Below are positions 1 to 64,000 of a stretch of 64,000 nucleotides of DNA, in pieces. The notes beneath the pieces were generated by a model. The model did not search any database. It worked only from the letters and a program-made list of their open reading frames with translations, and was not told the origin of the DNA. Source of the DNA: Chiridota heheva (lineage: Eukaryota; Echinodermata; Holothuroidea; Apodida; Chiridotidae); assembly GCA_020152595.1 (NCBI GenBank), contig JAIGNY010003850.1, forward strand, positions 213,501-277,500. The letters run 5' to 3'. Position 1 is the first letter of the stretch. Every line of letters starts with the position of its first letter. A program made the translations under genes and the position numbers.

Positions 1-603
1 TGCAATTTGTAATTTATTCAAGGGTGTTGTAAACATAAAACATTCTATACTTTACAGTATATGTATATGCACTCCTTTCCTGCAGTCTAGCAAAAAGTAG
101 CTAAAAATAGAAGAGGCAAAGCCCTCTTCTCACCATATATCTACTGTACTTGGCATTAACCTCCTTACGCTGATCCTCTACAAAGATTACTCGGGAAACA
201 AATTAATTGCATAAGTCCATCATTACTGATGACGTGTGTAATGCCAATATCTATCAGCACTCTACAGGCAGGATAGAGGAGATTGTTCAGGCTCCAGCAT
301 TTGCACACTTGTAAGCAACAATGTGCGTGTGTATTACCTGAAGATCTAACGCACATGATGAGCGTTTAAATTTTTTTTGTGTATATGCTTAAAAAAGCCA
401 ATACTCTTTGTGAATTGTGCAGACGGCCAAGGATCACCCAGTATTTGATTGGTCGATAAGATACCTCCAGTATATGATTGGTTAAGGACGGGCCTGCATG
501 AGAAAGCTTTGTCAATGCCTTAAGCTCCACTAGAATGGCAAAGGTTTAAGTGAGTGAGAGAACCACTCCCTCTTTGTTGCCTTTCTCCTGCATGAAAATG
601 ATT
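1..603. other. no gene seen; contains a shared repeat fragment
   Basis: No ORF with coding character or splice-bounded exon is visible. About 85 bases near 405-490 (phrases such as AGTATTTGATTGGTCGATAAG) reappear in reverse orientation at about 56490-56580, where a short unit containing ATACTGGAGGA is present twice. It is a dispersed repeat of unknown class. Confidence 0.4.
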
Positions 604-1706
604 TTAATCCTTAAACGCCTGCTGAGTTCAAAACCTGACTGCAATTTTTGGGAACATTTTATTCAGGCTTAATTTACGACAAATTTCCTTGTTTTTTGTC
701 ATTACAAGTTTCTTTTATTTGAATGCTAAGACAGTGAACTTGATAATAAAAGAGTCAAATGATGAAAATATCGACATAAATATGTTAATTTTGCAATTTT
801 TGGCAAAAATATCGCATTTGTTCAACTGTTTTTAGCTTGCATCTTTTTCTGCTTGTGAATAATGAAAATGGAAGATTTTTAAGATGTATAAGTAGTTATT
901 GACATTCCCTTTCCATCGATACCACTCTCAATTTCTTTATCCATTGCAAAACGTAAAAATATATTTAAAAAAAGAAGAAATTACCTCCATAATTACGCAC
1001 TAAAAAACAAAATCCTATAGCTCAACACAGCATAAAACCCGTGACCTTCCGCACGACACACGTTCGTGCTGAGATGTGTAACAGACTGAAATCAGTGTGT
1101 TTGTTTATATTCTTATGATTTCGAGCATGATTACAACATTAAGATCAGATAAGATAGTAGCGTAATACGTATCATTCAAAAGATCGCGGAGCTACCATTC
1201 TAAGGATGTTTTTGGCAAAGGGCAGTTGTATTCAGTTCTGGAGCTACAATTTTTTGGAAAAAATTGGTCTAAAAATGCTGAAAATCATGGAATTTTCTAG
1301 TACTTTCGCCACAAAAAGAGATTGATGATCGATTGTGAAATAGCTATTCTAGTTCTATCAATAAAAATAACATTTTTGATGAGGGTTATATTAAGAATTT
1401 TTGAGTAAGTTGCCTTAAAAATTATTAAAAACAAAAATGTTGAAGAAAACAAATCATCAAAAATCTGTTTTTTCTCTTTCAAACACTTACTAATTATACT
1501 TCAGGACCTTCCCTTTGCCCCAAAACATGTGTACCAGTAGTGAACACTGCAACGAGTGCAAATCCAGTCACATTTTGACAGTACCAAATTATACCATGAT
1601 CAGTGAGTGCTGTTGGTCTACTGTATGGTAAGGTCCGGATTTTATTGTTTGAAAATAGCACTTTTAAATTAACAATGATAATGTCGATTCGGCGTTTAAG
1701 GGTTAA
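604..1706. mobile_element. divergent family A TTAA-bounded inverted-repeat element
   Basis: Starts TTAATCCTTAAACGCC and ends GGCGTTTAAGGGTTAA, an imperfect terminal inverted repeat including TTAA at both ends. The interior echoes the family A copies at 6637, 16643 and 43592 (phrases such as TTACAAGTTT, ATGCTAAGA and AAAATATCG), but is strongly diverged. No transposase ORF is visible, so it is non-autonomous. Superfamily is uncertain; TTAA targets fit piggyBac- or Kolobok-like elements. Confidence 0.55.
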
Positions 1707-2066
1707 GCCAATCCGATGATTTATAATAAGTTGTGCCACCAATTTGATAATCAAAATTTATGATAATTCTGTATGAGTGGCCCACACCAACTTTCACTTC
1801 AAACATTTACAAATGCACTTTTGTAAACGACCATCAGATTATCAATAGAACAGCTGACCTTTCCATTGCATTGTTACCATGGTTTCTACTTTCTGACAAA
1901 AATCATTTGTCAAATTGTCACTGAATTGATGAAATATCTCAAAGGTTTTCAGGTGACCTAAATCTTCTAAAAGTACACCTCAATACATCTTTTTATCAGG
2001 TACTTTTGAGTATTCTCTATTGAAAAAGCCCATACAATAGGCTCTTGAGAAGCACTTACAAAACCT

Positions 2067-2501
2067 TTAAAGAACTAATTCAGTGGTCAAGCATGTCCAT
2101 CTTATATGAAAGAGAACTTCAAAAGAAACAAAATGGTGAAGAAAGCATTCAAAAATCATATTCCGTTAAGATTTTTAAGTTTGAGATAAAGATTTTCAAA
2201 TGCTTTCTTCACCAATTTGTTTCTTTTAAAGTTCTCTTTCATATAAGATGGACATGCTTGACCACTGAACTAATCCTTTAATATCTCCATAAGGGGATAA
2301 GATTTTGCACTGCTTTCTTCACCAATTTGTTTCCTTTGAAGTCCTCTTTCATATAAGATGGGCTTGCTTGACCACCGAACTAATCCTTTAATATCTGTAT
2401 AAGGAAATAAGATTTTGCAATGCTTTCTTCACCATTTTGTTTCCTTTGAAGTCCTCTTTCATATAAGATGGCCATGCCTCACCACTGAACTAGTGCTTTA
2501 A
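2067..2501. mobile_element. family B fold-back element with extra right arms in tandem
   Basis: The first 215 bases (2067-2281) form a near-palindrome: the left arm reads TTAAAGAACTAATTCAGTGG and the right arm returns to CCACTGAACTAATCCTTTAA. Two further copies of the right arm follow at 2282-2391 and 2392-2501, each about 110 bases. The consensus end is TTAAAGGATTAGTTCAG, seen in five places in the window. No coding capacity; the 78-residue ORF across it is an artefact of the inverted repeat. Confidence 0.75.
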
Positions 2502-3625
2502 AGATATAAAAAGGGCATTGCATTGCATACAATAACCACGGCATGTAGACTTTAGTGACATGTGTTAGGTCATTATTGCATGAAAAGTGCTTACCAATAG
2601 AAGATTTTGTGATCACACTTTCAGAAATAATTGTTTAGGAAATAAATTGAAGAAAAATTTAACTTCAAGCAAAAATTTATTAAAAGTTTAAATTCAAAAC
2701 TTAAATCAATCCAGATTCTAGAAACAATTTGAAGCAAGCCTTATTGTTTTCTGCTTTCTTCTCTTTAACTCATAGTAAGTTTTTTGAAGAATCTAAAATT
2801 TGTGTCTCGGGAACCCTACATATGTAATCAGTTTTCCAACAATAGTAATCGTAACTTTAACCTTGAATTAAGTAACCTAGTAATCATAATTTTTGTACTC
2901 AATTAGGTAAATTGGTATTAATAATCTTTTCCATAAATCAAATTAACTAATAATCAGAATATCTTTCCTACAGTACAACAAGTTAAAAGTAGTAATAATA
3001 ACTTTTAACCAGATTTTGTAATTAGTAATCATAACTTTCTCCTACATTCAGTAAAAGGATTATGATCTGCTATGACCCTTTATGTGCAAGACAATCCTAA
3101 CAGTACAATATGTTCCAACAATACATGAAAAAGACACTTTTAATAAATAAGACCAAAAAAACTACTTAATTCTGCAGAATTTGATAAAAAATAACTTTAA
3201 ATTCATTATGTTCTTTTTTATGAGGATTATACAGTTCCTTTATAAAGAGGCAAGACTGAAACTAAAACAATGAGAAAATTGTATGGCAAGTCATCAAACT
3301 AACATTTAAGTTTTGGCACATTTTCTTGTACTTCTGTATACCCCTTTAATAAGCTAAGCACATTCTACTAAGTGTCAAAGCACTTGCAAATGCTATATAT
3401 AGCTATGTACACTCCAACACGAACAATGTGTTTATTTTTGACTGCTTATTAAATGTAAATGCCAATTTATATGCAAATCAACATGTCACCTGTTGCATAA
3501 TAGCAAGATTAAATTAAAGAACAAATCCCTTAGAAGAGTCATAGCCAATAAAGACATTTAGAGGTGAACAGACTATAACAAAATTATATTATGGTTACAC
3601 GTCAAATTTAAGAAATATCTCTTAT
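2502..3625. other. AT-rich sequence, nothing supported
   Basis: No ORF, splice-bounded exon or repeat unit that I can support. About 2820-3060 is rich in TAATC/GTAATAAT words, possibly very old repeat material. Confidence 0.4.
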
Positions 3626-3870
3626 TGGGCCCCTGACACGACCTGACCCCCATCCGACCTAACCCCCAGCCAACCTCAACCTGACCCCCACCCAACCTGA
3701 CCCCCACCCGACCTAACCCCACCTGACCCCCACCCAACCATAACTGACCCCCATCCCCTAACCCCAGCCAACCTGTCCCCACCCAACCTGACCCCCACCC
3801 GACCTAACCCCACCTGACCTGAACTCCACCCAATCATAACTGACCCCCCGCCCTACCTGACCCCCCTTCC
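3626..3870. repeat. C-rich imperfect minisatellite (CCTGACCCCCACCCGA-like)
   Basis: Successive units of about 17-18 bases such as CCTGACCCCCACCCAA and CCTAACCCC run through this stretch, in strong contrast to the AT-rich surroundings. The complementary strand is G-rich with runs of 3-5 G, giving G-quadruplex potential. The minus-strand Gly-rich 69-residue ORF is a by-product of composition. Confidence 0.8.
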
Positions 3871-4554
3871 AGGATTTGCTGTATTCCTTCAAAGAATTGT
3901 CAAACAATTACAACAAAGGATTTACATAAGAAAACTTAAAAAGTTGTCCTGTAATACATCAAAAAATCCTGTAACATTTTCTGAATGTTTAAAAATTCAA
4001 AGGCTTATAAGTTATTTTTACTCATTTAAAACTTTTAATTAAAATTCTTTGCTAATTATAGGGAATTTTGATTTCAAAACAATCTAGTTAATTCTCCTTC
4101 TACAGTACATGTCCATAAACCCGTATGTAAAAATTACACTATGAACTAAAATGTAAATAATGTGAAACAATGTCAACACCTTTTACATCAATATGATCAA
4201 TGTATCACCCCATGCATAAGCATATATAACGCCACCATGATGGAATGTATCCCAATAAGCCTTTATTTACAATTCCCGAGGGAAATATATATATTTTTTT
4301 TCCCCTCATTCTTTCCATACATTTCTAGGTTAAGACAACGTTATAAGCATCTGCTTCTTAACTAGAGATCAATCAATCTATGATGCCATATCCATGATGA
4401 AGCACATACTGAGCTCATGTTTTTTATGAAAGATTTGTTATAAAGAGAAAGTACACTAACACATTTCTTCCCTTTAAATCAATGATTAATATAGTTTTTC
4501 ACATTTATTGTTTCCGAGAATTGTACAAAAATAATCAACCTCTCTGGGTTTGAT

Positions 4555-5030
4555 AATTTACAGCTTTTTTAACCAATCACCGCATAAAATTGCTTAGCAA
4601 CAAAATCTGCGTAACTAAGTGGGGCAAACATCCTATGCGGTACTGGTACAGTACAGCTAGCTAGCGGCACACACCCTTGTAGTCGATTCGATTTACTGTA
4701 CCAAACAAATTTCTGCACACACAAGACGGCAAAATGGTGAACAAAAATTGCGCTTACGGGCCCACTGCCGGCTTTGTAAATCTGATTGCTGTTACCCAGA
4801 ACAGTTAGCAAACTGAATTTTGTTTATTCCATTTGCTAAAAACTCTAAAAGGTCCGAAAAAGTGCCATAACTGGACCAAAGCTTGCGGCAAGCCTGGCGA
4901 ACATCTAAATGTCAATGCAATAGTCGTACACGATTGCAGATTTGAGGTTTCTTTTCCCCCTCCTAGTTATCGCATTGATATGGTGGGTGTGGCTTATTAC
5001 ATAATTAAGAGCCGCTAAATGTGAAGAAAC
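4555..5030 (-). repeat. family F interspersed repeat, hAT-free paralogue of 54050-55560
   Basis: Read on the minus strand, it matches the sequence flanking the hAT-like element at 54401. Shared landmarks include GCTAGCTGTACTGTACCAG, TTTGCCCCACTTAGT, GATTTTGTTGCTA and ACATTTAGATGTTCG. It therefore serves as an empty-site paralogue for that insertion. No conserved coding frame. Confidence 0.65.
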
Positions 5031-6636
5031 TCCCAGGGTAACTTGATTCATTTTCAAGTACCATTGTTTTTTCTTCTTCTCAAGATTCTTTTCAAATTTG
5101 CACAAAAGCCTCGACTCCTCTGAAAAAAAAATTCTGGATACATGACATAAGAAAAAGCATGTCAAAAAGAGAAGAGTCTAATTAAAGCTGGAGACATGTA
5201 AATTTTGGTACACACAAAATCGAATGTTCACATCATATCAATAATAATAATATTAATAAATGTTATCATACAGAAATAATGAAAATAGAGTTATAAGATA
5301 ATTCTGGTATATGACACTAAAAATGGCAATCATAGTGGTCATTAGTGTAAGGCGGCATAGGAATATCCTCACATTTTGCACCTTTGCACAAAATCTATAT
5401 GCTACTACCGTATTGACTTTAAGCACCCAAAAAGGCCCCTATTTATCATAAATTTCCCCAGGGAAATAAAGTAATAAGTTCTGTACAAACATTTTTATTT
5501 TTTTCCCCACTTCCAATTTGAATGCCTTTATTTATTTTTGGCCACCAGCAACCTCTACCCTGCCAGCACCCTGGATATAACCAGGGAAACTTACTTTTAT
5601 AACTTCATAACCAGGGACTCACACCGAGGTGATAAAACTAGGGTATCACCAGGACTGTCAACAGAGAACCAATAATCCCATGTGATTCTCTGACCTATAA
5701 AAATTAACCTCAAGTTATCCAATTGTTATCAAATGTGTTGTGATGCACTGAATGCTTGCAAACTTCCAATTTATATTGATTATAACACTTTTATGAAATA
5801 AGTGGTATAAAACACAAACAAATTTTTATTAATTGACTCTAAATAATCTTCACTTGATATAAATTTAAAATTTATTAGCTTGTTTTAAGGTAATAAGTAA
5901 CAATATGAATTTTTAATTTACCACTGCTGAAACCACTATCTTTCGTTGTTAGCTGGGATTACAGGGGCAGTAAACTTAGAATCAAAGGTGTGCACATTGC
6001 GATGGGGAGGGGGCAGGGTGATCATAGAAAAACATTTCTTTCTTTATTGGTATTTATCATTTTTTGTCAAGTTCATTTATAGTAACATATGTACAAGATC
6101 ACTAACGGTCTAGTGGCATGTGGCAGTTTTTACCCATATGTGAAACAACATTAAATTCAGAATGAAATGCCCTTTAAACCTTTTGACAAAGCTTGGGTAC
6201 AGTAGTTTTCAAGTTATTATCAATATAAGTTTCAAGATTTAAGAATTCTGGTGAACTTTGTGATGTCATTAAATGAACACAGCTCAATATCCTTGATTAA
6301 TTCTTGAAAATGTGTTCTTTAATTTAAGCCACTTACATATCTGATTTCTTTATTGCTGATAACCTGATGCCGCAGAGGTGTAATAAAGTTTCAAAATGCT
6401 CGAATGGAATCAGATGTCGACCTCCAAAATATTTTTTAGAGAAGATTGAAAAACATATATGGAAGAGGTGTTCATTTGTCTATGTCACACACTATTGCGC
6501 TATCAGCCCCAAACATTGAAAATGCTGTAAACTGGTCCGTTTTTAACTGATTTTGATGTCATTTCTTCCTACATTAATGGTCCATTGATATTGTTTAAGC
6601 AGTAAAGCTCAAGTTGCCTCTAGGTGTAACTAGTCC
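5031..6636. other. no gene seen
   Basis: AT-rich sequence without a supported exon or element boundary. A stretch at 5405-5660 (ACCGTATTGACTTTAAGC, then CCAGGG words) has the look of an old dispersed repeat, but I cannot define its ends. Confidence 0.35.
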
Positions 6637-7595
6637 TTAAACCCATATTCTACTGGGGCTTTGAAAAATGCGAGCCTAAATCCCGTAACTTTTTTTTCAC
6701 ATGCATTTTTGAAACCTTCCTTTCATTACAAGTTTGGTTGGATTGGAAGCTAAGATATTTATCTTTTGAGTATTGAAAGCCAATTTAGGAAATATTGGAC
6801 AAAAATATGCAAATTAAAGAATTTTTGGCTAAATTTGGTCAACAACTGGCCAATCTTTGCAGAAGTAGAACATCTTGTAAATATTGAAAACAGATTTGTG
6901 TTACATATTTAGATTCTTTATCAAATTTTTTCCAATGATGCTAATCTAGGAAAACACCGTCAAGTGAACCCTGAAACCTGCAGCAGAAAAAGTAGTCACG
7001 GTGAGACTTGCACCTGGTGCACTCGCGTGCTGGACACGTTCATATCCACTACACCACAAGATCATTGAAAGTGATGTGGTGAAATCTACTTATCATCGGA
7101 AAGAGTCCAAATAGAGGGGGGTATGCCTGTATTTACAAATCAAATGAAATGAAAGTGCAAGCACTTTCGAACTGCAGTTCAACGAAGCATGTGCGATGTA
7201 TGGTTTTGGTACACGATTTTTTGAAGAAAAAAACAGGTCAAAAATGGCAGAAATTCAGTAAATTTTGAAGAAATTTCTTTAGAACAAATAGATTGCAAGT
7301 GGAGATTACAAAAATTAGACCAGAAATCAATATCATCATATCTTAGGATTTGCATGTTTGACTTTGAGGCAAAAAATATGATCTTGGAAGTTATTGTAAG
7401 ATTTAAAAGGGAAAAATAAATTTTAAAAATTTTAGGCAATTTTTGAATTTTACCTTTTTTCATGCTACTTTTTCTCAAAATTCTGTCATATGACCCCTCT
7501 AAATCTAAGTATAGGGCCTTCGGTAAAGTCCCGATTATAGAAAAAGGTGGTTTGAAAATGGCGATAATATCGCCACGTGGTAGAGTAAGGGTTAA
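6637..7595. mobile_element. family A TTAA-bounded element with internal tRNA-like module
   Basis: Left end TTAAACCCATATTCTACTGG and right end CGCCACGTGGTAGAGTAAGGGTTAA-like (the last 18 bases are TGGTAGAGTAAGGGTTAA) are the family A inverted termini. The right subterminal region carries the palindrome GGCGATAATATCGCC found in all better-preserved copies. The interior matches 16643-17572 in the same orientation and 43592-44653 in reverse. No transposase ORF; non-autonomous. Confidence 0.75.
6992..7063 (-). ncRNA. tRNA-like module (SINE-type promoter) inside a family A element
   Basis: On the minus strand this reads like a degenerate tRNA: TGGTGTAGTGGAT fits an A box, and about 35 bases later GGTGCAAGTCTCA is a mutated B box. 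The ends are partly complementary. It sits mid-element at the same relative position as tRNA-like remnants in the copies at 17057 and 44167. It is a tRNA-derived pseudogene, not a functional tRNA: the stems are imperfect and the B box departs from GGTTCRANYCC. Confidence 0.55.
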
Positions 7596-8051
7596 AAGCA
7601 GATGCCAACTACCAATTACCTCATTTTCAGTCAGTCAAGTTTTTAAAATAATCAACCTACCAAAATGTTCCTATTCTCATATCAATTGGATATGAGCTCT
7701 TATGAAGAATATCAACAGGCATACAGAACATTTTGTATGTCAATTTAAAAAAAAAGACAACTGAATTTTAGTCATATATCAATGTATAAGAGTTTCATTA
7801 TTTCAAAGACTGCAAACAAGGGCAGAGAATATTACATAACCAAAAGGTGTTGTGGTTCCGATGCTTCTTTTTCATAAGCTGATTGATTGGCATAATTTGT
7901 ACTTATTTTGTATTTGTACTTGTCATTGCACATCATGAAATATTTGTCCCTAGATATTTATTAATAAACCACACCCACCATGCAGATCAATAAAAATGTT
8001 GACAACATTAGCAATTTGTACAATAATTAACAACATTATCATAGCAAGTAT

Positions 8052-8421
8052 CAGACCCCTAGCTTTGCTGTTTTACAGGGGCTGCCCATCCTGCCCCTAC
8101 GTGGGCCGGCCCTGCCCCTACATGGGCCTGCCCTTCCCCATGGGGTCCACTCTGCCCCCTGGGGTCCTCCCTGCCCCCTAGGGTCCGCCCTGCCCCTCAT
8201 GAGAAGAAAAAAAACGTTACATATATTTGTTTTCAAACTTAATAATCTTAATTAACCTTATAAATGAATACAGAACACAGAATGATAGCATAGTAAGCAA
8301 TTGTCGTGTTTGTAAAGGCCCCTGAAATCCATGCCGGAAAGCACAGCGCTTCGCATGTGCATTAATATGCCCCTCAACAAATTTAGCACCCTGCCTCTAT
8401 TTAAATCAAGCTAGGGGTCTG
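8052..8421 (+). mobile_element. family C element, 370 bp, TSD AGTAT
   Basis: Termini CAGACCCCTAGCTTTG and CAAGCTAGGGGTCTG are inverted repeats. AGTAT flanks both sides (8047-8051 and 8422-8426). The paralogous D element near 30866 carries the uninterrupted site (GCAAGTATGATGC), which confirms insertion and a 5-bp duplication. The interior has GC-rich CCTGCCCC/GGGTCC words in an AT-rich host. No ORF of transposase type; non-autonomous. Confidence 0.85.
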
Positions 8422-9217
8422 AGTATGATGCAAAAACAATTGCTCACTTATCCTCTTGCAAGAATTTGTCAGTAAGCCCCACCCACTCATTTATATTCAC
8501 TACCACAATATTAGAACAAATGTACCGATCATGACCCATCTGTGTACGTGATATGAGCATAAATTTGATGTATTCTTCAAATGGTGTTTACATCATTTAG
8601 CACTTTCACATTACGCTATGCCCACCATGCATATTAATGACATCTGCTGATAACATAAGCGTGTATACAATACCCAACAAAATTATCATGCCCAATGTGA
8701 TGCAAAACAGACATAGTTGCTCATTTATCACATTTTTCAAAATGGTAACTTTTTTCAAAATCTTCACTTTGGGCCCCTTCCACTTATTAATATGCATATC
8801 ACCACCAAAAACAATAAAGTACACCTACAGATCATGGGCTACATTATCTGTGTACCAAATATGACATGAATCCAGTTTACCTTTCTTGAGATACCGTGTT
8901 CATAAGCTTTTTCAGCAAAATCAAATTAAGCCCCCACTAGGCATATTAATGAAATTCAACGTTTTTACATCATGAACATGTACACACCAGCTAACATCAT
9001 AATTACACCAGATATCAAACAAAACAGACATGCTGTTGTTAAAAATATGAACATTTCAAGATTTTTACATTAAGCTCTGCATATTCATTAATATGCATGA
9101 TATCACTACCAAAAACAATACGACACATCTACAGACCATGGGCTATCTGTGTACCACATATTGACATGAATCCAGTGTATCATTCTTGAGATATCGCGTT
9201 TACGAGCTAGCTGACTG

Positions 9218-9272
9218 TCACAAAACACACACACATATACATACACACATACATACACACACACATACACGC
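9218..9272. repeat. CA/TACA microsatellite
   Basis: Runs of ACACAC and ACATACAT. The same microsatellite recurs at the equivalent point of the D copies near 31650, 31890 and 39470, so it belongs to the element. Confidence 0.85.
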
Positions 9273-9345
9273 CTTCATAGGTTCCTGATGCTCAAAAACC
9301 AAATTACATCAAATCTAAAATATTACATAAAATAAAAATTATTAC

Positions 9346-9485
9346 ATAGAAGATAAAATATTACAGAAAATATCAATTAAATAAAAGCTGCATGCTGTTT
9401 TCCTACATATTATTTACATAGAAGATAAAATATTACAGAAAATATCAAATGTTATATCAAAGCTGCATGCTGTTTTTCTGTCCAT
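9346..9485. repeat. two-copy tandem repeat, about 73 bp
   Basis: TACATAGAAGATAAAATATT and AGCTGCATGCTGTTTT each occur twice in the same order, with small differences between copies. Confidence 0.75.
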
Positions 9486-9808
9486 ACATCACAAATTTTA
9501 CATATGTGAACAAAACTTGCTCAGCCAGACATCTAAATATAAATATGCTGTTTCTTTTCAAACTAAACAGACCATCCTACTCATAAAATGTTATGCTTCT
9601 AAAATGTTAAGAAAATTTAATTTCTTTTGTGTCCATATACCTTTAATCAATTACCCTTATTCCCAAGAATTCCCTAATCATATCAACATCAAATCTCCTA
9701 AGACAAACAATGTTTCCATCATAATTATTATATATAGACCTACTGTAGCAAGCTGGCAGTGGAAGTCTCACTTATCCAACACAATGCCCAAACTCTATCT
9801 TCTCACAT

Positions 9809-9921
9809 TAAAATTGTACTGTGAGATCTAGAGCGTACCTACGTACTAAAATTGTACTGTGAGATCTAGAGCGTATCTGCGTACTAAAATTGTACTGTGA
9901 GATCTGGAGCGTACCTACCTA
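9809..9921. repeat. three-copy tandem repeat, 38 bp
   Basis: The unit AAAATTGTACTGTGAGATCT followed by AGAGCGTACCTACGTACT occurs three times nearly perfectly. Confidence 0.85.
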
Positions 9922-10805
9922 CATACACATACAACCTGACAGGATATTGATAATCAAGATAATGCACAACACATCCAGGGGTGTGTGTGCGTGTCAAATG
10001 AAAAATAATATGCAAGTCACGTATTATTACGTGATATGACAGGTGACGTGTTTCTTCTTTTATCACCTAATGAATATAACAGTTGTTTTTGCGTTGGGGA
10101 AAAATACTGCAGATTCAAGGCAGTATGGGCAAATGAAGACAGGTTTAATATCAGAGGTTGACAGGAACCCAAAGGTTCAAAAGACTTATTGAATGAATAA
10201 ATAAAGGGTTTTCAAATTAGCTCTAAAAAAAAAGGGTCAAAGACAGTTTTGTGTGAATTCATGCATTTATTTTGTGAAAGTCAAGGTACTTTTTCTACCT
10301 TTTTTAACAAATATACCATGTACATTGTCACTAAGCTAAAGCAATGCTGTAGAAGCTGTATAAGGTATATCTTGGAATCTGGTAAATGAGATTTTTTGCA
10401 TGGATTGAAATGGGGGTGGAAGAAATTAAAATCAGAAAATATTGCAATACAAATTTGAACTGAATATTCATTCAACAGACTTCTGGCACATTGGTGAGAA
10501 GTTGATTACAGAGCCCCCCCTCCCCCCTCTATCACACACAAAATGTAGAGCAGCATATTTGATATACTATAGTTCAATGAATCAGTTCTAGCAGGGTTAA
10601 AAGTGTCACAAACATTTTTCTCACTGTTCTTTGATACTTCTAACCTTTATTTTATAGGGAAAATCTTATCCCAGGAATTTTGCTTGACTCATCACCAGCA
10701 AATCTGATACACACCAGAAACACCACTTTCCCTGTGATTAACTAGTCTGTTGAAATAATTTGACCAATAAGAAACAATGATTTGTATTGTATATTCATCT
10801 CCACA
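9922..10805. other. no gene seen
   Basis: No coding exon or defined element. A short C run lies at about 10505-10526. Confidence 0.4.
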
Positions 10806-11364
10806 TTAAAGGATTAGTTCAGGGGTCAAGCAAGTCTATCTGATAGGACAGAAGACTTCCAAAAGAAACAAAATGGTAAAAAAGCATTCAAAAATGTTAA
10901 GGGGATATTTAAGTTTATAAAGTTTGGTTAGAAATGACTAAAAACATGATTGTCATAGCCTCAGAATCCTTCAAGTCTTTAGGTATTCTTTCATATTTTG
11001 TCCTGCAATTTTGTGGCTTAAAAACCATTGGGATATGTCGCGAAAGTAGTCAAACAGAATCCTGTAAGGGTAATTATAACTTACCACCAAAGAAAGTTTG
11101 ACGGAAAATAATTCAAATAGTAAAAAAGTTAAATAAATATTTAAAATACATGAACAATTGTTAAGAATGTGAGGATGAAGGCACCAACCTTCCATAGTAG
11201 ACTTACTACACCAGTCATTTCTGCACAGATAAGACAAAGCTTTAAACTTGAATATATCTCCTGAACAGAATAAGATTTTTAAATGCTTTCTTCACCGATT
11301 TGTTTCTATTGAAGTTCTCTTTTATATATGATAGGCATGCTTGACCACTGAAGTAATCCTTTAA
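10806..11364. mobile_element. family B fold-back element, 559 bp
   Basis: Left end TTAAAGGATTAGTTCAG, right end ACTGAAGTAATCCTTTAA. Both arms carry matching inverted phrases (AACAAAATGG / GATTTGTTTC and GAAAGCA / TGCTTTCTTC). A less symmetrical centre includes GTCATAGCCTCAGAATCCT. No ORF of note. Confidence 0.8.
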
Positions 11365-11809
11365 CATGATAACTGGCCTTATAATAATTCCCCAAAAAAA
11401 AAAAAATGTCAAATTTTTAGTTATCAGGGTTATAAGATTTTTAATTTGTGCTTTCTGAAAAACACAGTTCGGGATCAAATTTCACTGTTCCAACAGTTAT
11501 GTCAATAAAAAGCAAAATCCTTGCTTTAAATTGGACTTAATATTCACCTTTTTTGTAATAATATACTTGTAAGAGAAACAATTTGAATAAACTAGAAAAT
11601 GTGGTACCACTGTGTTCTTGGGCGTGATACCACAGAAATGCAAGGGTTTCTTGCAATGCCAATGTGGTTTACACTATGGTAGCATTCAACAGTTCAAGAC
11701 AAAATGGAAGCTTAATATGCAGTCACTATGATAGGGATTTTAATTTCTGTGCCAACTTACAAACTGCATGTTTATTTAACACAAATCTTGTGATAAATGG
11801 GGAGGGAAG

Positions 11810-11980
11810 AGGAGATAAATATTTTTCGATGTCGTAGATAATATTTTCTGTAGTCGCAGATAAATATTTTTCGTAGACGGATATAATATTTTTCGCTGTC
11901 ATAGAAAATATTTTTCATAGTCTAAGATAATATTTTTGCTGTCGCAGAAAATATTTTTCGTAGTCGCAAATAATACTGAT
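11810..11980. repeat. tandem array of about 27-30-bp AATATTTTTCG-GTCG units
   Basis: About six degenerate units follow the pattern AATATTTTTCGTAGTCGCAGA, alternating TAGTCGCAG and CTGTCGCAG forms. The array ends about 80 bases before the ATG at 12057. Whether it affects expression cannot be told from sequence. Confidence 0.75.
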
Positions 11981-12056
11981 GAAGGCTCTTCAAGAACGCA
12001 TGAAGTCTACAATATTTTATATTTCAACAACTAGCTGACTAGACAAGAGTCCAGCA

Positions 12057-12287
12057 ATGGCAGGGACTGGAAGAAAACCTTTGAATCTTTCTAGTTTACA
12101 GCTCGAATATCTTGTGACTACTGGTTTAACTAGAGGTGAAATGGCTGCTATTTTCGGTATGAGCGAAAGTACCATTGGAGATTATCTCCTCTCATATCGT
12201 TTAAAAGAGAAGATTTGTAACATGACATTCCAGGAAATCCCTAGAAATAAAAAGCTTGTTAATTCAAACATTGAGGCAAGGATGTAG
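12057..12287 (+). CDS. helix-turn-helix N-terminal fragment of an integrase-like protein
   Basis: A 76-residue ORF. Residues 10-45 form a recognisable HTH unit: LSSLQLEYLVTTGLTRGEMA, then a turn around FGMSES and a recognition helix STIGDYLLSYRL. This arrangement (LS-x-QLE-x-L, about 9 residues, A-x-x-FG-x-S-x-STI) is the pattern I associate with the N-terminus of metazoan integrase-core proteins and related transposases; that family assignment is from memory of the pattern. No integrase catalytic domain follows: the frame stops after ARM and I find no continuation downstream, so it is a broken copy or a first exon without a visible donor. ATG follows GAGTCCAGCA. Codon composition is more balanced than the flanks. 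Function beyond DNA binding is not inferable. Confidence 0.5.
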   Translation: MAGTGRKPLNLSSLQLEYLVTTGLTRGEMAAIFGMSESTIGDYLLSYRLKEKICNMTFQEIPRNKKLVNSNIEARM

Positions 12288-13574
12288 AAATTGGCTTAGG
12301 ACCCTTTCATTAGCAAGTATATTTATTAGAAAGAAGTCACTGTTTTTTTACTAGATATATCTTCAAAGTAATTTACAAATACTTCAATATTGTACACTGT
12401 ACAGCATGTTCTATATTATTGCAATATATTCCCATGCATGATTTTCTCAAAAATCAAAATTATGCGAGCAGACAAAATACTGTGGGATACAGTCAACAAA
12501 TTGTTCCATCTATGCCCCATAATTTAGGGGGTGCAGGAATAATTTCAAATAGAAATATTAAATATCTTGTAAAAGAATCTTCTTCGTTTTTCATTTCATA
12601 AGTAAATTAAATTATCTAAAAACTTATTTCCTCTAACATTGTTTAAAGATAAGTGCCCCTTAATTGAATTTCAGGTGTTGCCTCCAAATATAGAAGACCC
12701 TGCAATTTTCAAACTCTCCTGAAACTCTGCAGTTGGTTTTAAAGTCGCTGTGTATTTTTAATTCTTATAAATTAGCCTATAGTCAATTTTGATTCTGGAA
12801 AATCTCCATTAAAGGAGACAAATTCAAATTAAATCCATAGTTTATAGATAGTCAATAAAATCCTAACAAAATACCAAAATCAGTAAGTTTATATGTTCCT
12901 CCTATCTCACGTTATCCTTGTTTAAAAGTTATCACACAGGGATGCTGCAATTTTGTTCAGACCTGTTTTCAAATCTGGTTTTGTGACCTTTTTGGCTCAG
13001 AAAGGTCAAAAACCTTTCCCAAAGTATCATGTTTGATAACAAAGGTGTACTCAAATATGTCCTTGACCCTTACATAAAGAAAACAGTTTCCATAGAGTAG
13101 AAAATTTTAGATGGATTATTAAACAGCAATACATTTTACCAAGATATCACTTCAGGCTTATATCACTTCCTGCTTGTTTTAAAGACTTCTAAAAAAAGAA
13201 AGATTTCATGCATTTTGTTTTGAAAAATTTGTTTCGTTCTCCTGTAAAGTAGTTATGTTTATTAATAGTAGTAGCCTACGATAAGGGATGATATCTTCCA
13301 TTCCAATCATGTATTGTATGTAATTGACCCATACTATGTGTTATTCGGCCGTGGGGGTACAAGCTCAAATGATTTCAAATTTTTTTAAGTGGAGCTAGTT
13401 TATGTTTTTTGTGGACCTGTTAGGTGATAGCCTGTTGGTATGCATAAATTATTAATATTATCTCTGCATTCCGCTCTGCACATTGTTTCACAAGTAGAAA
13501 GTACAAACAGAATGTTAAAATACAGATCTGTTTTGCTGTTTTATATAATTCTGAATAACCAAAAATATTGTTGT
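12288..13574. other. no gene seen
   Basis: AT-rich sequence. A 60-residue ORF at 12419-12601 has no recognisable domain, and no continuation of the HTH protein could be found in either strand. Confidence 0.35.
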
Positions 13575-13579
13575 TATTG

Positions 13580-13990
13580 TTAAAGGAATATTCTTATGTT
13601 TTTTTTGTAATATTCCCATGTTTTGGGGGGAAATATTCCCATGTTTTTTTTGGTAATATTCCCAAGTTTTTTTTGGTAATATTCCCATGATTTTTGTAAA
13701 ATTTCATTTGAAAGAGCATACTTTTAGAGCCAAGTTGGTCCAAAATCAGGTTGATATCATATTCCGTTCAGGAAATATGGATTTTTTTCAGATTTCCCAA
13801 GTGCATTTTAAAGTTTTTGTACAGTATGATGAATTCGTATTTAATGATGTCATAGAGACATTTCAATTGCAAATGTTTATGTATTTCTTTGAACGTTAAT
13901 TGGTTGTGAAGTAGGGAATATTTGGCAATGTATATAAATACCTAACTATCATCTAATTATTTTTCTAGCAGGTTTTACTAATAAACTAGA
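13580..13990 (+). mobile_element. family H element (TTAAAGGAATATTCC end)
   Basis: Opens with GTTAAAGGAATATTCTTATG, followed by four tandem units of about 30 bases (AATATTCCCATG plus a T-rich spacer). The following 300 bases match 38230-38560 closely (AGAGCATACTT, CCGTTCAGGAAATATGGA, TTTGTACAGTATGATGAATT). The partner end TGGGAATATTCCTTTAA is seen at 38760-38775 in the other copy. The 70-residue ORF here is not conserved. Confidence 0.6.
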
Positions 13991-14079
13991 ACGGTAAATA
14001 CCATCATCCTTCGCATGCCCATGCAAGTTGACGCCCATATCATATGACCCGGCCAATTATAAAAATGGCATCTCACACT

Positions 14080-14450
14080 GAGTCCCACATGGCATCGCAC
14101 CCCATGTCCCACATGGCATTTCAGCATATCTCCCACATGGCATCCCACCCCTTGTCCCACAGGGCATCCAATCCTTTGTCTCATGTGGCATTCCATCATA
14201 TGTCCCACAGGGCATCCCATCCTATGACCCACATGGCATTTCACCCGATGTCCCACCCCATGTCCCAAATGACATCCCACCTCATGACCCACACGACATC
14301 CCATTCCTTGTCCCACATGGCATTCCACCATATCTCCCACATGTCATTCCACCAGTGTCTCACATGGCATTCCACCAAATGTCCCACATGGCGTTCCACC
14401 ATGTCCCACATGGCATCCCACGCTATGACACACATGGATACTATCCTACA
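14080..14450. repeat. 24-bp minisatellite, CCCACATGGCATYCCA units
   Basis: About 15 imperfect units built on TGTCCCACATGGCATYCCAC (24 bases, eight codons). Because the period is divisible by three, stop-free frames exist on both strands, giving His/Met/Ser-rich plus-strand and Gly/His/Cys/Val-rich minus-strand translations. I regard these as artefacts of periodicity, not proteins. The array resumes at 14545-14715. Confidence 0.85.
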
Positions 14451-15010
14451 TGTCACAGTCCCTGATTGAGCATACTATGTATGAAAGTTTCAGTTCATAT
14501 AATAACTTATATGCAAATGACTTGTTGAAATGGAGTGGAACCCCATGTCCCACATTCCACCCCATATAATGCTATGTCCCACATGACATTACATCCCATG
14601 GCATTCTACCGTATGTCCTGCATGGCATTCCACCGTATATCCTACATGGCATTCCACCCTGTTCCAAATGGCATCCCACCCCATGTCCCACATGGCATCC
14701 CACCCTATGCCCCACAAGCTCCATAAGAAGTCCCATCCTAGCTATCACAGTCCCTGATTAAGCATATTATGTATGAAAGTGTCAGTTCATATAATAACTT
14801 ATATGCAAATGAGTTGTTGAATAAGAAAAAAAGGTGGAGTCAAATAATTATGCCTGATATAGCCCTTGGTGTATACCACATGGTATATAATATATCATAT
14901 GTCCTTCATGGCCCCCATCCATGTCCCACATGGCATCCCTCCCTATGTCCATATGCAATAACATCCTGTCACACTCCCTGACTAAGCATACTAAATCAAA
15001 AAAGTCTGGT
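14451..15010. repeat. satellite remainder with a larger repeated block
   Basis: The segment CAGTCCCTGATTGAGCATA, TATGTATGAAAGT, CAGTTCATATAATAACTTAT and ATGCAAATGA occurs at 14457-14520 and again at 14750-14815, with a decayed third at 14965-15045. Each is preceded by CCCACATGGCAT units. The 24-bp array therefore sits inside a higher-order unit of about 290 bases. Confidence 0.7.
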
Positions 15011-15179
15011 CAGTTCAGTACTGTAGCAACTTTATGCAAATGACCACATTAATAAAGGTGGAGTTTAATAATCATGCCTGATACTACAACAGCCTTTTTA
15101 CGACTTTTTTTACGTGACTGCCTTGGGACATGGACTGACAAAAGGGTAAAATTGGCATTATTTGAGGGGTAAGTGGGGT

Positions 15180-15420
15180 TATCTAAAATCACTTTACATG
15201 CAAACAACATTAAAGTTTATTAATACATTTTATTGATTAATGCCTCCGTTATCATTTTTCAACATTATTTACAGAAAATACTGCGATACAAACATCGTTA
15301 GCATCTATCATATAACAGGAGTACACTGCAGTTATAGTTACTGTAATTGTGTAAATATTTTTAAAGCTTGCTTACATTATGGGTGAAAAACCGGTTTTCC
15401 GGTTAGAACCGGTTTTCTGG
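15180..15420. repeat. family I dispersed repeat with AACCGG-rich end
   Basis: Ends in GTGAAAAACCGGTTTTCCGG and matches, in reverse, 45440-45690 (AACGATGTTTGTAT, TTTTCTGTAAATATT, GTTACTG). The CGGTTTT-rich terminus resembles hAT-type ends, but no TSD could be fixed. Confidence 0.45.
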
Positions 15421-16062
15421 GCAAAACCGTGCAAGCCTAAATTCAAAAATCACTGTTCCAGCTTAAAAAGCACTGTTCTTGGAACAGCAAACAGCAGGAA
15501 GATTTTGATCCCTGGTTATACTGTACCAGGCAGTTGCCATTTGGGGTTTAGAAACTAAGGTTAAAGAGCAAGTTTGGAAGGACCTACTGTATTACATGAA
15601 GGACAGGTTTGAAAATCAAGTGTCAAAAGAGATTTCCCTCTGTTCTTTGAGAATTCATACAATAATTTTTGAGGTATGAAGTACAAAGGTACTTTATTCT
15701 AAATTATTTATATATATACAGTATGAATTGCTATGAAGCTAAGACAATTCTGCGTGTGTTGTATCCTGGAATGGTATTTGACAATACATTTGTCCAGGGT
15801 TGGAATACCTTGCAACTATTCCCACAAACATGAAGAAAGAATGGCTGCTGTTCCCGTTAGTTGAAATCACAGATAATCAACATTGGAGGGGGTGGCATGG
15901 GGAGTTACAAATCAATATAGAAAATCATTAGAATCATGGCACTAAATATTTAGCTCTTTGTGACGCTCAACTGTCCAACATTTTTGTCTAAGATTTTAGT
16001 TGCCAACAGAAATAACAAGAAAAAGAAATTGTCAACACAAAAATTCAAACCAACAATATTAC

Positions 16063-16310
16063 CTGTTGTACATTCATAACATTCGAAGCTGGTTGCATTG
16101 CTTGAGCCTGCATTGCCTGCGCCTGCATCACATTAGCCTGCATCACATTTGCCTGCATTGCATTAGCCTGCAACTGTGCCTGCACAGCAAAGGAATTTGA
16201 GCCTGATGCTGCAGCTGCTGCGGCCATCTGTTGGTTGTACAGCCCTGCTGCAGCACTGGCTTGTGAACCGATACCCATCATTTGAGCTTGGAGCATTTGC
16301 TGGTGAGCAC
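16063..16310 (-). CDS. internal exon encoding a Met/Gln/Ala-rich low-complexity segment
   Basis: Best-supported host exon together with 39787-39871. On the minus strand an acceptor (TTTTAATCATCAG) precedes GTGCTCACCAG, and a donor (CAACAG|GTAATA) follows. The 248-nt exon is open in one frame: AHQQMLQAQMMGIGSQ, then an alanine run (QQMAAAAAASGS), then MQAQA/MQANV pentamers, ending NVMNVQQ. It enters in phase 2 and leaves in phase 0. Such Met/Gln-rich tails occur in trafficking adaptors and RNA-binding or transcriptional co-regulator proteins; I cannot name the gene. The exon at 39787-39871 ends one base into a codon, so joining gives an intact Gly codon. GC content is well above the surrounding intron. 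Confidence 0.65.
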
Positions 16311-16642
16311 CTGATGATTAAAAGGAAAAATAAATGAATCTTGCAAATGGAAATTAAAGCAATGTGCATCATTACCTACACCAAACAGTAGAAATTAAAT
16401 GAACATTTCCCAGAATTTTCATTCTCATATTAAAGACAAGTAAAGAAACACTGGTGTAAAAGTCTTGTTATCTTACTCCACTTAGGAATTATTGCATTTC
16501 AAATACTTCACCAGTGTTCAGTGTGATGTCATAATTGCAGATCCAAAACAATGTTTATGTATTGCTTTGAAAATCAATTAGCAGTTTCTACATTATTGGA
16601 AACATTTTTGCTTCATCATTTAGATAGGATATAAAACGAACC

Positions 16643-17572
16643 TTAACCCTTACCAGGGCTTTGAAAAATGAGAGCCCAATTTTCGTAACTTTTTTTTTCC
16701 TATCCATTTTTAACAACATTCCTTTCATTTTCTTTTATTACTAGTTTGGTTGGAATGGAAGCTAAGATAATCATCTTTTGAGTAATAAAAGCCAAATTAG
16801 GAAGTATTGGACAAAAATATGCAAATTAAGCAATAATGGGCTAAATTTGGTCAACTGGCCAGACTTTGCACAACTTCTTGTCAGTATTGAAAACAGAGAT
16901 TTGTGTTACATATTTAGATTCTTGATAAAAAAAATTTTCCAATGATGCTATTCTATAATTTTCGGAAAGAAAGGAAATATGAAAAGACACCAAAAATGAT
17001 TTGTCAAATGACTTCTGAAAACTGCAGCAGAAAAATTATTAAGCCGTAGTTATGTTGGGACTCGAACCTGGGGCGTATGCCTGTATTTATATATCAAATA
17101 AAAGGAAATTGCAAGCATTTTCGAACAGCGGTTCAAAAAAGCATGTGCGATGTACGGTTTCGTACACACATTTTTGAAGAAAAAAATAAACAGGTCAAAA
17201 ATGGTTAAAATTCATGAAATTTTGAAGAAATTTCTCCCAAACAAAAGATTGCAGGTAGGAATTATAAAATTTAGACCAGAAATCAATATTATGTCTTAGG
17301 ATTTGCGTGTTTGATTTTAAAGCAAAAATGTGATCTTGAAGTTATTGTAAAATAAAAAATAAAACATTTTTTGCCAATCTTTTTTAAGTATTTTTGAGTT
17401 TTACCCTTTTTCGAGCTAATTTTTCTCAAAAATCTATAATACGACCCTCTAAAAAAGTTACATTTTGTGAAAGAAATATCCGGGTACTTTAAAATGATAC
17501 CAAGATTACTCCATAGGACTTTATTTAAAGTCCTGATTTTATTTTTAGAAAAAGGTGGTTTGAAAGGGTTAA
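16643..17572. mobile_element. family A TTAA-bounded element, 930 bp
   Basis: Begins TTAACCCTTACCAGGGCTTTG and ends GAAAGGGTTAA, with the right TIR partly lost. The interior is collinear with 6637-7595: CAAGTTTGGTTGGA-like, GACAAAAATATGCAAATTA, ATTGAAAACAG, AGCATGTGCGATGTA, AAAAAGGTGGTTTGAAA. It lies just upstream of the exon at 16063-16310 on that gene's strand, hence intronic. Confidence 0.7.
17045..17076 (-). ncRNA. 3' remnant of the tRNA-like module
   Basis: Minus strand shows CCAGGTTCGAGTCCCAAC, an exact pol III B box (GGTTCGAGTCC), at the position equivalent to the module at 6992. The A-box half has been deleted. Confidence 0.55.
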
Positions 17573-18124
17573 GTACAAGAACATGCTTTACCAATCTACA
17601 CTTACACTAAAAATGAAACACAAATCCATTTTGATTTCATAGAAATAAATCATTATTTTAAATCTGACATGACATCACAGAAACATTCCTTTGAAGTCAT
17701 ACAAGTCAATGTGCAGCATTGTACATAAAACAAGAGATATTATAAGATAAAAGGCACATTCACATCAAAATCACATCTTTCAGAGAAGGTAAATGAACTA
17801 CTGAAAGGTAGCACTAAACTTGTAGAGCAAAGGTTATCATGCTGATAACAATTTTACTTATGTTCACCTTTACTGGAGCAATACAAAGATAATTATAAAG
17901 ATTAGTGTGCTATAGATCGCTTACGAGGTACAGCCTTAGGCATTCTCACAGAGCTTTACAAAGAAGTTAACCTTCTACATAAAGCAGGACCCTTTTTAAG
18001 TCCCCAGGATTATGCTAAGCAAGATTTCCCCTGGGTGTACTCAATAATGGCCCAACATGCCACTAGTATTCACATTAAGGTACGAGATTGCGGGATTCCC
18101 GCATAAAAATAAAAACGAAGACGT
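17573..18124. other. no gene seen
   Basis: Intron-like AT-rich sequence without recognised repeat boundaries. Confidence 0.35.
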
Positions 18125-18144
18125 CTACTACTAATAATAATAAC

Positions 18145-18180
<36 letters not shown>
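18125..18180. repeat. (TAA)n microsatellite
   Basis: Near-perfect AATAAT tract of about 50 bases. It lies downstream of the minus-strand LINE beginning at 18470 and may be its 3' tail, though about 250 unassigned bases intervene. Confidence 0.85.
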
Positions 18181-18181
<1 letters not shown>

Positions 18182-18469
18182 CTTATCAATTTGACTTTAA
18201 AATTGTGAACAAAATTTGAGCTAACTACCCACTCAGTCAAACCATTTCACTCATTTACTGTTTGCGATAAGCTAAAACACTGAATATCGATCCATGAGAA
18301 CTCTGGTCAACTTCAAAATGTTCCCACGTGTCACATGATAATTACCTAAAACATGCAAGAAATAACAGGAAGTCAAAGCATCACTACCAGATAGGAATTT
18401 AAAAACCTAAATCATATCGCCACGTAGTAACCAAGAATTCACAACTTAGGTTTTAAGAGAGATTCCTTA

Positions 18470-18968
18470 CCTCGGGAATAAGTCTAGTGGTTCTTCACTG
18501 AACCTGCTCCAAAATGAACTTATCCTTCTCAATAAAAGAGACTCCAAGCCTGAATAGCATACTCAAGGTGAGGTCTGACTAATTGCTTATACAAATTAAG
18601 CACAACCTCTCTACCAAGAAAACAAAAATTTCTTCTAATCAAATCAAGCATCCTATTAGCAATAACCAATAACAACAAGTCTTTGTGACCTGTCAACTAA
18701 GAATTTATCTAACTGGCATGCTTTCCCTCCATACCAAGCACTCTTGTTTTTATCATGAGCCTGCCTAATGGGACCTTATCAAAAGCTTTTTGGAAATCTA
18801 AATAGATAACATCCACATTATGACCAGAATCAACCAAGTATAGTAACATCATCAAGAAACTCCAATAAATTAAAAACACAAGACATCTTAGGTAAGCCCC
18901 CATGCTTGACCAGTAAATAATCTAGAACAACATCCCTAACAAAAGACTCCATGACCTTGCACATAACA
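18470..18968 (-). pseudogene. CR1-like LINE, RT palm and C-terminal part (catalytic YADD deleted)
   Basis: Minus-strand translation gives classical RT blocks: KHGGLPKMSCVFNLLEFLDD (decayed HGF-x-GRSC block), VDVIYLDFQKAFDKVP (first palm aspartate block), then FLVDRSQRLVV. It then jumps directly to ANRMLDLIRRNF and LYKQLVRPHLEYAIQAW, the thumb/C-terminal blocks. The intervening segment, which should contain GVPQGSVLGP and the F/YADD aspartates, is missing. Stops and one or more frameshifts interrupt the frame. It is the 3' part of the LINE running from about 25.3 kb down to here and cannot encode active RT. Confidence 0.85.
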
Positions 18969-19537
18969 CTAGTTAGACTTACTGGTCTACTTGGACTTAC
19001 TGGTCTAGTTGGACTTACTGGTCTACTTAGACTTACTGGTCTACTTAGACTTATTGGTCTAGTTAGACTTACTGGTCCACTTAAGACTTACTGGTCTACT
19101 TAGACTTACTGGTCTAGTTAGACTTACTGGTCCACTTAGACTTACTGGTCTACTTAGATTTACTGGTCTGGTTAGACTCACTGGTCTACTTAGACTTACT
19201 GGTCTAGTTAGACTTACTGGTCTAGTTAGACTCACTGGTCTAGTTAGACTCACTGGTCTAGTTAGACTTACTGGTCCATTTAGACTTAACAGTCTTGTAA
19301 GACTTACTGGTCTGGTTAGACTTACTGGTCTGATTAGACTTACTGGTCTAGTTAGACTTACTGGTCTATTTAGATTTACTGGTCTACTTAGACTTACTGG
19401 TCTACTTAGACTTACTGGTCTACTTAGACTTACTGGTCTAGTTAGACTTACTGGTCTAGTTAGACTTACTGGTCTAGATAGACTTACTGGTCTAGATAGA
19501 CTTACTGGTCTAGTTAGACTTACTGGTCTATATTTAC
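18969..19537 (-). repeat. 18-bp coding minisatellite derived from the LINE RT motif RPVSLT
   Basis: About 31 units of AGACCAGTAAGTCTAACT (minus strand), each encoding RPVSLT. The array is entered in frame from the RT text VTPIFKKGDHSF..KY and left in frame into SVMCKVMESFVRD, so the amplified piece is the conserved YRPVSLTS block of the RT fingers. Variant units give RPVSLS and GPVSLT. A single 19-bp unit near 19080 shifts the frame. The longest open stretch, 64 residues, is just this peptide. Confidence 0.93.
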
Positions 19538-19769
19538 AGGGAAAGCTGTGGTCACCCTTTTTAAAAATAGGAGTGACATTTGCAATTCTCCAATCACTAG
19601 GAACAACACCAACATGGAAGCAATTTGAAAAGATAATACTCAGGGGAACAGAAAGAATATCAGATCACTCACTTAAGACAGCAGGATGTATACCATCTGG
19701 ACTGGGTGCTTTATTTAAATTCAAACCCTTTAACTTCTTAAATACAACATCAACTAAAAAATCAACATC
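19538..19769 (-). pseudogene. CR1-like LINE, RT finger segment (second tandem copy, 5' part)
   Basis: Minus strand encodes NVDFLVDVVFKKLKGLNLNK, then APSPDGIHPAVLSE, a stop/frameshift, decayed text to VGVVPSDWRIANVTP, then IFKKGD and KYRPVSLT. These are RT motifs 0 and 1 of CR1/jockey-type LINEs. The segment is a second copy of 22638-22985 and is separated from its own upstream part by the element 19776-22580. Confidence 0.85.
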
Positions 19770-20779
19770 CTTAATTATGGGCGGCCGTTTGGGCAAAAAA
19801 AGAACAGTAAGAAACATAAATATAAGAATGAAAATAAAAAAAAATGAAACCAATAAAAAAAAAAAAGGTATGTTATAAGAAAAATATAAAATTGCATTTG
19901 AAATAAATGAAAGGAATTCAATACAAAAGAAATTAAGAACAGTTATTAATAAAAACAAACTAAAAATGAAAAAAAAAAGGTTACCCAAAAATACAAATTG
20001 AATATGCAAATAAAAATAAATAAATACAAAAGATAATAAGAAATATATATAGTAAAAATGAAACAAATAAAAAAGAAATGAAAAATTTAAGTATATAGTA
20101 ACAAGAAAACGACAAATTAGATATGAAATAAATGAAAAGAAAACAAAATTCAAGTAATATACAAACAGAAAATATATCTCCAAATATAACTACTGATATA
20201 TAAACATTAATGTATCTAATAAAAATGCTTCTATGAGCAGTTTATCTTTAAATTTGTCTTAAAATTTGTATCTTTAAATCAATATATTTTTAAATCAATG
20301 TATCTTTAAATCAATTTATCTATAAACAGAAATGTAAGTATAGTCTCAGCCTTTTATATATACAAACAGATTTATAAGCACAGAAAAATATATATATGTA
20401 CAAATAAATATATATGACAAAAAAATATATACGTACAAACAAACAAAAATGTAAAAAAGGATATATATGCGCAGCACTTTGCGCACCACAATGCAATGTA
20501 ACATGTGTTGCGTACACTTGCAATCTGTTACCGATTATACTTGGCAGCAGTTTCACTGCGCACCACAGATAAAATATATGCATATTGGTTTCGTTAACGT
20601 ACGACTCGAACACTTACATCAGGCCACATCAGGCAGTAGGTACGGTAGGTACAGCTGTCTGAGCCACAGTATCGAAGCATGGAGGTACCTCCATGATCGA
20701 AGGATACTGGTACTGTTAGCACTCCCATTTATTGCTTCTGACAAAAGTTGTTGCCTTTCTAATTAGGCCTACAGCCTCT

Positions 20780-21845
20780 ACAAATATCGGGTTGGAATTT
20801 TGTTTCCGTATCCTTTTTTTCCACATGAGGTTCTTAAATACCCAGACCAAGCGTGTCACGCTCAATTGGGACATACTTTTTGTCAAATAGGCCCACAGCA
20901 GTGATCTTGGTGTCAATTAAAAGAGCTTGAATAGTTCTTTCAAAAAATATAACTTTTTGATGGAGGTTGTGTTGAAAAATTTTGCAAAAAAATTGGAATG
21001 AAAAAGAGAGAATTAAAAAAATGCACAAAATTTAAGGAAAAAACTTTTCTTCTTAAAAAGCTTACTTGCCATACTTCTAGACCTAGCTTTTGCTTAAAAA
21101 GCCGTAAACAAGTGTCAAAGACATCAAAATATCCAATTCCGGTCGAATTTTGACTGCCCCTACCATCAATATCTTTTTTGGCTTGTGCCAAATTTGATTA
21201 TTTTTAGCCTTTTTGAGATCAAAATTTTGAAAAAGCCCGTAAGTTCTGATCGCAATACACCTACCGTACGCAAAATGTATCGTAAGAAAGGCCAAACCAT
21301 GTACTTTTAATTGATATCAACAAGAGCAAGTACCCCCTCTCTTATCACATTTAAGTTATTATCAAGCATTTTTGTTTCTAGCTAGACACTTTAGTCTAGT
21401 GGCAAATCTCAGCGCACAGCACGCGATGGCCCCAGGTGGCTTTCTTTTTTCCGCTAGTAATTACAGCGGTGATTATTTTTGTGTGTTTATTTTCATTGTT
21501 TTTGTATGTTTTGCTTTGAGAAAAAAATTAGACTGGTATCAATGGAAAGGAAATCTCACAAACAATCTAAATATGTAAAAAAAATCCTCATTTTTATTAT
21601 TCACAAAAAAAATACAAGCTTAAAAAAACTGGCCTAATTTGGCCTAAAATGTGCAAATTTGCATATTTTTGTCGATATTTTCTTTAAATGGACATTTTCA
21701 TTTAAAAGTTTTTTGTCTTAAAATTCATAGAAACTAAACTTGTAGTGGTAGAAAATGAACAGAAAGTTGTTAAAATATATTTTGAAAACAAAATTCCGAT
21801 AATTTTTTTCTTCCGTTTTGAACCCCTGGGTCTTTAAGGGTTTAA
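20780..21845. mobile_element. degenerate family A-like sequence within the 2.8-kb element
   Basis: Phrases such as GTGTCAATTAAAAGAGCTTGAATAGTTCTTTC, TTTGCTTAAAAAGCC, ATGTGCAAATTTGCATATTT and GTCTTTAAGGGTTTAA parallel the family A interior (43690-43740, 44450-44480) and its TTAA end. It is either a nested old copy or shared internal sequence. Confidence 0.4.
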
Positions 21846-21884
21846 CTTAAGTTGGCTTCACACTGAGCATAGCATTACATTGCA

Positions 21885-21960
21885 CAAACACGAGCGCTAG
21901 TGTCAGCTTGTAGGCCCATACTTACCACGCCTGGGTGCAAATCCTGGTGAAGTGCACTGT
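21885..21960 (+). ncRNA. tRNA-like remnant
   Basis: GGGTGCAAATCCTGG at about 21930 resembles a pol III B box (GGTTCRANYCC with changes), preceded by a GTCAGCTTGTAGGCCC stretch. The structure is poor; it is offered only because similar modules recur in family A. Confidence 0.3.
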
Positions 21961-22586
21961 GGCGCGCAAAGTGCTGGCATATTTCTCTTTTTACATATTC
22001 AGGTTTTTTTTCTCTTTATAATTTGTTTTTTATTCATATATATTTTGTTGTACTTATACACTTGTTTCTTAATAAACAAATAAAAGGCTGTCTGCACTTA
22101 TATTTCTGTTTAAAGATGTATCACTGTTTTATAGATCTAGTAATGTTTATATATTTAGAGGAAATAAAATTTATTTGGGATACATTATATGTTTGTATAG
22201 TATTTTTAAATTCTTTGTTATTGTAGTGGAACATTGTGTGTTATTAGATCTTATCAATTTTTAATTGTAGTTGTGTTTCTTTTCTATTTATTATTTGTTG
22301 CTTTTGCTTTTTCTTCATTGTTCTCTAAAATTCCATATGATATATTTCATATTATTTATTTTCTATTGTATTGCTTTCTTTTTTATTTCATTTTTAATTT
22401 ATACGTTTCTGCTTATTTCTTTTTCTTTTTAATTTACTTTGTATTGAACTATTTGTATTTATTTTCTATTTAAAGGTTTTTTATTAAATTTATTAGATTC
22501 TTTTTTTTTTTTTTCATTTTTAATTCATGTTTCTTAGTATTTTTCTATCTTTTTAATTTTTGCCCAAACGGCTGCCCATACTTAAT

Positions 22587-22985
22587 GGATATTGAAGAGT
22601 GCACACTAAGATAATCTACAACATCATCAGCAGGGGACTCAGTAAACAATCTAGAACAACATCCTTAACAATGGACTCCATGACCTTGCACACAACACTA
22701 GTTAGACTTACTGGTCTAGTTAGACTTACTGGTCTATAAAAGTGACATATGCAATTCTCCATTCACTAGGAATAACACCAACATGAGAGCAATTTGAAAA
22801 GATAATACTTAGGGGAACAAAGAACATTCGAACACTCAGTCAAACCATCTGGACTGGGTGCTTTACTTTAATTCAAACCCTTCAACTTCCTAGACACAAC
22901 ATCAACTGAAAAATCAACATTTTTAATGGATACTGGAGAGTGCACACTAAGAAAAACCACAACATCATCAGCAGGAGACTCCTTC
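22587..22985 (-). pseudogene. CR1-like LINE, RT finger segment (first tandem copy, two RPVSLT units)
   Basis: The minus strand runs from the junction phrase GAGTCTCCTGCTGATGATG through NVDFSVDVVSRKLKGLN and KAPSPDG to YRPVSLTRPVSLTSVVCKVM, ending KDVVLDCLL. It then re-enters the same phrase (GAGTCCCCTGCTGATGATG) to start the second copy. This copy has exactly two 18-bp RPVSLT units and lacks the PIFKKGD stretch. It is a direct tandem duplication of about 350-390 bp of RT coding sequence. Confidence 0.88.
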
Positions 22986-23585
22986 AAAAAAACAGACACA
23001 CAGTAGTCATTCAAAACCTCGGCCATATCCTTACCACAGTAAGACCATCATTACCCTGAAGGGAACCAACAACCTTGTTTTTTTGCTTTGAGCGAACATA
23101 AGAATGAAATGATTTAGGATTAAACCTCATTGGACAAACACTTTTCAAAAAGCACTAGTATCTCTTATTAAACCCTTTGTGAACTTTTCATGATCCTTAT
23201 ACCTAGCAAGCTCCACAAAACACCACTGTGTTTATAGCAACGCCACAACTTTTTTTCTCTTTTTCTGAAGCCTGCAAAACCTCCTGAGACATCCACACTG
23301 GCCGATTTCACCTACAGATTTTCTTTAATGTGACAAACCGACTTACACCCTCCAAAACTTTTAATTTGGGAAACCATCCCATGCTTTAGAAGGATCTAAG
23401 TCACAGAGTAAAGAAGTCCAATCGAACAACAAATCATCCTGAAGTGCATCTTTAAGTCTGAAACCACTTCATTAGCTGCAGAAGCCTTTGTGAAACAATA
23501 CAAATCAAAACTAATGCAGTCATCTACATTAAGCTCACACCATAGGCAATTAAAAAAAAAAAACGGAGCAGTCTTATCTATACAA
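22986..23585 (-). pseudogene. CR1-like LINE, endonuclease-RT linker, decayed
   Basis: Lies between recognisable endonuclease and RT sequence on the same strand. Only fragments translate sensibly; multiple frame breaks. Assignment is by position. Confidence 0.6.
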
Positions 23586-23876
23586 TTAAAAGTCTTTCAC
23601 AAACAATAAAACACCACCTCCTCTACCATCGAGAGTATCTAATCTGTCTTGTCTGAAGACTGAGTACCCTGGAATATGTATCTCTAAATCACTAATTTCA
23701 CTATAAATCCACCTCTCAGTAATACAAATTATATCAGGTCTAGTAATTGAAAATTCAGCCAGCAGCTCATTACGCTTATTAACAATGCTATGAACATTTA
23801 AAAACATAAGCTTAACTCTACCACTAGAAAAATTATTTCTATCCCCAGAAACATGCCTGACAGAGGGTTTCCCCAC
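23586..23876 (-). pseudogene. APE-type endonuclease N-terminal part of the CR1-like LINE
   Basis: A 96-residue frame contains LMFLNVHSIVNKRNELLAEF, the opening block of APE-type LINE endonucleases (N-x-x-S/H-I-x-N-K), then RPDIICITERWI (LxETW-type block with E of the active site as TERW) and a YSVFRQDRL...GRGGGVLLFVKD block. These correspond to the N-terminal third of the domain. The catalytic Asp/His C-terminal half is not intact. In an active LINE this enzyme nicks target DNA to prime reverse transcription. It sits between the ORF1-like part (24035-24600) and RT, in the correct order. Confidence 0.9.
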
Positions 23877-23999
23877 TCACTCCCCCTTGACTACTTTAAA
23901 GGATTCAGATCCTTAATCGCAATATTGACACCTCTAGCAAGAACACAGCACCTTGCTTAGTTAAATGCAAACCATTTCCCATGAACCAATCTACCCGAG

Positions 24000-24600
24000 A
24001 TTCAAACTAAAGCCAGAAATTTACAAAACTGAACTCAAACCAAACAACAAATACTCTCTAGCCCACTATTGATCAACATCATCTTATCTATCATTAAGGA
24101 ACTGCCTGTACACGGCAACAGACCAACAACTAGAACCCTACAACCCTTGTCCTTTAACTTGAATAACAAATCCATGAAACTACGCCTAACAGCATCAACA
24201 TTTCTCCTTGAAATATTATTTGTACCAATTGAAACTATGACGGTATCTTCACCCTTACATAAAGTCTGAACACAAGAAGTAACGTCATCAACCCTAGCCC
24301 CTGGAAGACACACCCTAATCCTTCTACTATGATCTACTCCACAAAACTCTTGTGTAACATACCTAATAAGTGAGTCCCCTATCTACAACACCTTATCCCT
24401 AATAGAATTCACTGCAGGCAATGTATCAGATGAATCAATCCTACATGAGGCCTGTCAACAGAATCTGATCCAAGACAATCTACCCGAACAGAAACCCTAT
24501 CAACTTCCTCACCCAAGGAACTATCACCCAAAGGAACTATCAACATCACACGTCTTGACTACCTACATCTAAACCACTAACTCAGTATGCACACTAGCTT
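24000..24600 (-). pseudogene. CR1-like LINE ORF1 esterase (SGNH-like) segment
   Basis: The 92-residue frame at 24035-24313 reads CLPGARVDDVTSCVQTLCKG, then IVSIGTNNISRRNVDAVRRS and RVLVVGLLPCTGSSLMIDK. PGA-x-V-D-D followed by IGTN is typical of the SGNH/GDSL-like esterase domain found in ORF1 proteins of CR1 LINEs. The GTN block (Asn of SGNH) is present; the nucleophile Ser block would lie upstream around 24330-24400 (GDSL-like text is partly visible as IGDSLIR-type sequence), with a stop in between. Not a functional protein. Confidence 0.8.
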
Positions 24601-24673
24601 AAACCTTCTCAACGATACAACTACAACCAGAAACTCTTTAATTTCAAATCCTTCAACCTTATACACTTTAAAC

Positions 24674-25036
24674 CAGTGGCGTAATTCCAATAAAAAAACA
24701 AGTGGGGGAGGGGGAGGGAGGGGAGAGGATTTGTAAAATTTATCCATTGAGCACTTTTCAGCATGAGATCTAGGGGCCCGCTTAAGGACCTCTGGTGGGG
24801 TCCAGGGGGAAAAGCCCCGGTGTAGTCTAAAAGAAAAATGTTTTCAAGCCTGCTTCCTATGCTTCTAAATACCTTTCAAAATGTAATTTATCACTTAATT
24901 CTAAAGTACACATTCGTCCCCCCCCCCCACCACCACCTCCCAAAAAAGGGGATGGTGGTAAGGATCATCTCCCCCTTGTCAAAAAGTGGGGAAAAGTGGG
25001 GGATATATCCCCCACCCCCCTGGATTTACATCCATG
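24674..25036. mobile_element. hAT-like MITE, 363 bp, TSD CTTTAAAC
   Basis: Starts CAGTGGCGTAATTCC and ends GGATTTACATCCATG (imperfect inverted partner). The 8-bp duplication CTTTAAAC flanks it at 24666-24673 and 25037-25044. The interior is rich in G runs and GGGGGATATATCCCCC-type palindromes. It is inserted in the 5' region of the minus-strand LINE. No coding capacity. Confidence 0.85.
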
Positions 25037-25044
25037 CTTTAAAC

Positions 25045-25480
25045 AAACAAATACCAAACTATCAACTGATGTCTCAAAACTACATATCACATCGGACTAC
25101 TCAAAATCAACCCACGTAACACAGCTATCACAGCAAATCGAACTCTCCATGACCATACGATATAATTAACAGAAGCAGAAAACCAAACGCAACAACCTAA
25201 AAGAGGAACAATAGGCCCAACAGTACCCAAAGAAATACCTAAGTTAGCTTCAACGCACAATACACTAGCCTACACTCAAGACATAAACCTACACTAAAAT
25301 TCAAAAAATAACAAAGCCTAACAATTCAATACCAAGGCCTAGCTTACAACAACAGCAACAAAATGTATGTAATAGGATAGAGTTAGTATACCACACAAAC
25401 AAACAACAAAAAACGAAAAAAAATTTATCAACAAAAGTTATGAAAACAACGATATCAAAATTATGCAGAAAAATGTCAAT
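25045..25480 (-). other. probable 5' continuation of the CR1-like LINE
   Basis: The composition (CAAAC/ACTA-rich on plus) continues that seen at 24350-24670 on the other side of the MITE, so it may be LINE ORF1 or 5' UTR. No motif; assignment by continuity only. Confidence 0.4.
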
Positions 25481-25931
25481 AAAAATAATAAGTAAAACTC
25501 AGCCTGATAAAAAAACAAAATCCGGATGAAAATTTCCACAAATTGAGAGCAGGAATGAGACCAATTCTGTATAGGGCACAATACCAACAGAACCTTTCAT
25601 GATACAGCTAGCTAGGCAAAAATTGATAATTGGATCCAATTTAAATTGGTACTGTAAGCAAATAACAGTGTAAATTCCGCCATCGAATGTATTATTGTTA
25701 AAAGAAACACTTTTGGGTTTTGCAGTTAATTGCCAAGTTTGAACAATATTTCCGATTGAACTGGCATATCTCGACAAAGGGTATTGCAAATAAGTGGCAG
25801 ATGGAAGAAAAGGACCATAAAACCTTCAAGAAAAAATTTAAAGGATGAGAAAATATGCCACTGGATATTAATAACAAGATCTTGTGACACACAGAAATGT
25901 AAAGGATCAGTTTCACCCAATACGAATTCTT

Positions 25932-26494
25932 TTAAATGATTAGTTCAGTGGTCAAGCATGTTTATTTTATATGAAAGAGTACTTCAAAAGAAAGCAGATG
26001 GTGAAGAAAGCATTCAACAATCTTATTCCGTTAAGGAGATATTTATGTTTAAATTTTGGTATCATTTGTGTAGAAACGACTGAAATCAGACTACTTGTGA
26101 TGTCATAGCCTCAGATTCGTCAGTCTTTATGTATTCTACCATATTTTGTCCGGCGATTTTGTTTCTTAAAACCATGGGATGTGTCAAAAATGTAGTAAAA
26201 CTGAATCTACATGTAGGAAGGGTATTTATGACATACAAGGTTGGAGGAAAAATAATTTAAATAGTGAAAAATTAAATAAACTTTCTTTAAAATACATAAA
26301 GACTGTGAGGAATCTGAGGCTGTGACATCACAACTAGTCTTGATTTCAGTCGTTTCTACAGAAATGTTACCGAACTTTAAACTTGAATTTCTCCTAACTG
26401 GAATAAGATTTTGCAATGCTTTCTTCACCATTTTCCTTTTTAAGTCCTCTTTCATATAAGATGGACATGCTTCACCACTGAACTAATCCTTTAA
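25932..26494. mobile_element. family B fold-back element, 563 bp
   Basis: TTAAATGATTAGTTCAGTGG at left and CCACTGAACTAATCCTTTAA at right. The two halves are largely reverse complements, including AGAAACGACTGAAATCAGAC versus GTCTTGATTTCAGTCGTTTC, so the transcript would fold into a long hairpin. No gene. Confidence 0.85.
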
Positions 26495-27521
26495 GCTTTT
26501 ATTTGCTTACAGTTTACAAACCTGAAGTCTGTTAAGTTTAGTAAAACTGGACATTCAGGCATACATACAACTTACTGTTCACTTTTTAAGGCTGCACGTA
26601 TCTGTAAAGCATTCAAAAAAGTCCTTCAGTATATTACATGTTACAAAATTTAAAAACTATGCTTTTGAATACCTATATTTCCTAAACTGTAAGCAAAAAA
26701 GAGCATAAACAGATTTCGGATTGGGTGACTGTTCATAGGTTGAAAATTCTTAACCAATTGTACTACAATACACCACATCCACTATGACATCCCAATTATG
26801 TTAGATCATAAATCTCTCCGGTGCACAAAGGGGCGTGTTCTCACTCAAGTAGGAGCTCAGAGTCAAACCCACTGCAAGCAATCAGATTTACAGATTTTGT
26901 ACTGTGAAAACCGCTTACTAGAACTTATTGCAATCACTTGAACCTATGATCTGGAGCAGGCAATCAGATCCGCAAGAAACATGTGTGAACGAATGCAGAT
27001 CACTGACCTGCAATCACGGTAGTTATGCAATATCCTTTTAGAATAAGTTTTTAATGAACAGTTTTTTTTTACTCTACATTCACCCATGCCCGCGATCAGA
27101 TCGCCTGCAGTGGGTCCAATCACCCAAGTAAAAACACATAACATTGTCTTTTCTACAAACATCAGTTATCCAGGATAAGTGAGAACACAGCCAGAAAGGG
27201 CTTGCTTGTTAGGCTTTGCTATATCAGGTTCCTGAATCAATACTCATTTCCAGAGGTTAATGATCTCTCCAGGAGAAGCAGAATTATAGCAGTGAGAGCA
27301 AAGGTCAAAATGATGACAATTCATTTTATTAGGGTTCATGTTTACTAAAGGATGTATGGTGACAAAAACGTGAATAGTTCAAAATCATCCAGCATAAGTC
27401 CAAAAACACGGTTGTTTATGAGTGGTTGTATAACTGTTGCTGTTGTATCTGTGGAAGCAACTCCAGGAAGCTATTCAATCTTGTATAATTGTAACAATAG
27501 TTTCTACACTTCAAAGAAACA
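26495..27521. other. no gene seen
   Basis: No supported exon or defined element; intronic or intergenic. The ORF at 26944-27162 has no domain. Confidence 0.35.
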
Positions 27522-27526
27522 TTAAA

Positions 27527-28525
27527 CAGTTCGGGTGAACCCCTGAAAAGAGTCTTTCATGCTAATCCCTGCTTCCACGGTTTGACCATCGTGCAGTTCA
27601 GCAACCAGTCGACAGTTCAAACATACGAATCGCACACACATCTCAGCTGCGTACTAACTTCAATTTGGTCTATTTCAGGTATGCATTATGCGATCACCTA
27701 CTGACTGACAGATCGTAAAGGAATAAACAGTGCAATTTGAGATTAACTAAACTAACTGCTTAAGTTTTATTCATGATTTGATTACGCCCTAACGTCTGAA
27801 CGCTACTCGCCAGTACAGACAATGGGTGAAAAAGAATAAAACGAATGACAATATATATTACACACAAGCCTGCAATGCAAACAGTCCAACGTACACTCTA
27901 CGCACATGATGGCTGTAACTTAGCATTAGTTACGGTCAATAGGCCTACGTTAGAATACGTTCACTGTTCAGACAGAACATCACATACGAAAGTCACAAAG
28001 GAACTGATAATTCACTGCATTAAAATGATTTAATTAAACGCGTTCTCCAAGAGGCTACGTAAATAACAACACAACTTACGCGAAGAACAAATTTAATGTA
28101 AGAATGCATATAAAATAACCCTTTTCATTTGTAATTTATTGAACACTGACAATCGCAGTCAAAGAAGAAAAGTCAATGCTTAGTCAACACAACGCAGATG
28201 TTAGCACAGTACAGATTATTCGCAACAAACCTAAGCATTTCAAACATGGGTCGTGCCATATATTGGCTCTTTTTCAAATTCGGACTGGTGAACATATCAA
28301 AGGTACTGGATAAAAGTTAGCTAACATGTTTCCCCATAATTCCATGTACCTCTCACACTTCATCAAACGCCGTCGTAGTTCACAAAATGAATTTACTTGA
28401 TCACTCTGTACAAAGTGTATGGGCGAAGGAAATTGCATGATGGGTAATGGCTGCCTCCATGGCCTAAAAAAACCCTCCTTCGAAGGGTTTTACCGAGGGC
28501 TAAAAGGAGGGGTTCACCCGAACTG
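27527..28525. mobile_element. 999-bp CAG...CTG element, TSD TTAAA
   Basis: The ends CAGTTCGGGTGAACCCCT and AGGGGTTCACCCGAACTG are perfect inverted repeats of 18 bases, with TTAAA on each side (27522-27526 and 28526-28530). The right-hand TTAAA is simultaneously the first five bases of the family B element that follows. The interior has no long ORF (a 62-residue one at 27845 has no domain). Non-autonomous. The 5-bp TSD and CAG/CTG ends resemble family C in type. Confidence 0.85.
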
Positions 28526-28887
28526 TTAAAGGATTAGTTCAGTGGTCAAGCATGTGAATCTAATATGAAAGATGACTACAAAACAAACAAAATGGTGAAG
28601 AAAGCATACAAAAAATCTTATTCACTTGAGGAGATAATCAAGTTTAAAGTTTGGTATCATTTCTGTAGAAACGACTAAAATCAGACTAGATGTCAGACTC
28701 AGAAATCAGACTCAGAGTCCTCAAAGTCTTTATGTATTTTAATGAAAGTTTATTTAATTTTGTCACTATTGAAATAGATATCTCCTTCACGGAATTAGAT
28801 TTTTGAATGCTTTCTGCACCATGTTATTTCTTTTGAAGTCCTCTTTCATATACGATGGACATGCTGACCCCTGAACTAATCCTTTAA
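28526..28887. mobile_element. family B fold-back element, 362 bp (short form)
   Basis: TTAAAGGATTAGTTCAGTGG at left, CCCTGAACTAATCCTTTAA at right. It shares the arms but lacks about 200 central bases present in the copies at 10806, 25932 and 51918. It abuts the preceding CAG...CTG element without a gap. Confidence 0.85.
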
Positions 28888-29216
28888 AAGATTTGCCTTT
28901 TTAGATTAAATCAGCATAAAAGTGAATTACTCTCATTTGATTTCCCCTGCTGCTATGTAACATACATTAGGCTGTAAATTTGTTGGTTATTTAGAGGATT
29001 CAATGCTTTGGAAATTTCTAATATCATTATGCAAGAAGGGAGAGAAAGCTCCAAAAATCAATGATGTTCTTAATTATTTCTCTTAATATTTGGGTCTTAC
29101 TTACACTGCTGAAGTGTCACTTCCATGGTCTGACAGTGCTGTTACAAAATAATTTAGGTAGAGTCTGTACCAAAGTTTAGTTTTTGGAGTCTCGAACAAT
29201 TAGTTGAATTTAGTTT
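28888..29216. other. no gene seen
   Basis: Unassigned AT-rich sequence between a B element and the 27-bp minisatellite. Confidence 0.4.
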
Positions 29217-29515
29217 TGGCCATGGTCTTGCTGGTACACTAACTAGCCATGGTCTTGCTGGTACACTAACTAGCCATGGTCTTTCTGGTACACTAACCAT
29301 GGTCTTGCTGGTACACTAACTAGCCATGGTCTTGCTGGTACACTAACTAGCCATGGTCTTGCTGGTACACTAACTAGCCATGGTCTTGCTGGTACACTAA
29401 CTAGCCATGGTCTTTCTGGTACACTAACTAACCATGGTCTTGCTGGTACACTAACTAGCCATGGTCTTGCAGGTACACTAACTAGCCACGGTCTTGCTGG
29501 TACACTAACTAGCCC
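29217..29515. repeat. 27-bp minisatellite
   Basis: About 11 units of AGCCATGGTCTTGCTGGTAC plus ACTAACT, nearly identical, with one shortened unit near 29290. The period is nine codons, giving a spurious 83-residue minus-strand frame of VSVPARPWL repeats. Confidence 0.93.
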
Positions 29516-29954
29516 ACCCATTTAGTATGTTCATGATTAATCGTTTTTAAGTTTTCCCAAACTTTTTTGAAGACTTTCGAGCTATAAACGATTAATCGCT
29601 AATCGTAAACGGCACTAAAATACAATGTTTTACATTTGACCTTGATACAAATTCAAAGATGGTAAAATAGATACTAGTTATACTTTATTTTTTCCTTCTG
29701 TATTTCTATGGAAATCATAATGAATGAAATCTTAAAAGCTGTTTCTCGCCTTCTGAATGAAATGTCATATTAACTTCTATAAACAACACATCACTGTACA
29801 GTAAACACAGCTGTTATTGTTATCTTTATACAGATAAGTGTTCCATCAGTTGCCATGGCAATCGGCTAATTGCACAATACAAAATCTTCAACTTCATTTT
29901 CATGCTTCTAGCGATCAAAAATTTGAATTGCATCAAACAATGTTAATATTTTTT
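29516..29954. other. no gene seen
   Basis: Contains AACGATTAATCGCTAATCG near 29590, which with CATGATTAATCGTTTTTAA at 29533 makes an inverted pair that could be an element end. No further support. Confidence 0.3.
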
Positions 29955-30620
29955 AGAGCTGTGACCGTTTAGCATCTACACGCTAAACGTTCGCAAATGC
30001 ACTGAACGTTTACTGAATATTGAATTGCGAATAATTGTTTTCCATAGTCAGTCTTGCTGTTGAAATCAATATCATTCAAACCACACGCACATCCGGCTTA
30101 CAAAATTCCAATGACTTTTACAAACTGTAAACCCGATTAGCATAATCCTTTTGAAATGTGAGAATCACAAATGCGCAGTAATCACTAATGGGGAAATTTT
30201 GCACTTTGATTTCGCCGAAATCCAGAGTATAAACTTGCAATATGTACCGCGATGTGCAATAGCATTCTTGACAGTGAAACTAACAATAACATAACTTTAG
30301 GCTTTGAAATACTTTAATCGTGGCAATCAGTACATTAACATGTACATATTACCTGAAGAGTCAAATAAATTTTGCAAGAGAGAAAAAATATTGCAAAATA
30401 AATGAACAAAATAAGGTTTAACAGAGCTGAAATTCAGCAAGCTTCGCAAACATTGCGGCCATTTTTCCAGAGGACTGATATGAACTGTATTTTAGGGGTG
30501 GTGGCGTAGTTTCGAAATTGATTATGGCGAGGCCCCAAGATATCACAGTATGCAAGATTTTCACTGAAAGCCCTAGCGAGTACGACAAAAATGTTAAGTG
30601 ATGTTAAGAATAAATTACAT
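29955..30620 (-). mobile_element. truncated hAT-like element related to 54401-55446
   Basis: TAGAGCTGTGACCGTTTAG at the left equals the right terminus of the full copy at 54401-55446 in reverse. Shared internal phrases include GTAAACCCGATTAGCATAAT, AATCACAAATG, TTTGATTTCGC, TGATATGAACTGTATTTTAGG and GGTGGTGGCGTAGTTT. The other end is missing. Confidence 0.75.
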
Positions 30621-30674
30621 TGAAGGGAACTTTTCTGTTCTTTCTAAACCAATTTTCCATGTACATTTTCCATA

Positions 30675-31750
30675 ACCAGAAGGTTTTGTGGTTCCGATGC
30701 CTTTTTTCGCCATAAGCTGATTGATTTTAAAATTTGTATTAACTGTGAAGTCATTGCATAGGCCTATCATGAAATATTTGTTCCATGATATCTATTCATA
30801 AGCCACACCATGCAGAACAATAAAAATGTTGATAACATTAGCATTTGCACAATAACTAACATTAGCATAGCAAGTATGATGCAAAAACGGTTGCTCATTT
30901 AAATTCTATTTCAAAAATTTGTAAGTAAAACCCGCCTACTTATTAATATTCATGGCAGCATTACCACAACATTGGACCATGACCCCTAATATAGCATAAA
31001 TTTGATATCGTTCATGAGATGCTGTATGTTTACATCATTTAGGACTTTCACATTAAGCCATGCCCACCATGCATATCAATGGCATCTATTGATAAGAAAA
31101 GCATGTGCACAATAACCAATAAAATTATCATGCCCAATATGACACAAAACAGACATACAGTTGCTCATTTATCACTTTTTCCAAATTTTCACTTCAAGCC
31201 CCGCCCACTTATTAATACGCATATCACCACCAAAAACAACTGAGCACAATTACAGACCATAGGTTAAATGTCTACCACATATGACATGAATCCAGTTTAT
31301 CGTTCTTGAGATACTGTGTTTACAAGCTATTCAGCAAAATCATGTTAAGCCCCGCCCACTATGTATATCATTAAAATTCAATATTCTTAAATCATGAACA
31401 TGGACACATCAGCTATAAACATCATAATTACACCAAATATGAAATAAAACAAAACAGACATGTGGTTGTTAAAATATGAACGTTTCAAGAATTTTACATT
31501 AAGCCCAGTCTACTCATTAATATGCATGATATCACCACCAACACCAATAGAGCACAACTACGGAACATGGGCTATCTGTGTACCATATATTACATGAATC
31601 CAGTGTATCGTTATTGGGATACCGCTTTTACAAGCTTGCTGTCACTGACACATACATACATACATATACACGCCAGCATGACTGACATACATACATATAC
31701 ACGCCAGCATGACTGCATAGGTTCCTTATGCTATTAGCATCAGAACCAAA
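30675..31750 (+). mobile_element. family D element
   Basis: GTGGTTCCGATGCC at left, GCATCAGAACC at about 31737. Same internal order of modules as 7848-9305. Carries the uninterrupted AGTATGATG site used by the C element at 8052. No coding frame. Confidence 0.7.
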
Positions 31751-32045
31751 AAGGGGCAGGATGCCAGATTTATTGAGGGGCACAAAAATGTGTGCGCGAA
31801 GCACTTTGTCTTTTCTGTGTAGAGTCCAGGGCCCCAATCCAGTGTATCATTAATGGGATACCGCTCTTACAAGCTTGCTGTCACTGACACACACATACAT
31901 ACATATACACGCCAGCATGACTGCATAGGTTTCTTATGCTAATAGGGTCAGAACCAAAAAGGGGCAGGACGCCAGATTTGTTAAGGGGCACATTAATGTG
32001 TGCGCGAAGCACTTTGTCTTTTCCGTGTAAAGTCCAGGGCCCCCT
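31600..32045 (+). repeat. tandem duplication of about 240 bp spanning the D/C junction
   Basis: The block AATCCAGTGTATCGTTATTG ... CGCCAGCATGACTGCATAGG ... AGAACCAAAAAGGGGCAGGA ... AGTCCAGGGCCCC occurs at 31596-31838 and again at 31839-32045, with small differences. Within the first copy a 28-bp piece (ACATACATACATATACACGC...) is itself doubled. Confidence 0.8.
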
Positions 32046-32385
32046 TAAGGTTTAAACCCTCCGGTGAAGCTCTGGAATTTTAGCCATAATCTTACCTCAT
32101 AATGCAACTATTTTAACTAGGACAATTCATGAGCCAAACAGGACTATTTCTTACTATCATTCTGTATTCGGTATCCATGTGAGGTATTTCATTTATGTGG
32201 TTAATTAAGATTATTACGTTAAAAAAAATGAATTAAAAAAAAATGAATTAAAAAAAATGAATTAAAAAAATACTTTTAATTTCACATTTGTTTCTGATGT
32301 GCAGGGCGGACCTAAAGGGGGCGGGGCGGACAAAGAGGGTGGAGCAGGGCGCGCCCCCTCTTAAACAGCAAAGCTAAAGCACTGC
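31948..32385 (-). mobile_element. family C element, partial
   Basis: Shows the C landmarks AAAAGGGGCAGGACGCCAG, GGGGCACATTAATGTG, AAGCACTTTGTCTTTTC, CATGAGCCAAACAGGAC, then GGGGCGGAC and AACAGCAAAGCTAAAG at the end. The CAGACCCC termini are not intact and no TSD is seen. Confidence 0.7.
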
Positions 32386-33162
32386 ATTAGTAAAAAAAAG
32401 AAAGAAAAAAAACATTGTAGAAATCTTATTCTGTTTAGGATTTATCATGCGCCAAAGATTCCCACACAGAGCGTTGACAAGTGACTGGTGCAGTAAATCA
32501 AATTCAACATTGGCGATGTCAATGTCATGCTTGCACTACCAAGGCGATTTTTATATATTTCCTTGAAGATTCATTACCTCGTTCAAACTGAGAGGATACG
32601 TCTATGTTTAGTTATCGAGAGAGGTATAACATGCAGTTAAGATGAACTTAAAGGAGGCATAATGTCTGACATAATCCTGGTTTATATAATAGAAATAAAA
32701 AATAACACATTTTCTGACCAAAGTAACACGATGTTGGAATGCCTTGTATTTCTTTATAATTTATCTCAAATCTTGAAGCATATGAAAAAATGTTTGCTGT
32801 TTGTAAGGGTCAAGGACATTTTAAAGTACACATGAATTTATCGCAACAAGCTATCAAAATTTAGTGTCACATGATTTTGCAATTAAAATTTTAATCCAAT
32901 TTAAAAAGAAATACACTACATCCTCATGTCCTTGTTGGGGAAAATTATACCATCGTGTACAAGATTTTGATACAAAATTGAACAAAGGGGCAGCCTTCAT
33001 ATGTTGACTTCAAACATGAATAACTTGAGATAGGATTAGGACTTGCTGATTTTGGTATTTCGCTTAGATTTGTATCCTTTATCATATGAAATAATGATGG
33101 TTTCAGACTTTGTCCCCTTTAGAAAAAGGCAGTCTATGTGTTTTAGTGCCTGTTATTTGCAG
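32386..33162. other. no gene seen
   Basis: Unassigned sequence upstream of the candidate exon at 33163; a polypyrimidine-poor stretch leads into TGTTATTTGCAG. Confidence 0.35.
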
Positions 33163-33255
33163 CAGTATTGCAGAGCGGAGTCCTTAAGGAAGTACGAGTG
33201 GGAGAAGTGAGTCTGACCAACTTTAAGACGGGTGATGCTGACCTCATTGTTACGG
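33163..33255 (+). CDS. candidate internal exon, unidentified protein
   Basis: Acceptor GTTATTTGCAG and donor ACGG|GTGAGG bound 93 nt open in one frame, which reads VLQSGVLKEVRVGEVSLTNF then KTGDADLIVT. Composition is protein-like (alternating hydrophobic strand pattern, GC near 50 percent) against an AT-rich flank. It would enter with two leftover bases and leave with one. I do not recognise the family and see no adjacent partner exon. It would lie inside the long intron of the minus-strand gene, on the opposite strand, so chance is a real alternative. Confidence 0.35.
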
Positions 33256-33397
33256 GTGAGGTTTGGGATTGTATGGTTGCTAGGTATGATAGGTTAGACA
33301 TTGTGGTGTTTTGTTGTCAGTTTGCCAGTGGTGGCAAGATGTGGGAGGATATGAGAAGCTTTATGTTTGGGTAGGATTTGGGGACGGGAGAAGGGGG

Positions 33398-34605
33398 TAG
33401 GCTTGGGCGATATTGAACATAATGCAATATCGATATATCGCCTGAAAAATATCGATAATATCGAAATGCAAATTATAGGACGTCATACGTAAGCTGTATG
33501 TACTGTTCTGGGCAAGGTAATCTCGTCTCGGCTCAAAAAATGTCAAGTAAAACTTTTTGTACAAATTAACAGAAATCACTGCAAAATATATACATATGAT
33601 CTTTAAATAAACACCCATTATGTTTAAAAATGTTCTTTACATGGTTTCTATCTCAAAAGATCAATCACAGAAACTTTGAAAAAGTTTAGGTCTTGGCATA
33701 TTCTTAAAAAAAAAAAAATGTTGTGGAACTGGTATTCAGGCCTACACTGTATGCCTTACAAAAATCGGCTCCAATTCTTCTTAAAATTTTATAACTCACT
33801 TACTTCTTATGAAAGTTGTACTAAAGAGGCATTATTTTGGTAGCATTATATGGACTTCTAGAAATTCAGAAGTCCATATATGATGCATATTATTGAATTT
33901 CTAGTCTGCTTCTATCATCGCACGAGTGTTGTCACTAAGGAGAAACAGTGGTAGATAGTATGTGTGTACATAGTAAAGTACTGTACAGTAGTGATACTGT
34001 GTGTGTATGTAGTTACTGCACTGTACATTATCTGATCGATCTGGCAAGACCAGTTTGTCACTTTTACTTTAGACTTTCTGAACAAACAAAATAGTGTGAA
34101 AAAACCTCATAATTTTGTCAGTAATTTGTCAATTAATGACTGTTTGATTTAAAAATTCAGATTCAGTATTCCTTTTGAGGAAACTTAACACGATGTTTGA
34201 GGATTCAACATCTTATGATTTTTGTTGTCTGAACATCGTAAGCCATCAAGTATAAAGTTGGAGTATTGCGCAATGCCTCTGTACTCCGCGAGTCAAGTGG
34301 TTTTTTGTTCATGGAAGGATTTTTGGGTAATTGTTATCACAATATTAATGTTTTAATAAAGTTTTCTCATAACTGACTGCCTGGAACTTTGATATAAATA
34401 AAATTTATTAACTTTTTGTGGCTGCTTAATAAAAAATACTTGGATGTTTGATAGTCATGTTTAGTTTTGTAATAGTTCATGTATTGTGTATTATTGAAGA
34501 AACATAATATCGATATGTCGATACGACCCTTGAACTCAATATCGGCCATATCGATATAGGTCAATATCGAAATATATCGAAATAGCGATCTATCGCCCAA
34601 GCCTA
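33398..34605. mobile_element. hAT-like element, 1208 bp, TSD GAAGGGGG
   Basis: TAGGCTTGGGCGATAT begins it and ATCGCCCAAGCCTA ends it (inverted). The 8-bp duplication GAAGGGGG is at 33390-33397 and 34606-34613. Subterminal zones are filled with ATCGATAT words. The interior is non-coding and includes a hairpin (TATATGGACTTCT...AGAAGTCCATATA) near 33850. Same family as 49177-50389 in reverse. 8-bp TSD and end type fit the hAT superfamily. Confidence 0.92.
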
Positions 34606-34699
34606 GAAGGGGGTTAATCAATTAGGAGCTGTGTTAGCTTATAAAATTATATACATTTTGTACCATGCTATTGCCTTATATAGCTTAATATATTCAAGT

Positions 34700-34862
34700 C
34701 ATTAAGGTCCTTATCCCCTGTTTTCATGGCACAAGCAGGTGAGAGTACATGACTCACCCTGGAAGGGACACCAGTCTATCGCAGGTTAACTCCCCAGCAG
34801 GGATGGTACTCATTTACAGCTGAGTGGACTTAAGCAAGTAAAGTGCCTTGCTCAAGGAACAA
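34700..34862. repeat. conserved-looking dispersed repeat (GCCTTGCTCAAGG type)
   Basis: Phrases such as ACCAGTCTATCGCAGGTTAAC, GGTACTCATTTACAGCTGAG and AAGTGCCTTGCTCAAGGAAC resemble a widespread metazoan repeat motif. Its class cannot be decided here. Confidence 0.35.
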
Positions 34863-34864
34863 TG

Positions 34865-34996
34865 CAGTGTGAACAGTGAAGTACCTTCCGCATACAAGCA
34901 TGATCGAAAATGTTCAAAGGAGAGCCACCAAATTTATCCACATTTGCGTAATCTGCCATATCCTGACAGGCTTAATAATTTGGAGCTACCAGCAAT
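34865..34996 (+). pseudogene. CR1-like LINE RT C-terminal part (5' half of an interrupted copy)
   Basis: Translation gives MIENVQRRATKFI, then after a one-base shift HLRNLPYPDRLNNLELPAI, the conserved sequence following RT in CR1-like LINEs. It stops at the (ATAAT) tail of the nested L2-like LINE and resumes at 36080. Confidence 0.8.
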
Positions 34997-36070
34997 TATA
35001 ATAATACTAATAATAATACATATATATAGCGTCCTTTCTATACAAGCATATTCAAAAACGCTTTACAAAGAATAACATGAAAACAATACATACTTAATTA
35101 CTAAAATAAACCATAAACAAATGTGTTTTGATTGATTTCAGAAACACGTGAAGACAATTAATTTTTCTTATTTGAAGTGGGAGATCATTCCACCAAAGTG
35201 GGCAGAGTCTGCAGAATGCCATACCCCCAGAGTAATACATAAAATATTGGGTACATTAAGCCAGACTGCAGATCTGTTTCTTAGATCATAAGTGGTGTTT
35301 GATGAAATTATAAAGTTTTAAAGATATTTTAGGACCATTTTATGCATACATTTAAAAACAAGAACAACTATTTTATATCTTATACTTATTTCAACCAGTA
35401 ACCAATGTAGTGAATATAAAAAGGGAGTAATATGGCAATATTTGTTTGATTTAGTTACAACACGTGCCACAAAATTCTGTAATTTTTGGACATTTTGAAT
35501 TAAGCAATGTGGCATACTAGCCAAGAGAGAGTTGCATTGGTCAATGTGTGAATGAACCAATGAATGAATTAGGGTCTCTGTTGCACTGTTTGTCAACATA
35601 TTTCTTATTTTATTAATGTTGTACAAATTTACAAATGCAAAGACCTGCATTTTTTCTAAAGTGCTGCTTTAAGTTTAAGTTGCTATCCAGCCACACTCCT
35701 AGATCACGAACACAATGGACAGCATTAACTAAACCACCACCTACTTTGACAGATTTTTGGGTCAATTTATTGAGTTGAAGAGTAGCGCCAAACAAAATAA
35801 CCTCCGTTTTGGCATCATTCATTTTAAGCTTGTTTCGAAGCATCCACCTTCTATCATCCTCTAGGCAGCTTTCCATTTTAGTAATAGCTTCTGATTTAGA
35901 AGAAGCACTTGTGATTTTAAAACTAAGCCACAACCTATGGTCATCAGCATACCCAGAGACATTAAGTGAATGCTTCTTAATCACACTGAAAATGGCTGAT
36001 GCATACAATGTAAAAAGTATGGGGCCACAACATGAACCTGGGGTACTGAAAAATGTATACATTTTTCAGA
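34997..36070 (-). pseudogene. L2-like LINE, 3' half of RT, 5'-truncated, inserted into another LINE
   Basis: On the minus strand a 149-residue frame contains GSCCGPILFTLYASAIFSVI, then SGYADDHRLW (intact YADD catalytic block), MESCLEDDRRWMLRNKLKMN, DAKTEVILFG and VRDLGVWLDSNL. After a frameshift near 35640 it continues INKIRNMLTNSATETLIHSL, DQCNSLLASMP and HITPFLYSLHWL, then LWWNDL text near 35200. The order matches L2-group LINEs. The 3' end carries an (ATAAT)n tract at 34997-35020, typical of such LINEs. It splits a CR1-like copy at 34865-34996/36080-36375. The 5' region, including endonuclease, is missing. Confidence 0.88.
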
Positions 36071-36079
36071 CGAGCATTA

Positions 36080-36375
36080 ACTTACAGAAAAGCAAGAGGT
36101 GATATGATGGTATATTAGTATAAGATGGTCTCACATATATATGATACAAAGTTGCAAAATTATTACCTATTCGTAATAATACTAGTAGAACAAGAGGTTC
36201 TAAAAACAGGAAAATTCTTCAATAACATTCATTCATCAGCGTTCAACATAATTTTTTTCTCCAATCGGATTTTTCAAGTTATGGAATAATTTACATGTAC
36301 CTAAGGAGGTCATGAAAGCATGCAATCTAAATTTGTTTAAGAACAGGCTGGATAAGCACTTAGTGTAATCGGGCT
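36080..36375 (+). pseudogene. CR1-like LINE 3' end (3' half of the interrupted copy)
   Basis: KSKRGDMMVY begins it (the RRxRGDxIxxYK block). After frame shifts, PIGFFKLWNNLHVPKEVMKA and NLNLFKNRLDKHLV correspond to the W-N-x-LP-x-x-V and FK-N-R-LDK blocks at the C-terminus of these RTs. Together with 34865-34996 this restores the order of one LINE once the L2-like insert is set aside. Confidence 0.85.
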
Positions 36376-37129
36376 TTGACACTTGACATTTCTAGGTCTG
36401 GAATCTTGGCTACTAGCCTTTGTCCCGGAAACATTAGGTATGACTCCTTAACCACTGCACCTCTTAATGCCGTATGGAGACCCGCTATTTTGATTCCGCT
36501 GCCATAATTTCTAGCAACTAATTATGAAATTATAATTTATTTAGCACAATTTTTAGAATTTGTTCACTGTTTCTGAATTATGATTGATTAGTTCCAAGAA
36601 TTCTGAATACTTTAAACTAAGTCATTATTTTTGATGACGGAACTGTTCTCATTTCTGCTGCAAGAGCCAGCATTTTGCAAAACAGGGATACCTCCATAGT
36701 CAAGAGTAACATTCACAACTTACGATCACATTACAGAGAAGAAACCAGTTAACCTATTTAGACCTTAATGACCACTCCCTTGCTGTATCAATTACAAATA
36801 ATGATTATCTGTGAGCAAAATAGTAATAGGAGCTTCCTGGAAGGCTTTATGTCAATATTTCCACAAATGTAATATAACCAAATTTTGTTATCAAATCTTA
36901 AGTTCATGGGTGTGTGTGATATACAAGGCAGGGGTCAAAATTTAAAATTGTCAGCCACTGCTCCACCAAACAGAACTTTCTCAAATAAAGATCAGATTTC
37001 ACTGTTCCAATTTTTTTGACAATAAGTTGTTATTGTGGAGGAGTTGATGATGTTGGAGGGGGTTGTTATGGGGTTGGAGGAGGAAAGGAATGATCTGAAG
37101 TTGAGGTTTAAAGGATAGGTTTAGAGGAT
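36376..37129. other. no gene seen
   Basis: Unassigned. A phrase at 36980-37015 (GATCAGATTTCACTGTTCCA) recurs near 11470 and 15450 and marks another dispersed repeat of unknown limits. Confidence 0.35.
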
Positions 37130-38120
37130 ATTGTACGCATATTAATGAAATTCAATGTTTTTACATCATGAACATGTACATATAACTAAAACACACTCAT
37201 CTTCAAACATGGGGTAACTGAAGTGAAGGTGATTGATATTATGAAGTTATCAGGCACTAACAAACAAAACCATTATGTTAACCAAGAAATGGCCCCTTGA
37301 GCAACATAAAAACCAGTTCCATGAAAAATCAGAAAGATTATTCATAGAAAATTGTAAAGATGATAAATGGGTTCTCGGATAATGGGAGTATGTAAACTGA
37401 CAAGAAATGGCAGGATGTTTATAACAGAAACTTCATAACAAAATAATTTGTAGTATGTTTGCTCAGGAGGGGTAATTTTGGAGTTAAGCGAGGACAGAGT
37501 GTAGAGCTCTCAAATGTCAAAGTTTATCTGTAAAGCCAATGACCATGTCCATTAATATGCATAGTGGGCAGGGCTTAACAAGATTTTGTTGAAAAGAGCT
37601 TGTAAGCATGGTATCTCAAGACTATCTTAAGAAGTAAACTGGATTCATGTCATATTTTGTATACAGATAGCCCATGGTCTACAGATGTGCCCTATTGTTT
37701 TTGGCCGTGATACCATGCAGATTAATGAGTAGGCTGGGCTCAATATAAAACAAATTAAATGCTCTATGGACTGTTGTACACAGATAGTCCATGGTCTGTA
37801 AAGTGCCCTATTGTTTTTATTGATGGCATTCATATTAATTTGTTGACGGGCCTTAATGTAAAAATCTTGAAATGTTCATATTTTAGCTATCACATGTCTG
37901 TTTCGTTTCATATTATAATTTTAGCTAGTTTGTACATGTTCATTTTATAAAAAATTGAATTTCATTAATATGCAGAGTGGGTGGGGCTTAATATGATTTT
38001 GCTAAAAGCTTGTAAACAAGATATCTCAAATATATCATGATATGCAATGACTTAAACAGTTAATACAAAATCAATCAGCTTAAGAAAAAAAAGCATCGGA
38101 ACCACAGAACCTTTTGGGAC
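37130..38120 (-). mobile_element. family D element, reverse orientation
   Basis: Ends at GCATCGGAACCACAGAACC (38095), the reverse of the left end of the copies at 7848 and 30675. Contains CATGGTCTACAGATGTGCCC, ATTAATATGCATAGTGGGCAG and TACATCATGAACATG in reverse module order. Confidence 0.7.
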
Positions 38121-38124
38121 TGGT

Positions 38125-38775
38125 TTATTATATTCCCATAGTTTCTTGTAATATTACCATGTTTTTTTGGTAATATTCCTATAAGTTTTTTTGTTGTAAT
38201 ATTCCCATGCCATTTTGTAATATTCCCTTGGTTTTTTTGAAAATGTTTATTTGAAAGAGCATACTTGTAGAGCCAATTTGGTACAAAAATCAGGTTTATA
38301 TCATTTTCCGTTCAGGAAATATGGACTTTTAAAGATTTCCCAATTGCATTTTAAAGGTTTTGTACAGTATGATGAATTCATGTTTGATGAGACAATGTTT
38401 ATGTATTTCTTTGAACATTAATTGGTTGTTTCTGTATGATTAGAAACAATTTTCAAAAGTTATTGAAGTAAAGTATATTTGACAATGTATATAAAGACCT
38501 AACTTTCATCAATTTATTTTTCTAGCAGGTTTTACTAATAAAAAAGGACGATAGATTTTAATGAGATACAGTACATCAACTTTGTGGGAGATTGTGTTGC
38601 TGTGATGTCATACTAAGCCTTTTCCTATTCTTTTATTGGCATTACTTGTAAACCTGAAAAATTTGAATATCACCTGGTAGGAATAACATATTAACATGAT
38701 ATTCATACTAAATTGTTTATATTTTTTTCTCTTTTTTGTAAAAAGTTACAAACAAACATGGGAATATTCCTTTAA
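38125..38775 (+). mobile_element. family H element
   Basis: Tandem AATATTCCCATG units at 38130-38230 followed by the body shared with 13690-13990. The right end AACATGGGAATATTCCTTTAA is inverted relative to the left end seen at 13580. TTAA-type terminus; no ORF. Confidence 0.65.
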
Positions 38776-38820
38776 ACCAACCATTCAATGACCAGCAGGG
38801 ACCTGATAAGGCCATTCTAT

Positions 38821-38937
38821 AGTTTACCACACATGTAACAGCTGGACAATGCCCCAATACCATCTATCACTATTCCACAGTCTACCACACATGTAACAGC
38901 TGGACAATGGCCCAATACCATCTATCCTATCTTCAAG
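38821..38937. repeat. two-copy tandem repeat, 58 bp
   Basis: CCACACATGTAACAGCTGGA followed by CAATACCATCTATC occurs twice, 58 bases apart. Confidence 0.85.
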
Positions 38938-39019
38938 CTTGCTGCAACAGCAGCATGTATCATTGTTTGCTTCACCATCATCATGGAAGGCCAACAAATT
39001 GTCCATTGTTTTGTGTACT

Positions 39020-39545
39020 TCCCACACACCCACTTATTAGTATGCATGCTATCAGCACCAAAAAACCCAAAAAAGGCACATCTACAAACCATGGGCTTTC
39101 TGTGTACCGAATATGACATGAATCAAGATTACCATTTTTTAAATACTGTGTTTACAAGCTCTTTTTAGCAAAATCATATCAAGCCCCGCCTACTACGCAT
39201 ATTAATGAAATTCAACGTTTTTACATAATGAGCATGTACACATCAGCTAACATTATAATTACACCAATTATAAAACAAAACAGATATGCAGTTGTTAAAA
39301 TATGAACATATCAAGATTTTTACATTATGCCCCACCTACTCATTAATATGCATGACATCACCATCAAAAACAATAGGGCACATCTAGGGTTCATGGGCTA
39401 TCTGTTTACCAAACATGACATAAATCCAGTTTACTGTTCTTGAGATATCGCGTTTACGAGCTGGCCTCACACACACACATATACATACACACGCCATCAT
39501 GACCGCATAGGTTCCTAATGCTATCGCATCAGAACCAAAATTCTC
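39020..39545 (+). mobile_element. family D element, 5'-truncated
   Basis: Contains the terminal two modules (CATGGGCTTTCTGTGTACCG, ATTAATGAAATTCAACGTTT, GAGATATCGCGTTTACGAGC, ACACATATACATACACACGCC) and ends GCATCAGAACCAAAA. Confidence 0.7.
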
Positions 39546-39786
39546 AAAGGTACAGTACTTGGAAGTTACAATAATCAAGACCAAACATTCTCTCACAATC
39601 ATGGAATGTGGGAATAAGTAAGCTTGGTTGGTGAGATATTATGGCACCATGATGACATCAATGGCCAAAATAAGATCAACGAAGGAGAAAGGAGGGAGAG
39701 TAGGTAGGAAAGACAGTTTAGATCATGAGGGAAAGGGGGTCAGATGTCGATGTAGTAGTCGATGTAATAAATCAAATCAATTTTAC

Positions 39787-39871
39787 CTGCTGCTCCTCCC
39801 CCTCCGAGAGCGGACCACGGAGGGTTCTTCGTTCCTCCTCCATACTGAGACATGTTGTTGGATGTCTTTGT
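39787..39871 (-). CDS. internal exon encoding TKTSNNMSQYGGG... Gly/Ala-rich segment
   Basis: Minus-strand acceptor TTGCAGTTTTTAG precedes ACAAAGACATCC; donor GCAGCAG|GTAAAA follows. The 85-nt exon reads TKTSNNMSQYGGGTKNPPWS then ALGGGGAA plus one base. An alternative acceptor eight bases upstream would add an in-frame stop, so the nearer AG is preferred. It leaves in phase 1, and the exon at 16063-16310 begins with two bases completing a Gly codon, so the two can be consecutive exons of one gene. Codons are GC-rich relative to the flanking introns. Product not recognised; a disordered region is likely. Confidence 0.6.
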
Positions 39872-40459
39872 CTAAAAACTGCAAAAACGAAAAAAAAAGA
39901 TCAGTGACAGCTTTTCCTGAAAGATTTTGAAAATTAGTGCCAAGCATCTCCTTGCATGAAGCCTTCTCCATTCTTATTTACAGAAAATATGATCCAACCC
40001 CTACTGTGCAGATTTAATGACTATCAATTTCTACCTAACTGAAGAAAAGGTTTTTGCACAAAGTCTGCAATAACACTGATTAACAGTACTTGGGAGTGTC
40101 CTTCAAAATTGACCTCAAAGTGACCTCACAAATATTATTATAATTCCCAAATTCCCAAATTTACATTGAGACTAATAAATTTCAAAGAGACAGCCAAATA
40201 ATATCCTTTTGAACTTTTCAGATTTTATGATGACAACTTACCTATAGATCCTAAACTAACATTAGGACCAGAAGACAGACACTGTATTGTGACAACAGAA
40301 GACAGACACTTTATTGTGACAGTGACACACACACTGCATTTTGATGATAACTTTTCAAATTGATTTAAAACTTAGCCTTTATAAGAAACAACTTGATGGT
40401 GCCAATTAAACACGTATTGGAGCTTTAATATCGTTTGAATATGTGAAAAGTGTTTTAAA
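39872..40459. other. no gene seen; small 27-bp duplication
   Basis: AGAAGACAGACACTGTATTG and AGAAGACAGACACTTTATTG lie 27 bases apart near 40270-40320. Otherwise unassigned intron-like sequence. Confidence 0.45.
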
Positions 40460-41575
40460 AAACTTAAGCCTTAACAGCAATATGATGCAAATTTTATTGA
40501 CAATGTTTGCTTTTGAGTAAATTTGAAATCATAAACAGACATACTAACAGCAAAATACTGTTGTATAAAATCCAGGAACACTTAAAGTCCACTTTAAACC
40601 AACCTATACCACAGAGGCAACCAACCAAGGTATAAAGGCAAACGTTGATGACATTAATGTCGAGATGGGTGAGTTCCAAGCCAAAGATAAGATATAAATA
40701 ATGCTGTGTCAAAGATTAAAGATGGAAAAGCACCAGGAGTTGATGGAATAAGCATTGAAATGTGGAAAGGTTTGACAGGGGAGACTTTAAACTACATTAT
40801 TCAACCAAATTTTAGATACAGAAGAAGTGCCAGACGCATGCACAAAAAAAAAGCATTATAACTATTATACCAAAGAAAGGTTACCTGACAATGTGTGACA
40901 ACTACACAGGTATAGCCTTAATACCAACAACAAGTAAAATATTTAGAAAGATATTGATTGACAGGCTACATAGTGCAATAGATACCAAACCTTTTATGAT
41001 CAAACTGGCTTTAGGAGTGGCAGAGGATTTACTGAACAAACATTCACACTCAGAAATATAATAGAACAATGCTTGAACAAAAAGCCACAGTGTACCTCAA
41101 CTTCATTGATTTTCAGGAGGCGTTTGACAGTCTAGACAGAAGCATGCTGTGGAAGAATATGGCTCATTATGGGATACCCATGAAATACACAAATATTATA
41201 CAGAACTGGTATGATGGCAGCAAATGTGCAGTGTTACATGTAAGTGATGGGGAACTATGAGACAAGTAATCTGTGAAAACCAAGGAAAAACAATGTGTAA
41301 TGTCTAGTTTCCTCTTTATACTTACTATTGACTGGGTGATGAAAATTAGTACACAAGGACGAAGAAATGGAAGTTATTTACAGCCTAGACAATCTTGACT
41401 ACGCTGATGATATTGCACTTATTTCTAGCACCAAAGAACAACTCCAAGACAAAACAAGCAAACTATAAGCAGGTAAAATGGTTGGTCTGAAAATTAATGA
41501 AAAAGACGAAGATCGTGCGCATTAACAACAAAACTAATAAAACAATTAAAGTTGCAAATGCAGACCTAGTCTGCT
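40460..41575 (+). pseudogene. RTE-like LINE endonuclease-RT fragment
   Basis: Translated blocks in order, with several frameshifts: AVSKIKDGKAPGVDGISIEM, ITIIPKKG, YTGIALIPTTSKIFRKILID, QTGFRSGRGFTEQTFTLRNI, then in the 63-residue frame at 41069 YLNFIDFQEAFDSLDRSMLW and HYGIPMKYTNIIQNWY, then VMKIST, LDYADDIALISSTKEQLQDK (intact YADD) and GLKINEK. This is the RT type with INFIDF-x-x-AFDS and IDWVM blocks common in invertebrate genomes (RTE-like; clade not fixed). The 5' part is duplicated at 44960. The 3' end is replaced by a hAT-like remnant from about 41575. Confidence 0.85.
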
Positions 41576-42258
41576 TTCTAGTCAGCTTCAATCATCGCAT
41601 GAGTGTTGTCACTCAGAAGAAACAATGGTAGCAGTATAGTAAAGTACTGTACAGTAATACTGTGTGTATGTAGTTACTGCACTGTACATTATCTGATCGA
41701 TCTGGCAAGACCAGTCTGTCACTTTTACTTTAGGCTTTCTGAACAAACAATATAGTGAGAAAAACCTCATAGTTTTGTCAGTAATTTGCAAATAATGACT
41801 GTTTGATATAAATTCAGATTCAGTATTCCTTTTGAAGAAACTTAACACGATGTTTGATGATTCAACATCTTATGATTTTTGTTGTCTGAACATTGTAAGC
41901 CATTAAGTATAAATTGAATTCTTGCATACTGCCTCTGTACTCCGCGAGTCAAGTGGTGTTTTGTTCATGGAAGGATTTTTGGGTAATTGTTATCACAATA
42001 TTAATGTTTTAATAAGTTTTATTAAAACTGACTGCCTGAAACTTTTGATATAAATGAAATTTATTAACTTTTTGTGGCTGTTTAATAAAAAATACTAGGA
42101 TGTTTGATAGTCATGTTTAGCTTTTTAATAGTCCATGTATTGTGTATTATTGAAAAAACATAATATAGATATATCGATACAACCCTTAAACTCAATATCG
42201 GCCATATCGATATAGGCCAATATCGAAATAAACTGAAATATCGATATATCGCCCAAGT
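41575..42258. mobile_element. hAT-like element remnant (one end only), TAGGCTTGGGCG family
   Basis: Collinear with 33910-34605: GTCAGCTTCAATCATCGCAT, ACTGCACTGTACATTATCTG, GGCAAGACCAGTCTGTCACT, TCAATATCGGCCATATCGAT, ending ATATCGCCCAAG. The left TIR and about half the interior are missing. It directly abuts the RTE-like pseudogene. Confidence 0.8.
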
Positions 42259-42432
42259 CAATTTATATATGATCATATATATTACGATCAAAAATGACAG
42301 CTCTACTACTGATACTATATAAGCCAGACCCTAGTTTGATTTAAAAAGGGGCAGGGTGCTAGACTTGTTGAGGGGCACATTAATGCATGTGCTAAGCCTC
42401 GAGTCTTTTCAGTATAGAGATCTGGGGCCTCC

Positions 42433-42541
42433 TTAACCCTTACTCTACCAGCACTTTTTTGAAAATGCGCTCGGGAGGCGAGGCCAAAGACGGGGCACCC
42501 AAAACGGCGATAATATCGCCGCGTGGTAGAGTAAGGGTTAA
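42433..42541. mobile_element. 109-bp family A-type MITE (array unit 1)
   Basis: TTAACCCTTACTCTACCA at left and TGGTAGAGTAAGGGTTAA at right. Near the right end is GGCGATAATATCGCC, a 15-bp palindrome shared with long family A elements. It appears to be an internal-deletion derivative of family A. Confidence 0.88.
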
Positions 42542-42665
42542 TCAAGGCGTGATTATTGAAGGGTCCTCTGTCTTCCTGGCAGAAGAGTCCAGCCCCTTTC
42601 GCTTTCGTGACCCGCCCACCGGGATCATGCTGCCTATATTTTCGGTTGGCGATATCGCGGATTGA

Positions 42666-42775
42666 TTAACCCTTACTCTACCAGCACTTTTTGAAAATGC
42701 GCTCGGGAGGCGGGGCCAAAGACAGGGGGCACCCAAAACGGCGATAATATCGCCGGCGTGGTAAGTAAGGGTTAA
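42666..42775. mobile_element. family A-type MITE (array unit 2)
   Basis: Same termini as unit 1; the right TIR has lost two bases (GGTAAGTAAGGGTTAA) and a G is inserted after the palindrome. It is separated from unit 1 by a spacer of about 124 bases (GGTCCTCTGTCTTCCTGGCA, GTGACCCGCCCACCGGGATC). Confidence 0.88.
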
Positions 42776-42904
42776 TCAAGGCGTGATTATTGAAGGGTCC
42801 TCCGTCTTCCAGGCAGAAAAGTCGGGGCCCCTTCCGCTTTCGTGACCCGCCCACCGGGATCATGCTGCCTATATTTTCGGGTTGGCGCATATGTCGCGGG
42901 TTGA

Positions 42905-43013
42905 TTAACCCTTACTCTACCAGCACTTTTTTGAAAATGCACTCGGGAGGCGGGGCCAAAGACGGGGCACCCAAAACAGCGATAATATCGCCGCGTGGTA
43001 GAGTAAGGGTTAA
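42905..43013. mobile_element. family A-type MITE (array unit 3)
   Basis: Same termini, with GCGATAATATCGC retained. It follows a second copy of the 129-base spacer, so MITE plus spacer forms a tandem unit of about 235-240 bases. Confidence 0.88.
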
Positions 43014-43591
43014 GGCTTAATCCCATGGTGAAAAAGCTCTGGGATTTTAGCTATAATTATACCTCAGAATGAAACTATTCTGGTTGATAAAGACCATTCA
43101 TGAGCCAAACAGGGCAATTGCTTATTACACTATTATTCTGTGTTCTGTATCCATGTAAGGTATTCATTCATGAGGTTAAATTAGATGATTAAGTTAAAAA
43201 ATATATATATATAAAAAACAAATCTAAAAAAAAAAAAATTCTGAGGGGCAGGGCGGACCCCAGGAAAAAAGGCAGGCCCACGGAGGGGCAGGGCCGGCCG
43301 CCCCAGTGAAACAGCAAAGCTAGGGGTATGTAAGCTGTGATTACCCTAATCAAAATACACCAGAATATTCTGCAACTAAAACAGCTGTTATTATAAACTT
43401 CTTTTTCATAACATCAACAAACTGACAGGAGAGAAATTCTAAACATCTGTGTGGAAGTCCCACAAGTGCTCATTTTAATGATTTAAAAAGTAAGTTCAGA
43501 AGTTAAACATGCTTGCTTTAAACGAAAGAGGACAAGAAATAAGAAAACCATTATGAAGAAAAGTATTCCATTTTGATATTTACAGTATGAC

Positions 43592-44653
43592 TTAACCCTT
43601 ACTCTACCACGCGGCGATACTATCGCCGATTTCAAACCACCTTTTTCTAAAAATAAAATCGGAACTTTACCACAGTCCTATACGAGTGATCTTGGTATCA
43701 TTTTAAAGTACTCGAATAGTTCTTTCATAAAATGAAACTTTTTTTTAGGGGTTATATTACATAATTTTTAGAAAAATTACATCGAGAAATGGTAAAAATC
43801 AATAATTGCTAAAAAAATTGCATTTTTTTTTTTTTAAGTCTTACGATAATTTCAAGATCACATTTTTGCTTCAAAATCAAACACGCAAGTCCTAAGACAT
43901 GATAGTATTGGTTTCTGGTATAATTTTTATAATCCTACGCCCAATCTTTTGTTCTAGTGAAAGTTCTGCAAAATTTCATGAATTTCTGCCATTTTTGGCG
44001 GTTTTGTTCAAAAAATCGTGAAACCCAAACCTCACAACACGCATGCTTGGTTGAACCGCCGTCAAAGCGCTTGAAATTTCCTTTCATTTGACATATAAAT
44101 AAAGGCATACCCCCTCTATTTAGAACCTATCCTATAAGAACAAAATTACAGCCCTCCAATTCCAACGACCACGTGGCGCATGGGAAAATTACGCGACCAG
44201 CGTGCGAAGCGCTCGGGTTCAAGTCCCGCCGTGACCACTGCGTAATTATTTTTCTGCTGCAGCTTTCAGGGACGTTTGACTTTTATCATTTTGATGATAA
44301 AAGCTAACCCTTTCTTTCTAAAAAATGTAGGTTAGTATCATTAGAAAGGAAATTTCAAAATAAATCTAAATATGTAACACAAATCTCTGTTTTCAATACT
44401 GACAAGAAGTTATACTTCTGCAAAGATTGACCATTTGTTGACCAAATTTTTCCAAAAATTGCTTATTTTGCATAATTCTGTCTAATATTTCCTCAATTGG
44501 TTTTAATTACTCAAAAGCTAAATAACTTAGCATCTATTCCAACCAAACTTGTAACGAAAGAAAATGAAAGGAAAGTTGTCAAAAATGCATAGAAAAAAAA
44601 AGTTACGAATATTGGGGTCGCTATTTCTGAAGCCCTGGTAGAGTAAGGGTTAA
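43592..44653. mobile_element. family A TTAA-bounded element, 1062 bp, best-preserved copy
   Basis: TTAACCCTTACTCTACCACG at left and TGGTAGAGTAAGGGTTAA at right, 18-bp perfect inverted ends. The left subterminal GGCGATACTATCGCC palindrome is inside. Same interior as 6637 and 16643, in reverse orientation. No transposase ORF. Confidence 0.88.
44167..44237 (+). ncRNA. tRNA-like module inside the family A element
   Basis: ACGTGGCGCATGGGA fits an A box and GGGTTCAAGTCCCGCC contains a perfect B box (GGTTCAAGTCC), about 45 bases apart. GACCACG at the start and CGTGACC at the end are partly complementary. The anticodon region GACCAGCGTGCGAAGCGCTC is not a clean stem-loop. Best read as a tRNA-derived promoter or SINE head captured by the element. 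Confidence 0.6.
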
Positions 44654-44959
44654 GGACTATTAAAGAAACAATTTGGTGCAAAAATCATGTTTTTTTTTTA
44701 TATTTCTGAGTAATTTTCAAAGATTCCACAAGTGTGTTGAAAAGTGACCTCAGTATAGTGTGATGTCATAAAGGCAAATCCCAAGACAATTTCGTTGAAA
44801 ATTAATTGCCTCTTCCTGAAGTATTGCAGGCATTTTGTTTACTTGTTGAAATAGGGTGTACCATGTACTGTACATGTACTTTATAAGAACATGCTTTGCC
44901 CATCTGCTTATGAAACTTATGCTCTGATGTAAAATTTCATTGGTTTTTTAATTTTATGT

Positions 44960-45270
44960 GAAAACTGTTTTTAAAACCTTAAGCCTTAACAGCAAATTAT
45001 ATTAAGAATGTTTGCTTTTGAGTGAATTTAAAATCATAAACAGACATACTAACAGCAAAATACTGTTGTATAAATCCAGGAACACTTCAAGTCCACTTTA
45101 AACCAACCTATACCACCACAGGCAACCAAACAAGGTATAGAGGCAACGAAGATGACATTAATGTCAAGATGGTGAGATCAAGCCAAAGAAATAAAGAATG
45201 CTGGAGATGAAAAATGGAAAAGCACCAGAAAGGAGTAAATGGAATAAGCATTGAAATGTGAAAAAGAATT
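44960..45270 (+). pseudogene. second copy of the 5' part of the RTE-like LINE fragment
   Basis: Matches 40460-40770 closely: AAACCTTAAGCCTTAACAGC, TTTGCTTTTGAGT, CATACTAACAGCAAAATACT, GGAACACTT, CCACTTTAAACCAACCTATA, GGAAAAGCACCAG, GGAATAAGCATTGAAATGTG. It then diverges. More deletions than the first copy. Confidence 0.8.
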
Positions 45271-45439
45271 GTCTTGGATCTGGCTTTATGACATCACATT
45301 TTACATTGCAAGGTCACACTAAGGTATCTTTCAAATGTTACAACTCCAAAACAGACTAAGATATCAATTACCAAAATGGTTTTATATACTAATTTGTTTT
45401 TTAATAGCCCTCATCATATAAATTTAAATTTAAATTCCA

Positions 45440-45690
45440 GGAATGAAAGTTTCACGGTTTTGGCTATTCTCAAAACCGGGCGGTTTCTATAACAAGGCCT
45501 GCTTAAAACCGACAAACCGAGTATTTTTGAAAGTTTATGTAAACAAAACTTAAAACACAACCAAGTGCATCAAATGTAACTGTACTGTTACTGCGCTATC
45601 ACTAACGATGTTTGTATTGCATGTATTTTCTGTAAATATTGCTGAAAATGAAAACGGAGACACTGGTGAATAAAATATATTAATGAACTT
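45440..45690 (-). repeat. family I dispersed repeat
   Basis: CACGGTTTTGGCTATTCTC and AACCGGGCGGTTTCTATAAC, followed by sequence inverted with respect to 15180-15420. hAT-like CGGTTT-rich end, no TSD identified. Confidence 0.45.
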
Positions 45691-45799
45691 AGCGCGTTGT
45701 GTGATTTTATCAATCCATTTCACCCTCAGATGCAGATTTGACACCTTCGTCAGCCTATATCCGAAGGCATAATAAACCAACTTCTACTGTCCCAAGTCA

Positions 45800-47170
45800 G
45801 CTACGGTAGAAAAATTGTAATTGCAGGCAAGCAGTACAATGGATCTCTCATTTACATGTGCAGTGGGGAAATGCAACACAACAATTAATTCAGTTACATT
45901 AAAGCCCTATTAAAGAAGAAAATCTTCCGAATGTCTCAGGCTGTTAGTTTTTCAAATTCAATCATCTTTATTGCTGTACTTTTAATCTGAAATGGCCCAT
46001 ATGTGTATTTGCCATTAACACAATAGCTACTCAGCTGAGGTCCCACGCTATATTCTTATATGGTATTTGTCTCGTAAGTCAGGCCGCTTAAAGAGCGTAC
46101 CTTATAAACCTATTCATAAACGGAAATGAAAATGCATGCAATGAGCATGAAGGTAGTGACATGGCCCCACTCCCACCAAATCCATATTTCCTTCATCAAA
46201 ATCAAAATTGAAAGTTGTATTTTCAGCAATATTAATACGACTCATGATTTGATATCAAACCCAATTACTTTGTATTACGTAAGCACACTTTTGTTTCGGA
46301 AGGTTTTTGATAATGGCACAATTCAGTCGGGCAATACACTTTAAAGCTATTTACTTCGAAAATCAGAAAATAAAATCTGGTTTAACATTGTTTAAAAAAT
46401 TTAGCAGTGATAAACAATAATTTTCGGTTATTTAATAATCATGTAACATGAAAAAAATGTTCTGTGTATCTGAACATTTTTTTCTACATGCACTTCTGCA
46501 AAGATATATTTAGACAATGTTATTTATGTATGTTAATAAGCTGTTACCTCAAGCGTCCGTAAAGAATGTATATAAACCAGCTTAACTTTGAACCAATGAA
46601 ATAATTTCAGCTAGTCCCTTCAAGCAATAAACACATGGCAAACATCCAGTACGTGCGACGGAAGTTTCTATCTCTTGTACTTATAAATACGCAATGAACG
46701 GCAGAGATTTTCAAAAGCTGAAAGTTACAGTAAATGGGGTTGTAATCTATAGTTCTTTTGAAATTTGAAAAGTTTTGACTGAGTTCAGTGTAAGAAATAT
46801 ATTATACACATGTTAATCACACAAGGGGATGGAATTCAAATTTTCGGAGAATAAATGGTCATCTTTTTTCTTGACAATCGTATCGTGAATGGTTATCATA
46901 TGCAGCTTTCTGACAAGTGACAAAAAACAGTGGGTATTTGATTTTGTACATTTATGATGTTCAGTGACATTAACCCTGCTATTTTCCCCTCCAATATGAT
47001 CATACTATTTTTAGCAACATTTTTGTTTCCAATTAGCTGCAATCCACACTCCCAAAACCTCAAAAATATAAACAAAAAAAGTTCAAAACAAGTTTGATCT
47101 TTAACCTAGTTTCCATGACAGCATAATGAGCTGTTGACAGCTGGAATCCAGTTAAGGGCCTTACAGGAGC
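45800..47170. other. no gene seen
   Basis: No supported exon or element. The ORF at 46126-46344 shows no domain. Confidence 0.35.
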
Positions 47171-47171
47171 T

Positions 47172-47262
47172 GTGTGAACCTTCCAAGGGAACTAACACAT
47201 AGGGGGTTCACTATGTGTGTGAACATTCCAAGGGAACTAACACATAGGGGGTTCACTATGAC
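47172..47262. repeat. two-copy tandem repeat, 45 bp
   Basis: TTCCAAGGGAACTAACACAT followed by AGGGGGTTCACTATG appears twice, 45 bases apart. Confidence 0.88.
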
Positions 47263-47462
47263 CATTAAGGGACAGGAGGAGGGACCATCAAGGTTTTGTA
47301 AGTGCAAAATTTCAAAAACATTTGTTTTGCATTTGTGATTTTTATTTCTTTGATATTCAAAAGTATTTTGTAGTTGAACACACAATTCAATTGATCGGTT
47401 TTATTACAAATGCTTTTGACATTGTAAATCTTAACCTTTGATAAAGTATTTTGTTGAGCGGG

Positions 47463-47494
47463 GCCTCGTGGTCTGAGAACCGCTACACCACAGT
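47463..47494 (-). ncRNA. isolated tRNA-like A-box segment
   Basis: Minus strand GTGGTGTAGCGGTTCTCAGA is an excellent pol III A-box context, but no B box is found downstream. Probable SINE or tRNA fragment. Confidence 0.3.
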
Positions 47495-48089
47495 AGGTAG
47501 ATGTTGAAATAAGGCTTTTATATTACCAATACCCCCATGAAGTAAATGTTTCAGTCTTTGTGTTTAAGGTATGAATATACTCATTCATAAAATCTGAAGA
47601 ACAAATTCTCATTGGATAAATGTGACATGTGGGTTTTAGACCTCATGACTTGCCCCAAGGTTGCATTTTCCTGGAAGTTGAATCCAACCAGGAATACTTT
47701 TATAGATGAACGTTGCGTTATCGCAATCAATATTTGGATGAAAACTTGCACAGTGGGTTATGTTTTAAAACAATGTCTACACACAGGTTTGTCTAAATTT
47801 CTTTATGCGTTCAACAAACATCAATGAAATCATGATCAGTTACATTCAATAACAAAACACATAAATTTTCTGATTTTTTTGAAAAAACGTAAAACCAAGT
47901 ATATTTATAAACATAAGTAGCGGGTTAAAACCAGTCTACCCTGAAACTTTAAGGGGAATATTTCTTTAGTTTAAAGTTTTAGGTTCTATAAGTTCAGTAA
48001 GTACAGTAATATTATATACTGTCACATAAACTCAATTTTTTGGGTATCTTCCTTTATTGAATTATTTTAAAGATTTCGTGGCTTTCAAC

Positions 48090-48715
48090 TTAGTGCTGTC
48101 ACCGCATGGCTGTATTAAACATAGATTATCGTGGAGAAACGTATTGTGATATACTGTTAAATTACAATAATTAAAAAAAAAACTGACTCACAACACAAAT
48201 TGTTAATCTCAGTACTTTTTCCATACTTATGTATGCATATGAATGATGAACACAAAAAAAACAATGTATTTCATCCAGCAGACGACATTATGTTCTAGAT
48301 TTCATCATGCACATATTTGATAAGTCAGCCAGTATGACAAAGAATCATCAAAGTGAGAGGCAATTTGGGCCAATTTTTGTTCTTTTTGCCAACTTACACC
48401 AAAGTGTGCCAGTGTGGGATGAATGAGCACAATTTTAAATTATTTTTAATTTATTTTATGTTTACAATATTTTTGCATATTTTTAAAGTTGATTCAAAAA
48501 ACCATCATAGCCTAAACTTGCATTTTAGATTTACTACCATAACGATACATACAAACTAGCCAAGACAAGTTGCGCTAAAAATTTCTTAGTTCTATATTAG
48601 TTTTTGGTATCCTGATATGTTTTAAGAGGCATATTTTATGTCATGGGAAAAAGAGATAATTGAAATATCATTACAGCACTACTTTCAACCTACTGTAGGC
48701 TTGCAGATGAAGAAA
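48090..48715 (+). repeat. family G dispersed repeat
   Basis: Begins TAGTGCTGTCACCGCATGG. Shared phrases with 52570-53100 and 57572-57880: AAACTGACTCACAACACAAA, AGCAGACGACAT, ATCATCAAAGTGAGAGGC, GGGCCAATTTTTGTTCTTTTTGC. The TAGTGCTGTCAAGACATGG start and ATCGCGATA-rich subterminal sequence suggest a hAT-like non-autonomous element, but paired ends and TSD were not established. Confidence 0.55.
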
Positions 48716-49176
48716 AAAGTTGTTCATTGAAGAGCTGTGAAGCAGTCATGAATAAAGGTCAAACAATTTAATATTTAGATGAACAAATTGTTAGTTGATA
48801 AGTCCTTAAAGCCTCCAAAAGTCTTGCAGAGTCAAGGTCACCTAAATACAGCAAGTCTTACACACTTTCCATGCAAGAGTCCATCAGGGGAAGACTTTAC
48901 AGAAAATTTAACCCAACAGCTCCCCCTCATAAATTTTACACAGAATTTAATGGCCCAGGATAATACATTTTTGTTCTGACAATCTTAAGGGCACAATGAA
49001 CAATGTCAGTCACAACCAGTGACCCAGACATACTCAAAAGTACACACATTATAAAGTTCAAATGAGTAATAAAATATGTTTTGCCCATATCTGTGTTTGA
49101 CCTTGTTATATCTCCTATTGTTCACCTTAAAGGAGCACTAGACCGAACAGTGAGGGCTATTTTAGGGGGTCTCCAA

Positions 49177-50389
49177 TAGGCTTGGGCGATATATCGATAT
49201 CAATATTTCGATATATTTTGATATTGACCAATATCGATATGGCCGATATTGAGTTCAAGGGTCATATCAATATATCGATATTATGTTTTTTCAATAATAC
49301 ACAATACATGAACTATTAAAAAGCTAAACATGACTATCAAACATCCAAGTATTTTTTTATTAAACAGCCACAAAAAGTTAATAAATTTCATTTATATCAA
49401 AGTTTCAGGCAGTCAGTTATGATCAAACTTATTAAAACATTAATATTGTGATAACAATTACCCTAAAATCCTTCCATGAACAAGGAACACTTGGCTCGAG
49501 GAGTACAGAGGCATTGCGCAATACTTCAACTTTATACTTGATGGCTCACGATGTTCAGACAACAAAAATCATAAGATGTTGAATCCTCAAACATCATGTT
49601 AAGTTTCCTCAAAAGGAACACTGAATTTGAAGTTCTATATCACACATTCATTAATTGACAAATTACTGACAAAACTATGAGGTTTTTCTCACTATTTTGT
49701 TGGTTCAGGAAGTCTAAAGTAAAAGTGACAGACTGGTCTTGCCAGATCAATCAGATAATGTACAGTGCAGTAACTACATACACCTCACTGTACAGTACTT
49801 TGCTATGTACACACATACCATCTAGGCTACCACTGTTTCTTCTGAGTGACAACACTCGTGCGATGATTGAAGCAGACTATAAATTGGATAATATGCATTA
49901 TATATGGACTTCTGAATGTCTAGAAGTCCATATAATGCTACCAAAATAATGCCTTTTCAGTACAACTTTCATAAGAAATAAGTGAGTTATAAAATTTTAA
50001 GAAGAATTGGAGCCGATTTTTGTAAGGCATACAGTGTAGGCCTAATACCAGTTCCACAACATTTTTTTTTTTTTTAAGAATATGCCGAGGTCTAAACTTT
50101 TTCAATGTTTTTGTGATCGATATTTTGAGATAGAAACCATGTAAAGAACATTTTTAAACATAATGGGTGTTTATTTGAAGACAATGTATATATTTTGCAG
50201 TGATTTCTGTTAATTTGTACAAAAAGTTTTACTGGACTTTTTTTGAGCCGAGACGAGATAACCTTGCCCAGAATAGTACATACGACTTACGTATGACGCC
50301 CTACAATTTGCATATCGATATTTCGATATTATCGATATTTTTCAGGCGATATATCGATATTGCATAATGTTCAATATCGCCCAAGCCTA
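49177..50389. mobile_element. hAT-like element, 1213 bp, TSD GTCTCCAA
   Basis: TAGGCTTGGGCGATAT at left and ATATCGCCCAAGCCTA at right. The 8-bp duplication GTCTCCAA is at 49169-49176 and 50390-50397. Reverse-oriented sister of 33398-34605, with the same internal hairpin (ATATGGACTTCT near 49903). No transposase ORF; the 90-residue frame at 49677 is not conserved in the sister copy. Confidence 0.93.
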
Positions 50390-51042
50390 GTCTCCAAAAA
50401 ATCAAATAGAATATGTGGAATATTGTTCGTTGGTTGTTGTATTAAGGGTGTGAAGGGGCGGTGTATGGAAGGGGGAGGGTTGCATTTCTATTTACTAATA
50501 TTATTCATTTTTAAGGGCCAGACTAAGAAATATTACTTATTTCTGGTCCTTTATCTTCTTTCAGTAAGTTACTCCTTTATCTTCTTTCAGTTAGTTACCA
50601 CATCACATTTTTATAACTAAATGTGTGTTCTATACTCATGTTTCTTACAATTCTTGTAATATTCTATTGTCCAAACTTCTTGCTATGATTTATGTATATG
50701 TTTTACTGATCTAAAGATAAAAAAAATAAATAAAAAAATCAAATCAAAATCAATTCAAAACACTATAAAGTTTTCAACCAATTTTGATGAAGTGTGTGTT
50801 GCCAATTTCATGAGTTTTTTAATATATTTTAAAGCAATTTAGCTATTATAATTTACTTTTAAATCTATATACTTAAACAAATCTATATATTTTTTTTACA
50901 AAACATTTCAACTTATCGTTCCTGGGATACCCACTGTCTATAAGAAATTCATGTTTCTAATCATCAAAATTTGATTTCATGCTTTATGTATCAATGTTGA
51001 CATTTTATATTACAATTAACCATTGAAGTTATACAAGGTTAC

Positions 51043-51568
51043 CAGAAAAGCTTTGTGTTCTACAGGGGCAGCCAGACCCCTTAGTGACATGTCCACTGTC
51101 TTTACTGGGGCCCCTACCCCTGGGGTCCCCTCCATGGGCCCACCCCTGGGGTCCATGTCCCTGGGTCTGCCCCTGGGGTCCACCCTACCCCCTGGGGGTC
51201 CACCCTACCCCCTGGGGGTCCACCATGCCCCCTGGGGTCCGCCCTGCCCCTCATGAAAATTTTTATTCAGATATATAATTTTATAACTAAATAATCTTAA
51301 TTTACCTCATAAATGAATACCTTACATGGATACAGAACACAGAATGATAGCATAGTAAGCAATTGTCCTCTTGGGCTCATGAATGGTCCTTATCAATCAG
51401 AATAGTATCATTCTGAGGTATGATTATAGCTAACATCCCAGAGCTTCTTCACCATGGGATTGAGCCTTAAGGGGGCCTCAGGACTCCATGCTGAAAAGAC
51501 GCAGCGCTTCACGCATTAATGTGCCCCCTAACAATTCTAGCAACCTGCCCTTTTTAAATCAAGCTAGG
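51043..51568 (+). mobile_element. family C element with eroded left end
   Basis: AAAAGCTTTGTGTTCTACAG replaces the intact C start; the right end CAAGCTAGGGGTCTG is perfect. Inside, the GGGGTCCACCCTACCCCCTG unit is repeated several times, expanding the GC-rich segment to about 180 bases. No clear TSD. Confidence 0.75.
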
Positions 51569-51917
51569 GGTCTGATACCACCTCCCCCCCCCCCTCCCAT
51601 TCCCGCCAGTTCCACCCTAACCCAAAAAATCTATCATTATATTATTTCATTTTGCAATCAACACAAGCATATCAAAACAATCATATAAACTCACATTCAA
51701 CTATTAAATCCATATCTAAGAATTTATAGGTGTGTGTATTTATTATTTCTAAATATCAAGATATGGTTACCTAATCCTGAATTTATTACAAATTTTACAC
51801 TTTCACACTATGGATAAACATCAAAACACCATTTCAATTTTAAGACAAACCAACCCATATCCATTCACCTCAAAACACAACAAATACAGTCTACAGAATT
51901 CATTGATACCAATCATC

Positions 51918-52489
51918 TTAAAGGATTAGTTCAGTGGTGAAGCAGGTCCATCTTATATGAAAGAGAGTAATTCAAAAGAATCAAAATGGTGCAGAAAGCG
52001 TTCAAAAAAATTATTCCGTTGGGGAGATATTCAAGTTCAAAATTTGGTATCATTTCTGTATAGACAACTGAAGTCAGATTAGTTGTGATGTCACAGCCTC
52101 AGAATCCTCCAAGTCTTTATGTATTTCATAGAAAGTTTATTTAAATTTTTCACTATTCAAGTTATTTTTCTTTAAACTTTCCTCATGTGGTATATAATAA
52201 ATAGCCTTCCTAGATTCAGTTTTACTACTTTTTTTGACATATTCCATGGTTTATAAGCCACAAAATCGCAGGACAAAATATGATAGAATACATAAAGACT
52301 AAGGAATCTGAGGCTATACATCACAAGTAGTCTGATTTCAGTCTTTTCGATACAAATGATACCAAACTTTAAACTTGAATATTTTCTTAACGGAATAAGA
52401 TTTTTGAATGCTTTCTTCATTATTTTGTTTCTTTTAAAGTCCTCTTTTAAATAAAATAGACTTGCTTTACCACTGAACTAATCCTTTAA
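51918..52489. mobile_element. family B fold-back element, 572 bp
   Basis: TTAAAGGATTAGTTCAGTGG at left, CCACTGAACTAATCCTTTAA at right, perfect 20-base inverted ends. The arms are complementary through much of the length. Ends in TTAAG on the right. Confidence 0.88.
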
Positions 52490-52569
52490 GAAACACAAGG
52501 TCAAAGTTCACCTTGCGCTGGGAGAGTGGCGGTTCAGGATCAAAGTCAGACTACAAAGTTAATGGGACT

Positions 52570-53100
52570 TCCCAATAGTGCTGTCAAGACATGGCTTTAC
52601 TACGTATCGATTACCATGGAGAAAAATATCGCGATATGATACTAACACGAAAACTGACTTCCGACACAAATTGTTAATATTACTAACGTTACTTCTTTTA
52701 TAATGAATGCAAAAAAAAAATATTCTAGCAGACAACATGATCGTGTGACTATTACGCATCACACACGTGTTTGGTAATTCAACCAATGTGACCATGAATC
52801 ATCGAAGTGAAAGCCTGAGATGCATGTTCTGGGCCAATTTTGTGTTCTTTTTGCCAACTTACATCGGAGCGTACCAGTGTGGGGTGAAGGAGCACAATTT
52901 TTAATTATTTTTTTTGTTTCACAATATTTTTACACGTTGTTATGGCCTCAACTTGACTATCAGATTTAATACCAAAAACTTTCTTAGTCGAGTATAGTTT
53001 TTGGTATCGAGATATGTGTTGGTTGAGAGGCATACTTTATGTCCTAGGAAAAGAGATGTCACGATATCGTGATAATCAACATGTCATGACTACTTACCAA
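52570..53100 (+). repeat. family G dispersed repeat
   Basis: Starts ATAGTGCTGTCAAGACATGG and contains ATCGCGATATGATA, AGCAGACAACATGATCGTG, GTGACCATGAATCATCGAAG and CACGATATCGTGATAATCA near the end. No ORF of note. Confidence 0.55.
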
Positions 53101-54049
53101 CAATGTAATATTGTAGCCAAAACAATACTAGGGCTGTGCATTTTCGTATCAACAGACCGAATTTTCTTTCATTTAAATGGAACCCCCTCTCCCATTATAC
53201 ATATTGATATGGTCAATATGGAATATATCGCCTAAGCTTAAAAACTGCCCGAAAAATACAGTCAAAAGAGTTAAACTTGCTATGCACACAAGAACTGACT
53301 AAAATATTACTTGACCAAAATTAAAATTAATCATGTTAAAAAAGGGAAACAAATCAGAAAATAAAGTGAGATAAAATGTTTCAACAGAGGTAAAGTTCAG
53401 CATAGTTATGAACCAATTGCAGCCATTTCGAAGAGGAAGGTGATGGCATACTTTCAGAATTTCTTTGTCAGAATGAAGCTCCATTTCTGGCTTACGGCAA
53501 AATATGCGGGGAGAGGTAGGTTTAATAGTAAAGTGTACCATTCCTTTACTTTTGGACCATGATTCTTTGTGCATTCTTATTCTTTATGAAAATTATAAAT
53601 CGAACTAAAGAAATAATTTTTCATGATTTAGAATGCCAAATTGTAGCAGTTCAGCCAGGGGTCCATACACTTCATATACTAGTTCCGCAATTTTGTATAT
53701 ATTTTACCACAGTTCCTTAAGTACATTAGAAATTTAACCTCAAATAAACGCAACCTTTTTGAAAATGTACAGTAATAGTTATTTTAAAGCAAGAAATTTT
53801 CAGACTAAATTCCAAGAAAACATGACATCAAACTGTATGCATCCAAAGACCTTTTGACTTACAAATCAAAACCAAACCACCATTCCAGGGTTCCATTACA
53901 TGTTTTAACATGCACTTCTCCAACTTGACATATAAAAACAGTGGAAAGGTATCCAAAACAAAAGAACAAAAAATTGCACAAAAAGAACACAGATTCTCAC
54001 CAGGATATCTACTGCACATCTACACCATTTGACCTCATTAGGTACAGAA
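53101..54049. other. no gene supported
   Basis: A 91-residue minus-strand ORF (53299-53574) lacks any recognised motif and ends in hydrophobic low-complexity sequence. No element boundary defined. Confidence 0.35.
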
Positions 54050-55560
54050 ATAAGGCACAACCACCATAGCAACACAGTAACTAGGTGGGGCAAACAAAAC
54101 CTCAAATCCACAATCATGCATTGACATTTGGATGTTCATGTGGCCTGCTGTAAGTTTTAATATATTTATCAAAGTTTTCCCAATCTTTAAGGCCTTTAGC
54201 AAAAGGAATCAATAAAATTCTGTTTGCTTACCATTATGGGTGACAAGAATCAGATTTACAAAACCTGTCGCAGGCCTGTAAGCGCAAATTTTGTTCACCA
54301 TTTTCTTGTCACTCAGCTTGTGTGTGCAGAAATTTGTTTTGTGCAGTGTATTACATTAACTGCATGAGTGTGCGGCACTAGCTAGCTGTACCGTACCAGC
54401 TAGAGCTGTGAACGTTAAGTGATTTTAGTAACGTGTACACGCCAAAAAAAGCGAGCGTGTTTAGTGTACACGCGTTTAGTACCGTAGTTTTTACAAATAC
54501 ACCAAAATTGCTCCAAAACTCAAGGCGAAGTAAAAAAAATCGCGCAACCAGTATGGCAAAAGTACTGACTCAATTGCCCAAATAGACGCTGAGTTTTGCT
54601 TTCCAAATCGTAAAGTTTACTTCTACAGTATAAATCCTCATTTTTATGGAAAATATGCATAGAAATTCAGTTTAGAAAGAACAGATAACTTCCTTTAAAT
54701 GTCATTTAAACTCAACATCGCTTAACTTTTTTGTCCTATTTGCTACGGCTTTCAAAGTTCTTCTGTGAAAATTTTGCATACTAGGCCTATAATATACCTC
54801 GCCGTAAACCATTTCAAAACTACGCCACCACCCCAGGAAGTTCTAAATATCAGTCCTCTCAAAAAAAACGGCCGCCATCTTTGCTACACATGCAGAATTT
54901 CAGTTCTGTTAAAACCTTTTACTGTTTGTTTATTATGCAATATTTGCAAAATTGGTTTGACTCATCAGGTAATATTTACATGTAAATGTACTGATTGTCA
55001 CGTTTCAAGTGTTTTTTGGTTGATTTAAGAGCGTGTAAAACGGGCCTTGATTGCGTAGGATTTAAACTTTAACTTAAGCCTTGTGGCCTAACGTTAGGCC
55101 TATTGTTAGTTTCACTCTTTACTGCTGCACATTCGCGGTGATTTTATAAGTTAGATTACTCAGATTTTAGCGAAATCAAAGTGCATAATATCCCCATTCA
55201 TTGGTGATTACTGCACATTTGTAATTTGCACATTTAAAAAGGATTATGCTAATCGGGTTTACTTTGTAAAAAGTCATTGATTGGAAATTGGTCAGCCGAT
55301 ATGTGTGATTTGAATCATGAATGGCAATATTGATTTTTAACGGCAAGACCAACTATGAAAAACAATTGCTCGCAATGAAGTATTTCGTAAACGTTTACAA
55401 GATTTGCGAGCGTGTAGCGTGTACACTCTAAACGGTCACAGCTCTAGTACCAGCCCTGCATAAATTTTTTTGCCCCACTTAGTAATACAGATTTTATTGC
55501 TAGGCAAATTCATACAGTGATCAGTTGGAAAAGCTGTTCATCATCTAACTTAAAGAGGTT
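54050..55560 (+). repeat. family F repeat, interrupted by a hAT-like element
   Basis: Segments 54050-54400 and 55447-55560 flank the element 54401-55446. Together they match 4555-5030 in reverse: TGGATGTTCATGTGG, TGTGTGCAGAAATTTG, GGCACTAGCTAGCTGTACCG, TTTGCCCCACTTAGTAA, AAAGCTG. Confidence 0.65.
54401..55446. mobile_element. hAT-like element, 1046 bp, TSD GTACCAGC
   Basis: TAGAGCTGTGAACGTTAAG at left and CTAAACGGTCACAGCTCTA at right are inverted ends. GTACCAGC flanks at 54393-54400 and 55447-55454. The F repeat at 4555-5030 shows the locus without insertion. The subterminal region has GTGTACACGC palindromic words. No transposase frame; the 87-residue ORF at 54765 has no domain. A truncated sister lies at 29955. 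Confidence 0.92.
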
Positions 55561-56489
55561 AATCAATGGCAACTACTCAAAGATCCAAACACTATAATCA
55601 GGACATTTTCTGTTTATATTGTGTATACTTTAAAAGCAATACCCATAACAGCAAATCTTAAGCACTTGAAATGGTGTGAGTCTACAACCATGTTTGGCCT
55701 TCAAATTTACACAAGCCAAAACAGTAAACAAATATTATTCACACAATGCGGTTTGTGACAGCAATTGTTTGCTTACAGCCCTTTATTCCAAACAACTTCT
55801 GTACCACGGAAATTTCCACTCATTTATGAAATCCCTAAAAAAAGCACTGAGGCATGCTTTTCCTGTGTGAACAACTTGGTAGCTGGTGTAGATAAAAACC
55901 AGCAAGTACATGGGAGTAGAAAATTAAAATACTATATACACAAACAAAAATATTGAACTAGGCAGAGTATTGATTGCAAATTTTGTGAACAAAAAGAGTC
56001 CAGATGTTATGTTTTGAACATGATAGTGTTAGAAAATGCCCCGTAAAGCTCGACTCAAAATTTAAACACTTAATGTTAAATACTGTGTTCCAGCACACGA
56101 TGTGACATGTCATCGCCTAAGGGTCAACTAAATTTAATGTCGCATTTCCTTGGAAAAATGTAAATTTAATTGTGTTGATCCTTGGTTGCACACTTGCTTG
56201 CTTACAGCTCTTCATTCCTAACAACTTCTGTACACCATGAAAACTTCCATTCATAATTCCAAGAAAAGAAGCACTGAGGCATGCCTCATCCTGTGTGAAC
56301 AACCTGAGTGTATAAAAAACATGAAATAACTTCTGCAGAATTTAAGTTTGAAGTTTCAGCCCTACCTATTCATTAATATTCATGCAATCACCACCATCCA
56401 TTCAATAGACCTTTTTCAAATCTGAATCGGCAATTTCCGGATAACTAATTTAAATAATGTCACATGGCTGAGATTCACGTGTCCATAAT
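55561..56489. other. no gene seen; partial duplication
   Basis: A segment at 55740-55880 (ACAGCCCTTTATTCCAAACA, AACTTCTGTACCAC, GAAGCACTGAGGCATGC-like) recurs at 56200-56310 in the same orientation. A D-like fragment (TATTCATTAATATTCATGCA) is at 56365-56400. Confidence 0.5.
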
Positions 56490-56580
56490 GGACCAATCGT
56501 ATACTGGAGGAATCTTATTGACCAATAAAATACTGGAGGATTCTTGGCTGTCTGCACAATTCATGCCAGTATAGGACCAA
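56490..56580 (-). repeat. dispersed repeat shared with 405-490
   Basis: ATACTGGAGGAATCTTATTG and ATACTGGAGGATTCTTGGCT are 30 bases apart; the whole matches the first kilobase of the window in reverse. Confidence 0.6.
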
Positions 56581-56950
56581 GCGTATGAAAAAATTGTTTT
56601 CAAACGCACATATCACACGTGCGTTATACATGAAAAAAATGCGCACGTAATGCTGTTAACATTTTTTCTTTAAACCTGCACCTGATTGGTTGGGAAACAA
56701 AGGAAAAGTTCCCCAAGCATTTGATTTGTCAAAGTGCTGAAGAAATCACGTTCTGCTCAACTAGGTTTGAAAAAGTCTAGAGACAACAGGTATTGTGTTC
56801 TTCATATGACATCATTTGATGATGTAAATAAATGGTGGTCCTAACTCTATTCAATCCAAATTCTTTGATTTGCACCAGGATTTATTCCTCAAGCAGCATG
56901 TGTACTTTCCTACAAGATTTCACGAAGACTTAATTTCCACCAATGAGGAC

Positions 56951-57320
56951 CAGACCCCTAGCTTTGCTGTTTTAAAGGGGTGGCCCGCCCTGCTTCTCAT
57001 GAGAATTTTATTTAAAGTTTTTTTTTTTTTAAACTTAATAATCTTATTTAACCTCATAAATGAAATACCTTACATGGAACAGTACACAGAATGATAGCAT
57101 AGTAAGCAATTGTCCTGTTTGACTCGTGGATGGTCATTATCAATCAAAATAATTTCATTCTGAGGTATGATTATAGCTAAAATCCCAGAGCTTCTTCACC
57201 ATGGGATTGAGCCTTAAGGAGCCCCTGCACTCCATGTCGAAAAGACGCAGCGCTTGCGCATTAATGTGCCCCTCAACAAGTCTGGCACCCTGCTCCTTTT
57301 TAAATCAAGCTAGGGGCCCG
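56951..57320 (+). mobile_element. family C element, 370 bp, TSD AGGAC
   Basis: CAGACCCCTAGCTTTGCTG at left and CAAGCTAGGGGCCCG at right (terminal CTG mutated to CCG). AGGAC flanks at 56946-56950 and 57321-57325. Interior landmarks are TTAACCTCATAAATGAAATA, CACAGAATGATAGCATAGTA and CACCATGGGATTGAGCCTTA. Same length as the copy at 8052. Confidence 0.9.
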
Positions 57321-57571
57321 AGGACTATATGGCTGACAGTTTGAAATCAATTGCACCTTTAGTAAAAGCGATCATGTCGGTCTCTTATTGTCTTTTAGAG
57401 TGCACTCTCCAATAAATGTCAATTAGGATCACAGTGTATGATTACATAAGCAAACTATGAAGTTATTAGAAACGTGTGGAAGAATGTGGGCTTGTTTCAA
57501 AATAAACTTCTTAGTGTAAAGGAATAAGGCATGTAGCTGTAAAAACGAGTAAAAAGCGTGCAGAAGCCACT

Positions 57572-57880
57572 AGTGTTGTCAAGACATGGCTCTATTATGT
57601 ATCAATTTTCCTGCAAAAAAAAATATCGCGATACTTTTAAGAAAACTGACTCATGACGCAAATTGGTAATATCACTAACATTACTTTTTTATAATGAACG
57701 TAAGAACAAATTCATTTGCAGATCTAGCAGACGACATGATCGCGTGACTATTACATTCATCATGTACCATTCACGTGTTTGTTAATCAATTAATTAATGT
57801 GACCATGAATCATCGAAGTGAGAGCCTGAGAGGCATGTTCTGGGCCAATATTTCTTTCTTTTTGCTAACTTACATTAACT
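57572..57880 (+). repeat. family G dispersed repeat, 3'-truncated
   Basis: TAGTGTTGTCAAGACATGGC starts it; AAATATCGCGATACT, GCAGACGACATGATCGCGTG and GAATCATCGAAGTGAGAGCC match 52570-52830. It breaks off near 57880. Confidence 0.55.
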
Positions 57881-60344
57881 TGCTAAAAGATGAACTTTAG
57901 GGAAGTTTAAAATAAAATAGTAAGTCAGATTGGCAACTTTCTGAACTGCTAAATTCACTTGCATTCCTGTAAACTTGTTCTCATGGTCCCAAAACATTTT
58001 TTTTTTTTATATCTATGCTGAACCGGGCAGGCCAATAGCTAGGAATTTAAAATCTGGTTCGGTTTTGGTATGACAGGACAATAAACTTTGAAATTCCAGG
58101 TGCTTTTTTTTTATATTTCAAAAGGGCACTTTTTCAACAAGACTACCCACCCCCCACCCCAGCTACGAGCATGATGGGCCAACATACAATAAATATTTTA
58201 AAACAAAACCCATTTTTTTAGGCGGTGAGTTTTGATCTTCCACTCTATGATCAATCAAGGGCGCATGTTCAAAGTTATCACATTTTATCAACACTTTGAC
58301 GCAAACATTCCAATTAGCGAAACTAGCAAAAGACAGACAGGATTCATGACAGGAGGGGACAGGAAAACTAGCATTTCTTTGAGCGTGTTGATAGAAAAAT
58401 CACAACCAAACTAATCATGGACAGTGTGGAAATAGTCAAGGGGTCCATTGATCTTGGAAGGAGAAGAGAGGAGGGGAGGAAGGAAGGACGGGAGAACATC
58501 GACCAAATTCTGTTATGAATCCCTCACCAGTTTACAAATTTAGTTTAATCTCGCCGGATCGACTCTCGAGTGCATCCATTTCTCGTATCGCGACGTATAC
58601 GGGCCTGGCTTTGTCCAAAGAAATTTACTAATCTAATTTTTTAACTTTTGTGATTGCAAATTTAATATTAAAAGAAAAGGGCCATCAGCAATTTTCAGGC
58701 CAATTGAAATTGAATCAATTTTAGTTGCGGTATGGAGGGGAAATTGCGCTTTTAGCCATACCCAGGGGAGGTGGAAGTAATTCAGGCCAATAAGGTAGAA
58801 AATCTAGTACAGTACATTAATGATAATCTGAAATAGGAAAAAGGAGCCTTAGTTCCATTAAAGTGTTATAAATACCTGCGATTCGCAAGTTGTAATTCTG
58901 TTTTGGATTAATTCTGTCCTCTGCTCAATCGTGCACACAGGAGTATAACTAGACTTCAAGCGCAGGGGGTGTTAGACAAATTTATCCAACGAAAAATAAA
59001 TCTGGACAATTTAAAAGTTTTTCTGTCTATATCTATCTATATAGGTATAAGGCTACAATTTGAATTGAAAAAACAACAAAATGATCATCACATCAAAGCC
59101 TGCCTTATAAAACGTCAACGGGCAATGAAACTCAGAAGACTTGAATTACGGGGCAACCGCTACCCTTCTCAAGGGGACAACGGAGGCATGAATTGGGCCC
59201 TCCATTTTACGAGAGCAACGGGGCAAGAAGTGCACTTTTTGATATCTCTTTTAGGCATTATTTTTGCCCTTGCTATAAAGTAACAGTTGTGATACTCAAA
59301 ACTCTTTTTATGCTTTGAAATGGCTGTTTTCGACATCAAAACTGTTATTTCTCATCATTTGTGCTTCTTCACTTTCAGATGCATGTATACCTGAAGTTTT
59401 ATCACCATGTTTCCCTCTTCTTGACTCGCTTCTTGCCTATTTCGCATGCAGTCATACCAGAATAAAACCCATGATTGGGAACAACTTAGAACTATACGGG
59501 AAACTCCTTTACAGTGCATCTTTAATACACCTAATAATAATTTTCATTTCAGTTTCAATTAATAATGTACGACAATAGGCCTATATTGGCTTCAGTTAGA
59601 TTTTGACGCTTCCGGTTGCCACACAGTTGCATGAGAGTATCCTCTTCATTCATTTATTTGATTGCCACCTCCAGTTGCTTAGGATGCATTTGGCAACAAC
59701 AACAAAAATTAATGTATACTTGTCATTTATTTCCTTAATTAGATGTCTTGAATATTTCCTATATGCCATGATTACTAATGCTATTCAGTCAGTACAATCG
59801 ATAAATGGACGCATGATTTGCTTTTTATGCCCGCATTCAACATTTACGCTACGCTGGCATGGCTGATCTTCGATAGAATTTGAAATTATCAGATACATTT
59901 ACTTCGGAGCACACGACTGTGAGAAGGTGGCAACCAAGGTAGGTAAAAGTTTCTTCTTTTTACAGGTTTAAATTCATAGTCTTTTAATTTATTTTTACAA
60001 GCCCAAGTTTGTTAAGATTATGAGTTATATACTAAAAGCTTATTTAGTTATGTAGCTTAACTTTTGCAGGTTAAAATGAATGAGGTAAAAAATTTCAATT
60101 TTCTTGAAAAATGTTCGCAAAACAGGAGTGCGTCGCAGATATTTTGAAACGCGCGTATGATGAGCCAATGTAGCGGTTTCCACCGTTAGATGCATTTGAT
60201 GATTTCTGACAGACTATTCGCAGTCAAGTAATGGCTATAGCGTATACTACGGTCAGATGTTTGGTCAGATGTTTATCTGACTAATAGTACCCCAGCTTGT
60301 GAAGAGCGATGGCATTTCAAACTGAATCTGATCATGAGGTAGCC
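57881..60344. other. no gene supported; purine-rich tract at 58455-58495
   Basis: Contains ORFs of 87-104 residues (58969-59283, 59315-59578, 59603-59866) with no recognisable domain and no convincing splice frame. A polypurine tract (GGAGAAGAGAGGAGGGGAGG) lies at about 58457. A donor-like CCAAG|GTAGGTAAAA at 59938 follows GAAGGTGGCAACC and could end an untranslated exon; this is weak. Confidence 0.35.
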
Positions 60345-60518
60345 GAGGTTCTATGTGATTTCTTTTAATCTGTCTTTACCATAGAGGGGTCAAGGTTAAG
60401 TGCATTACCTCAATTCCAGGATAGAGTTCCAGCTGAGTTAAGTATAACTTCTATTTCTATCTCAGAGGAAGCGATTCACAGGAAGCTAATTAGACTTCAG
60501 GAAGATCAAGTTTGGGGT
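60345..60518 (+). pseudogene. second CR1-like LINE, pre-RT and RT motif 0
   Basis: Translation reads EVAEVLCDFF, stop, SVFTIEGSRLSALPQF, AELSITSISISEEAIHRKLI and RLQEDQVWGKDEIHPLLLKQ, the CR1-type RT start (DFFSSVFT, then D-x-IHP-x-LLK). One in-frame stop. It passes straight into the 97-bp tandem repeat. Confidence 0.85.
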
Positions 60519-60852
60519 AAAGATGAAATACACCCATTGCTGTTAAAGCAATGTGCAAATATTCTCTAAAAACCCCTTTGCGTGTTGTTTAATCAATCAT
60601 TGCAGATGGGCAGGGAAAGATGAAATACACCCATTGCTGTTAAAGCAATGTGCAAATATTCTTTAAAAACCCCTTTGCGTGTTGTTTAATCAATCATTGC
60701 AGATGGGCAGGGAAAGATGAAATACACCCATTGCTGTTGAAGCAATGTGCAAATATTCTCTAAAAAACCCTTCGCGTGTTGTTTAATCAATCATTGCAGA
60801 TGGGCAGGGTAAAAACCCTTCGCGTGTTGTTTAATCAATCATTGAGATGGGA
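60519..60852 (+). repeat. 97-bp tandem repeat of LINE RT sequence (3 full units plus a partial)
   Basis: The unit from AAAGATGAAATACACCCATT to AATCATTGCAGATGGGCAGG encodes the DEIHPLLLKQCANIL and KPLCVLFNQSLQMG blocks of the RT fingers. Units start near 60519, 60616 and 60713, followed by a half unit to 60852. Because 97 is not divisible by three, the frame changes between units; each also carries a CTCTAA or CTTTAA stop. Confidence 0.92.
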
Positions 60853-60994
60853 GGTTGCCAACTGGAAAGTTGCCAGCCGTTATACACACAAAAAAAGGAG
60901 CAAGGTATTAGGTGGAAAACTATCATCCTGTGAGCCTTACTTTTTAAGTTTGCAAATGGAGTCATTGATCAGGGATGACATGGTTGATTTTATG
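60853..60994 (+). pseudogene. second CR1-like LINE, RT motif 1 region
   Basis: WEVANWKVASRYTHKKRSKV corresponds to the DWK-x-A-x-x-x-P-x-x-KKGSK block. After a frameshift ENYHPVSLTFLSLQMESLIR and DDMVDFMNSK follow. A single HPVSLT is present here, i.e. the unexpanded state of the RPVSLT motif. Confidence 0.85.
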
Positions 60995-61953
60995 AACAGT
61001 AAAGGATATACTTATTGTTCATCAGGATGTTCATATGAACAGTAAGGATCTATTTAGTTGTTCATCAGGATATTCATTTGAACAGTAAGGATCTAATTAG
61101 TGTTCATCAGGATGTTCATATGAACAGTAAGGATCTATTTAGTGTTCATCAGGATGTTCATATGAACAGTAAGGATCTATTAAGTGTTCATCAGGATGTT
61201 CATATGGACAGTAAGGATCTATTTAGTGTTCATCAGCATGTTCATATGAACAGTAAAGGATATATTTAGTGTTCATCAGGATGTTCATATGAACAGTAAG
61301 GATCTATTTAGTTGTTCATCAGGATATTCATTTGAACAGTAAGGATCTAATTAGTGTTCATCGGGATGTTCATATGGACAGTAAGAATCTATTTAGTGTT
61401 CATCAGCATGTTCATATGAACAATAAAGATCTATTTAGTGTTCATCAGCATGTTCATATAAACAGTAAGGATCTATTTAGTATTCATCAGGATGTTCATA
61501 TGAACAGTAAGAATCTATTTAGTGTTCATCAGGATGTTCATATGGACAGTAAGGATCTATTAAGTGTTCATCAGGATGTTCATATGAACAGTAAGGATCT
61601 ATTTAGTGTTCATCAGGATGTTCATATAAACAGTAAGGATCTATTTAGTGTTCATCAGGATGTTCATATAAACAATAAAGATCTATTTAGTGTTCATCAG
61701 GATGTTCATATGAACAGTAAGGATCTATTTAGTGTTCATCAGGATGTTCATATGGACAGTAATGATCTATTTAGTGTTCATCAGGATGTTCATATGAACA
61801 GTAAGGATCTATTTAGTGTTCATCAGGATGTTCATATGAACAGTAAGGATCTATTCAGTGTTCATCAGGATGTTCATATGGACAGTTAGGATCTATTTAG
61901 TGTTCATCAGCATGTTCATATAAACAGTAAGGATCTATTTAGTGTTCATTAGC
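60995..61953 (+). repeat. 42-bp coding minisatellite derived from LINE RT (NSKDLFSVHQDVHM units)
   Basis: About 23 units of AACAGTAAGGATCTATTTAG + TGTTCATCAGGATGTTCATATG. The 42-base period is 14 codons, and a 185-residue stop-free frame spans 61332-61889. The array begins within VDFMNSK and leaves as LFSVH-stop-HGFTSGRSC, so it lies just before the HGF-x-x-GRSC block of RT. Units vary QDV/QHV and MNS/MDS/INS. A block of six units (60995-61250) is repeated as a higher-order copy at 61250-61505, recognisable by AGTAAAGGATATA and TTTAGTTGTTCATCAGG variants. Confidence 0.94.
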
Positions 61954-62340
61954 ATGGATTTACAAGCGGGAGGTCTTGCCTCTCGAATCTGTTAGAGGTG
62001 TTACAAATCTGGACTAAGATGCTTGACAAAGGTTCAAGTGTGGATAAAATATACTTGGATTACCAAAAAATCATTGATACTGTACTATTTGAAGATTAAT
62101 GTCCAACGTTAGAGGCTTTGGAATAAGAGGCTCCACATCGGAATCGCTAGAGGATTTATTATCTGATAGGGAAATGAGAGTAGGAGTCCTTGAAGCCTTT
62201 TCTCATCTGGTCAAGCTTTCAAGAGGTGTAGCAGTGATTGGTCCTTTTTTTTTTATACTTAATGCAAACCTCCGGGTTATATCGGGAATACTATCAAATG
62301 TTGTAAACCTACGGGATATCAGGAAAATTATACATTTTGG
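61954..62340 (+). pseudogene. second CR1-like LINE, RT palm region
   Basis: HGFTSGRSCLSNLLEVLQIW, TKMLDKGSSV, then DKIYLDYQKIIDTV (first palm aspartate block, with KAFD changed to KIID). After a shift GFGIRGSTSESLEDLLSDRE, MRVGVLEAFSH and VIGPFFFILNANLRVISGIL follow. The F/YADD block expected after SGIL is replaced by NVVNLRDI, i.e. lost by frameshift and substitutions. Inactive. Confidence 0.85.
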
Positions 62341-63179
62341 GTAACTGGACTAAAAATGAGACCCACCTAAATGCAGATATGATGATCCCAAATAGGTTGA
62401 TTAATTGCCAATTCCATAGGTAAGCACATAAGACATAGAGAAGCTAAAATAGTATCACATATCAATGTAATCAATTCGAAGCTCAATTTAGACTAGAAAA
62501 TATCACCAACAGGATATTGAATTCAATATACCACAAACATGAAAATAATCCTTGACTTAACAATATCAATCAACAGTTACAATAACTATCCATTGCTATA
62601 AACTAAACTTATTGGCTAATAAGAAATGTTTAACTTACACAATTATTTACAACCTGCAATACACATCCTCACCACACCAGTCCAGAAGCTTCTCTCTTTA
62701 TTATTTATACACAACTCCTTAAATAATAATTTTATTATTGCCATTAATACATTAACGTTTTTGTTATTACGTCCAAAACATATTTTCAAATTTTAAAACT
62801 TATGCCTACTGGCGTTTAAACTTACTAGATAAAACGCCGTGATCATGTTAATTTGGGCTTTTATGGGGTAACTCACCCTTCTTAGCCCGTCATCTTGTTA
62901 TGTTATGCTGATGCTTAACCAACAAGTAACATGTCATAACCGCTTCATATTCATAATTCGCTGGTGTGCAAATGGCATGCATAACTGTTAGTGCAGTGTT
63001 AGTGTGTACTACTGACTGTACAGTGCTGATTCGTGTTACATCAGTAGCCTAACGTTAGGCTAAATTTACAAGTTGGAACAACTTGCAAAACATAAACAAA
63101 GCAGTATTTTTTATAATTTTAGTCAACATGAAATATCATAACAAATATTACTTTTAAACTAAACAAAGAATGTAACTTA
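62341..63179. other. no gene seen
   Basis: AT-rich sequence. Words such as CCTAACGTTAGGCTAA at 63048 also occur near 55085. No exon supported. Confidence 0.4.
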
Positions 63180-63330
63180 CTCTATAAAAGAGACGGGATG
63201 ATCGACCACAGTATTATACAAAAGAAAAGATACAAGTTGAGGTTTGCTTCAACTGATGGCCCCACAACGTCCGAGCCGCGTGTGCGTTCGATCGATCGCA
63301 GGTCGTTCATGTCAAATTTAGTCCCTCATG
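63180..63330 (+). other. CpG-rich segment with a strong donor; possible first or internal exon
   Basis: ACGTCCGAGCCGCGTGTGCG and TCGATCGATCGCAGGTCG make a local CpG island in AT-rich DNA. CATGAC|GTAAGTACG at 63330 is a near-consensus plus-strand donor. The frame from 63198 reads MIDHSIIQKKRYKLRFASTD then GPTTSEPRVRSIDRRSFMSN. On the minus strand AGA|GTAAGTTAC at about 63176 is also donor-like, so orientation is open. No homologue recognised. Confidence 0.3.
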
Positions 63331-64000
63331 ACGTAAGTACGTACATGTGTGTACGAATTTGTAAGCAATTTATCGAACTAACTTTAAAAAAGCAGGTTTT
63401 TCTAGGTCGATAATGTGTTTTTTCCCAGGAGGTTAAGACAAAGAAAATATTTTTTGACCTTTACTGTATCATTTGACGTTTGTCGTTTCATTAATCAAAC
63501 AAACTAAAGACTGAAATTTATCTCAATAGGCCTACACCTTAACAGTTAAAATAACCAACGCTAAATCGACAACGTGCAGTGGAAATTTCCATTTAAGAGT
63601 GACGTCATTTTGGACTCAACCTTTATTCATTTCTACGGATTCGGAAAACAGAAATATAGCGAGATGCTATTTCAGAAATATTAGTTTCTAAAATAGCAAC
63701 TCTCTGGACGAACCGCGGTGGTACGAAAGCTCATAAAATGACATTGAGAAAAACTATTAAATTGTAATTACACATCAATGATTTGTTATTGCAAGTAATT
63801 ACTGTTATGACAAATAATTAATTTGTAATTACTAAATAATTCAAAGTTTGTGAAAAAAGTTATTAGTTTTAATTATCATTACAAATGATTAATTTGTAGT
63901 AATTAGCCTACAAGTTGGATGGCCATTGCATTAAGACAGTGTAATTCCACATAGCCACTTTTTTCATCAACTGATTATTATTTAATATAGGCTATGGATT
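63331..64000. other. no gene seen
   Basis: AT-rich sequence. 63760-63910 is rich in TAATTACAAATTA words, possibly an old fold-back repeat. Confidence 0.35.

Follow-up and report, generated by a model that had tools for sequence, protein, structure and literature searches.

A short conserved block of reverse transcriptase (RT) text, RPVSLT, stands 31 times in tandem on the minus strand, within a LINE in the genome of Chiridota heheva, and the locus raises the question of how a minisatellite could arise from six codons of a transposable element (TE). We addressed it in a window of 64,000 nucleotides, the whole stretch of DNA that was analysed, together with genome-wide searches. We conclude that the minisatellite very probably arose inside a resident, decaying LINE copy, in which the block became a dimer, the dimer was duplicated along with its surroundings, and one of the two halves grew to 31 units. 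The features on which this account is built are collected in Table 1.

Table 1. Features of the RPVSLT locus, in positions of the window
Feature	Position	Strand	Basis
Single LINE copy, interrupted and internally duplicated	18180..24673	-	Match to the relative L079, from 4989 (3′ side, at 18180) to 1360 (at 24673)
RT text on the exit side of the array, RPVSLT then SVMCKVMESFVRDVVLDYLL...	18880..18970	-	Translation
Duplication, first half, holding the array; resumes at 22581-22640 past the inserted element	18912..19775	-	L079 match
Array of AGACCAGTAAGTCTAACT (RPVSLT) variants, 31 units	18971..19529	-	Tandem Repeats Finder and unit splitting
RT text on the entry side of the array, GVVPSDWRIANVTPIFKKGDHSFPCKY then RPVSLT	19530..19609	-	Translation
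Inverted-repeat element, 2.8 kb, with ends TATGGGCRGCCGTTTGGGC, within the first half of the duplication	19776..22580	.	Window self-comparison
Duplication junction; AGTAAA at 22641-22646	22640..22646	.	AGTAAA at both corresponding L079 edges
Duplication, second half; outer end approximate, net 37 bp lost beside the unit pair	22641..22990	-	L079 match
Two-unit copy RPVSLTRPVSLT, each unit identical to the commonest unit of the array	22700..22735	-	Window comparison and dimer pattern

Structure of the array

Tandem Repeats Finder reported a period of 18 bp, 31.2 copies and 90% matches at 18969-19530, and when we split the minus strand into units, running from 19529 down to 18971, we obtained 31 units, all of 18 bp except one of 19 bp (19097-19079). 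In unit size and number (18 bp x 31) the array falls within the definition of a minisatellite, a tandem repeat with a unit of about 10-100 bp. With up to three mismatches allowed, the unit was matched 30 times in the window, 29 times in the array and once at 22706, whereas 100 shuffles averaged 0.05 matches, so that the RPVSLT minisatellite described in an earlier, sequence-only reading of this DNA is confirmed and lies far above chance. That reading had also named the 19-bp unit, but it overlooked the consequence of this unit for the frame, to which we return below.

The units differ pairwise by 10.5% on average. Unit order gives at most a weak sign of local spreading, which counts against growth by slippage, where neighbours should be more alike than distant units: likeness between units was not correlated with their distance along the array (r -0.02, p 0.64; raw r -0.10, p 0.90), and in a lag test only lags 1 and 3, among the 10 lags compared, were nominally low (p 0.037 and 0.039).

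The host LINE and its internal duplication

As a reference for the window copy we used a LINE relative on contig C1751 (L079). Its positions 1360-4989 map once onto 24673-18180, except for 3431-3816, which are covered twice, and its positions 2542-2871 and 4087-4483 are absent from the window, the second gap removing a stretch of the RT. The unit text is that of the LINE block and the LINE is found on both flanks, which upholds the proposal, made in the sequence-only reading, that the RPVSLT block of the RT seeded the array. By Pfam matches of its fragments to Exo_endo_phos (1.3e-12), Exo_endo_phos_2 (3.3e-12) and RVT_1 (8.8e-11), L079 combines an APE-type endonuclease and an RT in one element. 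The fragment bearing RPVSLT matched RVT_1 at only E 0.0086, below the Pfam cut-off, and when it was compared by sequence with a structure database its best RT match (E 0.31) and that to LINE-1 ORF2p (0.47) were not significant; no Pfam match was obtained for the ORF1-like fragment of L079. The window LINE is a putative member of the CR1/jockey group (CR1-type). The window copy itself is a dead, decaying resident. Just past its 3′ match lie 15 TAA triplets (18132-18176), which may be the tail of the element.

The two-unit copy of the block at 22.7 kb had escaped the earlier reading. A second LINE insertion was considered as its source and rejected on the single coverage of L079 outside the ~380-bp stretch. 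Since L079 is covered once save for 3431-3816, the window holds one LINE insertion, tandemly duplicated within, and the 31-unit array and the two-unit copy lie within 3.2 kb of one another in that insertion. The duplicated stretch is about 380 bp long, the distance from AGTAAA to AGTAAA in L079 being 379 bp. On either side of the array the two halves differ at 5/58 and 23/191 aligned bases. When we compared them with 44 relatives, we found that they have 10 of 302 sites in common at which both depart from the family majority; pairs among the relatives average 0.84 such sites and reach 9 at most. Private sites number 16 in the first half and 33 in the second, the latter figure being inflated by poor alignment at its deletion. 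Three of the 10 common sites occur in none of the 44 relatives; the other seven recur in 2 to 8 of them, which indicates that part of the sharing predates the LINE insertion. A pattern containing two of the common changes gave eight genome matches at up to one mismatch, and both changes occur together only in the two halves, the remaining six matches having one change each.

The first half is interrupted by an inverted-repeat element bordered by CTTAAT at 19770-19775 and 22581-22586. The inner parts of this element also match each other in inverted order.

The RPVSLT block across the genome

A 24-base pattern for the majority form of the block, searched with up to three mismatches, was found at 1,861 places in the 1.1-Gb genome, while the reversed control gave 0. 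We compared 48 LINE loci, 47 of which were measurable: 40 of the 47 show the exact spacing of a single unit and seven have small indels, the largest of which (+21 bp, at L073) is adjacent to the unit without forming a second one. A second 18-bp unit was thus absent from all 47 other measured LINE copies. Dimers of the window unit (up to three mismatches in 30 bases) gave 28 matches, and all 28 are at this locus, 27 in the array and one in the two-unit copy; the control gave 0, and no such dimer was found away from the locus genome-wide at this threshold, with pattern searches of this kind overlooking strongly diverged copies. The unit and both of its flanks are continuous with the LINE and the other measured copies are single-unit, as is expected of a minisatellite derived from a TE. 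The case that the sequence-only reading had set against itself, the same 18-bp satellite elsewhere without RT flanks, was looked for with the dimer, a degenerate dimer and the array as query and was not found; within the sensitivity of these searches, there is no independent satellite of the array unit elsewhere.

Other duplications of the block occur in two family copies. On C2066 (L086:209-266) there are two copies over 28 bp that are 100% alike, and on C154 (L087:69-252) two copies over 92 bp that are 97% alike; neither length is a multiple of three, hence both are out of frame. There are at least two such cases, a tally that is a lower bound because it comes from one gapped exact pattern and from the first 100 listed of the 1,861 places. 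We consider it unlikely that the block is a duplication-prone spot of the LINE family that has repeatedly seeded minisatellites, with the two-unit and 31-unit pair forming a dated before-and-after.

Proposed origin of the minisatellite

On the coding strand, the family-majority block reads TAG-GCCAGTGAGTCTTAC-TAG (44 relatives). DNA synthesis may have slipped between these TAG triplets, which lie 18 bp apart, and so doubled the RPVSLT block. The TAG/TAG pair is the only direct repeat bordering the ancestral single block and, being of 3 bp, could be there by chance; it is nonetheless a plausible slip site for a dimer of exactly 18 bp. The stretch of about 380 bp including the dimer was tandemly duplicated in the LINE, as its structure with AGTAAA at both edges attests, and we would place this event second in order. 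Further slippage or unequal exchange would then have enlarged one half to 31 units, the other retaining just its pair. Growth in one half is the simplest account; the data are equally compatible with contraction of a longer array to two units in the second half, and with gene conversion between the two. At a later or earlier time, the inverted-repeat element would have split the expanded half. Of the mechanism that had been suggested from the sequence, the duplication of a short internal stretch is supported, as the best mechanism we have for the locus, with slippage or unequal exchange as its probable means. Hairpin-driven instability seems an unlikely explanation, the dimer folding as DNA at only -2.3 kcal/mol. 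Because the block also survives as a two-unit copy 3 kb away, the proposed origin of the minisatellite is easily followed at this locus.

Alternative explanations

RT text enters and leaves the array in frame on the minus strand, as the sequence-only reading had seen, and each side is open as far as the 19-bp unit. Such an entry and exit would suit a selected protein repeat, that is, an RT whose repeated RPVSLT is held in frame for its function, but we give this explanation next to no probability. The 19-bp unit shifts the frame, so that the frame taken from the entry hits stops beyond this unit and never reaches the exit; the exit frame contains a stop, and part of the RT is missing. Moreover, when the 30 units of 18 bp are set against the commonest one, their differences are distributed 7:18:9 over codon positions 1:2:3, and third positions are not favoured. 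A duplication of 18 bp amounts to six codons, so that by arithmetic alone it keeps the frame of a coding region. For these reasons, to which the 28- and 92-bp duplications elsewhere may be added, the in-frame state does not bear the weight that the earlier reading had placed on it. The reading frame of the array is incidental and had no role in its origin; we take the array to be neutral DNA, no function being indicated, and it serves as a warning against inferring function from "in-frame" repeats in a dead ORF.

Without any seeding by the RT, the array could be explained by an older 18-bp satellite that either received the LINE as a later insertion or itself landed in the LINE. Used as a DNA query, the array did give seven more matches at five other places (C3480, C124, C213, C3326 and C1377; 64-73% identity), and two overlapping matches of the degenerate dimer pattern marked an 18-bp array on C693. 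However, the arrays at the five places have other units, of 17, 18 and 21 bp (TACTGGTCCATTTTGTAC, TGATCGGATTTACTGGTA, ACTCATAAGCTAAATAG, GTAGACCAGGAATCTAGACCA, TTTGCTGGTCTTGAATGTGAC), and no L079 match, and that on C693 has a different 18-mer, TAGGCCTAACTGGCCTAT, without LINE flanks, its own flanks giving one locus match of 44 bp (E 0.007). The reversed control of the degenerate pattern itself gave 12 matches, so finds such as that on C693 are background. The array unit consists of LINE sequence and stands where that sequence belongs in the LINE, and on inspection of the similar arrays on six contigs, with other units and no LINE match, we rejected the satellite-first origin, which retains only a very slight chance. 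The array or the dimer could also have been carried by a LINE source copy and spread by retrotransposition. This would agree with the presence of at least two units at two places in the window, and with the fact that each of the three substitutions by which the window unit departs from the majority recurs in 2 to 4 of the 44 relatives. Yet both places belong to a single LINE copy, one in each half of its internal duplication, and the genome has no other dimer at up to three mismatches, so that a source copy, including one whose dimer has since been lost or is unassembled, appears improbable as a whole. It is very improbable that the array is an artefact of assembly, whether collapsed, inflated or miscounted: the genome searches brought up no second haplotype for this locus, which would suit an artefact, but the units differ among themselves, a 19-bp unit stands among them, and the two-unit copy has its own place and has diverged. 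An assembly error is unlikely to have produced the entire array, although the unit count may be wrong. Origin within the resident LINE is the explanation we retain.

Comparison with known systems

The array is ordinary in kind, TE-derived minisatellites being well known and common. In the human survey of Ahmed and Liang (2012), as given in PMC3389668, at least 7,276, or 23%, of minisatellites and satellites are TE-derived, within a scope limited to human sequences with units of >20 bp, at least 40% GC and 95% identity. The window array resembles those loci in that tandem units were taken from a TE copy and locally expanded, and differs from that survey set, as described there, in its 18-bp unit, its likeness of about 90%, its RT-coding block and its 1.1-Gb genome. 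It also recalls the model of minisatellite birth of Haber and Louis (1998) and Taylor and Breden (2000), as cited in PMC6947457 and PMC3389668, in which slippage occurs between short flanking repeats: here too a block between two short direct repeats was apparently duplicated and then expanded. According to PMC6947457 these repeats measure 5-10 bp around the motif and growth follows by slippage, conversion or unequal exchange, whereas the TAG repeats of the window block measure 3 bp. Satellites bearing CR1 or LINE-1 ORF2 text are described in PMC9659126 (chicken HinfI and Phodopus PROsat) and share with our array the tandem arrangement of ORF2-coding LINE text; unlike these satellite families, the array is confined to one locus and is a minisatellite with an 18-bp block as its unit. 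The CR1 fragment in the account of PMC8392823 has no tandem arrangement and is not relevant to the array.

The step from one to two units in the birth of a minisatellite is seldom preserved. In this case three stages can be compared side by side, a single unit in other copies of the LINE family, and two units and 31 units at the locus itself; the interest of the array, which is modest, lies in the preserved two-unit stage.

Other repeats in the window

Several other repeats were recorded in the window. Arrays of 24 bp resembling CATCCCACCCTATGTCCCACATGG occur at 14065-14716; the same unit recurs, as its reverse complement, on L081:1-289 and also in the terminal part of L087, where it adjoins a broken-off copy of the window LINE family, and from these occurrences it is probably carried in a dispersed element. 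Two separate GC-rich arrays based on CCCTGGGGTCCAC lie at 8090-8196 and 51116-51250, and a 27-bp unit is repeated 11.1 times, 93% alike, at 29219-29514. Three copies of a dispersed repeat (33950-34604, 41636-42257 and 49178-49824) are 88-94% alike to L002:2327-2956. At 60991-61956, a 42-bp unit is repeated 22.9 times, 92% alike, with a stop-free run of 198 residues in one forward frame.
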